This document shows, piece by piece, positions 1-64,000 of a DNA stretch of 64,000 nt; the first letter of the stretch is position 1, and the number at the start of each line of letters is the position of its first letter. Made by a program: the position numbers and the translations under genes. The DNA lies in contig DUNU01000015.1 in the NCBI GenBank assembly GCA_012839185.1, positions 1 to 64,000 of the forward strand. The letters run 5' to 3'. Origin of the DNA: Clostridiales bacterium. Its GTDB lineage: Bacteria; Bacillota; Clostridia; Oscillospirales; Acutalibacteraceae. Below the pieces are notes generated by a model. That model did no database searches. It had not been told where the DNA came from and worked only from the letters and a program-made list of their open reading frames with translations.

Positions 1-4
1 ATAT

Positions 5-43
5 CAGAGGTCAGAAGTCAATTAACTTGATTTCTGATTTCTG
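5..43 (+). repeat. 17-bp imperfect hairpin upstream of tRNA-Asn
   Basis: Positions 5-21 pair with 27-43 around a 5-base loop, using several G-U pairs. On the minus strand those positions would be A-C mismatches, so an RNA fold is only good on the plus strand. There is no T-run after it, so it is not a standard terminator. It could be the end of an upstream feature outside the window. Function unknown. Confidence 0.5.
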
Positions 44-52
44 CTAAAAAAT

Positions 53-127
53 GCCTCCTTAGCTCAGTGGTAGAGCATGCGGCTGTTAACCGCAGGGTCG
101 TTGGTTCAAGCCCAACAGGGGGCGCCA
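53..127 (+). tRNA. tRNA-Asn (GTT anticodon), CCA encoded
   Basis: A full cloverleaf can be drawn. The acceptor stem is GCCTCCT with AGGGGGC. The anticodon stem TGCGG/CCGCA closes the loop CTGTTAA, giving anticodon GTT (Asn). The T-arm carries GGTTCAAGCCC. The discriminator G and CCA are encoded at 124-127. Its promoter must lie upstream of the window or in the first 50 bases. Unlike tRNA-Leu and tRNA-Gln in this window, it has no repeat units behind it. Confidence 0.97.
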
Positions 128-156
128 AAGCTCTTGTTTTATCAGGAGCTTTTTTA
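128..156 (+). terminator. Terminator of tRNA-Asn
   Basis: AAGCTC (128-133) pairs with GAGCTT (146-151), followed by a run of T. It sits directly after the encoded CCA. Confidence 0.85.
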
Positions 157-211
157 TGTTTATAAAAGAGAATAAACATAAAAAAAGGTTATAAGCATAT
201 TAAATTAACAC

Positions 212-240
212 TTGTATATACTCCGTAAATGATGTATAAT
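212..240 (+). promoter_or_regulatory. Promoter of the sugar-acid operon
   Basis: TTGTAT (212-217), a 17-base spacer and TATAAT (235-240), about 30 bases before the first gene of the operon. The -10 is a perfect consensus. Confidence 0.75.
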
Positions 241-271
241 ACAAAAAAGCAGAAATTTGAGGTGAATGACA

Positions 272-1477
272 ATGAGAACATTCGGAACATATTTTCAAAA
301 TGATAAAGAATTGCCAATAAAATATGGTGAGGTAAATTTAATAAATCCCGAAAGACAGCGACTTCGCGGTGAACCGATGTATAAAGGCATAGAGACTTTT
401 CCCGTTTTTCAAGGCTTTTGCGGAACGGATTATGAACTGATGAAAATGGGACGTGACGGGAAACTTTTGCCCAAATTCCCCGAAGGTGAGAACAGACTTA
501 TTAACGGTCATGAGGGTGTTGTTTGGGTGCCGTCCGAAAACAGGTTTGCAATTGTCTTAATTCGAGGCGGCGACAGTTACGACCCGACAAGATATACTGA
601 AGATGAGACATATTTTGAATATGGTTGTGACGGTGCTGACGGTCTGTTTTGTGATAAGAACTATTTTAATCCCGATATGCTTTTGCATTTGCCTGAAAAA
701 TATAATAATCTGAACAAACTTCCGCTATCGGTTGCTAAAAGATTATCTTTTGCCGATCCTTATGCCTGTGCGATATTCCAACTTGAACGTATGGAAGATT
801 TGGGTGAAGCACAGAATTTCAGGGTTGAGATGGCAAAATATAAATGTTCCGAACAGGAAGCAAGAGCAAAGGCGAAGGAGAATACATTTGCCAGGACTGT
901 TATTTTCGGTTTAGGAATGACCGGTTTATTCATTGCTGATCAGATAAAAAGACATCATCCCGATGCAGATATTCTTTTTGTCGGCAGAAGTGACGAAAAC
1001 AGCAAAAAAGTTGTATTCTCAAAAGAGATTGTCGGTGCAAAATATCTTTGTAACGCAGAATTAAATGAAAAAGAAACCGCTGAAAAGATTATTGAACTTC
1101 TTGACGGCAGAGCAACGATGTTTATAGGAACAAGCGGCTCAAATGTTGAGCATAAAGTTGCGTTTGAACATAAGGTATTAGGCTGCAATGGAGTGTATAA
1201 CAGCTTTTCTTTAGGTCCTGTTGTGTCGTATGACACAATGCCTTTCGGTTTTGAAAATCATCTAATTTTTGCCTCGATAAACTTCCGTCAGGAACACATG
1301 GAAAAGGCAATTAATGTGCTTGTTGACAGCCGATATGATGAGGTTGTTGAACTTATTGATAAGGATGAGTTTACAGCAAATCCGCTTAATGCCTATGAAA
1401 ATAAGATTTTCTGCAAGGGTGCTCCGCTAAAAACCGGAGTGATTTGGAACAAAGAATATATTGACGAGGATAATTAA
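272..1477 (+). CDS. Medium-chain dehydrogenase, aldose 1-dehydrogenase-like
   Basis: A roughly 401-residue member of the medium-chain alcohol dehydrogenase superfamily, most like the glucose/aldose 1-dehydrogenase branch. An N-terminal GroES-like catalytic half contains GFCGTDYELM (zinc-site Cys region) and NGHEG. A Rossmann half contains FGLGMTGLFIADQ, followed by the acidic/Arg region LFVGRSD that would bind NAD(P). The four-cysteine structural zinc lobe is not obvious. An ATG at 266 lies only one base after GAGGTG. The ATG at 272 has normal spacing and is preferred. It is first in an operon with a second dehydrogenase, UxaB, UxaA and a lactonase-like protein, so oxidation of an aldose to its lactone is the inferred role. 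The substrate (L-galactose, L-fucose or another) cannot be read from sequence. Confidence 0.72.
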   Translation: MRTFGTYFQNDKELPIKYGEVNLINPERQRLRGEPMYKGIETFPVFQGFCGTDYELMKMGRDGKLLPKFPEGENRLINGHEGVVWVPSENRFAIVLIRGGDSYDPTRYTEDETYFEYGCDGADGLFCDKNYFNPDMLLHLPEKYNNLNKLPLSVAKRLSFADPYACAIFQLERMEDLGEAQNFRVEMAKYKCSEQEARAKAKENTFARTVIFGLGMTGLFIADQIKRHHPDADILFVGRSDENSKKVVFSKEIVGAKYLCNAELNEKETAEKIIELLDGRATMFIGTSGSNVEHKVAFEHKVLGCNGVYNSFSLGPVVSYDTMPFGFENHLIFASINFRQEHMEKAINVLVDSRYDEVVELIDKDEFTANPLNAYENKIFCKGAPLKTGVIWNKEYIDEDN

Positions 1478-1478
1478 A

Positions 1479-2498
1479 TTGAAAGCAATAGTTATATCAA
1501 ATCCGAATGAGATTGAAATAAGAGATATTCCGATGCCCGAAGTTAAAGAGGGCGAGGCACTTCTTCGAGTAAAATATGTCGGAATATGCGGTGCGGATGT
1601 CGCATCATTTGCCGGAAATCAGCCTTTTACAACATATCCGCGAATTCCCGGTCATGAATTTTCCGCCGAGATTGTATCAATTCCCGAAAATGAGAAAGGA
1701 TTGAAAGCAGGCGATATTGTAACCTGTAATCCTTATTTTAATTGCGGTACTTGTTATTCCTGCGAACGCGGTTTTGTTAATTGCTGTACCGACAATCAGA
1801 CCATGGGGGTTCAGCGTAACGGTGCGTTTTGTGAATATATTTCAACGCCTGTTGAGAGAATATATGACGGCAAGGGACTTTCCGCGAAAGAACTTGCCTT
1901 GATTGAACCGTTTTCGATTTCACAACACGCAGTTTCTCGTGCTGAAATCAAGAAAACGGACAATGTTCTTGTTATCGGAGCAGGTCCGATAGGACTGTTC
2001 GCTTTGCTTGCCGCCAAGCAAAAATGCAACAAAATCGTTGTTGCCGATATTCTCGACAATCGTCTTGCTTTGGCAAAAGAATACGGTGCAGACGCTGTTG
2101 TAAACAGCAAGAATACGTCGCTTGAAGATTTTACGAAAGAGTTTACAGACGGTAACGGCTTTGATGTATGTATTGAGGCTTGCGGTGCTCCCGAAACCTT
2201 TTTGGGTTGTATTGACAACGCTGCATTTGCGGGGAATATTATTCTTATCGGTAACGGAAAACGTGAAACAACTTTTCTCCATTCCGTCATATTAAAGAAA
2301 GAGTTAAATATTTTCGGCAGTCGCAACGCATTGAAAGATGATTTTATAAACAATATTGAATTGGTTGCATCCAAGAAAGCGGATGTAATGAAAATGGTCA
2401 GCGGTGTTTACGACATGGACAAGGCTCTTGATGCTTTTAAGGCACTATCAAATAATGACGGCACTTTGGCGAAATTGCTTATTAAGATAGGTGATTAG
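1479..2498 (+). CDS. Zinc-dependent dehydrogenase, L-galactonate/L-idonate 5-dehydrogenase-like
   Basis: A classical zinc alcohol dehydrogenase of about 339 residues. GICGADV and GHEFSAEI form the catalytic zinc region. Cysteines in CGTCYSCERGFVNCC form the structural zinc lobe. VIGAGPIGLFALLAAK is the NAD-binding glycine motif. It resembles the sorbitol/threonine/L-galactonate dehydrogenase group. The start is taken as TTG at 1479, about eight bases after CGAGGAT; an in-frame TTG at 1461 would overlap the previous gene. It ends one base before uxaB begins. In E. coli an enzyme of this family (LgoD/YjjN) oxidises L-galactonate to D-tagaturonate, the substrate of the UxaB encoded next. That makes this the best inferred role, though other polyol or aldonate substrates are possible. 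Confidence 0.75.
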   Translation: MKAIVISNPNEIEIRDIPMPEVKEGEALLRVKYVGICGADVASFAGNQPFTTYPRIPGHEFSAEIVSIPENEKGLKAGDIVTCNPYFNCGTCYSCERGFVNCCTDNQTMGVQRNGAFCEYISTPVERIYDGKGLSAKELALIEPFSISQHAVSRAEIKKTDNVLVIGAGPIGLFALLAAKQKCNKIVVADILDNRLALAKEYGADAVVNSKNTSLEDFTKEFTDGNGFDVCIEACGAPETFLGCIDNAAFAGNIILIGNGKRETTFLHSVILKKELNIFGSRNALKDDFINNIELVASKKADVMKMVSGVYDMDKALDAFKALSNNDGTLAKLLIKIGD

Positions 2499-2499
2499 G

Positions 2500-3816
2500 A
2501 TGAAAGAAACTATAATTCAATTCGGTGAGGGCAATTTTCTTCGTGGTTTTTTCGATTATTTCCTTGATGTAATGAATAAAAAAGGTTTGCATGACGGCAA
2601 AGCAGTCGTAATTCAGCCGATACCTGAGGGGAAATGTGCCGCACTCAACGCACAAAATTCAAAATATAATCTCTATCTTCGAGGAATTGAAAACGGAGAA
2701 ATAAAACAAGAACACAGACTTATTGAATCAATTTCAAGATGTATCAATCCTTATGTCGATTTTGATGAGTATTTGGCTCTTGCCGACAATCCCGATTTTC
2801 GATTTGTTGTATCCAACACCACCGAAGCGGGTATTGCTTTTGATGAGGCTTGCAAGTTTGACGATAAGCCGTGTCAGTCATTTCCGGGAAAACTGACTCA
2901 ACTTTTTTATCGCAGATTTAAGAATAATCTTGCGGGCTTTGTGTGTTTGGCTTGTGAACTTATTGACAATAACGGTGATGAACTTAAAAACTGTGTGCTT
3001 AAATATGCAAAATTGTGGGGACTTGGAGACGATTTCATTGCTTGGATTGAAAATGAAAATGTTTTTGTAAACACTTTGGTTGATCGCATTGTTACGGGTT
3101 ATCCCAACGATGAAACAGTAGAAAAACATCCCGATGACAAGTTTCTTGATACTGCCGAGATATTTCATTTATGGGTTATTGAGGGTGATTTTGAGGATGA
3201 ATTGCCGCTTAAAAAGGCGGGATTTAATGTAATGTGGACAAACGACGCAAAGCCTTATAAGAAAATCAAAGTGCGAATTCTTAACGGTGCTCATACTTCA
3301 CTTGTTGCCGCATGCTTGCTTTTGGGAATTGAAACTGTCGGCGAGGCGATGGAAAACGAGTTGACATTTAAGTTTTTGAGTAAGGCGATGAATGAAGAAA
3401 TACTGCCTGCAATCGGCAAGAATGATAACAGCATTTCATTTGCAAACAGCGTTTTTGACAGGTTCAAAAATCCTTATATCAAGCATAAATGGCGTTCTAT
3501 CGCATTAAATTCAATCAGTAAGTTTTCTGTTCGGGTGCTTCCGACCATTCTTGAATATAAAGAAATCAACAAAGTTTATCCGAAATATCTTACTCTATCC
3601 TTGGCATATTTACTCTATTTTTATAAAAACGATATACCCGAAGACTCTGCGCAAGTTATTGAATATATCAGGAATAACAAAATTCAAGATATTCTCAAAA
3701 ATGAAGAATTATGGCAGGCGGATATTTCCGATATGACAAATATTGTAAACGAATATTATAACAAAATCAATGACTTGGGTGTTGAGGAAACAATGAAATG
3801 GATATTGTCAGAATAA
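2500..3816 (+). CDS. uxaB: Tagaturonate reductase (altronate oxidoreductase), UxaB-like
   Basis: A mannitol-dehydrogenase-family protein of 438 residues. It opens with IIQFGEGNFLRGFFDY, the family's N-terminal NAD-binding motif. It also carries VSNTTEAGI, LVDRIVTGYP and KVRILNGAHTS, the last with the catalytic-region Lys/Asn/His of this family. The reaction is D-tagaturonate + NADH to D-altronate. ATG 2500 follows GGTGA with five bases between. The 3' end overlaps the start of uxaA by 19 bases, as expected for translational coupling. UxaC (uronate isomerase), KdgK and KdgA are absent from the window, so tagaturonate must come from elsewhere or from the neighbouring dehydrogenase. Confidence 0.88.
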   Translation: MKETIIQFGEGNFLRGFFDYFLDVMNKKGLHDGKAVVIQPIPEGKCAALNAQNSKYNLYLRGIENGEIKQEHRLIESISRCINPYVDFDEYLALADNPDFRFVVSNTTEAGIAFDEACKFDDKPCQSFPGKLTQLFYRRFKNNLAGFVCLACELIDNNGDELKNCVLKYAKLWGLGDDFIAWIENENVFVNTLVDRIVTGYPNDETVEKHPDDKFLDTAEIFHLWVIEGDFEDELPLKKAGFNVMWTNDAKPYKKIKVRILNGAHTSLVAACLLLGIETVGEAMENELTFKFLSKAMNEEILPAIGKNDNSISFANSVFDRFKNPYIKHKWRSIALNSISKFSVRVLPTILEYKEINKVYPKYLTLSLAYLLYFYKNDIPEDSAQVIEYIRNNKIQDILKNEELWQADISDMTNIVNEYYNKINDLGVEETMKWILSE

Positions 3817-5171
3817 ATGAAAAAGATAATGTCGGTGTAAACTTAAATACCGGTCATAAAGTCGCATTGCGTGATATTCAAAAAGGCGAGGACGTTATCA
3901 AATACGGCTACCCGATTGGTGTTGCTACCGAAGATATAAAAATCGATGACAGCGTTCATTCCCACAATATGAAAACTAAATTGGGGGATATTTTATCTTA
4001 TGAATATCAGCCGAATTTCACCCCGCTTGTCCCGAAGGAGCCGTTTTATATCAATGCTTTTGTTCGTGAAAACGGCGACATCGGTATACGTAACGATATT
4101 TGGATAATTCCGACTGTCGGTTGTGTCAATTCCGTTGCCAAAACTTTGTCCGAAAAGACGGGTGCAATCGCCTTTTCTCATCCTTACGGTTGCAGTCAAC
4201 TTGGGGATGATATGACCGTTACACAACTTATATTAAGAGGTCTTATCAGCCATCCGAACAAAGGCGGAGTTCTTGTTTTGGGCTTGGGCTGTGAGAACAA
4301 CAACATTCCCGAAATGAAAAAAATTCTCGGTATCGTCAATGAAAATAGAGTGAAATTCCTGTCTGTTCAGGACTGTAAAGACGAATTTGCGGAAGGAATC
4401 AGGCTTATTGATGAATTAAAGGAATATTCCGCGAAAGACATCAGACAGAGTGTTCCCGTATCAAGATTAAAAATCGGATTGAAATGCGGTGGCTCGGACG
4501 GGTATTCCGGAATAACGGCAAACGCAGTATGCGGAAAAGTAACAGATGAGATATGTGCAATGGGCGGCACTTGTGTTTTGACCGAAGTTCCCGAAATGTT
4601 TGGAGCAGAAACTGTTTTGTTTGACAGATGTATAAATAAAGAAGTCTTTCATAAAAGCGTAAAACTTATCAATGACTTTAAGCAATATTTCAAAAATCAC
4701 AACCAGCCGGTATCTGAAAATCCCTCTCCGGGCAATAAAGAAGGCGGAATAACTACATTAGAAGAAAAATCGTTGGGCTGTGTGCAAAAAGGCGGAACCG
4801 CTCCGGTTGTTGATGTTCTTGACTACGGCGATATTGCGACAAAACAAGGTCTAAACATCCTTAACGGACCCGGAAATGATATTGTATCAATAACAAATCT
4901 GACAGCGGCAGGTTGTCATTTGATTTTGTTCACAACAGGCAGAGGAACCCCCTTGGGAGCACCTGTGCCTACAATAAAAATCGCGTCAAATGATGAAATT
5001 GCAAACAAAAAGTCCCATTGGACAGATTTTTCCGCATTCGGTCTTGATAAGAACAAAAAAGCGACAGAACTGCTTGATTTAATTAAGAAAGTTTGCGATG
5101 GGGAAGAAACAAAAAATGAAATTTTGGGCAATCGCGAAATTGCCATATTCAAGGACGGAGTTACATTATGA
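3798..5171 (+). CDS. uxaA: Altronate dehydratase, UxaA-like
   Basis: A 457-residue dehydratase converting D-altronate to 2-keto-3-deoxy-D-gluconate. An N-terminal SAF-like domain (about residues 1-80) precedes the larger catalytic part. The latter contains GDIGIRNDIWIIPTVGCVN, FSHPYGCSQLGDD, VLGLGCENN, GLKCGGSDGYSG and GPGNDIVS. The conserved cysteines are candidate metal ligands. Length is close to the family norm of about 490. The gene starts inside the end of uxaB and its stop overlaps the next gene as ATGA, so the three genes are translationally coupled. Confidence 0.9.
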   Translation: MDIVRINEKDNVGVNLNTGHKVALRDIQKGEDVIKYGYPIGVATEDIKIDDSVHSHNMKTKLGDILSYEYQPNFTPLVPKEPFYINAFVRENGDIGIRNDIWIIPTVGCVNSVAKTLSEKTGAIAFSHPYGCSQLGDDMTVTQLILRGLISHPNKGGVLVLGLGCENNNIPEMKKILGIVNENRVKFLSVQDCKDEFAEGIRLIDELKEYSAKDIRQSVPVSRLKIGLKCGGSDGYSGITANAVCGKVTDEICAMGGTCVLTEVPEMFGAETVLFDRCINKEVFHKSVKLINDFKQYFKNHNQPVSENPSPGNKEGGITTLEEKSLGCVQKGGTAPVVDVLDYGDIATKQGLNILNGPGNDIVSITNLTAAGCHLILFTTGRGTPLGAPVPTIKIASNDEIANKKSHWTDFSAFGLDKNKKATELLDLIKKVCDGEETKNEILGNREIAIFKDGVTL

Positions 5172-6031
5172 TAATTGATGCCCATGCTCATTTATGGAAA
5201 AAACAAAACGGTATAGTCAACGGCAAAAAAGTATATGACATCGGCGGCGGCAAGAGTAATTTCGGTGGAGAAATACGTCAGATGATGCCTCCTTACATGA
5301 CCGACGGAGAAAACACGGTTGAGCGATTTCTTGCAAATATGGACTATGCCGGTGTGTCGGGAGCAGTCATTACTCAGGAATATATCGACGGAAATCAGGA
5401 TGAATATTTGAAAACCGTCAAATGCAACAGAATAAAAATCTGTGCTTTGTACGAAGAAAAACCGCTTGTTGATATTACAGATTATGACGGAATAAAAATC
5501 TGTGCTTCCCGTCTTCTTGATAAAAATCTGTTAAATCATATTGAGCCGTTTGATATTGCTGACAAAAACGGAAAATTTATATCTATTGACTTGGCAGACG
5601 GGGACAAACAGACCGATATGATGCGTGAAATAGTAAAATTGTTTCCGAATTTGAAAATAGCGATAGGACATTTCGGTATGGTTACCCGTCCAAATTGGCA
5701 GGAACAGATTAAACTTGCCGAAAATAAGAACGTTTTTATCGAAAGCGGAGGAATAACTTGGCTTTTTAATGATGAGTTTTATCCCTATTCCTCTGCCATT
5801 AAGGCAATCAACGAAGCAGCAGATTTGGTGGGTTTTGAAAAATTGATGTGGGGAAGTGATTATCCTCGCACAATGACGGCGATTACATATAAAATGAGCC
5901 TTGATTTTATTGAGAAAACAACGGAAATATCAGATGAAAACAAGCGTCTTGTGCTTGGTGAAAATGCAAGACATTTTTATAATTTCGGTAAACTTATCGT
6001 TCCTGAAAAAGTTAAAAATATGGTAGAATGA
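5168..6031 (+). CDS. Amidohydrolase-family (COG3618-type) sugar lactonase
   Basis: A 287-residue TIM-barrel amidohydrolase. The metal-binding motif DAHAHLW is at the N terminus. IAIGHFGM lies in the middle, and MWGSDYPR near residue 235 supplies the conserved Asp. This is the COG3618-like group that includes L-fucono- and L-galactono-lactonases and 2-pyrone-4,6-dicarboxylate hydrolases. Beside an aldose dehydrogenase it most likely opens the sugar lactone to the aldonate. It is far too short to be the uronate isomerase UxaC. Both ends overlap neighbours as ATGA. Confidence 0.75.
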   Translation: MIIDAHAHLWKKQNGIVNGKKVYDIGGGKSNFGGEIRQMMPPYMTDGENTVERFLANMDYAGVSGAVITQEYIDGNQDEYLKTVKCNRIKICALYEEKPLVDITDYDGIKICASRLLDKNLLNHIEPFDIADKNGKFISIDLADGDKQTDMMREIVKLFPNLKIAIGHFGMVTRPNWQEQIKLAENKNVFIESGGITWLFNDEFYPYSSAIKAINEAADLVGFEKLMWGSDYPRTMTAITYKMSLDFIEKTTEISDENKRLVLGENARHFYNFGKLIVPEKVKNMVE

Positions 6032-6573
6032 TAAAATATGACATAATAAGAAGCAATCGAAAAACCATAGCGATTGAAGTAAGTCCAAAGGGTGTAATCG
6101 TCCGAGCACCAAATCGAGCAACAAAAAGGGAGATTGAGGCATTTGTCCGAGAGAAAGATGAATGGATAAATAAGCACATTCAACGCATTGAAAAACTAAA
6201 AGAACAATCTGAGAATTTGCCGAAATTAACAGCGGAAGAAATCAAGGAACTTGCGGAAAAGGCACGAACAGTCATACCGCCAAAGGTTGAATATTATGCT
6301 AAAATCTTGAAAGTTACATACGGAAAAATTACAATCCGCAATCAGAAAACTCGATGGGGAAGTTGTTCAAGTGCAGGCAATCTTAATTTTAATTGTTTGC
6401 TGATGAAATTTCCGGATGAAATTATTGACTATGTTGTCGTACACGAACTTTGCCACAGAAAATATATGAATCATTCAAAAGAATTTTATGCTCAGATAGA
6501 ACAAATTTTGTCCGATTATAAAGCATATCAGAAATATCTGAAAGAACAACGGACCATATTTCTGCAGACATAA
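6028..6573 (+). CDS. YgjP-like metallopeptidase (DUF45/M48 clan)
   Basis: A 181-residue cytosolic zinc peptidase-like protein. The signature RWGSCSSAGNLNFN is followed by VVHELCHRKYMNH, where the two His and Glu of HExxH plus a downstream His would bind zinc. No signal peptide is seen. Substrates of this family are largely unknown. It overlaps the lactonase by four bases and is followed 35 bases later by the GH29 gene, so it is transcribed with the sugar operon. A metabolic link is not obvious. Confidence 0.82.
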   Translation: MIKYDIIRSNRKTIAIEVSPKGVIVRAPNRATKREIEAFVREKDEWINKHIQRIEKLKEQSENLPKLTAEEIKELAEKARTVIPPKVEYYAKILKVTYGKITIRNQKTRWGSCSSAGNLNFNCLLMKFPDEIIDYVVVHELCHRKYMNHSKEFYAQIEQILSDYKAYQKYLKEQRTIFLQT

Positions 6574-6608
6574 TAATATTAAATCATAACTTATAAAGAG
6601 AGTAAGAA

Positions 6609-8083
6609 ATGACAACAAAAGAATATTTGAAAAGAATTGATGAAGTGAACGAAAAAGGGCGATTTAAGCCGAATTGGCAGTCCCTTTCTCGACATAAAGT
6701 ACCCGAATGGTATATGCACGATAAACTCGGTGTTTTTATCCATTGGGGAATATACTCCGTCCCTGCATTTGGAAATGAGTGGTATTCACGCGGAATGTAT
6801 GACAAAAATGTCCGTGAATTTGAACATCATAGAAAGACTTACGGCGAACAAAAGGATTTCGGATATAAAGACTTTATTCCGATGTTCAAAGCCGAGAAAT
6901 TTGATGCTGAAAAATGGGTTTCACTTTTCAAAAAAGCGGGTATGAAATATGTTATGCCCGTTGCTGAACATCACGACGGTTTTGCTATGTATGATACCGA
7001 ATTTAATCGCTGGAATGCTGCAAAAATGGGGCCTTGCCGTGATGTTGTCGGCGAATTAAAGGCTGAATGTGAAAGACAGGGGCTAAAGTTTTGTGCTTCA
7101 ACTCACAGAGCCGAACATTACTTTTTCATGAATCCCGGCAGACTTTGCGACAGTGATATAAATGACGACGAATATGCTGATTTCTATGGTCCTGCCATTT
7201 ATTGTGATGAATTTGACCCGTCAAAAGCATTTATTACTGCTGCCGATACTTATGGCTTTGGAGCAAGTGTGGATTGGCTTGAGGATTGGCTTGTACGCAC
7301 TTGCGAACTGATTGATAAATATCAACCGTCTGTTCTATATTTTGACTGGTGGATTCATAATTACACATTCAAACCATATCTTAAAAAACTTGCCGCATAT
7401 TACTATAACCGTGCAGACGAATGGGGCAAGGAAGTAACGATAAATTATAAGCATGAGGCTTTTCCGCCCAATGTCGCAACTTTTGATGTAGAACGTGGTG
7501 CATTGACAGATATTTCACCGATTTATTGGCAGACGGATACGGCAATCGGCAAACATTCTTGGGGATACAGAGCAGATAATGAATATAAGTCATCAAGACA
7601 GGTTATCTGTGATTTGATTGATATTGTGTCGAAAACGGCAATTTGCTTATAAATATCGGACCTAAAGCCGACGGCACAATTACCGATGAGGAAACTCAAG
7701 TTTTACTTGATATGGGAAAATGGCTGTCTGTAAACGGGGAAGGTATATACGGCACAACATTCTGGAAAACATTTGGCGAGGGTGAAGTTAATTGTGAGGA
7801 TGGTTTTTTCAAGGACGGAGATGAAAAAGCGTTTACAAGTGCCGATTTCAGATTTACCTATAAAGACGGATATTTATATGCATTTCAGATGCGTCCTTCA
7901 AAAAATGTTGAGATAAAGACATTGAAAAAGCATACTTCGCATGACTATCTGATTGAAAGCATCTCACTTTTAGGTAGCAACGAAGATATTTCTTATATCC
8001 GTGATAAAGAATCATTGAAAATCAATCTGAAAAACGATTTTGAAAATGATTTCCCGCTTTGCTTTAAGATTGAAATAGGATAA
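6609..8083 (+). pseudogene. GH29 alpha-L-fucosidase, split by a one-base frameshift
   Basis: Two adjacent frames make one GH29 enzyme of about 491 residues. The first (6609-7652) carries the (beta/alpha)8 barrel with HDKLGVFIHWGIYSVPAF, PVAEHHDGFAMYDT and VLYFDWW, where the Asp is the expected nucleophile. It ends IVSKTAICL-stop. The second (from about 7635) continues with LINIGPKADGTI and the C-terminal domain. Adding one A to the run at 7632-7635 restores SKNGNLLINIGP, the standard family motif, in a single frame. RBS AAAGAGAG precedes ATG 6609. The break may be a real mutation or a homopolymer error. It closes the L-sugar operon and probably releases terminal alpha-L-fucose or alpha-L-galactose from plant glycans. 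Confidence 0.85.
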
Positions 8084-8112
8084 TAAGTTTATATTATATC
8101 ATTTCCTCAATA

Positions 8113-8150
8113 TAAAAATTCTCTCAATTTCGCTGAGAGAATTTTGTTTT
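8113..8150. terminator. Bidirectional terminator
   Basis: AAAATTCTCTC (8115-8125) pairs with GAGAGAATTTT (8135-8145), an 11-bp stem with T-rich flanks on both strands. It separates the convergent GH29 and HTH-GlmM genes. Confidence 0.85.
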
Positions 8151-8160
8151 ATGCTGCTTT

Positions 8161-9795
8161 TCAGTAGCCTAAGGACAGAATTAAGTCCGCTATTTTATTG
8201 GTATGGTATTCACAGATTTTTTGAGTGGTTGCTTCTACCATAATACGAACAACGGGCTCAGTTCCGCTTTCACGGAGAAGAATTCTGCCGCTGTTTCCGA
8301 GTTCATCCTCTGTTTTCTTAACGGCTGCCAAAACTTTTTCATCTTTAACAACTGCCGTTTTGTTATTAACAGTAACATTTTTAATCGTTTGCGGGAACAT
8401 TTTAACGGGAGCGACCAATTCGGATAATTTCATTTTACTCTCGACCATGTATTCGGAAAGCATAATAGCGGTTAAAATACCGTCGCCGGTTGTTGCATAT
8501 TTTTTGATGATAATATGACCGCTTTGTTCTCCGCCGATTGATATATCATGTTCTGTCATTGCCTCGTGAACATATTTATCGCCGACAGTTGTCTGTATAC
8601 ACTCAATTCCTGCTTCTTCACAGGCTCTGAAGAAACCGAGATTTGACATAACGGTTGCAACAACACGATTGTTTTTTAACAGACCTCTCTTTTTAAGCAT
8701 ACCGGCAAGTGCAAAGATGATATGATCACCGTTTACGACATCGCCGTTTTCATCGACGGCAATACATCTGTCAGCATCTCCGTCAAAAGCAAAACCGACA
8801 TCACAATGATTGTCCCGAACATATTTAGAGAGGGTTGCAATATGTGTCGAGCCTGCTTTTGCGTTAATGTTAAGACCGTTTGGTTGGTTATTGATAACCG
8901 AAACATTTGCACCGAGTGCAGTAAAAACCGCACTTGCAATCATCCACGCCGAGCCGTTTGCACAGTCTAAAGCGATATTTAATTTTTTATATGAGTTAGC
9001 GGCAACAGAGATCAAATAACCGACATATCTGTTCCTGCCTGCGGAGAAATCGACAATTTTACCTATTTTTTCACGCTTTGCAAGAGGTAAATCATCGACA
9101 CAATCAAATAAACTCAAATCACCGTCAAGATATTTTTCGACGAGAGAAAGGGTATAATCGTCCATTTTCTCGCCGTATGCGTTGATAAGTTTAATTCCGT
9201 TATCATAAAATGGATTATGTGAAGCGGAAATCATTATTCCGCAGTCGAAATTATCCGTGCGAACGGCATAAGCAACGGACGGAGTTGTCGTTACATAAAG
9301 CATATATGCATCTGCACCGGATGAAGTCAAGCCTGCAGCAATCGCATTTTCAAACATATAGCAGGAGCGACGGGTGTCTTTTCCGATAACAATTTTAGGA
9401 TGATGATTCGGCTCTTTGTTTCCGACCAGATGAGATTGATAGTACCATCCTAAGAATCTTCCTATCTTAAAAGCGTGCATAGCGGTCAAATTCTCATTCG
9501 CTTCACCGCGAAAACCGTCTGTCCCGAAATATTTTAAGTTGTATTCAATATTTTCTTTCGGTCTGAATAACGGCTCAAAATATGTGGAAGAAAGCGGAAT
9601 ATCTTCGCGGAGAAGGTCATCCGTAGAAATGTTGAATAAGTCTGATATTTTTAATACGGTCATTAAGTCCGGTGCATTTTTGTCAGATTCCCATTTTGAT
9701 ACCGATTGACGAGAAACTCCCAATTTCTCTGCAAGTTGTTCTTGAGAAAATCTCGATGCAGAGCGTAACAATGAAATTTTTTCACCGAGCGTCAT
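8161..9795 (-). CDS. XRE-type HTH fused to phosphoglucosamine mutase (GlmM-like)
   Basis: A 544-residue fusion. Residues 1-65 form a Cro/cI-type helix-turn-helix: FSQEQLAEKLGVSRQSVSKW, then ISDLFNISTDDLL. After a short linker a complete alpha-D-phosphohexomutase follows, about 458 residues, the usual GlmM length. It contains GTDGFRGEAN (91-100), SASHNP with the phosphorylated Ser near 192, the metal loop DGDADRC, GEQSGH (a GlmM-type sugar loop) and RESGTEP. GlmM converts glucosamine-6-P to glucosamine-1-P for UDP-GlcNAc. ATG 9795 is chosen because GGAGG lies five bases upstream; a TTG at 9807 would overlap that site. The HTH suggests it also binds DNA and may report amino-sugar state, which is inference. 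Confidence 0.9.
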   Translation of the reverse strand: MTLGEKISLLRSASRFSQEQLAEKLGVSRQSVSKWESDKNAPDLMTVLKISDLFNISTDDLLREDIPLSSTYFEPLFRPKENIEYNLKYFGTDGFRGEANENLTAMHAFKIGRFLGWYYQSHLVGNKEPNHHPKIVIGKDTRRSCYMFENAIAAGLTSSGADAYMLYVTTTPSVAYAVRTDNFDCGIMISASHNPFYDNGIKLINAYGEKMDDYTLSLVEKYLDGDLSLFDCVDDLPLAKREKIGKIVDFSAGRNRYVGYLISVAANSYKKLNIALDCANGSAWMIASAVFTALGANVSVINNQPNGLNINAKAGSTHIATLSKYVRDNHCDVGFAFDGDADRCIAVDENGDVVNGDHIIFALAGMLKKRGLLKNNRVVATVMSNLGFFRACEEAGIECIQTTVGDKYVHEAMTEHDISIGGEQSGHIIIKKYATTGDGILTAIMLSEYMVESKMKLSELVAPVKMFPQTIKNVTVNNKTAVVKDEKVLAAVKKTEDELGNSGRILLRESGTEPVVRIMVEATTQKICEYHTNKIADLILSLGY

Positions 9796-9826
9796 AATTG
9801 CCTCCAAAGAAATAATTTATATAATA

Positions 9827-9854
9827 ATTATAACACTCAACACTAAAAAGTCAA
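9827..9854 (-). promoter_or_regulatory. Promoter of the HTH-GlmM gene
   Basis: On the minus strand, TTGACT (9854-9849), a 16-base spacer and TATAAT (9832-9827), about 30 bases before the start codon. Confidence 0.75.
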
Positions 9855-9879
9855 GCAATGAAAGTTTACAATGTAATGT

Positions 9880-9892
9880 CAACCACAGGTTG
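9880..9892. promoter_or_regulatory. Inverted repeat between divergent promoters
   Basis: CAACC-aca-GGTTG lies between the minus-strand HTH-GlmM promoter and the plus-strand PHP promoter. It is a possible operator, for instance for the HTH domain encoded next door. Based only on symmetry and position. Confidence 0.3.
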
Positions 9893-9932
9893 CGACAGTT
9901 GCTGTTTATAAAAACAACCAAATTTTTATTAC

Positions 9933-9961
9933 TTGACAATTTAGTAAAATAATTGTACAAT
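9933..9961 (+). promoter_or_regulatory. Strong promoter of the PHP gene, overlapping its first in-frame ATG
   Basis: TTGACA (9933-9938), 17 bases, TACAAT (9956-9961). The -10 covers the ATG at 9960. Transcription would therefore start around 9967-9969, at or next to the ATG at 9969. Confidence 0.8.
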
Positions 9962-9968
9962 GTGGGCT

Positions 9969-10631
9969 ATGAAATATAAATATGAATTACATTGTCACAC
10001 AAAAAATGTGAGTGCTTGCGGCAGAGTGCCTGCTGCCGAAATCGTTAAGATGTACAAAGATGCGGGCTATTCCGGAATTGTAATAACTGACCATTATTCT
10101 CCGATGACGTATGATATATCCCACATTGCTTGTCCGCAAAACGCAGTTGATTTTTATATCAGCGGTTATAAAGAAGCACTCAAATATGCCGATGAGAATT
10201 TCACGGTACTTTTGGGAATGGAACTGCGTTATTATGCTACCGCAAATGATTTTTTGGTATATGGTATAACCGAAGACTTTTTGCGGAATAACGGGAATTT
10301 AATGAAAAAATATCCCAAAAGATTTTATAAACTTGCAAAGGAAAATGATTTGATTGTCCTGCAAGCACATCCGTTTCGAACGGGTATGATAAGGATAAAT
10401 CCGAAATATTTGGACGGTGCAGAAGTGCATAACGGTAAAACATCAAAAGCAGCTAATGATAAAGCGGATAAATGGGTTGATGAAAATAATATGCAAATTA
10501 AGGTCAGCGGCAGTGATTTTCATCGAAAAAAACATTTGGCAAAAGGTGGAATCATTACAAAAGAGCCGATTAAAACAAATGATGATTTATTAAGAATACT
10601 GAAAAGCGGAGAATATGAGTTAATCAAGTAA
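9969..10631 (+). CDS. PHP-domain phosphoesterase
   Basis: A 220-residue metal-dependent PHP-fold protein. ELHCHT (HxH near residue 8) starts the metal site, GIVITDHYSP gives the next Asp-His, VLQAHPFR supplies a His in the middle, and VSGSDFHRKKH closes the site near the C terminus. This family includes histidinol phosphatases and various nucleotide or sugar phosphoesterases; the substrate is unknown. The in-frame ATG at 9960 lies inside the -10 box, so ATG 9969 is preferred. It has no Shine-Dalgarno sequence and would be at the very 5' end of the mRNA. Confidence 0.8.
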   Translation: MKYKYELHCHTKNVSACGRVPAAEIVKMYKDAGYSGIVITDHYSPMTYDISHIACPQNAVDFYISGYKEALKYADENFTVLLGMELRYYATANDFLVYGITEDFLRNNGNLMKKYPKRFYKLAKENDLIVLQAHPFRTGMIRINPKYLDGAEVHNGKTSKAANDKADKWVDENNMQIKVSGSDFHRKKHLAKGGIITKEPIKTNDDLLRILKSGEYELIK

Positions 10632-10660
10632 ACAGTTGGTATGAATACTGACTGTTTTTT
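10631..10660 (+). terminator. Terminator after the PHP gene
   Basis: AACAGT (10631-10636) pairs with ACTGTT (10651-10656), followed by T residues. Confidence 0.65.
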
Positions 10661-10670
10661 TAAATAGTGC

Positions 10671-10699
10671 TTGCAAGAATGTGAAAAATATTATATAAT
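10671..10699 (+). promoter_or_regulatory. Promoter of the GH3-methyltransferase operon
   Basis: TTGCAA (10671-10676), 17 bases, TATAAT (10694-10699), 30 bases before the GH3 start codon. Confidence 0.75.
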
Positions 10700-10728
10700 A
10701 ATGAAAACATTTAAGTGGAGGGGGTATC

Positions 10729-13125
10729 ATGAGAAAGTTTAAAAGGAAAATAGATAAATTTATTCAGCAAGTTTCCGATAAAATAACGGGCAGCGGTTTA
10801 ATGCAAGATGAAATTACTGCAGACGGACAAGATAAAGTTACAAAAGAAATGGCGGAATATGCTCGTTTGTTAGCCGCTGATGCTTGTGTTTTGCTTGAAA
10901 ATAACGGAGTATTGCCGATTAATCAGGATAATGAAATTGCAGTATTCGGCAGATGTCAATTTGATTGGTTTTATGTCGGCTATGGAAGTGGCGGAGATGT
11001 AAATCCTCCCTATTGTGTTAATCTGATTGAGGGATTAAATAATGCAGGTGTTTCGTTAAATCAAGATGTATTAAACGAATATCAGGATTGGCTCAGTAAA
11101 GATGAAAACAAGGCGAACCACGGCTGGTGGGGACATTGGCCGATGTGTCATCCTGAGATGCCGCTTGATAAGACGAAAGTTCAAAAAGTTGCAAAATCAT
11201 GTGATACTGCACTTGTTGTAATAGGACGAGCAGCGGGCGAGGACAGAGAAAACAATTTAATAAAAGGCAGTTATTATCTCACCGATGAAGAAAAAAACAT
11301 GCTTGAAACAGTAACTTCCGCTTTTAAGAATACTGTTGTAATTCTTAATATCGGCAGCATTTTTGATATGTCTTGGGTTAAGGAATATCCGAATATTTCA
11401 GCGGTTTTAATTGCTTGGCAAGGTGGTATGGAAAGCGGTAATGCCGTATGTGATGTGCTTACGGGCAAAATCTCTCCTTCGGGCAAACTTCCCGATACAA
11501 TCGCAAAGAATTATGAAGACTATCCTTCAAGTAAAGATTTCGGAGACAAGAAATTTAACAATTACACCGAAGATATATTTGTTGGTTATCGCTATTTCGA
11601 TACTTTTGCCAAGGACAAGGTTTTATATCCCTTCGGTTTCGGACTTTCATATACCCAATTTTCTTATGATAACTTTGAATTTGCCGAAAATAACGGGGAA
11701 TATAAGCTATTGATTGATGTTAAAAACACGGGAAATTTTGCGGGTAAAGAGTCGGTTTTGCTTTGGTGTAAACCACCTAAGGGGAATTTATGTAAGCCCG
11801 AAAAAGTGTTGATTGCATTTGCAAAAACAAAGACACTTGCACCAAATGAAAAAGAACAACTTGCAATTACTTTTGATAAGAAATCTCTTGCATCTTTTGA
11901 TGATATGGAGAAGACCGGCTATACCAACGCTTTTGTTCTTGAAAAGGGTAAATATTCATTTTTTGTCGGGGATGCTAAAGTTGCTTGTATTGATATTGAA
12001 AAAACGGAATGTATCGAACAATGTGAAAGTGTTTGCAATGTAAAAAATTCTTTTGACAGAAAAACCGCTTTTGGTACCGAAACCGTACCCGCAGGTAAGG
12101 TAAATCTAAGGCAGCGAATAATTGAGCGTATGCCTGCTGACGTTAAATTTACTGGCGATAAGGGATATAAACTTCAGGATGTTTCCGACAAGAAAATATC
12201 TTTGGATGATTTTGTTGCTCAGCTTGATGAAAAAGAACTTGAGGCATTGACACGTGGTGAAGGTGCTATGGGCAGTGCTTTGGGAACGGCGGGAAATGCG
12301 GGAGCTTTCGGCGGTATTCTTCCCTCTCTACGTGAAAAAGGCGTGTATCCTATCATAACTTGTGACGGACCTGCAGGAATAAGGCTTAAAAAGTATTGTG
12401 CTTTATTACCGAGCAGCACGGCTCTTGCATCAACTTTTGATACAAAATCGGTTGAAAAGTTATATGTCCAAGTCGGAATTGAAATGAACAAACATTCAGT
12501 CGACGTTCTTCTTGCTCCCGGAATGAATATTCACCGAAATCCTTTATGTGGGCGTAATTTTGAATATTTTTCCGAAGATCCCCTGCTTACGGGTAAGATG
12601 GCTGCTGCCGTAGTAAAAGGCGTGCAAAGTCAAGGCGTGTCTTGTTGTCCTAAACACTTTGCCTGTAACAACCAGGAAACTCGCAGAAATCGCCATGATT
12701 CAAGAGTTTCAGAGAGAGCACTTCGTGAAATTTATCTGCGTTGTTTCGAGATAGTCGTAAAAGAATCAAATCCGAATACTCTCATGACATCCTATAACAA
12801 AATCAACGGTGTCTGGTCGCATTATAACTATGATTTGGTAACAACCGTTCTTCGTAAAGAATGGGGATTTGACGGTGTAGTCGTTACAGACTGGTGGATG
12901 CAAAAGAGCAAAAGTCCGGAATTTAAGAAAATTAGTGATAATGCCTATCGTGTTCGTGCTCAGGTTGATGTTTTGATGCCCGGAAATATGGGCAGACTTG
13001 AAAAAGGTTATAAAAGTGACGGAACATTATTAAAGACACTTGATAAACCTGATGGTATAACTCACGCTGAACTTGTTCGTACAGCGAAAAATGTTCTCGG
13101 TTTAATATTAAAAACTCGTTATTAA
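10729..13125 (+). CDS. GH3 beta-glycosidase with inverted domain order
   Basis: A 798-residue GH3 enzyme in which the usual C-terminal half comes first. Residues about 40-260 hold the (alpha/beta)6 sandwich with LLAADACVLLENNGVLPI and GRAAGEDREN, whose Glu is the probable acid/base. A fibronectin III-like domain follows (about 310-425). The barrel domain is last (about 480-798), with CDGPAGIR, KHFACNNQE and GVVVTDWWM, whose Asp is the nucleophile. This C-to-N arrangement is known from ruminococcal and Butyrivibrio beta-glucosidases. No signal peptide is seen, so it is likely cytoplasmic and acts on imported oligosaccharides. GGAGGGGG precedes the ATG. Confidence 0.92.
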   Translation: MRKFKRKIDKFIQQVSDKITGSGLMQDEITADGQDKVTKEMAEYARLLAADACVLLENNGVLPINQDNEIAVFGRCQFDWFYVGYGSGGDVNPPYCVNLIEGLNNAGVSLNQDVLNEYQDWLSKDENKANHGWWGHWPMCHPEMPLDKTKVQKVAKSCDTALVVIGRAAGEDRENNLIKGSYYLTDEEKNMLETVTSAFKNTVVILNIGSIFDMSWVKEYPNISAVLIAWQGGMESGNAVCDVLTGKISPSGKLPDTIAKNYEDYPSSKDFGDKKFNNYTEDIFVGYRYFDTFAKDKVLYPFGFGLSYTQFSYDNFEFAENNGEYKLLIDVKNTGNFAGKESVLLWCKPPKGNLCKPEKVLIAFAKTKTLAPNEKEQLAITFDKKSLASFDDMEKTGYTNAFVLEKGKYSFFVGDAKVACIDIEKTECIEQCESVCNVKNSFDRKTAFGTETVPAGKVNLRQRIIERMPADVKFTGDKGYKLQDVSDKKISLDDFVAQLDEKELEALTRGEGAMGSALGTAGNAGAFGGILPSLREKGVYPIITCDGPAGIRLKKYCALLPSSTALASTFDTKSVEKLYVQVGIEMNKHSVDVLLAPGMNIHRNPLCGRNFEYFSEDPLLTGKMAAAVVKGVQSQGVSCCPKHFACNNQETRRNRHDSRVSERALREIYLRCFEIVVKESNPNTLMTSYNKINGVWSHYNYDLVTTVLRKEWGFDGVVVTDWWMQKSKSPEFKKISDNAYRVRAQVDVLMPGNMGRLEKGYKSDGTLLKTLDKPDGITHAELVRTAKNVLGLILKTRY

Positions 13126-13152
13126 GCAGAAAAATAATAATGTAGGTGTGTT

Positions 13153-14268
13153 ATGACAAATCGTGAAAGAACAATGAACATCCTTCATTTTAAGGATGCG
13201 GACAGAATGCCGGCAGTCCATTTCGGTTATTGGGGTGAACTTCTTGTTGAGTGGGCTGAGCAGGGTAAAATTCCTCATCATTTAGCGGAAAGAAATTATG
13301 ACGGAAGCGACAAGGACAGAGAGCTTGATAAGCTTATCGGCTGGGACTTCAACTGGTCAAGAACAGCAGGGGCAAACATTGATTTATCACCGGGTTTTGA
13401 GCATAAGGTGCTTGAAACTTTGCCTGACGGCTCTCAGAGAGTACAAACGTGGACGGGTGCCATCGAAAGAGTAACTCCCGGAGTTGTCTCCATCCCTTCG
13501 GAAGATGATTATCTGTTAAAAGACCGTTCTGCATTTGAAGAATTATATTTACCTAAAATGCAATATTTTGAAGACCGTGTCAATGTCGGATATTTCAAAT
13601 CCCTTAATGACAAAAGAGATTGGGATTTGCCTTTGGGTATATTTCTCGGCAGTGTTATTGGTAAGATACGCGATATGTGCACGGTAACAGGCATGAGTTA
13701 TTTAATTTACGATGAGGATGAAGAACTTTTTGCCGATATAGTAAATGCATATGCGGATATGCAATATAAGTGTATAAAACAAATTTTGGAGACCGATGCA
13801 AAATTTGATTTCGGACATTTCTGGGAAGATATTTGCTATAAAAACGGTCCTTTGATTTCTCCCGAATTATTTGATGAACTTACCGCTGAGCACTACAAAA
13901 GACGCACCGATTTATGCAAAGAATACGGGATTGATATTGTCTCTCTTGACTGTGACGGTGTGGTTGAAAAACTCCTTCCGACTTGGGTAAATAATGGTGT
14001 GAACACAATGTTCCCGATAGAAATTGGTGTTTGGGGCGATCAATTTTATCCCGCCCGACAGAAATTCGGTAATAAGGTATTGGGTGTCGGCGGTATGGAT
14101 AAAACTGCATTCAGGCGTGATAAAGCGGCGGTTGATGCGGAATTGGAGAGAATGAAAAGACTTGCTTCCGAAGGTGGTTTTATTCCTTGTCCCGATCATC
14201 GACTTATGCCCGGTTCAAAGTTTGAACTTGTACAATATTATGCAGAGGAGGTTAAGAAATGTCTGTAA
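13153..14268 (+). CDS. Uroporphyrinogen decarboxylase-fold methyltransferase
   Basis: A 371-residue URO-D superfamily protein of the MtaA/methyltransferase type rather than true HemE. It begins NRERTMNILHFKDADRMP, a typical opening of these proteins, and carries GHFWEDICYKNGPLISPELF and VGGMDKTAFRRD. The last two are typical of corrinoid-dependent methyltransferases; the conserved decarboxylase Arg/Asp pattern of HemE is not seen. It overlaps the next gene, which encodes a corrinoid protein, by ten bases. The pair probably moves a methyl group to or from the cobalt centre. The methyl donor, perhaps an O-methylated sugar or aromatic, is unknown. Confidence 0.8.
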   Translation: MTNRERTMNILHFKDADRMPAVHFGYWGELLVEWAEQGKIPHHLAERNYDGSDKDRELDKLIGWDFNWSRTAGANIDLSPGFEHKVLETLPDGSQRVQTWTGAIERVTPGVVSIPSEDDYLLKDRSAFEELYLPKMQYFEDRVNVGYFKSLNDKRDWDLPLGIFLGSVIGKIRDMCTVTGMSYLIYDEDEELFADIVNAYADMQYKCIKQILETDAKFDFGHFWEDICYKNGPLISPELFDELTAEHYKRRTDLCKEYGIDIVSLDCDGVVEKLLPTWVNNGVNTMFPIEIGVWGDQFYPARQKFGNKVLGVGGMDKTAFRRDKAAVDAELERMKRLASEGGFIPCPDHRLMPGSKFELVQYYAEEVKKCL

Positions 14269-14894
14269 TCAATGAAATATATTCCATGATGCAAAAAGGT
14301 CGCTCAAAAGCGGTTAAGGAACTTATACAAAACGCACTTTCGCAGGGAATAACAGCGGAAGAGATACTTAACGATGCTCTGCTTGCAAGCATGGATGAAG
14401 TCGGTGAAAAATTCAAAAGCGGAGAAGCATATATCCCCGAAGTTCTTGTTTGTGCAAGAGCAATGAACGCAGGTCTTGAAGTGCTGAAACCTCTTTTAAG
14501 TGGTGAGCAAACAAAATGTCCCGGAAAAGTTTGCATAGGCACTGTCCGTGGCGATATTCACGATATTGGCAAGAATTTGGTTAAAATTATGCTTGAAGGC
14601 AAAGGCTTTGAAGTTATCGATTTGGGAACAAATGTTGAGCCTGAAACTTTTGTAAATACGGCGAAAGAGGAAAAATGTGATATTATCTGTCTTTCTGCCT
14701 TGCTTACAACTACGCGAGATGAAATGAAAATTGTTATTGATGAAGTTAAGAATGCTGGTATTCGTGATAAAGTAAAAATTCTTATCGGCGGAGCACCTAT
14801 TACCGAAGAATTTGCTAAAGAAATCGGTGCAGATGCTTATACTCCTGACGCTGCATCCGCCGCTGATTGTGCATTAAAAATGTGTACTGAATAA
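14259..14894 (+). CDS. Corrinoid (B12)-binding methyltransferase protein
   Basis: A 211-residue two-domain corrinoid protein of the MtaC/MtbC type. The helical cap spans about residues 1-85 with LNDALLASMDEVGEKF and YIPEVLVCARAMN. The Rossmann-like B12 domain has GDIHDIGKN, the D-x-H-x-x-G motif whose His is the lower cobalt ligand. ICLSALLTTT and ILIGGAP are the other cofactor-binding loops. AGAGGAGGT seven bases before ATG 14259 lies within the end of the upstream methyltransferase gene. No reductive activator of the corrinoid (RamA-like) is in this window. Confidence 0.92.
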   Translation: MSVINEIYSMMQKGRSKAVKELIQNALSQGITAEEILNDALLASMDEVGEKFKSGEAYIPEVLVCARAMNAGLEVLKPLLSGEQTKCPGKVCIGTVRGDIHDIGKNLVKIMLEGKGFEVIDLGTNVEPETFVNTAKEEKCDIICLSALLTTTRDEMKIVIDEVKNAGIRDKVKILIGGAPITEEFAKEIGADAYTPDAASAADCALKMCTE

Positions 14895-14904
14895 TCGGGA
14901 TAAA

Positions 14905-14942
14905 AAAGAGACCTGTAATGAAAATCTTGCAGGTTTCTTTAA
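14905..14942. terminator. Bidirectional terminator
   Basis: ACCTGTAA (14911-14918) pairs with TTGCAGGT (14927-14934). T-rich flanks lie on both strands, between the convergent corrinoid and ComEA-like genes. Confidence 0.75.
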
Positions 14943-14965
14943 TTATCATAATGTTTGGAGAGTTA

Positions 14966-15595
14966 TTAAACACTAATCAGATCCTTAATTTTTTCAAAGG
15001 TTTTTTCGCCGATACCGCTTACTTTCGTAATGTCTTCAATCGTTTCAAAATTGCCGTTTTCGTTTCGATAATCAATAATTGCTTGAGATTTCACTTCTCC
15101 AATTCCGGGTAGGCTCATAAGGCTTTGTTTGTCTGCTGTATTTATATTTATTTTTCCGTTTTCGTCCGTAACAGGCTCAAAAGCCGTTGCTTGCGGATAA
15201 GTGAAAACAGGCTCGGTTTCAGTCGTTGGTGACGTAGTAGGCGGTACAGTAACAATAATGGCATCACGACCGTCAATTTGTGTAGTTGTTTGATTGTCAA
15301 TAAATATCACTGTAGTTTCTTGCGTTACTGTCGCTAAAACAGTTGTATTTGTTTCTGTTAATTCAGTTAAATCTGTTTGTGTTTCAGTAATTACTTGTGA
15401 GATGTCTTGATATACCGTTTGTTGATAAATTGTTGTATCATTTACAAAACTGATTTCCGGTACAAATTCAGTCAGAGTTTCGGTTGTGGTATTCCCGATT
15501 AATTCATCTTTAATAAGATAAGCAGAAAAACCACCGACAACGAGAACCACTGCCACAGAAATTATTGCGATTAGTATTTTTGTAAAGTTGTCCAT
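14966..15595 (-). CDS. comEA: ComEA-like helix-hairpin-helix DNA-binding protein
   Basis: A 209-residue membrane-anchored protein. Residues 6-27 (KILIAIISVAVVLVVGGFSA) form a single membrane anchor. A long Thr-rich, low-complexity stretch (about 35-125) probably spans the wall. The C-terminal 65 residues carry two HhH motifs, INTADKQSLMSLPGIGEVKS and ITKVSGIGEKTFEKI. This layout matches ComEA, the surface DNA receptor for natural transformation. No ComEC or ComEB lies next to it, so the role in uptake is inferred from family. GGTGATGTT precedes the ATG. Confidence 0.82.
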   Translation of the reverse strand: MDNFTKILIAIISVAVVLVVGGFSAYLIKDELIGNTTTETLTEFVPEISFVNDTTIYQQTVYQDISQVITETQTDLTELTETNTTVLATVTQETTVIFIDNQTTTQIDGRDAIIVTVPPTTSPTTETEPVFTYPQATAFEPVTDENGKININTADKQSLMSLPGIGEVKSQAIIDYRNENGNFETIEDITKVSGIGEKTFEKIKDLISV

Positions 15596-15688
15596 AACAT
15601 CACCGGTATTATAATATCACAAGTTGAAAATAAATTCAAGAAAAATATTGTGCATACATACAAAAATATCAAATTCAAAGAAAACAAC

Positions 15689-15717
15689 TTGAAAATAATG
15701 CAAAAATGAAGTAAAAT
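15689..15717 (+). promoter_or_regulatory. Promoter of gap
   Basis: TTGAAA (15689-15694), 17 bases, TAAAAT (15712-15717), about 34 bases before the gap start codon. Confidence 0.7.
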
Positions 15718-15750
15718 ATATAGGTAATTTGATTACGGAGGAATCTAAAT

Positions 15751-16788
15751 ATGTCAGTTAAAGTTGCAATTAACGGCTTCGGTCGTATCGGTCGTCTCGC
15801 TTTCCGTCAGATGTTTGACGCTCCGGGTTATGAAATCGTTGCTATCAATGATCTCACAAAGCCTTCAATGCTCGCTCATCTTCTAAAGTATGATACCGCA
15901 CAGGGCGGTTACTGCGGAACAATCGGCGAAGGACTTCATACAGTATCTGCTGATGATGAAGCAGGCACAATTACCGTAGACGGCAAAACCCTCAACATTT
16001 ATGCAGAAAAAGATGCTAATGATTGTCCTTGGGGCAAACACAATGTTGATGTAGTTCTTGAATGTACAGGTTTTTATTGTTCAAAGGAAAAGAGCATGGC
16101 TCACATCAACGCTGGTGCTAAGAAAGTTGTCATCTCTGCTCCCGCAGGCAATGACCTTCCCACCATCGTTTTCTCCGTTAATGAGGATATTCTTACAGCT
16201 GATGACAATATTATATCTGCTGCTTCCTGCACAACCAACTGTCTCGCTCCCATGGCTAAGGCACTCAACGATTATGCTCCCATTCAGAACGGCATTATGA
16301 GCACAATCCATGCTTATACAGGCGATCAGATGATTCTTGACGGTCCTCACAGAAAGGGCGACCTTCGTCGTGCTCGTGCAGGTGCTGCCAACATCGTTCC
16401 CAACAGCACAGGTGCTGCAAAAGCTATCGGTCTTGTTATTCCCGAACTTAACGGTAAACTCATCGGTTCTGCTCAGCGTGTTCCCGTTGTTACCGGTTCC
16501 ACAACCATTCTTACCGCTGTTGTCAAGGGCAACGACATCACCAAGGAAGGCATCAATGCTGCCATGAAGGCTGTTGCATGTGAATCCTACGGTTATAATG
16601 AAGATCCTATAGTTTCTTCCGATGTTATCGGTATGACTTATGGCTCTCTCTTTGATGCTACTCAGACTATGGTTGCCAAGATTGCTGACGATCTCTATCA
16701 GGTTCAGGTTGTTGCTTGGTATGACAACGAAAACAGTTATACAAGCCAGATGGTTCGTACAATCAAATATTTCGCAGAAATCGGTTAA
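15751..16788 (+). CDS. gap: Glyceraldehyde-3-phosphate dehydrogenase, type I
   Basis: A 345-residue [18 protein letters not shown] is the NAD-binding motif, [12 protein letters not shown] carries the catalytic Cys, and [11 protein letters not shown] the partner His. [17 protein letters not shown] is the phosphate-binding stretch and [11 protein letters not shown] the C-terminal motif. The central glycolytic reaction is oxidation of glyceraldehyde-3-P to 1,3-bisphosphoglycerate with NAD. GGAGG lies upstream of the ATG. Codons end in C more often than in neighbouring genes, typical of high expression. It forms a single-gene unit between its own promoter and terminator. Confidence 0.98.
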
Positions 16789-16803
16789 TCTTTGATTTAT
16801 AAA

Positions 16804-16830
16804 AGCTCTCGTTTTTCGGGAGTTTTTATT
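16804..16830 (+). terminator. Terminator of gap
   Basis: The stem CTCTCG/CGGGAG around a T-loop is followed by a T-run. Confidence 0.85.
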
Positions 16831-16964
16831 GTTTTTTGAAAGTCTTTGCGTATTCAAAAGTTTTATTTTGATTTGCTTGAAGTGTTCAAAAAACGTTGTA
16901 ACCCTTTAAAACTTAAAGATTCAATCAAACTGCTCATTCTGCCCATCAAATATTTAAATAACAC

Positions 16965-16993
16965 TTGATATTTTTCGAGTAATACTGTATAAT
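16965..16993 (+). promoter_or_regulatory. Promoter of the SDR gene
   Basis: TTGATA (16965-16970), 17 bases, TATAAT (16988-16993), then AGGAGG before the start codon. Confidence 0.8.
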
Positions 16994-17036
16994 AAATATA
17001 GTGCTGTTTTAGCATTATATTTAGGAGGTATAATCT

Positions 17037-17795
17037 ATGTTTGATTTGACTGGAAAAGTGGTTGCAATTACCGGTGCATCGTCCGGCTTGGGTGCTCAGA
17101 TGTCGAGAGCCTATGCAAAGCAAGGTGCAGATTTGGTAATTATGGCAAGACGTGTTGAAAGATTGGAACAGATTGCCGAAGAAATTCGTTCTGAGGGTGT
17201 AAAATGTCTTGTGGTGCAATGTGATGTAACTGATTCGGCACAGGTCAACGAAGCCGCAGCAAAAGCAGAGGCGGAATTCGGCAAAGTGGATGTATTGGTA
17301 AATTGTGCCGGAGCGGCAAAAAATGCAAGCGTTTTGGAAACAACAGATGAAGAATGGGCTTTCACTATGGAAGCGGATCTGGACAGCGTGTTTTATGTAA
17401 CAAGAGCATTTGGAAACATCATGAAGAAAAAGAATTATGGTCGCATTATCAATATTGCTTCGATCTATGGTAAAGTCGGGAATACGGAAATAGCTTCCAT
17501 TGCTTATCATGCATCCAAGGGCGGTGTTATCAACTTAACACGTGCAGTCGCTGCGGAATTAGCAAAATACAATATTACCTGTAATGCAATTTGTCCGGGA
17601 TATTTTGCAACTGAGTTGACAATTGATATTCTGAAAACCGATGAGTTTACGGCTTATATGAAATCCACCGTGCCGATGGGAAGATATGGGGAAGAAGGCG
17701 AACTCGATGCAGCCGCTATCTTCTTGGCAAGCGAAGAGGCTTCTTATGTAACCGGTGTTATTTTACCTGTTGATGGCGGTTACACAGCGGTATAA
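17037..17795 (+). CDS. Short-chain dehydrogenase, gluconate 5-dehydrogenase/3-ketoacyl reductase-like
   Basis: A 252-residue classical SDR. TGASSGLG (TGxxxGxG) binds the cofactor and ARRVERL suggests NADP preference. NCAG supports the fold. Ser in INIASIYG, with Tyr and Lys in AYHASKGG, forms the catalytic set, and the C terminus VTGVILPVDGGYTAV is standard. It most resembles gluconate 5-dehydrogenases and FabG-like enzymes acting on sugar acids or polyols. It stands alone with its own promoter, so context does not fix the substrate. Confidence 0.85.
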   Translation: MFDLTGKVVAITGASSGLGAQMSRAYAKQGADLVIMARRVERLEQIAEEIRSEGVKCLVVQCDVTDSAQVNEAAAKAEAEFGKVDVLVNCAGAAKNASVLETTDEEWAFTMEADLDSVFYVTRAFGNIMKKKNYGRIINIASIYGKVGNTEIASIAYHASKGGVINLTRAVAAELAKYNITCNAICPGYFATELTIDILKTDEFTAYMKSTVPMGRYGEEGELDAAAIFLASEEASYVTGVILPVDGGYTAV

Positions 17796-17880
17796 AAACT
17801 TTGGGCTGTAAGTGATTTGCATAGTCCATTAATGGCAACTGAATAGTCTTTATTAACAGGAAAAATCGAAATTAAAGAAA

Positions 17881-17906
17881 AAAGGATTGCTTGGCAGTCC
17901 TTTTTC
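17881..17906. terminator. Terminator between the SDR gene and the tRNA-Leu array
   Basis: GGATTGC-ttg-GCAGTCC is followed by TTTTTC on the plus strand and has a matching T-run on the minus strand. On the minus strand it is the last terminator copy of the tRNA-Leu array; on the plus strand it can end SDR transcription. Nothing else was recognised in 17796-17880. Confidence 0.7.
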
Positions 17907-17912
17907 TTATGC

Positions 17913-18340
17913 TGCCGGCGGTGGGACTCGAATGCTGACGCATTCGCTATCCTATTTATAACGCAACTTGCTCCTCCTTCGGAGTACCGCTCGTTATGCG
18001 TATTGGGTTCTCGTCCCACATTTACAAAGATAAAGAAAAAAGGATTGCTGAAACAATCCTTGTCTTTTATGGTGCCGGCGGTGGGACTCGAATGCTGACG
18101 CATTCGCTATCCTATTTATAACGCAACTCGCTCCTCCTTCGGAGTACCGCTCGTTATGCGTATTGGGTTCTCGTCCCACGTTTACAAAGATAAAGAAAAA
18201 AAGGATTGATGTAACAACCCTTATCTCTTTTGGTGCCGGCGGTGGGACTCGAATGCTGACGCATTCGCTATCTTATTTATAACGCAACTCGCTCCTCCTT
18301 CGGAGTACCGCTCGTTATGCGTATTGGGTTCTCGTCCCAC
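17913..18340 (-). repeat. Tandem array of three tRNA-Leu 3'-end repeat units
   Basis: Minus-strand units run 18340-18231, 18179-18070 and 18019-17913 (110, 110 and 107 bases, period 160-161). Each opens with GTGGGACGAGAACCCA, 14 of 16 matching the reverse complement of the tRNA-Leu T-arm. Next comes ATACGCAT, a hairpin-forming stretch (CTCC-gaa-GGAG), and GCGTTATAAATAGGAT (TAAGAT in the first unit). A second hairpin CGAATGC-gtca-GCATTCG merges into the tRNA-Leu 3' end TTCGAGTCCCACCGCCGGCA. CCA is present in the first two units and lost in the third. The opening GTGGGAC can pair with GTCCCAC at the end, closing the unit. Each unit is followed by a copy of the tRNA's terminator. Small reading frames here are artefacts of the repeat. 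Confidence 0.92.
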
Positions 18341-18353
18341 TTTTACAAAGATA

Positions 18354-18380
18354 AAGAAAAAAGGATTGATGTAACAACCC
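18354..18380 (-). terminator. Terminator of tRNA-Leu
   Basis: On the minus strand GGGTTG (18380-18375) pairs with CAATCC (18368-18363), followed by a T-run. Similar copies follow each array unit (about 18183-18220, 18040-18060 and 17881-17906). Confidence 0.75.
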
Positions 18381-18390
18381 TTATCTCTTT

Positions 18391-18477
18391 TGGTGCCGGC
18401 GGTGGGACTCGAACCCACACGGTATTGCTACCAACGGATTTTGAGTCCGTCAAGTCTGCCAATTCCATCACGCCGGC
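18391..18477 (-). tRNA. tRNA-Leu (CAA anticodon), CCA encoded
   Basis: Read on the minus strand from 18477. Acceptor GCCGGCG pairs with CGCCGGC, discriminator A, then CCA. Anticodon stem ACGGA/TCCGT closes the loop CTCAAAA, giving CAA (Leu). A long variable arm typical of Leu tRNAs is present. T-arm TGTGGGTTCGAGTCCCAC. The tandem array lies directly behind it. Confidence 0.97.
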
Positions 18478-18487
18478 AACAAAAAGT

Positions 18488-18516
18488 ATTATATCATCTT
18501 TCATATAAAAATGCAA
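18488..18516 (-). promoter_or_regulatory. Promoter of tRNA-Leu
   Basis: On the minus strand, TTGCAT (18516-18511), 17 bases, TATAAT (18493-18488), ten bases before the mature tRNA 5' end. Confidence 0.75.
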
Positions 18517-18533
18517 GTGTTTTTTTAATTACA

Positions 18534-18562
18534 TTGACTTTTTTTTGCTTATTTGATATAAT
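18534..18562 (+). promoter_or_regulatory. Promoter of the DMT transporter gene
   Basis: TTGACT (18534-18539), 17 bases, TATAAT (18557-18562). Back to back with the tRNA-Leu promoter. Confidence 0.75.
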
Positions 18563-18589
18563 ACTCTTAATATTTTTAGAAGGTTAGTT

Positions 18590-19552
18590 ATGAACTGGTT
18601 ATTGTTTGCTTTGATCTCTACATTCAGCTGGGGATTCGCCGATATGTTTTATAAGAAGAGTTCCGATGAGAATGATAAATATGCATATTTAAAAATTTCA
18701 ATCTGGGTCGGTCTGACTATGGGTATTGTGTCTGTTTTCTTGCTTATATTTGTAAGCGAAATGACACTTTCCGAACTTTTGGTGAATGCCATAAAATATA
18801 CACCCGCATCACTCGGTTATATAATTTCAATGGTGATTGGATATGCAGGACTTCGCTATCTTGAGCTTTCCGTAATTTCTCCCATTCAAAACGCATCCGG
18901 AGCATTTTCTGCTATTGCGATGATTGTTTTTTTCATAGTAACGGGCTCTGCCGAGAATATATTTGAAGAATTTTCTGCACTTGATATTATCGGTACAATT
19001 CTCATTATTTTCGGTGTTATATCATTGGCTGTTGTTGAAAAGCGTATTACTGATAAAGAGAAAGTTTTGGAGAAGGCAGATCGTAAATACAAAATGGGTG
19101 CTTTGGCACTTATATTCCCGATTTTGTACTGTGTCTTTGACACAATAGGAACTGCGGCGGATGGAATTATTCTTGATGAAGATACCGGTTTGGGATTATC
19201 TGAAATTGATGTTCTTATTCTCTATGGTCTTACATTTTTACTTTTTGCGGTATTTGCTTGGTTCTTTATTTTAATAAAAACAAAAAAGCCATATAATCCA
19301 TTTGCAAAAACTGAGAAGAATAAGATTATAGCATCCTGCTTTGAGGAATTCGGTCAGATTTTTTATGTATATGCAATGGTAGCAAATCCCGTTTTAACAG
19401 CACCCTTGGTTGCAGCTTATTGCATAGTGTCCGTAATATTGTCTCGTGTATTTTTGAAAGAAAAGTTAACCAAAGCACAAGCAGCAACAGTTGCAACTGT
19501 CATCGTCGGTATTGTTTTATTAGGTATATCCGAAGGTTTGGCAGAAATGTAA
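18590..19552 (+). CDS. DMT-superfamily (EamA-like) membrane transporter
   Basis: A 320-residue protein with about ten hydrophobic helices in two EamA halves: LLFALISTFSWGFADMFY near the start, IIFGVISLAVVEKR ending the first half, and VATVIVGIVLLGISEG at the C terminus. The drug/metabolite transporter superfamily exports or imports small molecules; the substrate here is unknown. GAAGG precedes the ATG. It has its own promoter and terminator and no functional neighbours. Confidence 0.82.
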   Translation: MNWLLFALISTFSWGFADMFYKKSSDENDKYAYLKISIWVGLTMGIVSVFLLIFVSEMTLSELLVNAIKYTPASLGYIISMVIGYAGLRYLELSVISPIQNASGAFSAIAMIVFFIVTGSAENIFEEFSALDIIGTILIIFGVISLAVVEKRITDKEKVLEKADRKYKMGALALIFPILYCVFDTIGTAADGIILDEDTGLGLSEIDVLILYGLTFLLFAVFAWFFILIKTKKPYNPFAKTEKNKIIASCFEEFGQIFYVYAMVANPVLTAPLVAAYCIVSVILSRVFLKEKLTKAQAATVATVIVGIVLLGISEGLAEM

Positions 19553-19555
19553 AAA

Positions 19556-19592
19556 TAGCCCGAAAGGATTCTTCCTTCGGGCATTTTTTATT
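19556..19592. terminator. Bidirectional terminator
   Basis: GCCCGAA pairs with TTCGGGC, with T-runs on both strands, between the convergent DMT and ABC permease genes. Confidence 0.85.
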
Positions 19593-22500
19593 CGCGTGCT
19601 TTTATATATTCAGCAGGAATAATCTTTTTCAGTTTATTTCCCATAATCAGTGCAATGATGACAGAGAACGTAAAGGTTGCAAGAGTGGCGTAAAGGAAAC
19701 TCATCGGATAAATTGATTTCCCGAACATAACAGCGGAAACCTCAAGATAGTCAATGATTACACCATGAGCAATTATACCGAGCAAAAGACCTAACAATGT
19801 GCCGATAACGGTCAGCATCAAGTTTTCACGGAAAATATAGCTTGACACCTCGTTGTCATAAAAGCCTAATACTTTAAGAGTAGAAATCTCTACTTTTCTC
19901 TCTTGAATATTTATATTTGAAAGAGTATATAGAATTACAAAAGCAATCAATGCGGCTGTTATGATGAATATTGTAATAACAAACGAAAGAACATCAATTA
20001 TTTCGGTAAAGGTTTCTATCGCATCGGTGGTATAGGAAACAGCGAAAATGTTATCATGTTTCATCAAGTCGGTGGCAAGCAGAGTTTTATCCGTAATTGT
20101 ACCGGGAGCAGCTTCAAGAGCTTCGGTTCTGACCTTATCGGTAATTCTGCCCATTGCGTAATTAAATGACGGTTCTTTCCCGAAAATAGCTGTATATGCC
20201 GTTCTTGTAAGGTAGATATAATGGAAAGTATAGTTTTCAACTATACCTGCCACACGGATCTCATAGGAAAGATTATCACTTGTTGTAACAATGACGGTAT
20301 CGCCGACTTTGGTTTTTGTTTCGTCTGCAAACTTTTCGGTAATTAATGCACCGGTATCATCAAGTTGCAGTTCTTCTCCGGATTTCGGATTTCGAAGTCT
20401 GATATACCCGTTAAGTTTAGCAGCATCTTGTGGTACCATTACATAGACATCATACTTATCGTCAGTGTGCTCACTTGTGCCGTCCAAGCAGGTCATTGAA
20501 GTAAGCATTGCGGATTCAACACGATAATCAGTAGTAATATTTGCAAGTCCTACACTTGTTTCTGGATCTTGCGGGTCTGAATATACAACCTGGAAATCAT
20601 ACACACTTATCGGGTCAGTCCTAAACTGTTGATCCATAATTGCCGATACTGAGTCATAAAGCCCAAACCCTACCAGAACAAGAGCAGTGCATCCACCGAT
20701 GCCTATAATTGTCATGAGGCAACGTTGAGCATTCCGGAAAGCATTTCTGAAGGCAATTCGGGATGAGAAACTTAAATTTTTCCAGATAAAGGGTATCTTC
20801 TCAAGGAAAACATGACGTCCGACTTTCGGGGGTTTGGGGAGCATAAGAAGTGACGGCACCCCTTTAAGCTCTTTCCAACAAGCTACTATTGCGGTAACAA
20901 TGGTTGCAATCAAGGCTATGACTACGCTTATTATGATAATTCCGACCGGATAAGCAAGTTCCAAAGACGGTAGATCATACATAATACCAAAAGCGGAGTA
21001 GATTGCATGTGGGAATACATACATTCCGATGCTTATACCTAATATTGAACCGAGTATGCCCGCAAATGCGGCATAAATTGCATATTTTGAGATTATAGCT
21101 TCATTTGAATATCCCAATGCTTTTAATGTGCCGATTTGTGTTCTTTCCTCAGCAATCATTCTTGTCATAATCGTAAGACATACGATTGCGGCGACGATTA
21201 AGAAGAAAGCGGGGAATATATTTGCAAGAGTTTCAATGCTGTCTATCATTTCGTCAAGATTTGAATATCCCGGAGTTTCTGTTCTGTCGTAGACATACCA
21301 AACGGCACTTGAAACACTTGAGAGGAGCTTGTTACCATTATTGACAAGAGTCTGTGCTTTAAGGATTTCTTTGTTGTATTCAGCTTTTTTCTCGTTTAAT
21401 TTGGCTTCTGCAGTTGCAAGGTTTGTATCAGCATTTTCAACTTGAACCTGAAGCTGATAAATTTCTTGTTGGGCTTTGATTTGTTCGAGAGTTACTGTGT
21501 TTTGTCCATCGGACAGAGCACTTGCGTATTTGTTTAATTCGTTTGCAGTGGAAGAAAGCTGAGACTTTGCTGCATCAAGATATGTTTTACTTGTTGCAAG
21601 TGTGGTTTCAGCAGTTTTAAGTTCGGCATATGCCTGATTTAAGACTGAATCATATGTATTGTAAACTTCTTGATATGCTGCAAGTGAGGTTTTTGCTTCA
21701 GCAAGTTCTGCTTCTTTTTCGGCAATCATCGGTTCCATTATCGCTGCAGCACTTGCAACCGTACCTTGAGCAGATAAGGTAACGAGAGATTGATAAAGCT
21801 CAGGATATGCTGTTTCAAGAATTGCAATTACTCCCTGTAATTGCTCTTGTGACATTGCAGTTGATTGAACAGCATTAAGGCTGTTCATAACGGCACGAGC
21901 AGTAGATATAGCGGAAGATACGGTAGTTACAACATTATTTGCATTTGTTAACTGTATTCTTGCCGTATCACGCATTGTTGCATATTCGTTATATTTATTA
22001 TTAGCCTCTACAAATGTATTGTAATAGTTCTGCCATTCAATTTTTGCTGCCGAAACAAGTTGGTCTTGTTCATTCCATATTGCAAGTTTTTGGTTATAAT
22101 CCTCTTGGCTTTCCAATAATGCCTTTTGTGCTTCTGTGAATGTTGAGTTGTATTCGGCCTGTGCTGCGGCAAGTATTGAATCTCCGTTAGTTGCCAATAG
22201 CCGAAGTTGCTCAATTTGAGTTTCCGCATCAGCGAACTGAGAGCTTACTTCAGCCTGTTTTGCGTTAATCTGGGCAGTTGCCTCAGCGATTTTAGCCGGA
22301 AGAGATACATTTAATTGAGTTGCACGAACAGATAATCTGTCGGTTGAAATTTCATAAATCTTTTGACCGGTTTGGTTAACAAAATCAAAATATTCGTCGC
22401 TGTAAGGACCAAACTGATTGGCACCTCGAACTTTTACATATACCTCACTGTAATAATCTGTTTCAAAAGCAGTGGTGGGGATATACATGTATGTACCGAT

Positions 22501-23142
22501 TTTACCGCTACCGACTAAGGAGTTGCCTCGCTCAAATGACACATAATAGGGGTTACGGATGATACCGACGATAGTAAACTCATTGGTGTTAAGTGTAGCA
22601 AAAATACTGTCACGGTCTCCTTCAAGACGGATTTTTGCACCGATTTTGAAACTTTCCGGGGTGGATAAGTCAGATGCATCAACCAGACATTCATCGGCTT
22701 TTGTCGGATAAGTTCCATCCAACAAAGTCGGCTTATTGATAAAAGACCCGTCGATAATTCCGTTGTGATAATCGTTGAGATAATCAAGGTCAATTCCATA
22801 TGCACGAGTGCTTATTTGTGAGCCGTCAATATCGGATTCAACCTCGCCGTTTACCCAAACAAGTGCATCAACGAAGTTTGTCGGCATGACATATTCAACG
22901 TTTTCTACTTTGCTTATTGCGTCTACATCTGCATTGGTAAGACCTAAAGTAGATAAGATACGTAGGTCAAAAAGGTTGTTTTCCAGGAAATATTTTTGCG
23001 TGGTCTTGTTAATTCCCGGGGAAGTTGCTTTGACTCCCGCAAAGAATGCAAGACCAATAGCAACAATCAGCACGATTGAAATGAATCTGCTGAATGTGTT
23101 GCGTATTGAGCGAAATGTGCTCTTTAATAATGCTGAGTTCAA
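19588..23142 (-). CDS. Large FtsX-family ABC exporter permease with coiled-coil domain
   Basis: An 1184-residue membrane protein. One anchor helix lies near residues 18-36 (FISIVLIVAIGLAFFAGV). A large external part follows, including a long Ala/Gln/Glu-rich region (about 285-610) with heptad-like spacing that looks like a coiled coil. A first FtsX block sits at about 640-780 with MIAEERTQIGTLKALGY. A MacB-like external domain follows, and a second FtsX block at the C terminus has ERKVEISTLKVLGFYD. This two-FtsX architecture belongs to exporters or lipid/peptide-handling systems paired with a LolD-type ATPase, which is encoded 24 bases upstream. The start is TTG after GAGGTTAA. Cargo unknown. 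Confidence 0.85.
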   Translation of the reverse strand: MNSALLKSTFRSIRNTFSRFISIVLIVAIGLAFFAGVKATSPGINKTTQKYFLENNLFDLRILSTLGLTNADVDAISKVENVEYVMPTNFVDALVWVNGEVESDIDGSQISTRAYGIDLDYLNDYHNGIIDGSFINKPTLLDGTYPTKADECLVDASDLSTPESFKIGAKIRLEGDRDSIFATLNTNEFTIVGIIRNPYYVSFERGNSLVGSGKIGTYMYIPTTAFETDYYSEVYVKVRGANQFGPYSDEYFDFVNQTGQKIYEISTDRLSVRATQLNVSLPAKIAEATAQINAKQAEVSSQFADAETQIEQLRLLATNGDSILAAAQAEYNSTFTEAQKALLESQEDYNQKLAIWNEQDQLVSAAKIEWQNYYNTFVEANNKYNEYATMRDTARIQLTNANNVVTTVSSAISTARAVMNSLNAVQSTAMSQEQLQGVIAILETAYPELYQSLVTLSAQGTVASAAAIMEPMIAEKEAELAEAKTSLAAYQEVYNTYDSVLNQAYAELKTAETTLATSKTYLDAAKSQLSSTANELNKYASALSDGQNTVTLEQIKAQQEIYQLQVQVENADTNLATAEAKLNEKKAEYNKEILKAQTLVNNGNKLLSSVSSAVWYVYDRTETPGYSNLDEMIDSIETLANIFPAFFLIVAAIVCLTIMTRMIAEERTQIGTLKALGYSNEAIISKYAIYAAFAGILGSILGISIGMYVFPHAIYSAFGIMYDLPSLELAYPVGIIIISVVIALIATIVTAIVACWKELKGVPSLLMLPKPPKVGRHVFLEKIPFIWKNLSFSSRIAFRNAFRNAQRCLMTIIGIGGCTALVLVGFGLYDSVSAIMDQQFRTDPISVYDFQVVYSDPQDPETSVGLANITTDYRVESAMLTSMTCLDGTSEHTDDKYDVYVMVPQDAAKLNGYIRLRNPKSGEELQLDDTGALITEKFADETKTKVGDTVIVTTSDNLSYEIRVAGIVENYTFHYIYLTRTAYTAIFGKEPSFNYAMGRITDKVRTEALEAAPGTITDKTLLATDLMKHDNIFAVSYTTDAIETFTEIIDVLSFVITIFIITAALIAFVILYTLSNINIQERKVEISTLKVLGFYDNEVSSYIFRENLMLTVIGTLLGLLLGIIAHGVIIDYLEVSAVMFGKSIYPMSFLYATLATFTFSVIIALIMGNKLKKIIPAEYIKARE

Positions 23143-23166
23143 AATATTAACCTCAAATCAAATAAA

Positions 23167-23868
23167 TTACCATTCAATTTCGTCAGCACTTATGGGGTTA
23201 TCACAAACCGTAATTCTTTGAACTTTACCTGAACGCATTGTAATAACACGATTTGCCATAGGAGTTAAAGCACTGTTGTGAGTAACGATTATAACTGTTG
23301 TTCCTGTTTCATAGGCGGTTTCCTGCAGAAGTTTCAAAATACTACGACCTGTTGCAAAGTCAAGTGCACCGGTAGGTTCGTCACAGAGTAAAAGTTTCGG
23401 GTTTTTTGCCAGAGCTCTCGCAATTGATACCCTTTGCTGTTCACCGCCGGATAATTGTGCAGGAAAGTTATCAAGACGCTCGGACAGACCGACTCTTTCA
23501 AGTACTTTTTGCGGATTTAATGATTTTGCCGCATTTTTTGTTGCAAGCTCAACATTTTCCAATGCAGTAAGATTTTGCACTAAGTTATAAAACTGAAATA
23601 CAAAACCGACGCTGTTTCTTCTGTATTCAGTCAAACGTTTTGAACCAAATTCGTTGATAAGCTCACCGCCTACACGAATTTTTCCGTCATTGCAGAAGTC
23701 CATTCCGCCGACCAGATTTAATACAGTCGTTTTACCAGAACCACTGGGACCTACAATAAGACAAAGTTCACCTTGTTCAACATTAAAAGTAACACCATCA
23801 GCAGCAGATATGGTTACTTCCCCCATTTGGTATCGCTTATAAACAGAGTCGAGCTCGATAAAACTCAT
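23167..23868 (-). CDS. ABC transporter ATPase, LolD/MacB type
   Basis: A 233-residue ATPase with all motifs: Walker [10 protein letters not shown], signature LSGGEQQR, Walker [13 protein letters not shown] and H-loop VTHN. It pairs with the FtsX-family permease encoded directly downstream. GGTGG precedes the ATG, and a consensus promoter lies at 23900-23928. Together they form a two-gene operon. Confidence 0.95.
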
Positions 23869-23899
23869 AATATACCACCATAATATAATAATTCATTTC

Positions 23900-23928
23900 A
23901 TTATATCATTATATCAAAAATTTGTCAA
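23900..23928 (-). promoter_or_regulatory. Promoter of the ABC exporter operon
   Basis: On the minus strand, TTGACA (23928-23923), 17 bases, TATAAT (23905-23900). Confidence 0.82.
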
Positions 23929-24005
23929 TATTCGAAATAAAAATTAACTCAACATTCATAGAATATTAAAAAATAAAATTATAAATAGTGCTAAAGAAAA
24001 AGGAC

Positions 24006-24034
24006 TTGACAATGCAAAATAAATGTTGTATAAT
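24006..24034 (+). promoter_or_regulatory. Promoter of the tRNA-His gene
   Basis: Perfect consensus: TTGACA (24006-24011), 17 bases, TATAAT (24029-24034), 18 bases before the tRNA. tRNA-Gln has no clear promoter of its own and may depend on read-through from here. Confidence 0.85.
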
Positions 24035-24051
24035 AACAAGGCTGTTTATAT

Positions 24052-24129
24052 GGTGGGTATAGCTCAGGTGGTTAGAGTGCCAGGTTGTGGCCCTGGAGGC
24101 CGTCGGTTCAAGTCCGACTATCCACCCCA
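24052..24129 (+). tRNA. tRNA-His (GTG anticodon), G-1 and CCA encoded
   Basis: Acceptor GTGGGTA pairs with TATCCAC; an extra G at 24052 can pair with C73, the tRNA-His hallmark. Anticodon stem CCAGG/CCTGG closes the loop TTGTGGC, giving GTG. CCA is encoded. No repeat units follow it. Confidence 0.97.
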
Positions 24130-24132
24130 GAC

Positions 24133-24162
24133 AAATATCCCCTTAAACAGGGGATATTTTTG
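24133..24162 (+). terminator. Terminator of tRNA-His
   Basis: ATATCCCCT pairs with AGGGGATAT, followed by TTTTT. Only nine bases then remain before tRNA-Gln. Confidence 0.85.
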
Positions 24163-24170
24163 AAAAACAA

Positions 24171-24245
24171 TGGGGTGTAGCCAAGCGGTAAGGCAACGGA
24201 CTTTGACTCCGTCAGTCGTGCGTTCGAATCGCGCCATCCCAGCCA
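24171..24245 (+). tRNA. tRNA-Gln (TTG anticodon), CCA encoded
   Basis: Acceptor TGGGGTG pairs with CATCCCA, discriminator G, then CCA. Anticodon stem ACGGA/TCCGT closes the loop CTTTGAC, giving TTG (Gln). T-arm GTGCGTTCGAATCGCGC. A tandem array of 3'-end copies lies behind it. Confidence 0.97.
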
Positions 24246-24253
24246 AGAGAAAG

Positions 24254-24287
24254 TACCATAGCTAAATAACAGCTATGGTATTTTTTT
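24254..24287 (+). terminator. Terminator of tRNA-Gln
   Basis: TACCATAGCT (24254-24263) pairs with AGCTATGGTA (24271-24280), followed by seven T. Near-identical copies follow array units 1 and 2 (about 24408-24441 and 24564-24597). Confidence 0.9.
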
Positions 24288-24293
24288 CTGTAA

Positions 24294-24709
24294 CGCGATT
24301 CGAACGCATACGCATCTTTTTTCGACTTTAGGCGAAAAAAGGCGTTATAAATAGGATTACTGCCGAAGGCGATGCCTTCGGGTCGCGCCATCTCAGCCAA
24401 GAGAAAGTACCATAGCAAAATATAGAGCTATGGTATTTTTTGTTCTGTTTCGCGATTCGAACGCATACGCATCTTCTTTCGCTCTAGGCGAAAAAAGGCG
24501 TTATAAATAGGATTACTGCCGAAGGCGATGCCTTCGGGTCGCGCCATCCCAGCCAAGAGAAAGTACCATAGCCAAATATAGAGCTATGGTATTTTTTGTT
24601 CTGTTCCGCGATTCGAACGCATACGCATCTTCTTTCGCTTTAGGCGAAAAAAGGCGTTATAAATAGGATTATTGCCGAAGGCATTGCCTTCGGGTCGTGT
24701 CATCTCAGC
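24294..24709 (+). repeat. Tandem array of three tRNA-Gln 3'-end repeat units
   Basis: Units run 24294-24399, 24451-24555 and 24607-24709 (103-106 bases, period 156-157). Each opens with CGCGATTCGAACGCA, an exact reverse complement of the tRNA-Gln T-arm. Then come ATACGCAT, a hairpin (TTCGC/GCGAA) and GCGTTATAAATAGGAT. A second hairpin CCGAAGGC-gat-GCCTTCGG runs into the tRNA-Gln 3' end, TCGCGCCATCCCAGCCA in unit 2, one mismatch in unit 1. The third unit ends TCGTGTCATCTCAGC and has lost CCA. Units 1 and 2 are followed by near-identical copies of the tRNA terminator. The opening CGCGA can pair with TCGCG at the end. No credible protein frame is present. Confidence 0.92.
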
Positions 24710-24728
24710 TTTATGAAATAATTATAAA

Positions 24729-24757
24729 AGCCGAGAGCTTAAAAACTCTCAGCTTAA
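24729..24757 (-). terminator. Terminator of the esterase-rhamnosidase-galT operon
   Basis: On the minus strand, GCTGAGAG pairs with CTCTCGGC, followed by a T-rich stretch, directly after the esterase stop codon. Confidence 0.8.
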
Positions 24758-24759
24758 TC

Positions 24760-25740
24760 TTAACCAATAAATTTTTTCAATTCATTTGCAATATACTTGC
24801 TTAAAATAGTATGACTTGATGCAGATGGATGTAAAGGTTCTTCCGGAACAATTCCTTTGGTGTAAATATATTTCACAGCACAGTTGTTTTTCTTGTTGTA
24901 CTCTTTAACGAAATCAGTTAATTCTTCTGCATTAAACCCGACAAACGCACCGAGTACGACAACCAAAGCATTCGGATGCTTTTGACGAATTAAATCAAGC
25001 ATTTTTTCGTATTCGTTAAAATATCTGTCGGCATTTCCTCTGTCATTTGCTCCGTGATTGCACATTACAATATCCGGCTCAAAAGTTGTTTCTACGCCAT
25101 CAAAACAATAAGGATAACCGACAGCGGCAGGGGGATATTCTCCGCATCCTGAACGGGTAAGACCAACAGCACCATAGCCCATAAAATACGGACGAAGGTT
25201 TAATATTTTCGCAGTTTTCCATGCGTAAGTTTCGGTTACATCATCAGCATAAACTCTGTTGTCTTGATATTCAGGATATACCTCCAGCAATTCAGGTTTT
25301 TCGCTTGTTGCCAATACTCCTTCCGTAATTGAGTCTCCGATAAATTCAATTTTTAATCTGTTATCATCGGGTAAAACAACAAGATTTTCGGTCTCAATTC
25401 CCTTTAATGAAATTTTACCGTCGAGAGGATGATAGAAACGTGAGTGAATTTCAACTGCACTTTTATATATAACTTTAACGTGATGAGTGCCGTTGTCGTT
25501 TGCTCTTATTTTCATAAAATGTGTAAGTTCGGCTTCAATTTTTGCCCCATCGTCGACGGATATATATACATGTCCGAAAGGTCTTGAACAGGATTCTAAA
25601 TCGAAGAACATAAAACAGTTTTCGCCTTCAAAAGCAAACTCAAAATATGAGCCGCAAGCAGTAGCAGTCATGGTATTGTTAAGCTCTCCCCAACGTCCCG
25701 TATATCTTATTTTCGGGTTGGAATATTCAAAATAACTCAT
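24760..25740 (-). CDS. SGNH/GDSL hydrolase, CE2-like carbohydrate esterase
   Basis: A 326-residue two-domain esterase. Residues about 1-135 form a beta-sandwich-like N-terminal domain. The catalytic SGNH domain then starts with EFIGDSITEG (nucleophile Ser), continues with NHGANDRGN (oxyanion Asn) and ends with HPSASSH (catalytic His). This layout resembles CE2 acetyl-xylan esterases and other polysaccharide deacetylases. No signal peptide is seen, so imported oligosaccharides are likely substrates. ATG 25740 is chosen: GGAG lies six bases upstream and the codon overlaps the stop of the rhamnosidase gene as ATGA. An ATG at 25752 precedes that site. Confidence 0.82.
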   Translation of the reverse strand: MSYFEYSNPKIRYTGRWGELNNTMTATACGSYFEFAFEGENCFMFFDLESCSRPFGHVYISVDDGAKIEAELTHFMKIRANDNGTHHVKVIYKSAVEIHSRFYHPLDGKISLKGIETENLVVLPDDNRLKIEFIGDSITEGVLATSEKPELLEVYPEYQDNRVYADDVTETYAWKTAKILNLRPYFMGYGAVGLTRSGCGEYPPAAVGYPYCFDGVETTFEPDIVMCNHGANDRGNADRYFNEYEKMLDLIRQKHPNALVVVLGAFVGFNAEELTDFVKEYNKKNNCAVKYIYTKGIVPEEPLHPSASSHTILSKYIANELKKFIG

Positions 25741-28256
25741 ATTTTGCTCCATTTTGTTGAAATAAGTTTTCCGTGCTTAATTTCAACAGACACCTTTTTG
25801 TTTCCTAATTTCACACTGCCTGTTGCATATTTAAGTTCGGGAATATAAGCGGGTTTAACCGTAAAATCTCCATTTGCTGTGTATGTAATTCCGAGAATAT
25901 GGGATATAAAAAACTCAACAATTGCACCGAACATCGGGTGATTGTGAGATGCTTCACCGTTCCAATTCTCCCAGATGGTAGTTGCTCCCTGCTTTTTCAT
26001 ATTGAAAAATGAAACACCATTTTTATTGGTTAAAAGTCTGTATGCAAGTGAAGCAGCATCATTTTCAAATAAGGTTTTGATCAGGAAAAATGTACCGAAA
26101 ATACCCGTATCAAACTGTCCCAATGCAATATATTTAGTAAGCAAAGTTTTGAAAGTGCGTTCATCACCTAATCCGATTTGTACGGCAAAAGCATCTGCAC
26201 CCTGTATTCCGTTTGAAAATGAGCCGGTATCCTCGTCATAGTAGTTTTTGTACATCGCATTTACACATACTTGACGAAGACTTAAGAGTCTGTCGTTATT
26301 ATGTGTTTTGTCAAGAATTTTGCTGACTTTGAGCATAATGTCTATACAATGAATGAGATAGAAAGTGTTGACGTAAGGCTCCGGTATTTGAATTTTCTCG
26401 GGAGTACACCAATCTCCCAGACACCAGCCACCCTCAAGTTCAGACATAACTAATCCGTCAACCATACGACTTTCCATAAAGTCGATATATTTAAGCATCG
26501 GAAGGTAACAATCAGACAGAACTTCCTTGTCTCCGGTAAATTCATAATAACGATAGGGAACAACGCAAACAGCACCTCCCCAACCGCCGGGACCTCCTCC
26601 TCCGCCTCTGAATGGGGCGGTGTGCTGAATGTGACCGGTAGTTCTGTCCTGACAGTCGAGGATGTCTCTTATCCATTTTTTGTACATCTGACGACAATCA
26701 AAAACATTCATTGCAGCACCGATTGTAAGTTGACCGTCGCCGGTATAACCAAGCCGTTCCCGGTGTGGACAGTCAGAGGGAATATTCCCATGAACATTGG
26801 CAAGTTGCGTGCGTTTATAAGCATCAAAAATCCAGTTGAGAGTTTCATCGCTTGATTCAAATTCGGCAATAGTTTCAAGCGGAGTATGAATTACCCTAAA
26901 TTCAACGACAGAAACATCACCCTTTACTTCAACAAAACGACCTGCATGCCAGGTAAAATGTGGGTACAAAAGTTCATTGTTCCCGCCGTTTATGAAAGTA
27001 TCAATACTTTTTTTTGATACGGTTCGCCTGTCAGGTTTGCCGTTTTTGTCAAGTATTTCAACATAGTAAGCGGTTGCAACTTCTCCGATTTTGGCAGTAT
27101 CATTAAATTTTAACACCAAATAACCGGAAGTATTTTCACCGATGTCATAAATAATACTATTTTCGGTCTTGCGGTGAATAAGCGGTTTTAATGTGCGGAT
27201 CACTTTATCAGCATCAAAATTTTGTTTCTGAAGAACAGAGACGGGAGCATTAACCGGAATACACGGAAAACTCTCCCCTTTATAGTCAACGGTTGCCCAA
27301 GAATTGTCAAGCAATCTGTAATCGTGGTTTTCTCCGAAGTAAATGCTTGCACGGGTTATAAAACTTCTTATCCATTCATCGTTTTCACCGCTGACAAATT
27401 CATAAGTTTCACCGTCTTTGTCCGTAATTGTCAGTTTGTAAATAAGTTTTATATCTCCGACTCTGCCGTGATAACCTTCACTTCTGCATTCGTGTTCACC
27501 GTACCAGCCGTTGCCTACATGAACACCGATACAATTTTCTCCGTCTTCTAATGCATTTGTTACGTCATATTCGAGATATAAAATTCTATGAGAAATTGTG
27601 TCAAAAATAGGATAAGTTAATTTTGTAATATCGTAATCTTCATAATCGGTTTGAGCGGGGATGAATAAATCATCATTAAATTTTTTGCCGTTGAAGAATA
27701 ATTCAAAATAACCGAGACCGCAAATTGAGATATGAGCATTTGCGATATTCTTAACAAAGAACTCCCGACGATATAAAGCAGCATCAATATCTTTCTCAAA
27801 TTCAACCCACGTTGCGTTATCAAAAACAAAGGAGCGTTTCATATTAACATGGGGAATATGCTCATCCATATACTCAATTCCGTAAGGAACAAAGCCGAGT
27901 TTCTCATAAAAACCGACTGCCTGCGTTTGAGCGGAAATAACAACTTCTTTACAGCCGAGGGATTTTACTTTATCGAAACAAGCTTCAACTATTTGTCTGC
28001 CCAATCCTGTTTTTCTCTTGCTTTTTTTGACAGCAAAGCGACCGATTTTGTATAAATCGTCTGTAATTTTCACATATCTTGCACAGCCGACAGGTTCATC
28101 GTTTTCGGTTACAAGAAGATGAACGGCATCTGTATGGTCATGCTCGTCAATTTCCAATTCACGAGGGTAATCTTGTTCATCACAGAATACTTCCAATCTT
28201 ATCTGAAAAAGCTTTTCCAAATTGTCAGAAGAGGAAAGCCAAGTAAATTTATACAT
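25737..28256 (-). CDS. GNAT acetyltransferase fused to GH78 alpha-L-rhamnosidase
   Basis: An 839-residue fusion. Residues 1-150 are a GNAT domain with GCARYVKITDDLYKIGRFAV, the acetyl-CoA loop KTGLGRQIVE and GFYEKLGF near its end. From about residue 155 the protein is a GH78 rhamnosidase. It has N-terminal beta domains (HVGNGWYGEHEC), then the (alpha/alpha)6 barrel with DCPHRERLGYTGDGQ holding the probable acid Glu, and TIWENWNGEASHNHPMFGA holding the probable base Glu. There is no stop or start between the halves. It lies between galT and the esterase in one minus-strand operon, opposite rhaD, fitting rhamnogalacturonan-type glycan use. What the GNAT half acetylates is unknown. Confidence 0.9.
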   Translation of the reverse strand: MYKFTWLSSSDNLEKLFQIRLEVFCDEQDYPRELEIDEHDHTDAVHLLVTENDEPVGCARYVKITDDLYKIGRFAVKKSKRKTGLGRQIVEACFDKVKSLGCKEVVISAQTQAVGFYEKLGFVPYGIEYMDEHIPHVNMKRSFVFDNATWVEFEKDIDAALYRREFFVKNIANAHISICGLGYFELFFNGKKFNDDLFIPAQTDYEDYDITKLTYPIFDTISHRILYLEYDVTNALEDGENCIGVHVGNGWYGEHECRSEGYHGRVGDIKLIYKLTITDKDGETYEFVSGENDEWIRSFITRASIYFGENHDYRLLDNSWATVDYKGESFPCIPVNAPVSVLQKQNFDADKVIRTLKPLIHRKTENSIIYDIGENTSGYLVLKFNDTAKIGEVATAYYVEILDKNGKPDRRTVSKKSIDTFINGGNNELLYPHFTWHAGRFVEVKGDVSVVEFRVIHTPLETIAEFESSDETLNWIFDAYKRTQLANVHGNIPSDCPHRERLGYTGDGQLTIGAAMNVFDCRQMYKKWIRDILDCQDRTTGHIQHTAPFRGGGGGPGGWGGAVCVVPYRYYEFTGDKEVLSDCYLPMLKYIDFMESRMVDGLVMSELEGGWCLGDWCTPEKIQIPEPYVNTFYLIHCIDIMLKVSKILDKTHNNDRLLSLRQVCVNAMYKNYYDEDTGSFSNGIQGADAFAVQIGLGDERTFKTLLTKYIALGQFDTGIFGTFFLIKTLFENDAASLAYRLLTNKNGVSFFNMKKQGATTIWENWNGEASHNHPMFGAIVEFFISHILGITYTANGDFTVKPAYIPELKYATGSVKLGNKKVSVEIKHGKLISTKWSKI

Positions 28257-28276
28257 AATTAACCACCAATTTTTGA

Positions 28277-29767
28277 TTAAACGGATTTGCAGAATCTCAG
28301 GAATGCGTTTTTGCCTTCTTCGTTGCGTTCATAAACACCGCAGTTTTCGAGGATTTTAACAAAAACGATACCGATTTCATCTTCAATAATCTTGTCAATA
28401 TTCTCTGCCGTGAAACAATATTTTTCTTTAAGCATATTTGCCCAAGTTTCGTGTTTTGCTGTTTCGGGAATGCTTGAAATATCGGTATTGCTTAAAATTG
28501 CATTTTTAAGAGTTCCCATTTCGGCTAAAAGTCTGGATGGCAAAACTGCAAGTCCCATTACTTCAATTAAGCCGATATTTTCTTTTTTAAGATGATGATA
28601 TTCGGGATGAGCATGGTATTTTCCGTCGGGATATTCTTTTGTTGTAATATTGTTTCGAAGGACTAAATCAAGTTCAAAATTCCCGTCCCTCATTCTTGCA
28701 ATGGGTGTAATTGTATTGTGTTTTTCACCGTCGGTTTCGGCGTAAATATAAGCAGATTCGTCTGTGTAAAAACGCCAACTATTAAGGATTTTTTCCACAA
28801 GTTCAGCAATTTTGGTTTTATCTTTACCGCTTAAACGAATAACCGACATCGGCCATTTCACTATTCCCGCAGTTACATCTTCATAGCCTTCAAAAACATA
28901 AAAAGTTTCAATGGGAGCTTTTGCCATAGCAAATTCATAACAGCCGCCTTGGAAATGTTCGTGTGCAAGGATTGACCCGCCGACGATGGGCAAATCAGCA
29001 TTAGAACCGACAAAGTAATGCGGGAATATTTCGACAAAGTCAAGCAGTTTTTCAAAACACTTACGGTCAATGACCATAGGTTTATGCTCGGAACTTAGAA
29101 CAATACAATGCTCGTTGTAGTAAACATAGGGGGAATACTGTAAGAAAAACTTTTCATTTCTTAAATTAATCGGAATAATTCTGTGATTATTTCTTGCAGG
29201 GTGATCCATTCTGCCCGCATAACCCTCGTTTTCTTTGCACAATAAACAAGCGGGATATTTTATGTCTGATTTCGGTGCATTTTTTGCAGCGGCAATAGCC
29301 TTTGGGTCTTTTTCCGGTTTTGATAAGTTTATTGTTATGTCAATGTCGCCGTAATCGGAAGATACAATCCATTTTTTGTCTTTGACGATTCTGTATGTGC
29401 GAATATAATCGGATGCTCGGGAAAACTTGTAGTAGTTTGAAGTAGCGGTTTCAGGAGAGATTTTGTAGTCTGCATTGAACTTATTTATCACTTCTGAAGG
29501 GCGTGGAAGAAGACAATCCATAATTCGAGTATCAAACAAATCACGGTAGGCTATGCTGTCTTCGATAATCTCTTTTTCAACTGCATAATCAAGCAAAGTT
29601 TTTAGTATTTCTTCAAGTGAAGCATCTTTTGATTGTTCAGGAACATAGGTGTCAATTTTCAGCACATTACAAATGCGATTGATGGTAAAGACCTCATCTT
29701 CGAGTGTTATAAGTTCATTTTCATGTGCGTATTTGATAAGTGATGAAATCGCAGAATAAACGGTCAT
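28277..29767 (-). CDS. galT: Galactose-1-phosphate uridylyltransferase, Firmicutes type
   Basis: A 496-residue class II GalT. It exchanges UDP-glucose and galactose-1-P in the Leloir pathway. TSNYYKFSRASDYIRT is a hallmark of this longer type, PARNNHRIIPINL is a second block, and AHEHFQGGCYEF carries the active-site histidines. Length matches the family (about 490-500). GGAGG precedes the ATG and a perfect promoter sits upstream. No galK or galE lies in the window. It is co-transcribed with the rhamnosidase and the esterase. Confidence 0.93.
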   Translation of the reverse strand: MTVYSAISSLIKYAHENELITLEDEVFTINRICNVLKIDTYVPEQSKDASLEEILKTLLDYAVEKEIIEDSIAYRDLFDTRIMDCLLPRPSEVINKFNADYKISPETATSNYYKFSRASDYIRTYRIVKDKKWIVSSDYGDIDITINLSKPEKDPKAIAAAKNAPKSDIKYPACLLCKENEGYAGRMDHPARNNHRIIPINLRNEKFFLQYSPYVYYNEHCIVLSSEHKPMVIDRKCFEKLLDFVEIFPHYFVGSNADLPIVGGSILAHEHFQGGCYEFAMAKAPIETFYVFEGYEDVTAGIVKWPMSVIRLSGKDKTKIAELVEKILNSWRFYTDESAYIYAETDGEKHNTITPIARMRDGNFELDLVLRNNITTKEYPDGKYHAHPEYHHLKKENIGLIEVMGLAVLPSRLLAEMGTLKNAILSNTDISSIPETAKHETWANMLKEKYCFTAENIDKIIEDEIGIVFVKILENCGVYERNEEGKNAFLRFCKSV

Positions 29768-29794
29768 AGTAAACCTCCAAAATTAACTTTCATA

Positions 29795-29823
29795 ATTATA
29801 GGATAAAATATTTGAAATGTCAA
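29795..29823 (-). promoter_or_regulatory. Promoter of the galT operon
   Basis: On the minus strand, perfect TTGACA (29823-29818), 17 bases, TATAAT (29800-29795). It lies about 10 bases from the divergent rhaD promoter, so both can be co-regulated. Confidence 0.85.
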
Positions 29824-29833
29824 TAACTAATAC

Positions 29834-29862
29834 TTGCAATTTTATATTTCACATGTTATAAT
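29834..29862 (+). promoter_or_regulatory. Promoter of rhaD
   Basis: TTGCAA (29834-29839), 17 bases, TATAAT (29857-29862), then AGGGGG before the start codon. Confidence 0.8.
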
Positions 29863-29890
29863 ATAATGGACTTAATAGGGGGTTTAATCA

Positions 29891-30700
29891 ATGAAGAACA
29901 TTTTAGAAGCACCGTTTGTACTTGAATTCGGGAAAATTACTGCCAATATGTATCGTCTTGGTTGGGACGAAAGAAACGGCGGTAATTTAAGTTTGTTGCT
30001 GGATGAAGAAGTGGTTTCTAAGTATTTGGACTTGAATAAAGTCATTAGAAATATTCCTTTTTCCTTTGACGGAAAAGAGCTTGCAGGTCGTATTTTTATG
30101 GTTACCGGTACGGGTAAATATTTCAGAAATGTTGCAGATGATCCGGAAAGAAACACCGGTATTGTTCGTATTTCCGAAGACGGCACTTATGCCGAACTTC
30201 TTTGGGGATATAACGACGGCGGAAAAATGACAATGGAATTTCCGTCACATATGATGGCTCATATCGAAAGACTTAAAATTGATTCTGAACATCGTGTTGT
30301 TATGCATTGTCATCCGAATAATATTCTTGCAATGACGTTTGTCCACAGTCTTGATGAAAGAGAGTTTACTTATACTCTTTGGCAGATGATAACCGAGTCA
30401 ATAGTTGTTTTTCCCGATGGTGTAAATATTCTTCCTTGGATGATGTGCGGCAATAATGAAATCGGTGCTGCAACTGCCGAAAAACTTAAGACAGCCCGTG
30501 TTTGCGTATGGGCACAACACGGAGTTTATGGTGTTGGTAAGGATTTGGATGAAGCATTCGGTCTTGTTGAAACAGTTGAAAAAGCCGCTGAAGTCTATTT
30601 GAAAATCGCAAACATGCCGTGGAAGCAAACTATTACAGAAGACCAACTTCGTATAGTTGCACGTGATTTTAAGCTTAAGGTCAGAGAAGGCTGGCTTTAA
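29891..30700 (+). CDS. rhaD: Rhamnulose-1-phosphate aldolase
   Basis: A 269-residue class II aldolase splitting L-rhamnulose-1-P into dihydroxyacetone phosphate and L-lactaldehyde. GWDERNGGNLS is the substrate-binding start, VMHCHPNNILAMTF carries the zinc-binding HxH with Glu nearby, and WAQHGVYGVGKDLDEAF holds the third His. Length is typical (about 274). RhaA and RhaB are not in the window. It is divergent from the rhamnosidase operon. No terminator is visible after it, so read-through into the surface-glycan genes is possible. Confidence 0.93.
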   Translation: MKNILEAPFVLEFGKITANMYRLGWDERNGGNLSLLLDEEVVSKYLDLNKVIRNIPFSFDGKELAGRIFMVTGTGKYFRNVADDPERNTGIVRISEDGTYAELLWGYNDGGKMTMEFPSHMMAHIERLKIDSEHRVVMHCHPNNILAMTFVHSLDEREFTYTLWQMITESIVVFPDGVNILPWMMCGNNEIGAATAEKLKTARVCVWAQHGVYGVGKDLDEAFGLVETVEKAAEVYLKIANMPWKQTITEDQLRIVARDFKLKVREGWL

Positions 30701-30781
30701 TGAATCCTAAAAAACAGATTGTTCAGTAAGGAGAAAAGAAAACTAAAGATTTCGGTGTAAATCTTGAAGAGTTTGAAAACA

Positions 30782-31753
30782 ATGGTAAAAGAAGAAATTA
30801 TAAAAGAAAAAGCAAAGGTAAGCATTATCTGCAATGCCTACAACCATGAAAAATATATTCGCGATGCTTTGGACGGTTTCTTGATGCAAAAAACCAATTT
30901 TGCATTTGAGATTCTTATTCACGATGACGCATCAACCGATTCCACCGCTGATATTATTCGGGAATATGAAGCGAAATATCCCGATATTGTTATTCCCATT
31001 TATCAGGCTGAAAATCAATATTCCAAGGGTGGCGGAATTACGGATAAGTTTCAGTTTCCTCGTGTAAACGGTGATTTTGTTGCTATTTGCGAAGGCGATG
31101 ATTATTGGATTGATGAAAACAAATTGCAGAAACAGTATGATGCAATGATGGCACATCCCGAATGTGATATTTGCACATGTACGGCAGAGGTTCGTTGGGC
31201 AAAAAACGGCGAGTTTTCTCGTTATTCGGGACCGGAACTTGATGATGGTGTAATTCCGGTTGAGGAAGTTATTAAGGGCGGTGGCGGATTTGTATCCACT
31301 GCAACGCTCTTTATTCGTACAAGCAGTCTTAAAGACTTGCCTCCTTTTAGGAAGGTTTTATCCTCCGACTATATGTGGCAAATTCACGGCTCACTCAGAG
31401 GCGGTATGTTATTTTTGAAGGATGCTATGGCGGTATATCGTTTCGGTGGTGATTCATCCTATAACGCAAGAATTAAGAAGGACAAATCAATTCTTGCTCG
31501 TTTCCACAGAAAGACCATTGATGCACTTAAACAACTTGATATTGACACAAACGGAAAGTATCATGATGTTATTGAGGATACGCTTATCACCCAAGAAATG
31601 ATAGTATACAATGCCGAAAGAAAATTCAAAAAGTTGCTTAAATGGAAATATTTGAAGCGATATAAGAAAAAATCTAAAGCATTGAGAGTAATCATTCTTG
31701 CATTTTTCCCCTTTGTTTCAAAAATATGGGAAAAGATCGGCGGAAGCAAATGA
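30782..31753 (+). CDS. Family 2 glycosyltransferase, copy 1
   Basis: A 323-residue inverting GT-A glycosyltransferase. VSIICNAYNHEKYIRDALDG begins the nucleotide-binding fold, FEILIHDDASTDST follows, and CEGDDYW supplies the acidic metal motif. The C terminus is basic with one short hydrophobic patch. Sequence very like the next gene shows a tandem duplication. ATG 30782 is chosen; a TTG at 30764 would add six residues. It is the first gene of the surface-glycan group and may share transcripts with rhaD. Confidence 0.87.
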   Translation: MVKEEIIKEKAKVSIICNAYNHEKYIRDALDGFLMQKTNFAFEILIHDDASTDSTADIIREYEAKYPDIVIPIYQAENQYSKGGGITDKFQFPRVNGDFVAICEGDDYWIDENKLQKQYDAMMAHPECDICTCTAEVRWAKNGEFSRYSGPELDDGVIPVEEVIKGGGGFVSTATLFIRTSSLKDLPPFRKVLSSDYMWQIHGSLRGGMLFLKDAMAVYRFGGDSSYNARIKKDKSILARFHRKTIDALKQLDIDTNGKYHDVIEDTLITQEMIVYNAERKFKKLLKWKYLKRYKKKSKALRVIILAFFPFVSKIWEKIGGSK

Positions 31754-32715
31754 CAGATAACGAAATAAAAGTAAGTATTATTTGTAATACTTATAACCAC
31801 GAAAAATATATTCGGGACACTTTGGACAGTTTTATCATGCAAAAAACGAATTTCCCTTTTGAAATTCTTGTTCATGACGATGCGTCAACCGATTCTACTG
31901 CTGATATTATCCGTGAATATGAGGCTAAGTATCCGCAATTATTTAATTGTATTTATCAGACTGAAAATCAATATTCCAAGGGTGGCGGAATTTCGGATAA
32001 GTTCCAATTTCCTCGTGCAAACGGTGATTTTGTTGCCATTTGCGAGGGTGATGACTATTGGACAGATGAAAACAAATTGCAGAAACAATATGATGCGATG
32101 ATGAAATATCCGGAATGTGATATTTGTGCACATCGTGCCCAAGAGGTATTTGCAAATACAAAAGAAATAAGACGATATGTCGCACTTGCCGACTGTGATT
32201 GCGTTATTCCCACCGGGAGAGTTTTGGATGATGACGGAACGTCGATAGCGACAAATTCAATGTTCATTCGCAAGTCCGCTCTGTTGAAAGAATATCCTTT
32301 TCGTAAGATTTTGACGAATGACTATTGCTGGCAAGTGGCAGGTGCTTTACGAGGCGGTTTGGTGTTTCTTAATGATTGTATGTCTGCATATCGTTTTCAA
32401 TCAGATGGTTCATGGACTGTTAAAATGGCAAAGGATATTGACCGAAAACTCCGTTGGTACGGGAGAGTACAGGAATTAATGAAGCAGATTGATATTGATA
32501 CAAACGGACAATATCATAAAGAACTCACCAATGCACAAACCCGACTTGAATTTAAGTGTCTTTGGTTCGCCGATAAAAACAGGGAAGCACTCAATAAGAA
32601 ATATCGCAAATTTTTCAATGAATTAAGTGTAAAACACAGAATTCGTATAATTATTAAAGCAATATTTCCGTTTGTAGGTCCTTTATGGAAAAAGATTAAT
32701 CCGAAAGCGTTGTAA
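31750..32715 (+). CDS. Family 2 glycosyltransferase, copy 2
   Basis: A 321-residue paralogue of the preceding enzyme. VSIICNTYNHEKYIRDTLDS, FEILVHDDASTDST and CEGDDYWTDENKLQKQYDAM align residue for residue with copy 1, while the C-terminal third (acceptor side) diverges. That pattern suggests two linkages built with related donors. ATG 31750 overlaps the upstream stop as ATGA and has GGCGGAAG upstream; an earlier ATG at 31726 is less likely. Confidence 0.87.
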   Translation: MTDNEIKVSIICNTYNHEKYIRDTLDSFIMQKTNFPFEILVHDDASTDSTADIIREYEAKYPQLFNCIYQTENQYSKGGGISDKFQFPRANGDFVAICEGDDYWTDENKLQKQYDAMMKYPECDICAHRAQEVFANTKEIRRYVALADCDCVIPTGRVLDDDGTSIATNSMFIRKSALLKEYPFRKILTNDYCWQVAGALRGGLVFLNDCMSAYRFQSDGSWTVKMAKDIDRKLRWYGRVQELMKQIDIDTNGQYHKELTNAQTRLEFKCLWFADKNREALNKKYRKFFNELSVKHRIRIIIKAIFPFVGPLWKKINPKAL

Positions 32716-32719
32716 ATAA

Positions 32720-34186
32720 ATGAGACAAAATAAAACAGTAATGTCAAATGTGCTCTGGCGTTTCTTGGAAAAATTCGGAGCGGAAATTGTAACATTTGTT
32801 GTCGGTGTCATATTAGCACGACTATTGGAGCCGAAAGTTTACGGCACGATTGCATTGGTAACCGTCTTTTCTACACTTCTTTCAGTTTTTGTTGACAGCG
32901 GTTTCGGTACGGCTCTTATTCAAAAAAAAGAAGTTGATGACCTTGACTATTCTACGGTTTTTTGGTTTAATATGGTCATGTCAATTGTTGTCTATTTGGT
33001 GCTTTTCTTTCTTGCTCCTTTTATTGCAAGTTATTATGAAATGCCTGAACTGAAGTTGATTGTCAGAATACAATGCATACAAATACTTATCAGTGGTCTT
33101 AATAATATTCAAAGTTCCTATGTAGCAAAGAATATGATGTTCAAAAAGTTTTTCTTTTCAACATTGACGGGAACAATCGGTTCTGCCGTTGTCGGAGTTG
33201 CTATTGCATACATGGGTGGCGGAGTATGGGCACTTGTAGGTCAAACTCTTGCAAAAAGTTTATTTAATGCGTTAGTCTTGTTCTTCACGATAAACTGGCG
33301 TCCGAAATTTATGTTTTCGTTCGAGCGAATGAAGTCAATGTTTTCATTTGGATGGAAGTTGCTTGTTTCTTCAATGCTCAATCGTGCATATAATGAACTT
33401 CGTCAATTGATTATCGGCAAAATGTATTCCACAGCCGATTTGGCTTACTACAACAGGGGCAGGAGTTATCCTAATTTAGTTGTTAATCAAATAATTACTG
33501 CCATTGATTCCGTTCTTTTGTCCGCTATGAGTAAAGAACAAAAGAACCGAGAGAATATTAAAAATATGACTCGTCGTTCTATATCGGTCTGTACTTATGT
33601 AATGTTTCCGATGATGGCGGGGCTGGCTGTATGCAGCGAACCATTGGTTGCATTGCTTTTGACTGAGAAATGGCTTCCTGCTGTTCCTTATATGCAAATT
33701 GCTTCTATTATTTGTGCGTTTACTCCGATGCAGACTGCAAACTTAAACGCAATAAAAGCATTGGGCAGGAGTGATTTGTTCCTTAAGTTAGAGGTAATAA
33801 AAAAAGTCTATGGCTTGATAATCCTTTTGCTTACATTCAGAATTTCCGTAATGGCAATGGCTTGGTCAATGCTTGTTACAACGGTTTTGAGTTTGTTAGT
33901 AAATTCTTTCCCCAATAAAAAACTTCTTGATTATACATTTCATGATCAGATTAAGGACGTTTTCCCCTCTTTAGTTATGACTTTGGTTATGGCTGTTGTT
34001 ACATATTCCATCCACTTCTTAAAACTAAATGATTGGCTTACTTTGCTTATTCAAGTGCCTTTGGGTGCCGGAATTTATTTCGGACTTTCAATTATGACTC
34101 AAAACGAAACGTTTACTTTCTTATTTGAAACCGTTTCGGGAATGTTGTCGAAGTACAAGTTTTTCAAGAAAAAATCAGAAGAATAA
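32720..34186 (+). CDS. Polysaccharide flippase (Wzx/TuaB-like)
   Basis: A 488-residue polytopic membrane protein of the oligosaccharide flippase family. It has about 12-14 hydrophobic helices, with the characteristic opening VLWRFLEKFGAEIVTFVVGV, LLEPKVYGTIALV and DSGFGTALIQKKE. It would move a lipid-linked repeat unit across the membrane. It sits between the glycosyltransferases and the nucleotide-sugar genes. No polymerase or initiating phosphoglycosyltransferase is present here. Confidence 0.9.
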   Translation: MRQNKTVMSNVLWRFLEKFGAEIVTFVVGVILARLLEPKVYGTIALVTVFSTLLSVFVDSGFGTALIQKKEVDDLDYSTVFWFNMVMSIVVYLVLFFLAPFIASYYEMPELKLIVRIQCIQILISGLNNIQSSYVAKNMMFKKFFFSTLTGTIGSAVVGVAIAYMGGGVWALVGQTLAKSLFNALVLFFTINWRPKFMFSFERMKSMFSFGWKLLVSSMLNRAYNELRQLIIGKMYSTADLAYYNRGRSYPNLVVNQIITAIDSVLLSAMSKEQKNRENIKNMTRRSISVCTYVMFPMMAGLAVCSEPLVALLLTEKWLPAVPYMQIASIICAFTPMQTANLNAIKALGRSDLFLKLEVIKKVYGLIILLLTFRISVMAMAWSMLVTTVLSLLVNSFPNKKLLDYTFHDQIKDVFPSLVMTLVMAVVTYSIHFLKLNDWLTLLIQVPLGAGIYFGLSIMTQNETFTFLFETVSGMLSKYKFFKKKSEE

Positions 34187-34198
34187 AGTTGGTGAAGT

Positions 34199-35293
34199 AT
34201 GATAAATGTTACACGCTCGTCAATGCCTCCGTTTGAGGAATATTGCGACGAAATAAAGAAAATCTGGGATTCAAGATGGCTTACGAATAACGGTATTGAA
34301 CATCGTACTCTTGAAAATGAATTGTGCGAAAAATTCAACGTAAAAAATACCGTTCTTTTTGCCAACGGTCATCTTGCTCTTGAATGTGCGATTGCAGGCT
34401 ATGATTTTCCGAGTGGAAGTGAAGTAATTACAACTCCCTTTACTTTTGCATCGACAACTCATGCTATAGCAAGAAACGGCTTGGTTCCCGTCTTTTGCGA
34501 CATAAATCCCGATGATTATACAATTGACGTAAGCAAAATCGAAGAGCTTATCACGGATAAAACGGTTGCAATTGTTCCCGTTCATGTTTACGGCAATATG
34601 TGCGATGTTTATGCCATTGATAAAATTGCAAAAAAGCATGGTTTGCGTGTCATTTATGATGCTGCACACGCATTTAATGTAACTTATAAAGGCGTAAGTT
34701 CTGCTTGTTTCGGCGATGCTTCAATGTTTTCTTTTCACGCTACAAAGGTGTTTCATACTATCGAAGGCGGCGGAATCTGTACAGCAAATGATGAACTTGC
34801 AAAATACTTAAATCACATTAAGAATTTCGGACAAGACGGAGAAGACTGCATTTATGCCGGAACGAACTGCAAAATGAACGAATTTGCCGCCGCAATGGGA
34901 GTATGCAATCTTCGTCATTTAGATGAGGAAATAGCAAAAAGAAAACTCGTTGCCGACAGATATATCAAACGTCTTTCGGGAGCAAAGGGAATTAAACTCA
35001 GTATCCCATCAGATGATACCGTTCAGAATTATGCTTATTTCCCCGTTCTTTTTGACGGCTATAAATTAAATCGTGATGAAGTATTTGATTTGCTCGGAAA
35101 GCATGACATTGTCCCACGTAAGTATTTCTATCCGCTTACAAATTCATTTACTTGTTACAACAACTTGGAAACCGCAGGGGAAGACAAAACTCCTGTTGCA
35201 AAACATATTGCAAACAATATTCTCTGTCTGCCGATTTATGCCGATTTGACCGTTGCGGAAGTTGACAGAATTTGCGACTTGATTTTGCAGTAA
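34199..35293 (+). CDS. DegT/DnrJ/EryC1/StrS-family sugar aminotransferase
   Basis: A 364-residue PLP enzyme. SRWLTNNG opens the active site, VIYDAAHAFN binds the cofactor, and SFHATKVFHTIEGG carries the Schiff-base Lys. NCKMNEFAAAMGVCNL follows. The family transaminates keto-sugar nucleotides. With RmlA and RmlB next door, the likely substrate is dTDP-4-keto-6-deoxyglucose, giving a 4-amino-4,6-dideoxysugar. Whether the product is the gluco- or galacto- form cannot be told. Confidence 0.9.
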   Translation: MINVTRSSMPPFEEYCDEIKKIWDSRWLTNNGIEHRTLENELCEKFNVKNTVLFANGHLALECAIAGYDFPSGSEVITTPFTFASTTHAIARNGLVPVFCDINPDDYTIDVSKIEELITDKTVAIVPVHVYGNMCDVYAIDKIAKKHGLRVIYDAAHAFNVTYKGVSSACFGDASMFSFHATKVFHTIEGGGICTANDELAKYLNHIKNFGQDGEDCIYAGTNCKMNEFAAAMGVCNLRHLDEEIAKRKLVADRYIKRLSGAKGIKLSIPSDDTVQNYAYFPVLFDGYKLNRDEVFDLLGKHDIVPRKYFYPLTNSFTCYNNLETAGEDKTPVAKHIANNILCLPIYADLTVAEVDRICDLILQ

Positions 35294-35326
35294 TATAAAC
35301 TATTTTTTGAAAACCGGAGGTTGTTT

Positions 35327-36196
35327 ATGAAAGGTATTATTTTAGCCGGCGGAAAAGGCACACGCCTTTATCCCATGACAAAAGCTGTATCAAAGCAGCT
35401 TTTACCAATCTATGACAAACCGCTTATTTACTATCCCTTATCGGTGCTTATGCTTGCGGGTATTCGTGAAGTGCTGATTATTTCAACTCCCGAAGATACT
35501 CCCGTTTATGAGCGTCTTTTGGGTGACGGCGAGAGATTGGGTATGAGATTTGAGTATAAAGTTCAGGACAAGCCCCGCGGTCTTGCCGATGCATTTATAA
35601 TCGGCGAAGAATTTATCGGTGATGACAGCGTTTGTTTGATTTTGGGTGATAATGTTTTTTACGGCCCCGATTTGACAAAAGTTCTTCGTGAAGCGATGGC
35701 AAATGAGACGGGTGCAACAATATTCGGATATCTTGTCAAAAATCCGCGATCTTTCGGTGTAGTCGAATTTGACGAGAATTATAATGTTGTTTCTATTGAA
35801 GAAAAACCCGAAAATCCCAAATCAAATTATGCCGTTCCCGGACTTTATTTTTACGACAACCGTGTTGTTGAAATTGCAAAAAATGTCAAGCCTTCCGCAA
35901 GAGGCGAAATTGAAATAACGGCAATCAACAACACATATCTTGAAATGGGCGAACTCAAAGTAACCCTTTTACGCAGAGGTATGGCTTGGCTTGATACGGG
36001 TACTCCCGACGGTATGCTGAAAGCGGCGGAATATGTCGAAGCGGTGCAGTCAAGACAAGGCTTTTATGTTTCTTGTATAGAAGAAATTGCTTGGCGAAGA
36101 GGGTTTATTGCAACTGAGCAATTACAAAAACTCGGCGAAGAACTGAAAATGACCGATTACGGGCAATACCTCCTCGATTTGGTTGCCGGCGAATAA
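35327..36196 (+). CDS. rfbA: Glucose-1-phosphate thymidylyltransferase
   Basis: A 289-residue Rml[21 protein letters not shown] is the nucleotide-binding signature, [18 protein letters not shown] follows, and ILGDNVFYG is the metal loop. It makes dTDP-glucose from dTTP and glucose-1-P. ATG 35327 lies six bases after GGAGG; a TTG at 35321 is too close to that site. It is directly followed by rfbB. Confidence 0.96.
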
Positions 36197-36211
36197 GAAA
36201 AGGAGAATGAT

Positions 36212-37204
36212 ATGACGATTATAGTTACCGGCGGTGCCGGATTTATCGGAAGCAATTTTATATTTTACATGTTGAAAAAACATCCCGAATACAGAATAGT
36301 TTGTCTGGATAAACTTACTTATGCCGGGAATATTCACACCTTAAAACCCGTTATGGATAACGAAAATTTCCGTTTCGTAAAGGCTGATATTTGCGACAGG
36401 GAAGCGGTTTACAATCTTTTTGAGGAAGAAAAACCCGATATGATTGTAAACTTTGCCGCCGAAAGTCATGTTGACCGTTCCATTGAAAATCCGGGAGTAT
36501 TTCTGGAGACAAATATTATCGGTACTGCCGTTTTAATGGATGCTTGCAGGAAATACGGAATAAAGCGTTTTCATCAGGTTTCAACCGATGAAGTTTATGG
36601 TGATTTGCCGCTTGATCGTCCCGACTTACTGTTTACGGAAGACACTCCCATTCAGACAAGTTCTCCCTATTCATCATCAAAAGCAGCCGCCGATTTGTTA
36701 GTAGGGGCCTATCATCGTACTTTCGGGCTTCCTGTTACAATCTCTCGTTGCTCGAATAACTACGGTCCCTATCAGTTCCCCGAAAAACTTATTCCGTTGA
36801 TGATTGCAAACGCCACTCACAATAAGCCCTTGCCTGTTTACGGCGAAGGTTTGAATGTCCGTGACTGGCTCTATGTCGATGATCATTGCAAAGCAATTGA
36901 CTTGATTATACACAAGGGTAAAGTCGGTGAGGTATATAACATCGGCGGACACAACGAAATGAAGAATATCGACATTGTCAAACTTATATGCAAAGAACTC
37001 GGCAAGAGCGAAGACTTAATTACTTTCGTTGCCGACCGCAAAGGACACGACTTGCGTTATGCGATTGATCCGACAAAAATTCATACAGAACTCGGCTGGC
37101 TTCCCGAAACAATGTTTGCCGACGGGATTAAACTGACTATCGAATGGTACAAAAACAATTCCCATTGGTGGGAAAATATTTTATCCGGAGAATATCAGAA
37201 ATAA
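36212..37204 (+). CDS. rfbB: dTDP-glucose 4,6-dehydratase
   Basis: A 330-residue extended SDR. TGGAGFIGSNF binds NAD, AAESHVDRSI and STDEVYGDL are RmlB signatures, and SPYSSSKAAADLL holds the catalytic Tyr-x3-Lys. It gives dTDP-4-keto-6-deoxyglucose, used by the aminotransferase upstream. RmlC and RmlD are not in the operon, so dTDP-rhamnose is not the obvious end product here. AAGGAG precedes the ATG. Confidence 0.96.
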   Translation: MTIIVTGGAGFIGSNFIFYMLKKHPEYRIVCLDKLTYAGNIHTLKPVMDNENFRFVKADICDREAVYNLFEEEKPDMIVNFAAESHVDRSIENPGVFLETNIIGTAVLMDACRKYGIKRFHQVSTDEVYGDLPLDRPDLLFTEDTPIQTSSPYSSSKAAADLLVGAYHRTFGLPVTISRCSNNYGPYQFPEKLIPLMIANATHNKPLPVYGEGLNVRDWLYVDDHCKAIDLIIHKGKVGEVYNIGGHNEMKNIDIVKLICKELGKSEDLITFVADRKGHDLRYAIDPTKIHTELGWLPETMFADGIKLTIEWYKNNSHWWENILSGEYQK

Positions 37205-37243
37205 CAATGAATTTACGAAATTTTCAGCATAAAATTCGTCATG

Positions 37244-37275
37244 AAAAGGCTTTGTTTTAACGGAGCCTTTTTTGT
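37244..37275 (+). terminator. Terminator of the surface-glycan operon
   Basis: AAGGCT pairs with AGCCTT, followed by TTTTTT. Between here and 37442 only an AT-rich stretch was seen. Confidence 0.8.
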
Positions 37276-37442
37276 TTTTCAACCCTTTGTCTATTATTAT
37301 TCAAAGATGAGGGAGTTTGTGCAATTTTAATTTCTATCCTTAATAATTTGTAAATTTATTTGAAAAAAACTAACAAAAATTTGATAGATTGTGATGATAA
37401 AAACAAAAAAATGTAAATTTTTTCGATTTTCGAAAACCCCTA

Positions 37443-37471
37443 TTGACACGCTGACATATATACTATATAAT
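37443..37471 (+). promoter_or_regulatory. Strong promoter of the giant secreted protein gene
   Basis: Perfect consensus TTGACA (37443-37448), 17 bases, TATAAT (37466-37471), 33 bases before the start codon. Confidence 0.88.
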
Positions 37472-37504
37472 ACAATTGTAGAAATATTCCCAAAGGAGAA
37501 AATT

Positions 37505-40500
37505 ATGAAAACTACAAAAAGACTACTAAGCGTCCTTTTGAGCTTAGCGATTATCTTTACGAGTTTAAGCGTCGGCTTTATCGTCGACGCAGCGATGAGT
37601 AATGAAACGTCTATTGCTCTCAGGGATGCTGTTAAAAGTGCTACTGTCAGAAACATTCCGACAGGTTTGATGTCTTCTTCAACTACCGGTTCAGGTAATG
37701 ACAGAAGAGGTACGAATGCCACAGTCATTAATTTGGCTACCTATGCTCAATATAAGGAAATGAGAGATTTGCTTATCCTTATTGACACGGCGGTCAAAGA
37801 GACGAACGAGTGGGTTAAGGCTGACTTTCAAGGCGATGCTTCCGCCCGTCTGTGTACCGATGCAGAAATGATTCAGGCGGAAATTCGCGGTTCCTTGCTT
37901 AGTGCCGGTCTTCAGGAATCGGAGTGGAACAGTGTTTCTCACTTCTTCAATTACATTTTCACAATGAATCTGGCAGTTACTCATGCCGGCAACACGGGAA
38001 CGCAGAGAGATGTAAGATCCAGAGTCTACAATCAGGTTACTGTGCAGACCAGCGACTACAAAGGTTATCTTGCTGAAATCGGTAAAGAATCTAATGTTGA
38101 GTCCTCAATTTCACTTGGACACATGTACAAGTTTGTAATGACTCGTGAAAACTATAAAACCGGCTTCTTGGGCATGACGAATCATTATCACAACGCTGTT
38201 AATATCAACACAGAGCCTATAAATGCTCCCTCCGTTGTTACTTCAAACACAGCGGTTAAGGCTGAACTTAACACTTACGTCAATTACTTGAACTCCTGCC
38301 ACGCAACAACATTTGAAGATCTTCTTGCAAATCCCGGAAACATTGATTCCATGGTTACGGAATTTAACACAAAAAGAAATAATATGATTTCTTATGTTGG
38401 CGGCGAAGGTACATATAATTCTCTCTTTGCAGATTATCTTGCAGGCAATGCAAACTTCCTTGCAAGTTGTCAGAGTGCAAAGGACTTCCAGAACTATCTT
38501 CCCACAGTTGACAGTTGGAATGCATTTGCAAATGCAAATCCCGCTTACGGCACATTCAACTACGGTGCTTTCGGTGAAAAGGGCAGTGCAACTCAAGTCC
38601 AGTTAGTCAACGACTTTAACACATTTAATTTATACTACGAAACTCTCGCAGCAGGCGGCGATATTTTTGATTATCTCTGCAACCACAACTATATTGATGT
38701 TAATTATTATACTAATTTCTATGATAATGTTGTAGTTTATAATCTTCAGGATACAGCTGATGTCGCTGCAAATCTTTACAACACATATAACGCAAATTAT
38801 GAAGAATTGACACCGGATGAACAGTCGGTTGTTTACTCCGAACTTTGCGGTTATATCAATGCGATTGGGACTTATTCCGCACAGGTAAAAACTGCTGTTT
38901 ATCCCGCAGGATATGAAAATCTTGTTGTTCTTCGCGAAGCATTGAAATGCGAACTTAATCCCGCTGTTGTATATTTTGCGGAATATGCTCATCAGTCTTT
39001 CCTTGATTACAAGACCGAAGATGTATGGACTGAAATTGAGACAGCGAAAGCCACACAGATTGATTTAGATAATCTCTATGCCGAAGTGGCTTCAAATATC
39101 GGCACCGCAGAGGCTGACATACTTCTTGCAGGTATCAGAAATGATGCCGCTGCAATGATTGACGGGCTTTATACCCTCCTCGGCAATCGTTTTACTGCTC
39201 AAGTTACTAATGCTTATGATGTATATGAAGAACTCGGCAAGCCCACAGAACTTACCGTTGCTTCTTTCCTTCAACTTTCCGCAGTTCTTACTAAACTTGA
39301 ACATGACATCCGTACCGATCTTGATGCTGCAGGTCAAGGCTCCAAGATTTCTGCTCAGACAATAGCAGAATACAATGAGATTATGGCTGTCGGCGGCATC
39401 TATGAAATCTGGGATGCTTATGCTAAGACATTTGGTTTTGCAGATTATGAACAGACTCATCTTGATTATGAAACTCGCGGAATCTATCCGAACGATAAAC
39501 TAAGAACAGAAGAATATGTTGTTACGGAAGACAAACTTCTCAATACAATCTCTTCTCTCGACAAAATTCTCGTCAGCGACACATTTGCAAATCTTATCGG
39601 TCAGGAAGATTTTGATTTAGGTACTCTTGCTACCGATGCGGTTAAGGATCTTCTTTTCACTGACGAAATGATCAACACCATTGTTTATCTTCTTTATCCC
39701 ATTGTAGTAACAGAGTTTGAAAAGGTATGGGCAGACCTTCCCTTAACAATTAACTACAGTGGTATGAATATTACTGTCAACTACTTAAAGAGCCTTCGCG
39801 ATGTTCTTAGCGAAACCGGTTTTGCCGTCTATCCCGATTTACTTTCCGGTCTTATTGATGGCACAAAATATCCCGAAGTTAAGGCAGCATTACTTGCTGC
39901 AGGAAACAGATGGGATGCCGCAAGTATTTATGATTTTGAAAATGATACTCTGAAAATCGACTGGGGCGTAAATGCTCAGGAACCCGAAAACAGAGAGGCA
40001 TATTTCTATCAGGCATTTGCAGAAGCCACTAAAGGCTTAAAACCTCTTCTTTTGGCTCTCTTTGCAAATCGTGCTTTCAATCCCGCCACTGTTACTGGCT
40101 TGGCTACTGCTTCGGCTTTAGGTGGTCTTGTCACTTTAAATATTTCTCTTACACTTGGTGCTACCGGAAACAGAGGCTATGCCAATTTCTTTCTCCCGAT
40201 TTATGAAATGCTTGGTGTTGGCTATACACCCGTTGCAAGCATTGAAGGAAGTCAGGATGTTGCTTATATCTTTGAGCAAATCCTTGCTCCGATTTTCGCA
40301 TTCACTCAATCTTTAAGCAATCAACCCGTTGATAAGATTTTAGGTTTCCTTCCCGGCCTTGTTTATGCACTTTCCTTTAACATGGTGCCTTCATTGCTCA
40401 ATATGCTTGCTACCGACATTACTTATGCGGCAAGTGCCAACCTTGTAGGTAACGTTCTGAGCGATTCGGCAAGCATTGCGATAGGTGATATGCTTGACCT

Positions 40501-43500
40501 TAACGATTTAGGCATTGACCTTTCGGGCGGTATCAATACTCTTCTTAAGAGTTTTGATATTGATATTCCCGACATCGATCAGGCGAAACTTGCCACTTTG
40601 GGCGAACTTCAGACATTCGCATCAGGCAGAAAACAGGCTATCTACTCCGACTTCGGCACGGGTGCAAGTTACGACGGTCGGGCATATAGAATTGCCGCCG
40701 ATAAGGCTGATGTCGGTTATTATCTCCTTTCTTATCTTATTGATGTAATTAAAGATGAAAATGCTTTCAATGCATTACTCACTACATTTAGTACGCTGTT
40801 TGCAGGCGAAGAAGAACCCGAAGAAGGAGAAGATCCTCCCGCAGAAGGTGAAGATCAGTTTGCAGACATTAAGACTTTAATTTACGAAACTCTTAATCTT
40901 GATGAAGCAGACAAGGGTGACGCAATTGCGGCTATCGTTGAACTCTTCAATCAGGAAGAAAAAGATCTTCGTGAATACGATTGGTATGACGGCTTAACCG
41001 GCGGTACCGTTGAAGGTCTTACTCCGGCAAGCGTTGTATATTTAAGTTATACAAACGACTGGACACGCGAAAAGGCGGTTTATTTGGCTGATAACTTTGA
41101 AGGTGTTATTGAAAGTATTATCAGAACAGCCGGTGGCGATACAGATATAAGTGATGCGTTTACTGAACTTGTTGCCAATGGTCTTTATACAAACAAGAAC
41201 ATTACCGGTCTTGCAAAACTTTTAGGCGGTATTGAACTTGATCAGATGCTTCTTGACATCTTAAATAATGAACTCGGTCTTGACCTTGCAGCATTTGCTG
41301 TATATGCAGACCTTCCGGATGACTATAACTGGGGCTTTGAAGATGGCGACAGTGAAGGCTTTGTAAATGCTCTTCTTGCACTTCTTGCTCCTGCAAAGGA
41401 TGTATTGGGCTTCATTCTTGATGGTGAAGATTTGACACTTATTGACAGTGCAGTTACACTTATCGGTTATGACGGCTTCAACAATGCATTTGTTCCCGTT
41501 CTTGAAGCACTTGGTTGCGACCTTGCCGCAGTTGCAGGTGAAGATAGTCTTGATGCTATCCTCCACGCACTTGTTGCAAGAATTGATCTTCTTTGTGCTA
41601 ACCCCGTTGATGAAATACTCAACCTTATCCCCGGCGTTATCTACTTCCTTGCCGGTAACGAATTAAGTACGGCAGTTCACAATCTTCTTGTTCCCGTTTA
41701 TGCTCTTCTTGATACCATTCGTCCCATTTATGACATTGATCTTGAGGAACTTATTAACGGTCTTCTTGAAGAAAATGAACTTGAATTTACTCTCGACCTT
41801 GATTTCCTTACAATCAGATTTGTTCTTGAGCTAATAGGCAATCTTGTCGGTCTTGACTTGTCCGAACTTGAAAAACTCATGTATGACGTATCTAAAGTAA
41901 TCGGTGTTGATTATGTATCCGCTTCCGATTTCGTTGGTACAGGCAAAATGGGTGCTTATATTGACGGTACATTCGATAAGGCTGATATGGTTACAGTTGT
42001 CCTTTCTTTCGTAATTGAATGGATGGGTGAAGGTAACAATGCTGATGATTTGGATGCTCTTGTCGGTACAGACGGTCTCTTTGATGGTATCCTTGATATC
42101 TTTGAAGGCACGCCGACTGATATTCAAGTAGTTGATTGGCTCTACTTCCCGGGTGCAGTGGATATAGGCGAAAATGACTATGCCTTTGGTGTACACATTC
42201 CCGCTACACATCCTGCATTTGGTTATCCGAACAACTGGACAGAAGAAACAGCACAGTATGTTGACGCTGAACTCGATGAAATAGTTGCTCTTATTCTCTC
42301 CCTCACAGGTGGTGAATATGAGAACTTAACCGAACTTATTAATGATAAGGTTACAATCTATTCTTCCGAAAATGTTCAGAGAATTGTTGATGTTATTGCT
42401 GATTTACTTGCAAATCTTGATGATGAACTTCTTGATGCCGCAGGTCTTCTTCTCGATGTAGATGTTGCTGCTCTTCGTGCTTATGAAGTTCCTGCAGATA
42501 TTGATAACGCAGAAGAATTTGCCACCGCACTTGCCGATTATCTCGGAACAATTGACGGTTTGGTAAAATGGGTATTTTTCGGTGATGATTATCGTTTCGC
42601 TTATGATTCCGACGGCACGGATGCTATTGTTATCTACGGTGCCGAAGGTTACAATAAGGGCTTAGGAGTACTTCTTGAAGCATTAGGTTGCGAAAATCTT
42701 CCCACAACTTACAGCGAAACTGCTGTTTATGAAGTTCTTATCTCCGCATTCAACCGTCTTGATGAAATTTTTGCAGATCCCGTAGCAGAAGTATTTGAAA
42801 TTCTTCCCAATCTCATTTACTTCATCAATGCAGGCGGTGCAACGGCTTCCGTAAACAATACACTTTCTGCTGTAACTGCTTTTCTTACCACACTCGAAGG
42901 TGTCGGTGTTCAACTTGATTTAAGACAGGTTATCCTTGATGCTATTAATCTTGACATCAATGACATTACAATCGAATCGCTCTTTACTCTTGTCGGTGGC
43001 ATGGTTGAAGGTCTTGACCTTACTCCCGTTACTGAAGTTATCAATGATGAATTTATGGTGGGTACGATCCAGTCCTACATGAGTGTAAGTGGCGAGTACG
43101 CATATAAGATGAAATATGATAGCGAGTTCGCTCGTTATGATATGCTCACCTTAATTTTCACAGTGGTTGTTGAGGTTCTTGGTTATGCTCCCAATGAGGC
43201 AGTATTCACCGACCTCTTTGGTGCAGATGTATATCAAGTAATTGTTAATTTCCTCAATCTCCAAAAGAGCGAGATGCAGGATATGTCCTGGCTTTATACC
43301 GATAAAGTAGGCAAAGTTCTCTCCCCGATTAACTCTTCTGTACTCTACAAGAACTTTGAATACGGTCCGATATTCACTCCGGATAAATCTCAATACATTG
43401 CTGATAATTCTGTTGATTTTGTAGATAAATTAGTTTACCTCCTTGGTCTTGAAGTCAATGGTGTTCAGACAGTTGATCTTAAGTCATTGCTGAACAATCT

Positions 43501-44824
43501 TCTTGATGGATATCTCTACACTAACGATATGTGCGAAACCATCCTTGTTAAGCTGCAGTCACTTTCCGGTGCTGTTGACGGTCTTGCAGATGGTGCAGGC
43601 GTTCATATCAATGCAGTTCTTGACAGAGCATTAGGTATTGACCTTAACTACTGGACTGATTATCAGATCGGTACGGTAAATGACAGGGCTTCCTTTACTG
43701 CTGAAATAATCAGAATGCTCTCTCCCTTCTATCCCGCACTTCATTGGCTCCTTGCTGATGGAACTTGGTCATTCTTCGTTGACGAAGACGGCAATAACCT
43801 TATCACCCTTTACGGTGCAGAAGGCTATGCATACGGTATTATTCCGGCTCTTGAAGCATTAAATTGCGAAGGTATCCTCACACCCGCAGAGTACTATGCG
43901 GCGATTGAAACCGATCCCAATGTAATGGTTACCTCAATTCTCAATCCTGTTCTTGACAAAGTTGATGAAATTCTTGCCTCTGATGATGCGGCAGAAGAGA
44001 TTCTTGCTCTTCTGCCTCCGGTTATCTACTTTATCAACTCTAACGGTTTAGATACTTGCTTTAAGAATATTCTTAATGCTGTATATACCGTACTTCATGC
44101 TATCGAACCCGTAGCAGTAGTTGATATTTATGATCTTCTCGGTATCAACTTCGCAGATCTTGACTTCGAGACAATCTTTGATCTTCTTCTCGGTAAACTC
44201 GAAACATCTACCGGTATTGACTTTAGCGGCATTGATATGGATGCAGTTAAGGAACTTACAAACGGTAAGGTTGTTAAATTTACATCCAAGAACGGACTTA
44301 CGGCATATACCATGGAATATGCAGCTGGACCGCGTGGTTCTGATTCTGACATGGTTACTTCTGTAATGCGTCTCATGGTTACATTCATTGCAACCGATGA
44401 TAACGTAGACAAGCTTCTGCAACTTCTTGAACAGGAACTTGGTATGAACGAAGTCGGTAAGAAATATATCGGTGCTGTTCTTAAGACAATTTGTTCCTAT
44501 GTTGTTGATACAAGCACTGGTATGGATCAGGCTCTCGCCGCGATTTACTACGTATTTACCGGTCTTGATATCGCAGTTGAAGGTACCAGTTCGGGTATCA
44601 ATGTATTGAATGATTATTGGCAGCAGATACTTATCGATCTCGGCAAGTCCGATGATCCTAATGAAATTACTGTCGGGAATTTCCTTGCTGCTCTCTTAGA
44701 TGAAGTAGCCGGAGGAGTTTTCGATTCCGAAGGTATTGCATCTAACGGCCTTATCGCCTTCTTCCAGAAGATAATTGCATTCTTCCAGAGAATACTTGAC
44801 TTCTTCAGGAATTTAGGCAGATAG
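37505..44824 (+). CDS. Giant secreted repeat protein, function unknown
   Basis: An acidic protein of about 2439 residues. The chosen ATG follows AAAGGAG by six bases and begins a clear signal peptide: MKTTKRLL, a hydrophobic run to about residue 24, and an Ala-rich cleavage site near 30. Upstream in-frame codons lie in the promoter. From about residue 880 a module recurs roughly every 390-430 residues (near 889, 1321, 1712 and 2104). Each has a GY...hLEALGC-type block, then an LPxhIYFh...NhLxxh block, for example LIPGVIYFLAGN, ILPNLIYFINAG and LLPPVIYFINSN. An acidic Glu/Pro linker lies near 1101. There is no LPXTG signal, and the C terminus IAFFQKIIAFFQRILDFF is an amphipathic basic helix. 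Codon choice resembles gap, implying high expression. A surface or matrix role is a guess. Confidence 0.85.
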   Translation: MKTTKRLLSVLLSLAIIFTSLSVGFIVDAAMSNETSIALRDAVKSATVRNIPTGLMSSSTTGSGNDRRGTNATVINLATYAQYKEMRDLLILIDTAVKETNEWVKADFQGDASARLCTDAEMIQAEIRGSLLSAGLQESEWNSVSHFFNYIFTMNLAVTHAGNTGTQRDVRSRVYNQVTVQTSDYKGYLAEIGKESNVESSISLGHMYKFVMTRENYKTGFLGMTNHYHNAVNINTEPINAPSVVTSNTAVKAELNTYVNYLNSCHATTFEDLLANPGNIDSMVTEFNTKRNNMISYVGGEGTYNSLFADYLAGNANFLASCQSAKDFQNYLPTVDSWNAFANANPAYGTFNYGAFGEKGSATQVQLVNDFNTFNLYYETLAAGGDIFDYLCNHNYIDVNYYTNFYDNVVVYNLQDTADVAANLYNTYNANYEELTPDEQSVVYSELCGYINAIGTYSAQVKTAVYPAGYENLVVLREALKCELNPAVVYFAEYAHQSFLDYKTEDVWTEIETAKATQIDLDNLYAEVASNIGTAEADILLAGIRNDAAAMIDGLYTLLGNRFTAQVTNAYDVYEELGKPTELTVASFLQLSAVLTKLEHDIRTDLDAAGQGSKISAQTIAEYNEIMAVGGIYEIWDAYAKTFGFADYEQTHLDYETRGIYPNDKLRTEEYVVTEDKLLNTISSLDKILVSDTFANLIGQEDFDLGTLATDAVKDLLFTDEMINTIVYLLYPIVVTEFEKVWADLPLTINYSGMNITVNYLKSLRDVLSETGFAVYPDLLSGLIDGTKYPEVKAALLAAGNRWDAASIYDFENDTLKIDWGVNAQEPENREAYFYQAFAEATKGLKPLLLALFANRAFNPATVTGLATASALGGLVTLNISLTLGATGNRGYANFFLPIYEMLGVGYTPVASIEGSQDVAYIFEQILAPIFAFTQSLSNQPVDKILGFLPGLVYALSFNMVPSLLNMLATDITYAASANLVGNVLSDSASIAIGDMLDLNDLGIDLSGGINTLLKSFDIDIPDIDQAKLATLGELQTFASGRKQAIYSDFGTGASYDGRAYRIAADKADVGYYLLSYLIDVIKDENAFNALLTTFSTLFAGEEEPEEGEDPPAEGEDQFADIKTLIYETLNLDEADKGDAIAAIVELFNQEEKDLREYDWYDGLTGGTVEGLTPASVVYLSYTNDWTREKAVYLADNFEGVIESIIRTAGGDTDISDAFTELVANGLYTNKNITGLAKLLGGIELDQMLLDILNNELGLDLAAFAVYADLPDDYNWGFEDGDSEGFVNALLALLAPAKDVLGFILDGEDLTLIDSAVTLIGYDGFNNAFVPVLEALGCDLAAVAGEDSLDAILHALVARIDLLCANPVDEILNLIPGVIYFLAGNELSTAVHNLLVPVYALLDTIRPIYDIDLEELINGLLEENELEFTLDLDFLTIRFVLELIGNLVGLDLSELEKLMYDVSKVIGVDYVSASDFVGTGKMGAYIDGTFDKADMVTVVLSFVIEWMGEGNNADDLDALVGTDGLFDGILDIFEGTPTDIQVVDWLYFPGAVDIGENDYAFGVHIPATHPAFGYPNNWTEETAQYVDAELDEIVALILSLTGGEYENLTELINDKVTIYSSENVQRIVDVIADLLANLDDELLDAAGLLLDVDVAALRAYEVPADIDNAEEFATALADYLGTIDGLVKWVFFGDDYRFAYDSDGTDAIVIYGAEGYNKGLGVLLEALGCENLPTTYSETAVYEVLISAFNRLDEIFADPVAEVFEILPNLIYFINAGGATASVNNTLSAVTAFLTTLEGVGVQLDLRQVILDAINLDINDITIESLFTLVGGMVEGLDLTPVTEVINDEFMVGTIQSYMSVSGEYAYKMKYDSEFARYDMLTLIFTVVVEVLGYAPNEAVFTDLFGADVYQVIVNFLNLQKSEMQDMSWLYTDKVGKVLSPINSSVLYKNFEYGPIFTPDKSQYIADNSVDFVDKLVYLLGLEVNGVQTVDLKSLLNNLLDGYLYTNDMCETILVKLQSLSGAVDGLADGAGVHINAVLDRALGIDLNYWTDYQIGTVNDRASFTAEIIRMLSPFYPALHWLLADGTWSFFVDEDGNNLITLYGAEGYAYGIIPALEALNCEGILTPAEYYAAIETDPNVMVTSILNPVLDKVDEILASDDAAEEILALLPPVIYFINSNGLDTCFKNILNAVYTVLHAIEPVAVVDIYDLLGINFADLDFETIFDLLLGKLETSTGIDFSGIDMDAVKELTNGKVVKFTSKNGLTAYTMEYAAGPRGSDSDMVTSVMRLMVTFIATDDNVDKLLQLLEQELGMNEVGKKYIGAVLKTICSYVVDTSTGMDQALAAIYYVFTGLDIAVEGTSSGINVLNDYWQQILIDLGKSDDPNEITVGNFLAALLDEVAGGVFDSEGIASNGLIAFFQKIIAFFQRILDFFRNLGR

Positions 44825-44837
44825 ACTAAAAACAAAA

Positions 44838-44873
44838 AAAGGGTCTCACTTTCGGGTGAGATCCTAATTTTTA
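44838..44873 (+). terminator. Terminator of the giant gene
   Basis: GGGTCTCAC pairs with GTGAGATCC, followed by a T-rich stretch. Confidence 0.8.
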
Positions 44874-44875
44874 TT

Positions 44876-44912
44876 AAAGAAAAAAATAAAGCCCGGCGAT
44901 TGCCGAGCTTAT
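44876..44912 (-). terminator. Terminator of the small-peptide genes
   Basis: On the minus strand, AAGCTCGGC pairs with GCCGGGCTT around aatc, followed by a long T-run. Confidence 0.85.
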
Positions 44913-44924
44913 CTATCTCGTTAA

Positions 44925-45035
44925 TTATGCGAGGAAAGCGATTGTTTCTGCATCTTCATTGAGGAAAAGAAGGATTGTGTTGATGATTTGAATAAGATAG
45001 TTGATAAAAACCTTGATGTAACTGAAATCTGCCAT
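44925..45035 (-). CDS. 36-residue amphipathic peptide A
   Basis: An intact frame of 36 residues starting MADFSYIKVF, with GGAGGTGA eight bases before the ATG, its own promoter (45067-45095) and a terminator right after it. The centre, INYLIQIINTILLFL, is strongly hydrophobic with polar residues on one face; the tail NEDAETIAFLA is acidic. It shares NYLI-IIN-LN-D-ETIA with the next peptide. There is no cleavable leader. It could be a membrane-active or signalling peptide, or a small membrane protein. No family recognised. Confidence 0.75.
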   Translation of the reverse strand: MADFSYIKVFINYLIQIINTILLFLNEDAETIAFLA

Positions 45036-45066
45036 TTGAATTCACCTCCAATATTTTTCTAAATAC

Positions 45067-45095
45067 ATAATAACATATTACATTTGTTTTTGCAA
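45067..45095 (-). promoter_or_regulatory. Promoter of peptide A gene
   Basis: On the minus strand, TTGCAA (45095-45090), 17 bases, TATTAT (45072-45067). Confidence 0.65.
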
Positions 45096-45153
45096 GAGTT
45101 TTTTTAAAAAAACACGAGAATTAACAGAAATATCACATTGTTGCAAAGATTGA

Positions 45154-45273
45154 TTACCAGCCAATTCTGTCAAATACAGCAATTGTTTCGAAATCAGGAT
45201 TGAGAAGTCGCATAATGTAATTGATAATTTTGATTAAGTAGTTAAGTAAATCTGTGATCATACTGTAATCCAT
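45154..45273 (-). CDS. 39-residue amphipathic peptide B
   Basis: A paralogue of peptide A, starting MDYSMITDLL, with AAAGGTGG before the ATG and its own consensus promoter (45308-45336). The core NYLIKIINYIMRLLNPDFETIA aligns with peptide A without gaps; the end VFDRIGW is extra. Two independent genes keeping the same residues around different third codon bases suggests selection on the protein. No hit can be named from memory. Confidence 0.75.
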   Translation of the reverse strand: MDYSMITDLLNYLIKIINYIMRLLNPDFETIAVFDRIGW

Positions 45274-45307
45274 GGTTGCACCACCTTTATTATTTTTTTA
45301 CTTTTAT

Positions 45308-45336
45308 ATTATACTACAATTAAAGGAAAAAATCAA
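45308..45336 (-). promoter_or_regulatory. Promoter of peptide B gene
   Basis: On the minus strand, TTGATT (45336-45331), 17 bases, TATAAT (45313-45308). It starts just after the rqcH stop codon. Confidence 0.78.
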
Positions 45337-45344
45337 TAGCAAAA

Positions 45345-47063
45345 TTATGAAATAATTGTGTTATACGTGTGATATATTACAAATCCGAGCCTAGCTCCGG
45401 GCACTTTCTTTAAGTTTTTTGCCGGAGTATAGTCAACTGGAATATTTGTCGAGCCACGAACACTACTGTGATAAACAGCCAAAGATGCTGCATATTCCAT
45501 TGTTTTGTCACTCGGCTCTTTCCCGTCAGTAATGAGTATAACATGTGAACCGTGATGTTGTTGAACATGAAACCAAATATCATTTTTGTTGGCAATCTTA
45601 AATGAAAGTTGATCATTTTGAATATTATTTCTTCCGACTAATATCCTAAATCCGTCTTCTGAAATATATTCAATAGGCTTAAGAGTTTGTGATTTTTGTT
45701 TTTTGACTGTTCCACGTGTACGCAAGAATCCGACATCAATAAGCTCATCACGAACAGCTGATAATTCTTGCTCGGTTTCTGCACGAGACAATGAATCTAA
45801 AACAGATTCCAAATATTTCAAGTCATTTTTGCCCTGTGCAATTTGTTCGGTAAGTACTTTTTCAGCAGTCTGTGCTTTTCTGTATTCTTTGAAATATCTG
45901 TTAGCATTTTGTGCCGGTGAAAGTTCAGGTTTAAGCGGAATACGAATTGATTTGCAGTCATCATAATAGTTTTCAACTTCAAAAAACTCGTCACCGGGAT
46001 GATAATCTCCGCTGTTAATTCTGTAAAGATTTGCATTTATTAGTTCTGCCCAAATTCGTTTTTTTTCTCTGTCTGCAGCTTTTTCAAGTTCTGCATTTTG
46101 AATATTGATTTTACGAGAAATCCGTTCAATATGCGTATTTACGGTATTAAATAAGTCATCTGCTCGTTGTCTAATTCTGTTAAGTCGTTCTTTCTCAAAA
46201 TAGAATTCATCAAGCACTTGACTTAAATCATCATATATTTTATGTGTAATACAATCTCCGTATTGTTGTATTTTTGCAAATGAAAAGTCTTTAGGTTGAC
46301 CATTTTCAAGGAGGATGCATGGAGTATAGTCTCGTGTTTTAATATTATTTTGAAAATCAGATAAACATTTTATAAGATTTAATTTTTCATCTTTTGTTAA
46401 TTCTTCAGCTCGTTTATCCTCTCCAATTGCCCTGTAGGTAATCTCTCTGGACGTAAGCGGGGAGATACCTTCAACAGTTTTTAGTAATGCAGATGAAACA
46501 TAGCTGGTCTTAATCAAAGAAACAATGGTATCCGTGTCACCATCGAGGATAGAAATTTTATTCTGCATCGGCGGTAGTTCATATTTTAATCCGGGAAGAA
46601 TTTGACGAACAGAGGATTTTAATAAATCTACTCTCTTGACACTGTCAATGATTTTGTAGTCCTCGTCGATTAATATTATGTTGCTGTATTGAGCCATTAT
46701 CTCAAGAATTAATGTTCTTTTAACCTTGTAGCCCAATTCGGTTATCGCATCAAAGTCAAGATAAACTATTCTGTCTGTGCCTTCTTGCCTTATACCTGTC
46801 AGGATAGCACCGACAAGATGTTTTCTCAGTAGCATGCAGAGCATTGGCGGGACAGCGGGATTTTCAGGAAGATGGTTTGTAATACACATTCGCGGATTGT
46901 TTCCGCTTGCAGATAAAAGCAAGGAACCTGTATCTGAAAAAGTTCTAAGTTTTAATATAATCTCATATTTAGAGGGCTGATAAATTTTTTCAACCCTCGC
47001 ATTTTTGAATTGGTCATTGATTTCCTGACCTAATAAATGTAAATAAATTCCGTCTAAAGCCAT
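45345..47063 (-). CDS. rqcH: RqcH, ribosome-associated quality-control factor (NFACT family)
   Basis: A 572-residue NFACT protein, formerly called fibronectin-binding protein. The NFACT-N domain begins MALDGIYLHLLGQEI and includes NNPRMCITN. Helix-hairpin and coiled-coil segments follow (about 250-430). The NFACT-R domain has NDIWFHVQQHHGSHVI near residue 500. In Bacillus, RqcH binds stalled 50S subunits and adds C-terminal alanine tails. It lies ten bases after mnmA in an operon for RNA and cofactor metabolism. Confidence 0.93.
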   Translation of the reverse strand: MALDGIYLHLLGQEINDQFKNARVEKIYQPSKYEIILKLRTFSDTGSLLLSASGNNPRMCITNHLPENPAVPPMLCMLLRKHLVGAILTGIRQEGTDRIVYLDFDAITELGYKVKRTLILEIMAQYSNIILIDEDYKIIDSVKRVDLLKSSVRQILPGLKYELPPMQNKISILDGDTDTIVSLIKTSYVSSALLKTVEGISPLTSREITYRAIGEDKRAEELTKDEKLNLIKCLSDFQNNIKTRDYTPCILLENGQPKDFSFAKIQQYGDCITHKIYDDLSQVLDEFYFEKERLNRIRQRADDLFNTVNTHIERISRKINIQNAELEKAADREKKRIWAELINANLYRINSGDYHPGDEFFEVENYYDDCKSIRIPLKPELSPAQNANRYFKEYRKAQTAEKVLTEQIAQGKNDLKYLESVLDSLSRAETEQELSAVRDELIDVGFLRTRGTVKKQKSQTLKPIEYISEDGFRILVGRNNIQNDQLSFKIANKNDIWFHVQQHHGSHVILITDGKEPSDKTMEYAASLAVYHSSVRGSTNIPVDYTPAKNLKKVPGARLGFVIYHTYNTIIS

Positions 47064-47073
47064 TGATTTCCTT

Positions 47074-48132
47074 TTATAATGCCGTCTCGATAATTCCTCC
47101 GCCTACAACAACATCTTCACAATACAGTACAACCGATTGTCCGGGAGTAATTGCACGCACAGGTTTTTCAAACTCTATTTTTACAGTGTTATTGTTAATG
47201 CTTTCAATTTTGCACGGAGTTTCATTTCTTGTATATCTTGTTTTTGCCGTAATCTCTCCATCTATATTTTCTGGCGGAACAATGAAATTAAAATCAGTTG
47301 CAATTAACCCTTTTGAAAAAATCGCTGTTTCGCGAGAGAGAATAACGTTATTATTCTTCATGTCCAATTCTTTGACGTAAAGCGGTTCGGGAAGTGCCAA
47401 GCCTAAGCCTTTTCGTTGACCTATGGTGTATCGTATAATCCCCTTGTGTTTGCCTAAAATATTGCCATCTGTGTCCACAAAATTGCCGTAAGGATATTTT
47501 TTATTGCCGTATTTTTCAATAAAATCAAAATAATCACCCTTTATAAAGCAAATGTCCTGACTTTCTTTTTTTTGCGAGTTTTCAAAGCCGAAACCTTTTG
47601 CCAAGGCACGAATTTCATCTTTGCTTTCTATATTTCCAAGCGGGAATATGATTTTTGAAAGTTGTTCTTCGTTTAATCTGTATAGAAAATATGTCTGGTC
47701 TTTTGCGGTGTTTCTTGCTCTTTTAAGAACATATCTGTCGTATTTTTCGTTATATTCAACTTTAGCATAATGTCCTGTAACTATTTTATCGCAACTTAGT
47801 TCGGTCATTTTTTCAAGTAAAGTACCGAATTTCATATAGTAGTTGCATTCAATGCAAGGATTCGGCGTCCTTCCGTGTTCGTATTCTGAAATAAATTTTT
47901 CTATAACTTTTTCTCGAAAAGAACCTGAAAAATTAAAGACATAGTGGGGAATACCAAGTTTGTTTGCAATGCATTTTGCCGTGTCTGCCTCAGCCTTGCA
48001 AGAATCACTTGTGTCAAATTCGGTATTAAGTATGGTTGCTCCCACACAGTCAAACCCTGCATTTACCATAAGACCAGCGGCAACGGCAGAATCAACTCCG
48101 CCGCTTAATGCAAGTAGTAGTTTATCCGCCAT
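47074..48132 (-). CDS. mnmA: tRNA-specific 2-thiouridylase
   Basis: A 352-residue MnmA making s2U34 in Glu, Gln and Lys tRNAs. ALSGGVDSAVAA is the PP-loop, GRTPNPCIECN carries the first catalytic Cys, and SQDICFIKGDYFDF the second. GQRKGLGLALPEPLYV and TPGQSVVLY close the beta domain. ATG 48132 is preferred over an in-frame TTG at 48138. The start overlaps the nadA 3' end by 11 bases. The tRNA-Gln(TTG) in this window would be a substrate. Confidence 0.95.
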   Translation of the reverse strand: MADKLLLALSGGVDSAVAAGLMVNAGFDCVGATILNTEFDTSDSCKAEADTAKCIANKLGIPHYVFNFSGSFREKVIEKFISEYEHGRTPNPCIECNYYMKFGTLLEKMTELSCDKIVTGHYAKVEYNEKYDRYVLKRARNTAKDQTYFLYRLNEEQLSKIIFPLGNIESKDEIRALAKGFGFENSQKKESQDICFIKGDYFDFIEKYGNKKYPYGNFVDTDGNILGKHKGIIRYTIGQRKGLGLALPEPLYVKELDMKNNNVILSRETAIFSKGLIATDFNFIVPPENIDGEITAKTRYTRNETPCKIESINNNTVKIEFEKPVRAITPGQSVVLYCEDVVVGGGIIETAL

Positions 48133-49036
48133 ATTCAATCATTTTGTCAATGCATTTCTTTGCGGCAATGCGAGTGTCTTCATCAATTTTTATTTCTTCA
48201 CCCTTGCCGTTAATGCAGTCAAGTATATCAAAAACACTTGTAATTGCCATATCGCCACAAATAAAATTATTTGAAAGCGGGAAAAACTTTTTATCGGGAC
48301 ATTTATATTTCAGATGTTCAACAATGGAATTTTCAGTGCCGATAATAAATTCTTTTTTGTCGGATTTTATTGCATATTCCATTATGCCGGTTGTTGAGCC
48401 TGTGTAATCTGCTTGTTTTGTAACCTCAGCTTTGCATTCAGGATGTGCGAGAAAAACAGCAGACGGATATTGCTTTTTCACCTTAAAAACATCATTTTCA
48501 GTCATACTTGCATGAATGGGACATCCGCCATCAAGGAGAATAAAGTCTTTTTCGGGAACTAAATTTTTACAATATGTGCCTAAATTTATGTCAGGAACAA
48601 ATATTATCTTGTCTTGTGGCATTGAACGAATAACTTGCTCGGCACAAGAAGATGTAACACAAACATCGCAGACGGTTTTAAGTTCTGCTGTTGTATTTAT
48701 ATATGCAACGACGGTATAATCGGGATGTTTGGCACGCAAATTTTCTATATCTGTTTTATTAAACTGTTCCGCCATAGGACAACCCGCAGATGAGTTTGCT
48801 AAATAAACAGTTTTTTCGGGACTTAATATCTTGACTGTTTCTGCCATGAAACGAACACCGCATAAAATGACCGTTTTCTGTGTTAATGTCATTGCTTTTT
48901 TTGCAAGAGCATAGGAGTCGCCGACAAAATCAGCAACTTCTGTAATTTCATGACTTTGATATGAATGAGCAAGAATTGCAATATCCTTCTCTTGCTTTAA
49001 TCTTAATATTTCGTCCTGTATTTCCCTTAATAACAT
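48122..49036 (-). CDS. nadA: Quinolinate synthase A
   Basis: A 304-residue NadA condensing iminoaspartate with dihydroxyacetone phosphate. ILAHSYQSHEI opens domain 1, SAGCPMAEQ, SSCAEQV and HPECKAEV hold the three 4Fe-4S cysteines, and YTGSTTGIMEY is the third-domain loop. GGAGGG precedes the ATG. NadB and NadC are not adjacent. Confidence 0.95.
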   Translation of the reverse strand: MLLREIQDEILRLKQEKDIAILAHSYQSHEITEVADFVGDSYALAKKAMTLTQKTVILCGVRFMAETVKILSPEKTVYLANSSAGCPMAEQFNKTDIENLRAKHPDYTVVAYINTTAELKTVCDVCVTSSCAEQVIRSMPQDKIIFVPDINLGTYCKNLVPEKDFILLDGGCPIHASMTENDVFKVKKQYPSAVFLAHPECKAEVTKQADYTGSTTGIMEYAIKSDKKEFIIGTENSIVEHLKYKCPDKKFFPLSNNFICGDMAITSVFDILDCINGKGEEIKIDEDTRIAAKKCIDKMIEYGG

Positions 49037-49057
49037 AATTTCCCTCCAAAACTGAAG

Positions 49058-49846
49058 TTATTCAAATATATCCGGAACTTTAGCCGTCCAGACAGTCGGT
49101 AAGTCAATATCAAATGCAGATGCAATCAATGCAGCAGTATCTTTAATTTCACAAGTAAACTCGCTGGCTTTTATGCCTTTGCCTCTGACAAAGAAAGAAA
49201 CAATTTTTTCAGCATCCGTATCTCCTCCGTGACCTCCGGTGTGTGTACCGCCGTGATCAGAATTTACGATAAAAAGTGCATCATCAAGCCTGCCGGAATC
49301 TTTTATTGTGTCAAAAATTTTGCCTAAAAGGGCATCAACGTGAGTAATCTGATCAAGATGTCCCTTTGTTCCATATCCGAATCTGTGTCCGGCACCGTCC
49401 ACACTATCAAACTGCACAAACAAGAGTTTTGTGTCATTCTCTCTTAAAAATTCGCAGATTTTCTCGCACAATTCGTCGTCTTCACCCGTATCTTTATGAA
49501 TATTAAGACCTTCTTCAATAATACCGTAGTTTATCGGATTCCAGCAGGAGAAAGCCGCAAGATTTGCATCTGGAAATTTCTCACGTACTAACTTAAAAAC
49601 AGTAGGAATAGCAAAATCATCGGGAAGATGTCTTAGTCCTACAATGCTGTTTGTCAGCCCATGTGCTTCGCAGTCAACTCCCATAAGCATTGATCCCCAA
49701 CATTGAGCAGAAATGGTCGGTATTTCTGTAAGGACATGATGAGAAAATGCACCGTTTTCAAAAATCCTGTCAATATTCGGTGTGTCTGTATCTTTGAAAA
49801 AGTTTCCTGCACCGTCAAAACCTATAAGGTATACGTTGGAATACAT
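49058..49846 (-). CDS. Alkaline phosphatase-superfamily phosphodiesterase
   Basis: A 262-residue type I phosphodiesterase/nucleotide-pyrophosphatase-like protein. VYLIGFDGAG gives the first metal Asp, PTISAQCWGSML the nucleophile region, VQFDSVDGAGHRFG the second metal site, and IVNSDHGGTHTGGHGG the last Asp-His set. There is no signal peptide. ATG 49846 follows AAGGAG; an upstream ATG at 49870 lacks a site. It heads the nadA-mnmA-rqcH operon (21-base gap to nadA). Substrate unknown. Confidence 0.82.
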   Translation of the reverse strand: MYSNVYLIGFDGAGNFFKDTDTPNIDRIFENGAFSHHVLTEIPTISAQCWGSMLMGVDCEAHGLTNSIVGLRHLPDDFAIPTVFKLVREKFPDANLAAFSCWNPINYGIIEEGLNIHKDTGEDDELCEKICEFLRENDTKLLFVQFDSVDGAGHRFGYGTKGHLDQITHVDALLGKIFDTIKDSGRLDDALFIVNSDHGGTHTGGHGGDTDAEKIVSFFVRGKGIKASEFTCEIKDTAALIASAFDIDLPTVWTAKVPDIFE

Positions 49847-49927
49847 AGCTTGCTCCTTAAATGCAATCAATTATTACTATTATAACATAAACAAGTGTAA
49901 ATTTCCACCCTTATTTTTAAAAATTAC

Positions 49928-49956
49928 TTGATTTATCTTATTTTGTGTAGTATAAT
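49928..49956 (+). promoter_or_regulatory. Promoter of tyrS
   Basis: TTGATT (49928-49933), 17 bases, TATAAT (49951-49956). No T-box antiterminator sequence was found between it and the gene. Confidence 0.72.
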
Positions 49957-50006
49957 ATGATTTAATCTTGTTATATTCACAAATACCTATCAGAAAGGTT
50001 GATATA

Positions 50007-51230
50007 ATGACACTGTTTGAAGAGCTTAAGGCTCGTGGATATTTTGCTCAGGTAACAGATGAGGAAAAAGTCCGTGAAATGCTTGATAATGACAGTATAA
50101 AATTTTATATTGGTTTCGATCCTACTGCTGATTCTTTGCACGTAGGTCACTTTGTGAGCGTTATGGTTATGGCTCATATGCAACGCCATGGTCACACTCC
50201 GATTGCACTTTTTGGCGGTGGTACCGGTATGATTGGAGACCCGTCAGGCAAGACCGATATGCGAAAGATGCTTACTCTTGATGACATTAACTACAATATT
50301 TCTTGTTTCAAAAAGCAGATGAGCCGTCTTATCGATTTCGATAATGACAGAGCTATCATGGTAAATAATGCTGATTGGCTTTTGGATTTGAAATACATTG
50401 ATTTTATACGTGAAATCGGTGTTCATTTTTCTGTTAATCGAATGTTAGCAGCTGATTGTTATAAGCAGCGTTTGGAGAGAGGGCTTACTTTCTTTGAACT
50501 TAATTATATGCTTATGCAAAGTTATGACTTTTTGTATCTTGCCAGAAAATACGACTGCAAAATACAACTTGGCGGAGACGATCAGTGGTCAAATATTCTC
50601 GGTGGAGTTGAACTTAACCGTCGTGCCGATGGTCGTGATGTATATGGTATGACATTCAAATTGCTCTTAAAGAGTGACGGCAAAAAGATGGGAAAGACTG
50701 AAGGCGGAGCACTTTGGCTTGATCCCGACAAAACTTCTCCTTATGATTTTTATCAATATTGGAGAAACACAGATGATGCCGATGTTATCAACTGCATGAA
50801 TCTCTTAACATTCGTTCCCGTTGAGGAGATTAAGGAATATTCAAAACTTGAAGGTAGTGAACTAAATCCCGTTAAGGCTCGCCTTGCTTTTGAGATTACA
50901 AAACTCATCCATGGTGAAGAAGAAGCTATTAAGGCTCAAAATGCTGCACAGGCAATTTTTACAGGTGCCGCTGATTTGGATAATATGCCCTCTGCATCGC
51001 TTGATTCTGAATTATTTGTTGATGATAAGATTCAGGTTGCTGACATTATTGTCGCTGCGGAAATTGCTAAGTCTAAGGGTGAAGCAAGACGTCTTATCCA
51101 GCAGGGTGGTATTTCTGTTGATGACGAGAAAGTAACTGATGGTTTTGCTACTATTGAAATAACTGCATTTGATAAAGGATATGTAGTTATCAAAAAGGGC
51201 AAGAAAGTATTTGTAAAAGTTACTCTTTAA
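50007..51230 (+). CDS. tyrS: Tyrosyl-tRNA synthetase
   Basis: A 407-residue Tyr[15 protein letters not shown] holds the HIGH-type motif, GGDDQWSN the tyrosine site, and [13 protein letters not shown] the KMSKS-type loop. The C-terminal S4 RNA-binding domain has [23 protein letters not shown] 50007 follows AGAAAGG; earlier in-frame starts lack a site. It is followed 30 bases later by pfkA. Confidence 0.97.
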
Positions 51231-51260
51231 TATATGAATTTGAACTAATTGAGGTTATAT

Positions 51261-52253
51261 ATGAAAACTATCGCAGTATTAACCAGTGGCGGAGACGCTC
51301 CGGGTATGAATGCAACAATTCGTGCTATTGTCCGAACAGCTGTTGAAAATGGACTTAAAGTTTACGGTGTAACAAGAGGCTATAAGGGGCTTATTGAAGG
51401 CACTATGAAAGAAATGGATCTTCGTTCCGTTTCTAATATTATCAACCGTGGCGGCACAATGCTTTATTCTGCTCGTTGTCCCGAATTTAACACACCGGAG
51501 GGCATTCAAAAGGCAGTAAAAACCTGTAAAGATAAGGGTATTGAAGGTGTGGTTTGCATCGGTGGCGACGGTACTTTCAGAGGTGCAAAAGACCTTTCAA
51601 ACTATGGCGGAATTGCTTGTATCGGTGTCCCCGGAACTATTGACAATGATATTGCTTGCTGTGATTATACAACAGGCTACGACACCGCCCTTAATACGAT
51701 TGTTGATATTGTAGACCGTATCCGTGATACAACCGAATCTCATGACCGTTGTGCTGTTATTGAAGTAATGGGCAGGAATGCAGGTTATCTTGCACTTAAC
51801 GGTGGCATAGCAATCGGAGCCACATCTATCCTTATTCCCGAAAAGGAATTTGATCTTGATCGTGATATTATTGATAGAATTAAGCGTGCTCAGAAAAGCG
51901 GCAAAGAATATTTTGTTGTAATGGTTGCTGAAGGATGCACTGACAGGCTCAAAGAAATGGGAATTGATGGCGTTGAGGCTCTTGCACGCTATATTCAGTC
52001 GCGAACAGGAGTTGAAGCTCGTCACGCAGTTTTAGGTCATGCTCAAAGAGGTGGTTATTCTTCCGCCAAGGATAGAATCATCGGCTCCCGCATGGGAAAT
52101 CGTGCCGTTCATCTTCTTCTGGAAGGTAAGACAAATCGTGTTGTTGCTATGCAGAAGGATGAAGTTGTTGACTATGACATTAACGAAGCTCTTGATATGA
52201 AAAAGAGTATTGACCTTGACTTATACAGAATAGCAATGGAAATCTCCATCTAG
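51261..52253 (+). CDS. pfkA: ATP-dependent 6-phosphofructokinase
   Basis: A 330-residue PfkA. TSGGDAPGMNATIR binds ATP, CIGGDGTFRGA is the second loop with the ATP-type Gly, PGTIDNDI holds the catalytic Asp, and EVMGRNAGYLAL the fructose-6-P site. ATG 51261 follows GAGG. It is coupled to tyrS and closed by a terminator. Confidence 0.97.
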   Translation: MKTIAVLTSGGDAPGMNATIRAIVRTAVENGLKVYGVTRGYKGLIEGTMKEMDLRSVSNIINRGGTMLYSARCPEFNTPEGIQKAVKTCKDKGIEGVVCIGGDGTFRGAKDLSNYGGIACIGVPGTIDNDIACCDYTTGYDTALNTIVDIVDRIRDTTESHDRCAVIEVMGRNAGYLALNGGIAIGATSILIPEKEFDLDRDIIDRIKRAQKSGKEYFVVMVAEGCTDRLKEMGIDGVEALARYIQSRTGVEARHAVLGHAQRGGYSSAKDRIIGSRMGNRAVHLLLEGKTNRVVAMQKDEVVDYDINEALDMKKSIDLDLYRIAMEISI

Positions 52254-52255
52254 TA

Positions 52256-52290
52256 AAAAAACCACAATCAAGTGGTTTTTTATTTTAGAC
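52256..52290 (+). terminator. Terminator of tyrS-pfkA
   Basis: AAAACCAC pairs with GTGGTTTT around aatcaa, then T residues. Confidence 0.88.
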
Positions 52291-52362
52291 AATATTCTCT
52301 TGAAATTTAAAGATAAATAACGAATATATTAATAAGTTTTTTGTGTTTTTATCAAAAAGCAC

Positions 52363-52391
52363 TTGTAATTTTAACTCTTTTATGTTATTAT
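52363..52391 (+). promoter_or_regulatory. Promoter of the zinc-ribbon membrane protein gene
   Basis: TTGTAA (52363-52368), 17 bases, TATTAT (52386-52391), 35 bases before the start codon. Confidence 0.6.
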
Positions 52392-52425
52392 GATACATAG
52401 ATATAATAGTGAAATGGAGAATTCT

Positions 52426-53304
52426 ATGGCAAATTGTCCCAAATGCGGTTATAAACTGAAACTAAGAGATATTAAACCAGAATGTCCCGAATGCGGTGTC
52501 AATGTTGTATACTATAAAATTGAAGACAGACTTCGTGAAGATGCCGACAAAGCAGAGCTTGAGCAGGCAAAATTTCAGCCTAAAATGGACAGACTTAAAG
52601 CTTCCGTTTTTGGCAGTCCCCTTGCAATTATTCGTCTCGTTTTGATGATTTTACTTATCGTGTCCCTCCTGTTGCCTTTGGCTAAGATTCGCACAGACCT
52701 TCCTTTTGGCACATCCGACATTACGGTTAACTTGGTAGCAATCTATAAATTTTTCGGTAATCTCGATTTCGAGTTGTTATTTAAATTATTCAACTCAAAA
52801 GTGCTCGGTAATGATTTTGTCTTTTTCGCTGTCGCATTTATCAGCCTTCTTTTGACCGCCGTTGTTATGATATTAAATCTTGCATTTATGGTTATGTCTT
52901 TCGGTAAGAAGGGTATTGTTCGTAACGTGAGCTTAAACGCAATCGGAATTGTTCTTATTTCTGTATCGGCAATATGTTTTCACTTTTGTTCTAAAGGCTT
53001 TGAAACTCATATTCCCGGACTTTATGAAGGCTCTGTTTCTTGGGGTATTGTTATTGTTATACTGCTTTTCGTAGCCCTTATTGTCGTCAACCTTCTTTTT
53101 AAGATTCTTAAGATTGAAGTTAAGTATACCTATGTTGACGATCTTTTCCTGCCCTATGAACAAAGAAAGGCTTATCGCGAAGAACAGGAAAGACTTAAGA
53201 ATGAATCTGATGAAGTGAAGGCAGCAAAGGCTCTTAAAGAAGCTGAGGAGCGTCTGAAAGCTGCTCATGAGCAGGTTAATCGTGAAAAGAAGAAAAAGAA
53301 ATAA
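52426..53304 (+). CDS. Zinc-ribbon membrane protein, function unknown
   Basis: A 292-residue protein. Two CxxC pairs at the N terminus (CPKCGYKL and CPECGVNV) form a zinc ribbon. Four hydrophobic segments follow, starting with IIRLVLMILLIVSLLLPL, and the highly charged C-terminal 60 residues (Lys/Glu-rich) look like a cytoplasmic coiled helix. ATG 52426 follows GGAG. The GH127 gene begins nine bases after its stop, so the two are co-transcribed. No function can be assigned. Confidence 0.8.
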   Translation: MANCPKCGYKLKLRDIKPECPECGVNVVYYKIEDRLREDADKAELEQAKFQPKMDRLKASVFGSPLAIIRLVLMILLIVSLLLPLAKIRTDLPFGTSDITVNLVAIYKFFGNLDFELLFKLFNSKVLGNDFVFFAVAFISLLLTAVVMILNLAFMVMSFGKKGIVRNVSLNAIGIVLISVSAICFHFCSKGFETHIPGLYEGSVSWGIVIVILLFVALIVVNLLFKILKIEVKYTYVDDLFLPYEQRKAYREEQERLKNESDEVKAAKALKEAEERLKAAHEQVNREKKKKK

Positions 53305-53313
53305 TTGCATATT

Positions 53314-55158
53314 ATGAAAAACATTGATTTTACTAATGTAAATATCACCGGTGGTTTTTGGTATAATCGTCAGGAAATAAACGCAAAAACTACTGCTCAG
53401 GCTATTTATGACAAGTTTTCCGAAACAGGAAGATTTGATGCACTTAAACACGACTGGACTAACGGAATGCCGAACAAGCCTCATATTTTTTGGGATTCTG
53501 ATATTGCAAAATGGATTGAGGGTGTTGCATATATTCTTGAAAAAAACGATATGCCCGACCTCGAAGAAATATGCGACAATGCTATTGATTTAATTGAAAA
53601 GAATCAAGCAGATGACGGTTATTTTAACTCATATTTTCAAGTAGTTGAAAAGGACAAGCGATTTACAAATCGAGATTGGCACGAGCTTTATTGTTTAGGA
53701 CATCTTATTGAAGCGGCTCTTGCCTATAAACACGCAACGGGAAAAGATAAGCTCTTAAACTGTTGCTTGCGGTATGTTGATTTAGTATACAGAATATTCC
53801 TTGTTGAAGATTCGGCAGCTTTTCATACTCCGGGTCACGAAGAAATTGAACTTGCCTTAGTTAAATTATGGCATGAAACCCACGATGCAAGACATCTTGA
53901 GCTTGCTAAACATTTTATTGATAAACGCGGAGTTCAAAAAGAAGTTCCCGAAGATTATTGGTGTAACGATGCTTATTTTCAGTCTCACCTTCCGGTAAGA
54001 GAACAGAAAACTGCCGAAGGACACAGTGTACGTGCGGTATATCTTTATTCGGGAATGGCGGATATAGCTTTTGAAACCGGTGATAAAACTTTGCTTGATG
54101 CTTGTAAGGTTCTTCTTGATGATATTATTGAGCATAAGTTATATATCACCGGCGGAATAGGTCAGTCAAGTGTAGGGGAAGCATTTACCGTTCCGTTTGA
54201 TTTACCCAATTCAACCGCTTATACTGAAACTTGTGCCGGAATCGGTCTGATATATTTTGCAAGTCGTATGCAGAAATTCTTTGTAGATTCTCGCTACGGC
54301 GATTTAATCGAACGGATTTTATATAATGGTCTTATTTCCGGTGTTTCTCTTGACGGCAGAGCATTTTTCTATGAAAATCCGCTTGAAATTCTTCATGCCG
54401 AGAGAGAGCGGAATGTTTCCGTTCCGAGACAGAACCCTCGTTTTCCGGCAACAAGACGTTCTGAGGTGTTCTCCTGTTCGTGTTGTCCGCCTAATTTTCT
54501 TCGATTGATTGCAAGTCTTGGGAATTATATTTGTTCTGTTGATGATGATAACATATATTTACATCAATATATTTCATCAAGTATAAAAGTTGATGACGAG
54601 ATTTTACTCTCTCAAAAGACAGATTATCCAAACAACGGCAGAGTTGAAATAATTGTTAAGAATGCAAAGAACAAGACTATAAACTTAAGAATTCCCGCAT
54701 ACACAAAGAACAATTATTCTGTTTTAGTTGACGGTGGAAAAGATACCGAAGAAGTAGAAAATGGCTATCATTCTATTAAATGCAAGAGTGATTTAACAAT
54801 GATTATTCTTGACTTTGACGTTACTCCTAAGCTTAATTTCTCTTCTCCCGACGTTTGGGGTAATGCCAATACAGTTGCTGTTACGGCGGGACCTGTCGTA
54901 TACTGTGCTGAGAGTATTGACAATGTTGAAAACCTCCATAGTCTTTATATCCCTGAAAATTTTGAATATTCTCTTTCGACCGATGAAGAATTGGATGTAC
55001 CGACTATTCAAATCAACGGTAAAATAAGTGTTAAGTCATTCGACGGACTTTATGGTCAAAGTCGCAAGTTTGAGGACGCTTTAATTCGTTTAATTCCATA
55101 TTACGCTTTTGCAAATCGTGAAGAGTGTGATATGCTTATCTGGTTAAATATTTTATAA
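53314..55158 (+). CDS. GH127 beta-L-arabinofuranosidase-like
   Basis: A 614-residue enzyme of the DUF1680/GH127 type. It opens VNITGGFWYNRQEIN. RDWHELYCLGHLIEAALA lies in the (alpha/alpha)6 barrel, TETCAGIGLIYFASRM follows, and EVFSCSCCPPNFLR holds the cysteines that in HypBA1 bind zinc and include the nucleophile. There is no signal peptide, so it likely trims imported arabino-oligosaccharides. ATG 53314 is preferred over a TTG at 53305. The Shine-Dalgarno sequence is weak, perhaps relying on coupling to the gene before. Confidence 0.88.
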   Translation: MKNIDFTNVNITGGFWYNRQEINAKTTAQAIYDKFSETGRFDALKHDWTNGMPNKPHIFWDSDIAKWIEGVAYILEKNDMPDLEEICDNAIDLIEKNQADDGYFNSYFQVVEKDKRFTNRDWHELYCLGHLIEAALAYKHATGKDKLLNCCLRYVDLVYRIFLVEDSAAFHTPGHEEIELALVKLWHETHDARHLELAKHFIDKRGVQKEVPEDYWCNDAYFQSHLPVREQKTAEGHSVRAVYLYSGMADIAFETGDKTLLDACKVLLDDIIEHKLYITGGIGQSSVGEAFTVPFDLPNSTAYTETCAGIGLIYFASRMQKFFVDSRYGDLIERILYNGLISGVSLDGRAFFYENPLEILHAERERNVSVPRQNPRFPATRRSEVFSCSCCPPNFLRLIASLGNYICSVDDDNIYLHQYISSSIKVDDEILLSQKTDYPNNGRVEIIVKNAKNKTINLRIPAYTKNNYSVLVDGGKDTEEVENGYHSIKCKSDLTMIILDFDVTPKLNFSSPDVWGNANTVAVTAGPVVYCAESIDNVENLHSLYIPENFEYSLSTDEELDVPTIQINGKISVKSFDGLYGQSRKFEDALIRLIPYYAFANREECDMLIWLNIL

Positions 55159-55170
55159 GGAGAAATTATT

Positions 55171-55332
55171 ATGGTTATTGGCGAAAAGGCAAGAGCCTCC
55201 CTTTATCTTTTCAGTTTTGTAATTCGTGCACTTTACATCTTACTTGCAATGTGGGATGATTTTTATGCAGCACAGGGCTGGGACGGGATCATTGACAGCG
55301 ATAGCATCAAAGATCTTATACCTATGGCGTAA
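55171..55332 (+). CDS. 53-residue single-span membrane peptide
   Basis: An intact small frame starting MVIGEKARAS, with AAGGAG eight bases before the ATG and 12 bases after the GH127 stop. One membrane segment, LYLFSFVIRALYILLAMW, is followed by an acidic tail ending SDSIKDLIPMA. It is closed by a terminator. Position and ribosome binding site make it a credible gene. No family recognised. Confidence 0.7.
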   Translation: MVIGEKARASLYLFSFVIRALYILLAMWDDFYAAQGWDGIIDSDSIKDLIPMA

Positions 55333-55365
55333 AAATTTGTTTTTCTTAGTTGGGGTGTAAAAAAT

Positions 55366-55398
55366 AAGGCTCTTGATTGAGCCTTCATTTTATTTTTA
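55366..55398. terminator. Bidirectional terminator
   Basis: AAGGCTC (55366-55372) pairs with GAGCCTT (55379-55385), with T-rich flanks, between convergent genes. Confidence 0.8.
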
Positions 55399-56062
55399 AT
55401 GTCCTCAAATATTCCTTTTGCTTTTTTGTTATCCTATAACTCTCAATTGCTTTTTGAATGGTTTTGTTATGAGTCCAGACATCTAATTTTTTATTCTCAA
55501 TGTAAGGAATTGTAGAGTTGTATTGTTTCGCAAGAGCAGTCGCAAAATACCAAGCAATCATCATATTGATATAGTATTCATCACTTCTTAAATTTGCTAC
55601 CATATCGTTGTATTTCGTGTCAAAATCTTCATCAAGAAAGTGCCGCATAAGCATACCGATTGCAAATCTGACCGTATAAGTTTTATCTGAATTAAGCCAT
55701 ATTTTGATATGGGCTAAAAGCTCCGACTTGTGTTTTTTGAATATGGTCGGAGATAACTGATCACTGGTTGCCCAATTATCAATATATGGTAAAAACTTTT
55801 CAACTTCCGAAATACAGGTTTCAAAATCATTAAACAACGAAATAATAAAAGAATGTAACTGATATTCTTCAAAATAATCATGAGGAAGAATATTGATAAA
55901 CTCGATTTCCTCTTTTGATTTTACAATGTCCTTAGCAAGCTTACGAAGAACAGGGGTTCTGACACCAATAATTGATTTTCGCTCAATCGACGGAATAAGA
56001 TTTGCTTGAAATTCTGCATATTCCTTGTCTTGATTGAGAAATAAATATTTTTGTATGTTCAT
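55385..56062 (-). CDS. AlkD-like DNA alkylation repair glycosylase
   Basis: A 225-residue all-helical HEAT-repeat protein of the AlkD family. IGVRTPVLRKLAK is the typical N-terminal motif, and DNWATSDQL carries the Trp and Asp used in flipping-independent excision of alkylated purines. AIGMLMRHFLDEDF and MIAWYFATALAKQ follow. Last gene of the minus-strand operon. Confidence 0.88.
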   Translation of the reverse strand: MNIQKYLFLNQDKEYAEFQANLIPSIERKSIIGVRTPVLRKLAKDIVKSKEEIEFINILPHDYFEEYQLHSFIISLFNDFETCISEVEKFLPYIDNWATSDQLSPTIFKKHKSELLAHIKIWLNSDKTYTVRFAIGMLMRHFLDEDFDTKYNDMVANLRSDEYYINMMIAWYFATALAKQYNSTIPYIENKKLDVWTHNKTIQKAIESYRITKKQKEYLRTLKIK

Positions 56063-56084
56063 TTATATAAATTTTTAAGTGTTT

Positions 56085-57464
56085 TCATCCGTTATTGTTC
56101 AATAAATAATAGGCTCTCTGCATGACATAAGAAGCTATTGATCCGGCATTATAATAACCGCTTCCGCCGTTTTCAACTATTACAACAAAAGCGTAGGGGA
56201 AGTCCGGTAAACTTGAGTATCCCGCAAACCAAGAGTGTGAGGCGATTTCATCAGAAATCTCGGCAGTTCCCGATTTTGCAGAAATTTCAAGTCCGTAAAA
56301 ATTACCTTCCCCGTAATAATCAGTGACGGTTGAGCGTAATATCTGTTGTAATTTTGTTGCCGTTTCATTGGACATATATGAGCCTAAAACTGATGTAGAT
56401 GCTTCGTATGAGTTAAATATTCCATCGATTGATGACACTGAATATGGTTGAATTGCAATACCGTTGTTTGCAATTGCTCCCATCATAACCATAATTGAAC
56501 ATGGGTTTGCAACAACTGTGTATTGTCCGAATCCCGCCCAGGCAATATCTTCATCGCTTGCGTCTTTTAAGTTGAATTTCCCGACCGCAGTCGATGTTCT
56601 GTCAGTTTGAATTGAAGAAATAAGTCCGAGTTCCTTAACGGTTTTCGTAAGTTTATCTGCACCGAGTTCAATGGCAATTTGACCGAAAGCAACGTTGCAT
56701 GATTGATTAAATGCTTGTTCAAAAGTGAGTGTGCCGTGATTATCGTTACATATTACTTCACCGCCTCCGGGAACTTTCCATGAGCCGGTACAAGAGAATG
56801 TTCTGTCCATAATATCGGGAATATTCTCAATGGCACAGCAGGCAGTAACTACCTTATAAACAGAGCCGGGAACATACTGACCGTAAAGCAGTTTATTTAG
56901 ATATACGCCGCTGTAATTTTCGTTTTCGTCCATGCCGGACGGTTTATTAAGCAAGTCATAGGTTGGTGAAGAAACATTACAAATAATCTCACCTGTGCGA
57001 TAATTATAAACACCTATTGCACCTTTTTGACCGCCCAAACAATCAAGTGCATATGAACACAAATCAGCATCAATGGTAAGTTTAAGAGTATTTCCTGCAC
57101 TTTTTTGTGCGTTGAAAATCCCAAGAGGGAGATTATAACCGACTAACTCACTTGAATATCTTGCCTCAATTCCTTTGATATATCCGTACTGGTCGCCGAT
57201 AACGTGTAAAGTTGATTTGCGAATGCTTGAGCTGTCGTTATAATATCTTCCCGATTCGTTTGATGAAACGAGAACCTTTTCATTTCTGTCAACAATAGTC
57301 CCTCCGCAAGTTAATGCTCCACCCGAATAAAGATGCTGATTTTGCGGTTTCATAACATATTCATTCCCATGCAAAACAAAAGTAGTCATCACAGCGGTTA
57401 GCCCGACTACGACGACTAAACAAAGTATTAAAATTACTTTTGCACGATTATAAATAGTTCTCAT
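56085..57464 (-). CDS. Class B penicillin-binding protein (PbpA-like transpeptidase)
   Basis: A 459-residue protein with an N-terminal membrane anchor (VILILCLVVVVGLTAVMTTF, about 10-29) and a short dimerisation region. The transpeptidase domain has PGSVYKV (SxxK, nucleophile Ser), NQSCNVAFG (SxN) and SAKSGTAEI (the K-S-G triad). It is shorter than full PBP2/FtsI (about 600), like the PbpA/SpoVD-side short forms. The start codon shares one base with the asnB stop (TAATG). Function: peptidoglycan cross-linking outside the membrane. Confidence 0.92.
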   Translation of the reverse strand: MRTIYNRAKVILILCLVVVVGLTAVMTTFVLHGNEYVMKPQNQHLYSGGALTCGGTIVDRNEKVLVSSNESGRYYNDSSSIRKSTLHVIGDQYGYIKGIEARYSSELVGYNLPLGIFNAQKSAGNTLKLTIDADLCSYALDCLGGQKGAIGVYNYRTGEIICNVSSPTYDLLNKPSGMDENENYSGVYLNKLLYGQYVPGSVYKVVTACCAIENIPDIMDRTFSCTGSWKVPGGGEVICNDNHGTLTFEQAFNQSCNVAFGQIAIELGADKLTKTVKELGLISSIQTDRTSTAVGKFNLKDASDEDIAWAGFGQYTVVANPCSIMVMMGAIANNGIAIQPYSVSSIDGIFNSYEASTSVLGSYMSNETATKLQQILRSTVTDYYGEGNFYGLEISAKSGTAEISDEIASHSWFAGYSSLPDFPYAFVVIVENGGSGYYNAGSIASYVMQRAYYLLNNNG

Positions 57465-59311
57465 TATGCATTAACAAAATAGTTTTCATACCAAAGTATG
57501 AATGAATAGACAGTCCAAATTTTTTTCATATTATGTGCTTTACCGTCTTTATGGTCATTAAGCAATTTCACAATATAATCAATATTGAAAAATTCTTTTG
57601 CTACATCCGAATTAAATTTTTCTTTTACCTGATTATAGTATTTGTCTTGTTTTAGCCAGTCGTTAAGAGGAGTAAGAAAACCCTTTTTAGGCATAGATGC
57701 GTTCTTTTCAGGCATTTGCTTTAATGCAGCACCTCTTAGTGCAATCTTTGTTCGCTCACGATTTACGCGATATTTTGTAGGAATGGAAAGTGCAACTTTT
57801 GCCATTTCTAAATCAAGGAAGGGAACACGAAGCTCGAGTGAATTTGCCATGCTCATACGGTCGGCCTTGACGAGAATATCATGAACAAGCCAAGTGTTAA
57901 TATCGACATACTGCATTCTTGTAACGTCATCTTCACCCTTGCATTCATCAAAGAACGGTTTTGTAAGGGTTGACGGATCTTTTGCGGGAATATTCGGGTT
58001 TAATACCAAGTTCCTCTCGTCACTATGGAAGTTATAGTTATTACGAATGTAATACTGTTCAATGGTTTGGGCTCCTCTTGTCAAGAAACGTTTACCGCGT
58101 TTTCCTTCGGGCATCATTTTCCCGATTTTTGCACCGATTTTACGGATAAAGAGAGGAAGTTTCTGATAATTTGCAAGTTCAAGCGGATCTTGATAATAAT
58201 AATATCCGCCGAAAAGTTCATCTGCACCCTCGCCTGAAAGAACAACTTTTACCTGTTTGCTTGCAAGTTTTGTAAGATAATACAGTGATATGGCAGAAGG
58301 ATTGGGAAGCGGCTCGTCCATATAGTATTGAACAATGGGAGCAACATCAAAAAATTCATCTGCTGTAACTTTCTTTGTGAATATATCTACACCGACGGCT
58401 TTTGCGTAATCTTCGGCATAAGACAATTCTGAATATTTTTCTTCGGCATATCCGACGGAGAAGGTTTTTATATCCATTTCTTTGGAAAGTTCTTTTACTG
58501 CATAAGATGAATCTACACCGCTTGATAAAAAGCAGCCCACCTCAACATCGGCAAGAGAATGGCGATGTGCTGAATCTCTGAAAGTATCGGCAATAATATT
58601 TTCCCATTCTTCAAGTGATTTGAAATTATCTATGTTATATTCAAAACGGAAATATTCACTAAAATTCATTTCCCCGTCTTTATATTCAAAATATGTGCCG
58701 GGCTTTGTTTTATACACATTCTTAAACATCGTTTCATTTGAGGGGATATATTCAAAGCAAAGATAGTCGGGAATGCGATCACGATTTAATTCTTTTACAA
58801 AATCGGGATGTGCAAGAAAAGCCTTTATTTCGGAGGTGAAAAGTAATGATTTTCCGTCATCATAGTAAAACATAGGTTTTATTCCGAAAATATCTCTGGC
58901 TCCGATTAAAGTTTTGGTTTTTGTATTCCATACCAAAAAAGCGAACATTCCACGAAGTCTTTCCGCAAATGCGGGACCATATTCTTCAACACCATGTAAC
59001 ACAACTTCCGAATCGGTATGAGTTTTGAAAACATGACCTTTCAGTCTAAGTTCTTCTCTTAATTCGTTATGATTATATATTTCTCCGTTGAATACCAAAA
59101 CACAAGTCCCGTCTTCGTTATATATCGGCTGGTCTCCGCCTTCTAAATCCATAATGCTCAGACGACGAAAGCCCAATGATACATCATCATCAACATGGTA
59201 TCCGTCTGAGTCGGGACCGCGATGAATGATTTTGTCCGCCATATCATGAATTGTCTGTTCGTTTTTAATCTTATCCGCTTCGTTATTTACAAAGCCAACA
59301 AATCCGCACAT
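57464..59311 (-). CDS. asnB: Asparagine synthase (glutamine-hydrolysing)
   Basis: A 615-residue AsnB. MCGFVGFVN provides the N-terminal Cys nucleophile of the glutaminase domain, IYNHNELREELRLKGH and SDSEVVLHG-type sequence follow, and the synthetase half has CFLSSGVDSSYAVKEL (PP-loop) and LSGEGADELFGGYYYY. GGAG precedes the ATG. It lies between a surface protease and a PBP. AsnB-type proteins can also amidate cell-wall precursors in Gram-positives, a possibility raised by the neighbour. Confidence 0.95.
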   Translation of the reverse strand: MCGFVGFVNNEADKIKNEQTIHDMADKIIHRGPDSDGYHVDDDVSLGFRRLSIMDLEGGDQPIYNEDGTCVLVFNGEIYNHNELREELRLKGHVFKTHTDSEVVLHGVEEYGPAFAERLRGMFAFLVWNTKTKTLIGARDIFGIKPMFYYDDGKSLLFTSEIKAFLAHPDFVKELNRDRIPDYLCFEYIPSNETMFKNVYKTKPGTYFEYKDGEMNFSEYFRFEYNIDNFKSLEEWENIIADTFRDSAHRHSLADVEVGCFLSSGVDSSYAVKELSKEMDIKTFSVGYAEEKYSELSYAEDYAKAVGVDIFTKKVTADEFFDVAPIVQYYMDEPLPNPSAISLYYLTKLASKQVKVVLSGEGADELFGGYYYYQDPLELANYQKLPLFIRKIGAKIGKMMPEGKRGKRFLTRGAQTIEQYYIRNNYNFHSDERNLVLNPNIPAKDPSTLTKPFFDECKGEDDVTRMQYVDINTWLVHDILVKADRMSMANSLELRVPFLDLEMAKVALSIPTKYRVNRERTKIALRGAALKQMPEKNASMPKKGFLTPLNDWLKQDKYYNQVKEKFNSDVAKEFFNIDYIVKLLNDHKDGKAHNMKKIWTVYSFILWYENYFVNA

Positions 59312-59326
59312 AAGTGAAAATCTCCG

Positions 59327-60484
59327 TTAATAAAGTTTAACAACAATATAAGCACTCTCGGTGGGTGCTGTGTCAACTGTAATGCTGACATAAGTGTCTT
59401 TATCTGTAATTCCCAAATTTGTTATATTCAGGTCAATCATTGTCCCGTCCTGATACCAGGAATCAAATGCACATTCAATTCCTTCACCGCAAGTAAAATC
59501 AAGACTGCTGTCCGGAAGACCGGTCAGAGTTAATGTTATAACAGCATTTTCGCCGGCACCGAGTGCAACAGTTGATTTGTCAATATAAAGACCGGTCGTA
59601 TGGTATGTTTTTGCTGCAAAACCGGCAATGCTCAAGGGAGTGGGGAAGTAGTCAAGCTTATTAAGATAGCTTAGCGGTAAAGCATAGGTGTTATATTCAT
59701 TATCTTTATTTGCAATTCGTGATGTAATTCCGATAACCTGACCAAATGCATCAATCAGAGGTCCACCTGATGAACCATAAGATGTTGGGACACTTGATAA
59801 GATAAAATTGGTATACGGCGATTCAGGTAAAAGTTTGTTTAAGCCGATAATCTTTCCACTTGAGAACGTAAAACTTTCTCTGTCAGGGCTTCCCAATGCA
59901 AAACATTTTGAATCTATTATCGGTGTTGTGTAATTTAATACAGCGGCAGTTGATTTGCAAAAATCAGCTTGCATGACGGCAATATCAAGCTTCGCATCAT
60001 AGGCAAGAATCTGACTTATGTTAAAAACGTTATTGTCTTTGTCTTTTACACTTATGTAAGATGCTCCCTTAATTACGTGGTAGTTAGTAACGCAAGTGCC
60101 GTTTTCAGAAATAAAAAAGCCTGAGCCTACACTGTCATTCTGACCGACCATAGCGTTGACCTCAACTGTGTATGCGGCAGAATCTGCATTGATTGCTATT
60201 TCGTCTTTGCCGGGAAAAGACTGAAGTCCCAATGAAACACGAAGAACAATTCGAGCATCTAAAACGGTCAATTTGCCATCATTATTTACATCTGCTTTTT
60301 TCAATATTTCAGCGGATGCTGTTTCAAGCCCTGCGGCATATCTGAGTACACGACGGGCGTCCGCAGTTGTTACTCGTCCGTCGTTATCCATATCGCCCAA
60401 TAAATTGCAGGCAGCCGTTATTGTCAAGAAAACACACAGCACGGTCATAATTGACACAAACGGCAAAAATCGTCTGAATTTCAA
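59327..60484 (-). CDS. Secreted trypsin-like serine protease with N-terminal dockerin
   Basis: A 385-residue exported protein. The signal peptide (FLPFVSIMTVLCVFLTITAA, to about residue 25) ends beside a Cys, so lipidation is possible though the lipobox is imperfect. Residues about 29-95 are a type I dockerin with two calcium-loop repeats, GDMDNDGRVTTADARRVLRY and ADVNNDGKLTVLDARIVLRV. The protease domain follows with NYHVIKG (His), KLDIAVM (Asp) and TSYGSSGGPLID (Ser), an HtrA-like S1 arrangement without a PDZ. An Ig-like tail ends it. The start is TTG after AGGGGGGTG. A dockerin implies docking to a cohesin scaffold on the cell or cellulosome. Confidence 0.9.
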   Translation of the reverse strand: MKFRRFLPFVSIMTVLCVFLTITAACNLLGDMDNDGRVTTADARRVLRYAAGLETASAEILKKADVNNDGKLTVLDARIVLRVSLGLQSFPGKDEIAINADSAAYTVEVNAMVGQNDSVGSGFFISENGTCVTNYHVIKGASYISVKDKDNNVFNISQILAYDAKLDIAVMQADFCKSTAAVLNYTTPIIDSKCFALGSPDRESFTFSSGKIIGLNKLLPESPYTNFILSSVPTSYGSSGGPLIDAFGQVIGITSRIANKDNEYNTYALPLSYLNKLDYFPTPLSIAGFAAKTYHTTGLYIDKSTVALGAGENAVITLTLTGLPDSSLDFTCGEGIECAFDSWYQDGTMIDLNITNLGITDKDTYVSITVDTAPTESAYIVVKLY

Positions 60485-60502
60485 GCGAACACCCCCCTTT
60501 GT

Positions 60503-61936
60503 TTATCTTTTGTAGAGTTCGTTAAAACGCTTAAATTTATTCCAGTTTATACTGTTAAGCTGATCGGTTGTAGTTCGAAATTGCCAATTACCGTCAGCTT
60601 TTCCGGGAATGTTAAGACGGGTATCTGAGCCGTAACCGAGTAAATCCTGAATTGGTAATATTACGGTGTCGGCGTGACTTTGAAATATTGTGCGAAGAAT
60701 ATTATCATATCCATTATTCCAATCGGGACTTGTATATCCGCAATACTCAAGCATGTTTTTTCTGTCACATTCGTTTAATTCCCAAACAAAACCGAGCAGA
60801 GTATTGTTATCGTGAGTACCGGTATATGCAATGGAGTTTTTCGGATAATTGTGAGGTTTATGAGTGCTGTCATCATCGGACAAGAAGCCGAATTGAAATA
60901 CACGCATAGAGGGAAACTTTGAATATTCAACAAGTTCTACTACATCTTCGTCAATATCTCCCAAGTCTTCAGCGATAATTAGTCTGTTATCTGTAATTTC
61001 AGAAACGGCATCAATAAATTCTTTGCCTACACCCTTAACCCATTTACCTTCTTTCGCTGTTTTAGCGGTTGAGGGGACAGACCAATATGCAGAAAATGCA
61101 CGGAAATGATCAATTCGTACACCGTCAAAAAGTGCAAGATTTGCAGTCAATCTGTCCTTCCACCAAGCAAAATCATTAGCTTTCATATAATCCCAATTAT
61201 AAATTGGATTACCCCAAAGCTGACCGTCTGCAGCAAAATAATCGGGTGGAACACCTGCAACACAAGACGGTTTATTGTCCTCATCAAGCAAAAATTGCTC
61301 CTTGTTTGCCCAAACATCGGCACTGTCAAATGCAACATATATCGGAATATCACCGATAATCTTTATGTTCTTTGCTTTTGCATAAGCGTGAATATCAGAC
61401 CATTGTGAGAACAATTCATACTCTATAAACTGCCAAAGGAAAACATCTTCAGCACTCGGTTCATGAATAGTCCATTCGTTCCATGCTTTGTCATTGTTGA
61501 GTTTTTTAAGTGACATAAAACGACAAAACTGCTCGATATATTTGTTTTTGTCAACAAACTCCGCAATTTTCTTTTTATATTCATCCGACAAGCGAGGAAT
61601 TGCTTTTCTTAACAATTCAACTCTCGTATGATAAAGACGGACAAATTCGCAGGAATAAGGTTGCTGCTGACGTGCAGAATTTAATTCATCTGATGTCAAT
61701 AAGCCCTTTTTATGGAGAGTTGGTAGGTCGATAAAATAAGGATTTAACGCAAAAGCGGAATATGATTTATACGGACTGTTACATTCGTCAACTAAATTAA
61801 ACGGAAGTACCTGCCAATATGAAAACCCCGCTTCGCTTATCTTGTCAATAAATTTCTTTGCCTCATCTCCGAAGCTTCCGCATGAAAAATCACCCGGAAG
61901 CGACGAGATGTGCATTAAAACACCACTTTTTCTCAT
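60503..61936 (-). CDS. malQ: 4-alpha-glucanotransferase (GH77)
   Basis: A 477-residue MalQ. It opens RKSGVLMHISSLPG, then YWQVLPF, GVRIDHFRAF (nucleophile Asp), LIIAEDLGDI (acid/base Glu) and AYTGTHDNNT (third Asp). It rearranges maltooligosaccharides and glycogen-like glucans in the cytoplasm. AAGGAA precedes the ATG; the GH2 stop lies nine bases upstream. Confidence 0.95.
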   Translation of the reverse strand: MRKSGVLMHISSLPGDFSCGSFGDEAKKFIDKISEAGFSYWQVLPFNLVDECNSPYKSYSAFALNPYFIDLPTLHKKGLLTSDELNSARQQQPYSCEFVRLYHTRVELLRKAIPRLSDEYKKKIAEFVDKNKYIEQFCRFMSLKKLNNDKAWNEWTIHEPSAEDVFLWQFIEYELFSQWSDIHAYAKAKNIKIIGDIPIYVAFDSADVWANKEQFLLDEDNKPSCVAGVPPDYFAADGQLWGNPIYNWDYMKANDFAWWKDRLTANLALFDGVRIDHFRAFSAYWSVPSTAKTAKEGKWVKGVGKEFIDAVSEITDNRLIIAEDLGDIDEDVVELVEYSKFPSMRVFQFGFLSDDDSTHKPHNYPKNSIAYTGTHDNNTLLGFVWELNECDRKNMLEYCGYTSPDWNNGYDNILRTIFQSHADTVILPIQDLLGYGSDTRLNIPGKADGNWQFRTTTDQLNSINWNKFKRFNELYKR

Positions 61937-61945
61937 AAATTCCTT

Positions 61946-64000
61946 TTAATTAACGTTGAGCGTGAGCGTCTTTGTTCCCATACCCTCAACCTTAATTGTT
62001 ACCTTAATTTCCGTATTTGCCTTTGTTGTACGTACCCAGAAAGCACGAACACCGCCGATAAAGGCAATCTTATCGGGACCGATTATTTCTCCGCCGCTTA
62101 CTTTAACTGAAACAGCGTTGTTTGCATAGGTCAGACGATTGTTGTTCTGATCGATTGCTTCAAGTTCAATTCTTGTTACGTCATAGGTATCGCCGTGATA
62201 AAGTTCGGTTGAATCGGGGGTGGCGGTAAAGTCAACACTATTGCAGGCTGTCTTTGTGATAGATTTAACAAGCTTGGAATCTTTATAGCCTTCGTATGTA
62301 TAAGTAATCTGTTCGTCTCCCCAATTTGCAACATATTTTGTAAGTAAATCAATAAACTGCGGTAAAGTCTTACCGGAAGTTAAGAAACCGGCTGCGAGTT
62401 TTAAGTAATACTGCGGAGGAATAAGGAAGCCGTCCATACTTGCCCTGACGATAACATCGCGAAGTAAATTAGCGGGTAGATTTTTTAGATTTTCAACTGT
62501 TTTAAGGTCGTCACCCAGATAGTCATCGGGAGTCATCGGAGCGTGAGCAAGGTGTGGGAACATCTTTTTGTTCGGATAGACAACACTCTTTAATTTTCCG
62601 TTTTTGTAAACCTTGACATAATCACAGTTTGTGAAGATATAAACCTGACCTCTGAACCCGCCGGGGTGATCGCCGATGTCCATAGATGAACTTACTTCCA
62701 TAACAGGGAACTCATCTTGTTGAGAAGCATATACGGAAGCGGCGAGTTTAGGAATGCGGAACATATCCGTTACACCGTGATAACAAATTCTGTCGCCCGA
62801 ACCAAAGTCTTTGTGTGTGTTATAATCAGCCATGCACCAGCCGATAGCTCCTGAAATTCGCTTGTTGCCGTAAGCGGCATTTTGAACTCTTGCGTGACGC
62901 AGAGCATGTTCCGTGCGAACTCCCTCTTTGTCGAATGACTTTGTGGGGAACATGTGTCCGTTATATTCGGTAACAAGATAGGGAGCAGTTACGCCTGTTA
63001 CGATTGCAGGAGGAAGCAGAGTGATTTTGCCGCCGCTATGAGAGAAGTCATTATAGGTGTAGACATCTTCAAGGAGGCTGCTTCTGGGCATATTCCTTAC
63101 ACCGCCGGTCTGACGAGTTGGGTCAAGCTCACGACAGAGTTTGTTTGTTTCAGTATAGAATTCATCGCAGTCAACGCCTTCATTTACACGAACACCCCAA
63201 AGGATGACTGAAGGATGGTTGCGGTCACGAAGCACCATTTTGCGAATATTTTCAAGACAGTTTTCTCTCCATTCGCCTTCACCCAAATGCTGCCAGGAGG
63301 GCATTTCTGTAAATACCAAAAGACCGATTTCATCACATTTATTTAAGAAATGGATGCTGTCGGGATAATGTGCCGTGCGAACTAAATTACAGCCCAATCT
63401 GTTTTTCATCAATAAAGCATCAGCCTCTTGTGCAGATTTCGGCATTGCATTGCCGACATAAGGATATGACTGATGTCTGTTAAGACCTCTCAGTTGCAAT
63501 TTTTCGCCGTTTAAGTAAAATCCGTCTCTCTTGAATTGAGCAGTTCTGAACCCGAATCTTTCGCTTTTTTCATCTTCTTCATATTTTACTTTAAATGTGT
63601 AAAGTTGTGGAGCATCAAGTGTCCAGAGTTTTAAGTCGGGAAGACGCCATTTAATGTTTAACTTTTTACCTTTGACATTGCAAGTTTGGTTTGCAATCTC
63701 TTTTTCGTCGTCAAATAAGGCAAGATTTACTTTACCTTCTGCAAAATCAGAGAATGAAATGTCAGCGTCGATAACTTTCTTGCTCGCAAGAGTATCAAGA
63801 GTACGAATGAAAATATCGTCAATATAGACCTTTTCAACAATCTCAAGCCATACTTCGCGATATATTCCGCCATATACAAGATAGTCAACCATATGACCGA
63901 AAGGAGGAATTTCTTTGCGTTCAGTTGAATCAAGCATTACGGAGATAACATTCTCTTTTGTGTTGATAAATTCGGTAATATCAAATGTAAATGGGGTATA
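61946..64000 (-). CDS. GH2 beta-galactosidase-like enzyme, 5' end beyond the window
   Basis: Partial: the frame stays open to the window edge, and the family's N-terminal sugar-binding domain starts outside. At least 684 residues are present. PFTFDITEFIN at the edge and YGGIYREVWLEI belong to the jelly-roll domain. GLNRHQSYPYVG and RTAHYPDS start the barrel. ILWGVRVNEG carries the acid/base Glu and YLVTEYNGHMFP the nucleophile Glu. A C-terminal Ig-like domain (AVSVKVSGGEIIGP) follows. An ATG at 63937 is internal. The motifs fit beta-galactosidase or beta-glucuronidase-type GH2; the exact sugar is not fixed. Confidence 0.88.
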   Translation of the reverse strand, partial: YTPFTFDITEFINTKENVISVMLDSTERKEIPPFGHMVDYLVYGGIYREVWLEIVEKVYIDDIFIRTLDTLASKKVIDADISFSDFAEGKVNLALFDDEKEIANQTCNVKGKKLNIKWRLPDLKLWTLDAPQLYTFKVKYEEDEKSERFGFRTAQFKRDGFYLNGEKLQLRGLNRHQSYPYVGNAMPKSAQEADALLMKNRLGCNLVRTAHYPDSIHFLNKCDEIGLLVFTEMPSWQHLGEGEWRENCLENIRKMVLRDRNHPSVILWGVRVNEGVDCDEFYTETNKLCRELDPTRQTGGVRNMPRSSLLEDVYTYNDFSHSGGKITLLPPAIVTGVTAPYLVTEYNGHMFPTKSFDKEGVRTEHALRHARVQNAAYGNKRISGAIGWCMADYNTHKDFGSGDRICYHGVTDMFRIPKLAASVYASQQDEFPVMEVSSSMDIGDHPGGFRGQVYIFTNCDYVKVYKNGKLKSVVYPNKKMFPHLAHAPMTPDDYLGDDLKTVENLKNLPANLLRDVIVRASMDGFLIPPQYYLKLAAGFLTSGKTLPQFIDLLTKYVANWGDEQITYTYEGYKDSKLVKSITKTACNSVDFTATPDSTELYHGDTYDVTRIELEAIDQNNNRLTYANNAVSVKVSGGEIIGPDKIAFIGGVRAFWVRTTKANTEIKVTIKVEGMGTKTLTLNVN

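Follow-up and report, generated by a model that had tools for sequence, protein, structure and literature searches.

Short tRNA-derived repeat units behind tRNA genes of a Clostridiales bacterium as candidate integrative mini-elements

The tRNA-Leu(CAA) locus and its tandem array

The window analysed here is a stretch of 64,000 nucleotides (positions 1 to 64,000 of contig DUNU01000015.1) from a Clostridiales bacterium. ARAGORN and Rfam (RF00005, 50.2 bits) both find an intact tRNA-Leu(CAA) gene with an encoded CCA end, followed on the same strand by three tandem units (Table 1). The units start at positions 18340, 18179 and 18019, with spacings of 161 and 160, and Tandem Repeats Finder reports the array with a score of 933, a period of 160, 3.4 copies and 94% matches. 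The three-unit array of period 160-161 that had been noticed behind tRNA-Leu from the sequence is therefore real. As had also been noticed, all three units open with an inverted tRNA-Leu T-arm, GTGGGACGAGAACCCA, identical at 14 of 16 positions to the reverse complement of the host T-arm. The closing copy of the tRNA 3' half, GTCCCACCGCCGGCACCA, agrees exactly with the tRNA in units 1 and 2, as expected, and departs from it in unit 3 by a single change (GCA for CCA). The terminators had been given as GGATTG/CAATCC, which is correct for the stem after unit 2. The stem is GGGTTG/CAATCC after the tRNA and after unit 1, and GGACTG..CAATCC after unit 3. The proposed 7-bp pairing of GTGGGAC with GTCCCAC is present, and this helix runs on through a tandem G-A/A-G internal loop to GAA/TTC, reaching 10 bp.

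Table 1. Features of the tRNA-Leu(CAA) array and the position of its sister array in the window
Feature	Position	Strand	Remark
Host tRNA-Leu(CAA)	18391..18477	-	Intact, with CCA
Terminator 3' of tRNA-Leu(CAA)	18361..18382	-	AAGGGTTG..CAATCCTT and T-run; same as the terminator after unit 1
Unit 1, inverted T-arm	18325..18340	-	GTGGGACGAGAACCCA
Unit 1, conserved core	18274..18323	-	TACGCAT-(P2 hairpin)-GCGTTATAAATA
Unit 1, copy of tRNA 3' half	18231..18253	-	T-loop (TTC) through CCA
Terminator 3' of unit 1	18201..18222	-	
Unit 2, inverted T-arm	18164..18179	-	
Unit 2, conserved core	18113..18162	-	
Unit 2, copy of tRNA 3' half	18070..18092	-	Through CCA
Terminator 3' of unit 2	18040..18061	-	
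Unit 3, inverted T-arm	18004..18019	-	
Unit 3, conserved core	17953..18002	-	
Unit 3, last copy of tRNA 3' half	17910..17932	-	GCA in place of CCA; interpreted as the original end, displaced
Distal terminator	17878..17901	-	Unlike the others; GGACTGCCAAGCAATCC and T-run
tRNA-Gln(TTG) and sister array	24171..24709	+	Three units with the same core as the Leu(CAA) array

The original prediction likened this array to a second one behind tRNA-Gln, in design and in strand, and called the two independent. The design and the orientation relative to the tRNA do agree, on opposite strands of the window. The arrays are not independent, because the same core, TACGCAT..GCGTTATAAATARGA (also written TACGCAT-hairpin-GCGTTAYAAATARGA), is present in both. 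Within arrays, the units are 92-95% alike.

Cores, host-matched ends and distribution of the units

This core occurs 11 times in the 1.93-Mb genome, every time behind a tRNA gene: Leu(CAA) and Gln(TTG) with three copies each, Thr(GGT) and Leu(TAA) with two each and Leu(TAG) with one. A covariance model (R1) finds exactly 11 hits in the genome, with E-values of at most 1.4e-21. The cores are more alike than the tRNAs that precede them. Identity is 87% for the Leu(CAA) and Thr cores against 66% for their tRNAs, 80% against 70% for Gln and Leu(TAA), and 83% against 74% for Leu(TAA) and Leu(TAG). The cores have therefore moved between tRNA genes. The exact core has no match in 149 other sampled genomes of the family, and among the matches listed from phage and plasmid collections there is only tRNA. 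Ten hits to the exact core pattern in public genome and viral contigs have no tRNA gene close by and were judged to be chance. A scan of the tRNA genes of this genome also found units with other cores behind Gly(GCC) (two units), Ser(GGA), Ser(GCT) and Gln(CTG). About a quarter of its tRNA genes bear a unit or a remnant. A second model (R2), built from the type-II cores, was dominated by one hairpin and was left out of the searches.

We surveyed 152 tRNA genes of this genome and three relatives, using 404 mismatched-tRNA pairs as controls. An inverted T-arm with a score of at least 10 was found behind 18 of the 152 genes, and a direct copy with a score of at least 16 behind 20 of them; none of the 404 controls reached either threshold. 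A chance origin of the design is thereby excluded. Most of the stronger inverted arms are found 38-65 nt 3' of the CCA, at about the end of the terminator, and their match is specific to the host over 9 to 21 nt, as with GTGGAGATAAGGGGAATCGAA behind tRNA-Ala (21/21). The left junction ends at GAA, the complement of the T-loop TTC, in nearly all units across the genomes. The 3'-half copy begins in or near this same T-loop, in some units several bases into the loop or the stem. In one relative, a single core, GAAGGCGACCGTGCC, is common to the Ala, Pro and Arg tRNA genes. The distribution is patchy, and the occupied tRNAs vary from genome to genome, including in a species of the same genus.

A strict design pattern matched this genome only and proved too strict. 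Relaxed, and searched in 245 genomes of the class, it found true units at tRNA-Thr and tRNA-Leu genes in two additional families and, within the home family, behind tRNA-Leu(GAG) in a different genus, the real units being separated from chance hits in coding sequence by their tRNA context. Beyond its own family, the design is present in no fewer than two families of the class, and related cores occur in other genera. Relaxed-pattern hits that have no tRNA gene look like coding sequence, with the exception of one possible orphan unit (L316).

One hairpin, ACAGTCCGGTGGACTGT, was dropped as a defining mark of the units, as it also occurs in unrelated intergenic and prophage repeats. Dispersed intergenic repeats of about 250 bp in relatives (L203-L222, for example L204) contain it, and one genome (G199) has about 40 hits to the hairpin. 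Since it is found in dispersed repeats, prophage repeats and tRNA units alike, it is a module common to several repeat families. Two hairpins of the Gut-1 RNA type (RF01706; L277:788-864 and 881-965), one above the gathering score, lie just 3' of a tRNA-Ala unit, and other units of the genome concerned are followed by similar strings of hairpins.

Fold of the units and their possible origin

The original prediction would have fallen had the tRNA genes of related genomes lacked homologous arrays and the units lacked a conserved fold, and both do exist. The 24 units examined fold far better than their shuffled sequences (mean z -3.9). Compensatory changes keep both P1 and P2 paired, as a covariation check on the fold had called for. 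In P2, three pairs have both sides changed between the Leu and Thr units, and 97.7% of cells are paired in the structure as given, compared with 27-44% once it is slid. In P1, both sides are changed in 6 of 10 pairs, which follows partly from its tRNA origin. In 17 of the 24 units, folding is slightly better for the tRNA-sense strand than for the complementary one (p=0.012, the units not being independent). A fold conserved on one strand is compatible with either an RNA or an intermediate of single-stranded DNA.

The arrays are also polar. The last 3'-half copy is mutated in four of the five multi-unit arrays of this genome (1, 5, 1 and 3 changes), the Thr array having a last copy that shows no decay, and the interior copies carry 0 or 1 changes. 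Beyond the last copy, the terminator or flank is usually unlike the interior ones. For Leu(TAA), the flanks are CACTCGTC..GACGAGTG in the interior and GCATTC..GAATGC at the distal end; for Gln(TTG), they are CATAGC..GCTATG in the interior and unrelated at the distal end. In known tRNA-integrating elements, the tRNA is rebuilt by the element and the original end is displaced. The mutated last copy with its differing flank repeats this pattern and follows attL/attR logic, and it is what one would expect if integration at the T-loop displaced the original end.

Several readings of these features can be weighed. In one, each unit is a structured small RNA whose 3' end resembles that of a tRNA; read-through transcription from the tRNA promoter would produce it, and it would act on the host tRNA as a decoy for tRNA enzymes, as a T-arm antisense or as a regulator. 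This reading agrees with the conserved three-helix fold and its compensatory pairs, with the slight advantage of the tRNA-sense strand, on which the tandem G-A pairs are retained, and with an inverted arm that matches the host. However, same-strand folding would serve a single-stranded DNA intermediate equally well, and the occupied tRNAs differ between relatives. The CCA-ended RNA of about 110 nt that had been implied is unsupported: the Leu(CAA) array has no sigma-70-like promoter site on either strand, the units lie between terminators on both sides, CCA or acceptor bases are lost from the last copies in four of five arrays, and no Rfam family fits (in the window, tRNA alone reached the gathering score, and no unit of the relatives was matched at that score). 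We regard a functional RNA as rather unlikely. An insertion is favoured over a resident RNA gene because cores have moved, the occupied tRNAs differ between genomes and the arrays are polar.

It is less likely again that the units are by-products of replication. Palindromic T-arm and terminator hairpins would provoke template switching and so copy the tRNA 3' half both inverted and direct, unequal exchange would then produce the tandem array, and no dedicated element would be needed. This accounts directly for a host-matched inverted arm that ends at the T-loop and for its variable length (9 to 21 nt), and the likeness of units within an array is as expected after duplication. It leaves unexplained a discrete core that is common to unrelated tRNA genes and absent elsewhere in the genome, as well as the related cores of other genera. 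REP/BIME-like palindromes mobilised by a Y1 (RAYT/IS200) transposase, or insertions of reverse-transcribed cDNA, would give short, hairpin-rich, non-coding units; the ACAGTCCGGTGGACTGT hairpin recurs in other dispersed repeats of relatives, and the left junction, at the T-loop, resembles the end of a primer. However, searches that were positive in control genomes found neither Y1_Tnp (PF01797) nor RVT_1 (PF00078) in this genome, which is 98% complete. Their absence is evidence against the REP/RAYT and retro-type mechanisms, which we hold to be very improbable, although such an enzyme may since have been lost.

We favour, with moderate confidence, the reading of the units as non-coding, non-autonomous integrative mini-elements of about 160 bp that target the T-loop of tRNA genes. 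The mechanism that seems most likely, to a similarly moderate degree, is a site-specific recombinase acting in trans that joins the element at the T-loop with the help of a folded strand. Each element would bring along a terminator and a copy of the 3' half of the host tRNA. On joining at the T-loop (GG^TTCRA), the copy would rebuild the tRNA, and the original 3' half would be displaced to the far side, where it would decay. Repeated insertion beside the tRNA, or unequal exchange, would then give a tandem array. The strand of the unit folds with P1 (the inverted T-arm paired with the T-arm of the 3' half) enclosing P2 and P3, and P1 would display a double-stranded half T-arm as the putative recognition target of the recombinase. 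The anatomy, the junction at the T-loop, the cores common to different tRNAs, the patchy occurrence, the decayed last copy, the conserved fold and the lack of genes are seen in the data; we infer the recombinase, a folded strand as the intermediate, and the direction in which insertion takes place. No recombinase adjoins any array of this genome, where the neighbours are of housekeeping type only. The units contain no plausible gene and hence no integrase gene, no recombinase could be linked to them, and no autonomous relative turned up.

A simple integration model fails to explain why the inverted arm almost always matches the current host after transfer of the core. Template switching explains the host match directly but not the shared cores, and the two processes may work together. 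Alternatively, the inverted T-arm could be a guide, complementary to the T-loop, on a folded single strand. Insertion would then be guided by base pairing and the guide rewritten for each new tRNA, making these units a new class of mobile nucleic acid that rebuilds each tRNA it enters. We consider this guide reading doubtful. If it is true, an element that rebuilds every tRNA entered could occupy many of the tRNA genes in a genome without doing harm.

Comparison with known systems sets the mini-element reading in context. tRNA-gene integrative elements (prophages with tyrosine integrases, ICEs and genomic islands) likewise duplicate the tRNA 3' end around the insertion, leave the tRNA intact, have a junction within the tRNA and leave a displaced distal copy; the duplicate 3' end and the decaying displaced end with its own flank are both found here, and a carried integrase is not. 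In contrast to them, the present units measure about 160 bp, are gene-less and tandem, join at the T-loop, contain a folded core as well as the host T-arm in inverted orientation, and lack an adjoining integrase in this genome. Integron cassette arrays (attC) are inserted in tandem at one fixed site and have inverted-repeat ends that pair in the folded strand and a G^TT-like junction. The units resemble them in these features, as far as the general arrangement of the inverted ends was compared, but their site is a tRNA T-arm, they have no cassette ORF and their core is branched. REP/BIME and other short palindromic repeats are also short, non-coding, hairpin-rich and multi-copy, whereas the units lie strictly behind tRNA genes with host-matched ends in a genome that has no Y1 transposase. 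MITEs are similarly non-autonomous and short with terminal inverted repeats, but the inverted ends of the units are tRNA-specific and locus-dependent, with a long 3'-half duplication in place of a short target-site duplication. No earlier description of such units was found in the openly licensed literature. The recurrence of this design at many other tRNA genes in related bacteria points to a family of mobile elements, not described before, that have no genes, insert at the T-loop and leave the tRNA intact. If their mobility is confirmed, the units would count as integrative elements of very small size without genes, and their host-matched inverted ends would represent a form of target recognition unseen in the usual tRNA-targeting islands.

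Variant arrangements

At tRNA-Gly(CCC), two tRNA 5' halves are broken exactly in the T-loop (GCGGGTT/X/CGATTCCCGTC) upstream of the intact gene, and this locus shows an X element inserted in the T-loop itself. The interrupting core is of type II with a period of 205, and the arrangement is the mirror image of the downstream arrays (L112:1320-1810; G000:C8:75820-76300). An intron in the tRNA was ruled out here, as the interrupted copies have no acceptor 3' strand. The unit behind Ser(GGA) (L099, L105; G000:C16:40500-42300) bears an inverted T-arm that belongs to Ser(GCT), its neighbour. It is the sole unit with the inverted arm of another tRNA, a trace of transfer between the two genes. A near-perfect inverted T-arm lies 54 nt 3' of tRNA-Val(GAC) (L076; G000:C14:13365) with no 3'-half copy, and is a remnant or a half-unit. 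One core type (L117, L118, L154, L175) contains a k-turn-like motif, GCGG-YACA-GA-GCAACAG / CUGUUGU-GA-CCGC, that is kept in several tRNAs and genomes.

In some prophage contigs, an ORF assigned by eye from its translation lies directly upstream of a tRNA 3' fragment that is followed by a unit. The ORF is integrase-like in L165/L181 (L165:7251-8800), L156 and L179, and serine-recombinase-like in L175. The unit of L165 appears to be a neighbour and not the phage's own site, because the tRNA fragment extends into the anticodon arm. In another genome, tRNA-Leu(TAA) and its unit are doubled as one block with a period of 315 (L318, L327; G243:C5:56511-56931). Such arrays could break assemblies at tRNA genes, and some unit hairpins do sit at contig ends.

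Follow-up and report, generated by a model that had tools for sequence, protein, structure and literature searches.

The window analyzed here, a 64,000-nucleotide stretch of a clostridial draft genome (1.93 Mb in 23 contigs, 97.9% complete), contains two arrays of short tandem units, each located downstream of a tRNA gene and on the strand of that gene. The first array, on the plus strand, follows tRNA-Gln(TTG) and consists of three units with a period of 156-157 bp; the second, on the minus strand, follows tRNA-Leu(CAA), also consists of three units (17910-18340) and belongs to the same family. In the list below and throughout, D denotes the segment of a tRNA from the T-loop to the 3' end.

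24171..24245, plus strand: host tRNA-Gln(TTG), identified with ARAGORN and Rfam; the unit arms derive from its T-arm and 3' end (D)
24246..24293, plus strand: terminator hairpin and spacer between tRNA-Gln and unit 1, recurring after units 1 and 2 (sequence; TRF period 156)
24294..24399, plus strand: Gln unit 1, 106 bp; inverted T-arm CGCGATTCGAACGCA at 24294-24308, copy of the tRNA 3' end at 24377-24399
Core of Gln unit 1, plus strand: hairpin P2, ACGCAT (24310)...GCGT; GCGTTATAAATAGGAT at 24342-24357; then hairpin P3
24451..24555, plus strand: Gln unit 2, 105 bp; layout as in unit 1, exact copy of the tRNA 3' end with CCA
24607..24709, plus strand: Gln unit 3, 103 bp, the last; copy of the tRNA 3' end decayed, without CCA and without a terminator copy
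18391..18477, minus strand: host tRNA-Leu(CAA), head of the second array of the window
18231..18340, minus strand: Leu(CAA) unit 1; inverted T-arm GTGGGACGAGAACCCA, Gln-type P2 core with GCGTTATAAATAAGAT, P3, exact tRNA-Leu 3' end with CCA
18070..18179, minus strand: Leu(CAA) unit 2
17910..18019, minus strand: Leu(CAA) unit 3, CCA decayed

All three Gln units open with CGCGATTCGAACGCA, the exact 15-nt reverse complement of the tRNA-Gln T-arm, a match far beyond chance (the expectation for a 15-mer in ~400 nt is ~1e-6); the closing copy of the tRNA-Gln 3' end has one mismatch in unit 1 and none in unit 2, and is decayed in unit 3. A previous reading of this stretch from the letters only (hereinafter, the sequence-only reading) had described the three units with their coordinates and period, the T-arm inversion, the tRNA 3' end copies with CCA in units 1 and 2, and the terminator copies behind these two units, and all of this is confirmed in the sequence. 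Overlooked in that reading were the Leu(CAA) array, three other arrays of the same family and six loci of a second family. The core common to the Gln and Leu(CAA) arrays is ACGCAT-hairpin-GCGTTATAAATA(A/G)(A/G)A(C/T), followed by a second hairpin; the arms and the terminators of each array are those of its own tRNA.

Two families of units in the host genome and its relatives

Pattern and model searches of the host genome identified 11 units of the family that is represented in the window (family I), distributed among five tRNAs: three units each behind Gln(TTG) and Leu(CAA), two each behind Thr(GGT) and Leu(TAA), and one behind Leu(TAG). All 11 are located behind tRNAs, on the tRNA strand, with none elsewhere in the host genome, and the family I core pattern itself matches tRNA-linked places only. 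The exact core is absent from the 397 other genomes of the host family and from a collection of 84,980 genomes (from which the host's own records were possibly left out); two weak model matches in other genomes of the family were discarded as chance, as were all 33 matches of the core pattern in viral collections.

The second family (family II), with the core GGAC...ACAGTCCGGTGGACTGT...GTCCGTGGGCGTGTC, comprises 8 units at six tRNA loci of the host, namely, behind Gln(CTG), two Gly(GCC), Ser(GCT) and Ser(GGA), and, at the sixth locus, within the T-loop (TT^CGA) of two upstream copies of tRNA-Gly(CCC). At this last locus (L318; G000:C8:75820-76300), the two promoter-proximal tRNA-Gly(CCC) copies carry the family II core in the T-loop and are truncated at the 3' end, and an intact tRNA-Gly lies downstream of both broken copies; the duplicated part here is the 5' one, not the 3' one. 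Altogether, 19 model-matched units of the two families were found at 11 of the approximately 44 tRNA genes of the host (46 matches of tRNA models, including the two interrupted tRNA-Gly(CCC) copies; the downstream side was inspected for 43 genes), all on the tRNA strand and within tRNA arrays. The units are 103-124 bp long, too short for a gene, and the last units of several arrays are decayed. Families I and II have no obvious sequence in common, and hence their treatment as one kind of element rests on the layout.

To describe family II beyond the host, we used a covariance model built from the cores only, with the inverted T-arm and D excluded. Matches were detected in 63 of the 398 genomes of the host family, which represent 35 genera (the genomes are species representatives, often drafts, so that the counts are phylogenetically non-independent, and the E-values, obtained from short calibrations, are rough). 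Among the 29 loci that were fetched, 22 have full flanks, the other seven being located at contig ends or unscorable. In 19 of these 22, a same-strand tRNA ends 51-88 nt upstream of the core, with 6-14 nt of inverted T-arm ahead of the core and, in all but two of the 19, a D copy of 9-22 nt after it. At the other three of the 22 loci (L340, L349 and L358), a CCA-ended tRNA-like 3' end is present behind the core, and in two of the three also ahead of it; no tRNA is called at any of these. The target tRNAs of family II include Ala, Arg, Gly, Glu, Ser, Gln and Met. Across the 35 genera, the cores keep constant unpaired motifs, such as GCGTGCGTGCC, which implies sequence-specific recognition. An inverted T-arm, ACGGACTTGAACCGCC, is also found behind tRNA-Val(GAC) (L319; G000:C14, ~13490-13590), without a core or a D copy, possibly as a relic or the first stage of a unit.

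When copies unrelated to tRNAs were sought, no clear tRNA-free copy of family I or family II came to light. The evidence strongly supports the proposal of the sequence-only reading that the units belong to a small non-coding element with tRNA 3' ends as its targets or sites of growth: all family I and family II units of the host lie behind tRNAs or within tRNA arrays, the core-only model recovers relatives behind tRNAs in 35 genera, and one copy has moved between two tRNA-Ser genes (see below).

The common layout in bacteria and archaea

The common layout consists of the tRNA, a terminator or spacer, the inverted T-arm, core hairpins and, again, the tRNA 3' end. A pattern that captures only this layout (inverted T-arm, 47-77 nt, T-arm) was run on the 84,980 genomes and matched at least 119 stretches. 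The matches listed represent 127 distinct places: 63 share at least 14 nt with the 3' end of a tRNA located within 450 bp, another 29 coincide at least in part with predicted tRNAs, and for many of the remaining 35 the match is shorter and the tRNA lies at a distance of 36-73 nt. The lineages represented among the matches listed are Halobacteria, Holophagae (Geothrix), other Acidobacteriota, one member of Thermoplasmatota and several Clostridia; the cores differ by lineage and the layout is the same. The GTDB family of the host also contains an Oscillospiraceae MAG (SIG572): G250, which is assigned to that family, carries an identical unit at contig coordinates identical to those in the SIG572 record. 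A related layout pattern yielded 63 matches (33 forward and 30 reverse) in 14 genomes that were picked because they already carried matches, compared to 0 for the reversed-pattern control. Halobacterial copies lack CCA, as do the tRNA genes of Halobacteria, and CCA is intact in most of the bacterial copies.

Two further searches were not productive: in viral collections, the layout pattern matched almost only ordinary tRNA pairs, and a looser version applied to the host family matched mostly adjacent real tRNAs, along with the loci L085 and L090. At L090, a hairpin-rich stretch contains a Gut-1 RNA (RF01706; positions 1764-1840), which lies immediately behind tRNA-Tyr and directly follows a tRNA-Thr unit.

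Movement of the units and competing explanations

In the host genome, the segments that follow tRNA-Ser(GCT) and tRNA-Ser(GGA), 142 and 141 bp long, respectively, and including the terminator, the inverted T-arm and the core, are identical in 138 of 142 positions. Their surroundings are unrelated, both in the upstream flanks (67/120) and beyond the second D (46/80), and so are the tRNA bodies. Each segment is closed by the D of its own tRNA, and the two D differ. The shared segment is a direct sign of mobility between tRNAs. The inverted T-arm at Ser(GGA) reads GAGGG, which is the T-stem type of Ser(GCT) and points to a transfer that most likely ran from GCT to GGA. Empty sites were identified in haloarchaea. 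In one genus, tRNA-Lys(CTT) of L267 abuts the flank that is found after the second D in L266 and L268; furthermore, L284 lacks a unit, and in L283 an exact copy of the spacer comes after that unit. As compared here, these empty and filled sites show clean insertion. Different core types occur in tandem at a single tRNA in L275 and L276.

The data show restriction to tRNAs, clean insertion in haloarchaea, transfer of a segment between two tRNA-Ser genes with the own D of each target on both sides, tandem growth, covarying cores and a wide distribution. In our assessment, each array probably consists of one or more copies of a mobile DNA cassette, small and non-coding, for which tRNA 3' ends are the only insertion sites; it would insert in the orientation of the tRNA and be moved either in trans or by the replication and repair machinery of the host. 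The moving segment (E) would consist of the terminator or spacer, the inverted T-arm and the core hairpins (110-145 bp), and after insertion it would have the target tRNA's own D (20-25 bp) on both sides, which would leave the tRNA intact and make E harmless. The Ser case would be explained most simply if E was inserted and the D of the target was duplicated in the process, and tandem arrays would result from further insertions or from unequal exchange between the repeats of D and terminator. The acting form of the cassette may be a folded single strand or cruciform DNA, and the mover either an undiscovered factor in trans or host replication and repair; host Xer recombinases and replication and repair proteins, which are universal in both domains, are candidates. 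On the host-repair route, template switching could take place at the T-arm, which is nearly palindromic (GGTTCGAATCC / GGATTCGAACC); the layout tRNA(D)-spacer-inverted D-core-D has the appearance of two such switches, and they would account for the inverted T-arm and for its match to the host tRNA. A mixed model seems most likely, in which the conserved core is spread by copying and, over time, host tRNA sequence is used to rebuild or mend the arms. Against insertion of such a cassette stands the observation that the terminators of family I are tRNA-specific, so that D and the terminator must have been duplicated in place in that family, which fits tandem duplication as well as insertion.

More tentatively, the cassettes could represent an undescribed class of gene-free mobile DNA of bacteria and archaea that is confined to tRNA 3' ends and spreads in the form of a folded DNA hairpin with target-tRNA arms, its mover being a conserved host process and not a transposase. 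The non-subscription literature that we searched contains no description of tRNA-restricted, target-armed, gene-free cassettes. Genes for tRNAs are classic landing sites for phages and islands, and here ~130 bp of non-coding DNA would settle at these sites with no enzyme of its own. Confirmation would open two questions to testing: by what means an element that lacks genes locates every tRNA, and whether the replication or recombination proteins of the host suffice to move DNA between tRNA genes. The cassettes would also explain odd arrays of pseudo-tRNAs and terminators that are ignored by annotation tools and could mislead the detection of att sites and genomic islands.

In several respects, the cassettes resemble MITE, PATE, REP/BIME and small mobile repeats, all of which are short, non-coding, hairpin-rich, multi-copy and moved in trans or by unknown means; haloarchaea, in particular, carry small palindromic mobile repeats, PATE and SMR (PMC3119063). 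Unlike these, the cassettes were found only at tRNA 3' ends and in one orientation, have arms of host tRNA sequence and are bounded on both sides by a 20-25 bp tRNA repeat. With respect to MITE specifically, they are likewise short, non-coding, dispersed and multicopy (the 19 host units), but in place of the terminal inverted repeats of an autonomous transposon they have arms of host-tRNA sequence that differ from one tRNA to another. The Y1 (HUH) transposase (PF01797) that characterizes PATE or REP of the IS200/IS605 type is absent from the 97.9% complete host genome, and the reverse transcriptase (PF00078) of group II introns, retrons and retroelements is absent from most of the carriers tested, including G000, G066, G398 and G401. 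Casposons have a long target-like repeat at the tRNA 3' end and grow in tandem. The cassettes share both features and differ in the lack of any gene; no Cas1 was detected in 8 of the 12 carriers or relatives tested, including G066 (with 9 family II matches), G398, G399 and G400. The Y1 transposase, Cas1 and reverse transcriptase were all rejected as common mobilizers since they are not common to the carriers. A Cas1-family gene with a score far below those of the other Cas1 matches is located on the contig of the window, ~70 kb past the window end (G000:C9:133417-134091).

An explanation that dispenses with an element altogether, and that we consider unlikely, is that the units are pure products of template switching: replication comes to a halt at the tRNA, and the nascent strand folds back before it returns, giving D-X-loop-X'-D'-core-D-X, a tiny inverted triplication, and the likeness of the cores spreads by microhomology jumps via the universal T-arm sequence. 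T-arms are near-palindromes, the inverted copy can continue beyond the T-arm to include part of the variable loop (L132, L135 and L184) or of the acceptor (L102), the spacer itself is palindromic in L106 and L283, and no dedicated enzyme is common to the carriers among the three that were searched for. Moreover, template switching is documented to make inverted copies and to create, maintain and repair perfect stems (PMC8794818). However, the inverted T-arm at Ser(GGA) came with the segment instead of being re-templated from the adjacent tRNA, the cores are conserved over the 35 genera together with constant unpaired motifs such as GCGTGCGTGCC, and the choice of site is the same in distant bacteria and archaea. 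Template-switch mutations are not known to yield conserved cores confined to tRNA 3' ends across phyla. A separate observation concerns haloarchaeal tRNA-Val (L106 and L214), where a long palindromic spacer is continuous with the inverted acceptor end, the insertion being a zigzag of inverted copies.

We regard as decidedly improbable the possibility that the units are att-site relics, or trans-mobilized att sites, of tyrosine recombinases, such that a 130-165 bp circle (D-terminator-inverted T-arm-core) would integrate by strand exchange in the 7-nt T-loop, as phages and islands do, or as a folded attC-like site. The D copy starts in the T-loop in all arrays, which is the classical sub-site of tRNA integration, an intact tRNA is restored as with tyrosine-recombinase elements, and the direct D repeats with different cores in tandem (L275 and L276) resemble att-site accretion; a tRNA loop with a palindromic stem is a classical recombinase core site (PMC8371274). 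The folded inverted-repeat shape also resembles attC and, similarly to integron attC arrays, the cassettes form tandem, same-orientation units with long imperfect palindromes and variable tips, a likeness that concerns the fold only, the cassette arms being tRNA-derived and a cassette ORF being absent. In contrast to tyrosine-recombinase elements, the cassettes are only 110-165 bp long, have no integrase gene in the unit and share cores among many different tRNAs; neither an integrase gene nor a larger element with such ends was seen, and the arms vary with the tRNA. Furthermore, conservative exchange predicts a donor D beside the recipient tRNA, whereas Ser(GGA) has its own D on both sides of an E that derives from Ser(GCT) or from the same source, a later gene conversion being possible.

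Fold of the cores

Returning to the mobile cassette, the core helices are maintained by compensatory changes: the covariation score was reached by 0 of 500 shuffles, and two-sided helix changes outnumber one-sided ones in Halobacteria (36 vs 4), Holophagae (60 vs 0) and Clostridia (141 vs 22). The fractions of G-U among the paired cells are 1.0%, 0% and 3.3%, respectively, compared to 3.6% (p 0.07), 0% and 7.3% (p 0.007) in matched tRNA acceptor stems; the deficit is large against all-tRNA controls and smaller with the matched controls, Holophagae are uninformative, and the low G-U content is suggestive only as a pointer to DNA action. On the tRNA strand, the hairpin tips include 39 GNA triloops vs 2 TNC, the respective numbers for the adjoining terminators being 2 and 3; GNA triloops are unusually stable in DNA. 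Fold energy by strand goes in opposite directions in the two groups compared. On the whole, the units more likely act as DNA than as RNA.

It is very unlikely that the units encode a structured non-coding RNA, either tRNA-like or an anti-T-arm/anti-anti switch, that read-through transcription of the tRNA operon would produce, with processing at the tRNA-like 3' end. Strong covariation and the CCA that is intact in most bacterial copies are compatible with such an RNA, in which the inverted T-arm could choose between two mutually exclusive pairing partners, the upstream tRNA and the second D, but a terminator separates the tRNA from each unit, G-U pairs are few, the core families differ between tRNAs, and the units are mobile between tRNAs. 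The structured RNA with a CCA tail that the sequence-only reading had offered as its alternative is unsupported: Halobacterial copies do not encode CCA, nearly all helix changes are from one Watson-Crick pair to another, stability favors neither strand consistently, and a search of the units with Rfam 15 covariance models returned only tRNAs above the threshold, the weak sub-threshold matches looking like chance. Finally, an assembly or duplication artefact, or neutral decay of genomic islands, to which the origin of the window from a 23-contig draft and the decayed last units might point, has a negligible probability and, for the class, the artefact reading is already refuted by the presence of the layout in complete chromosomes (L125, NZ_CP119785; L141, CP100465) and in many independent genomes, with compensatory changes across species.

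At two of the loci (L132 and L164), the terminators after successive units have wholly different stems between the same flanks, as if whole hairpins had been replaced.
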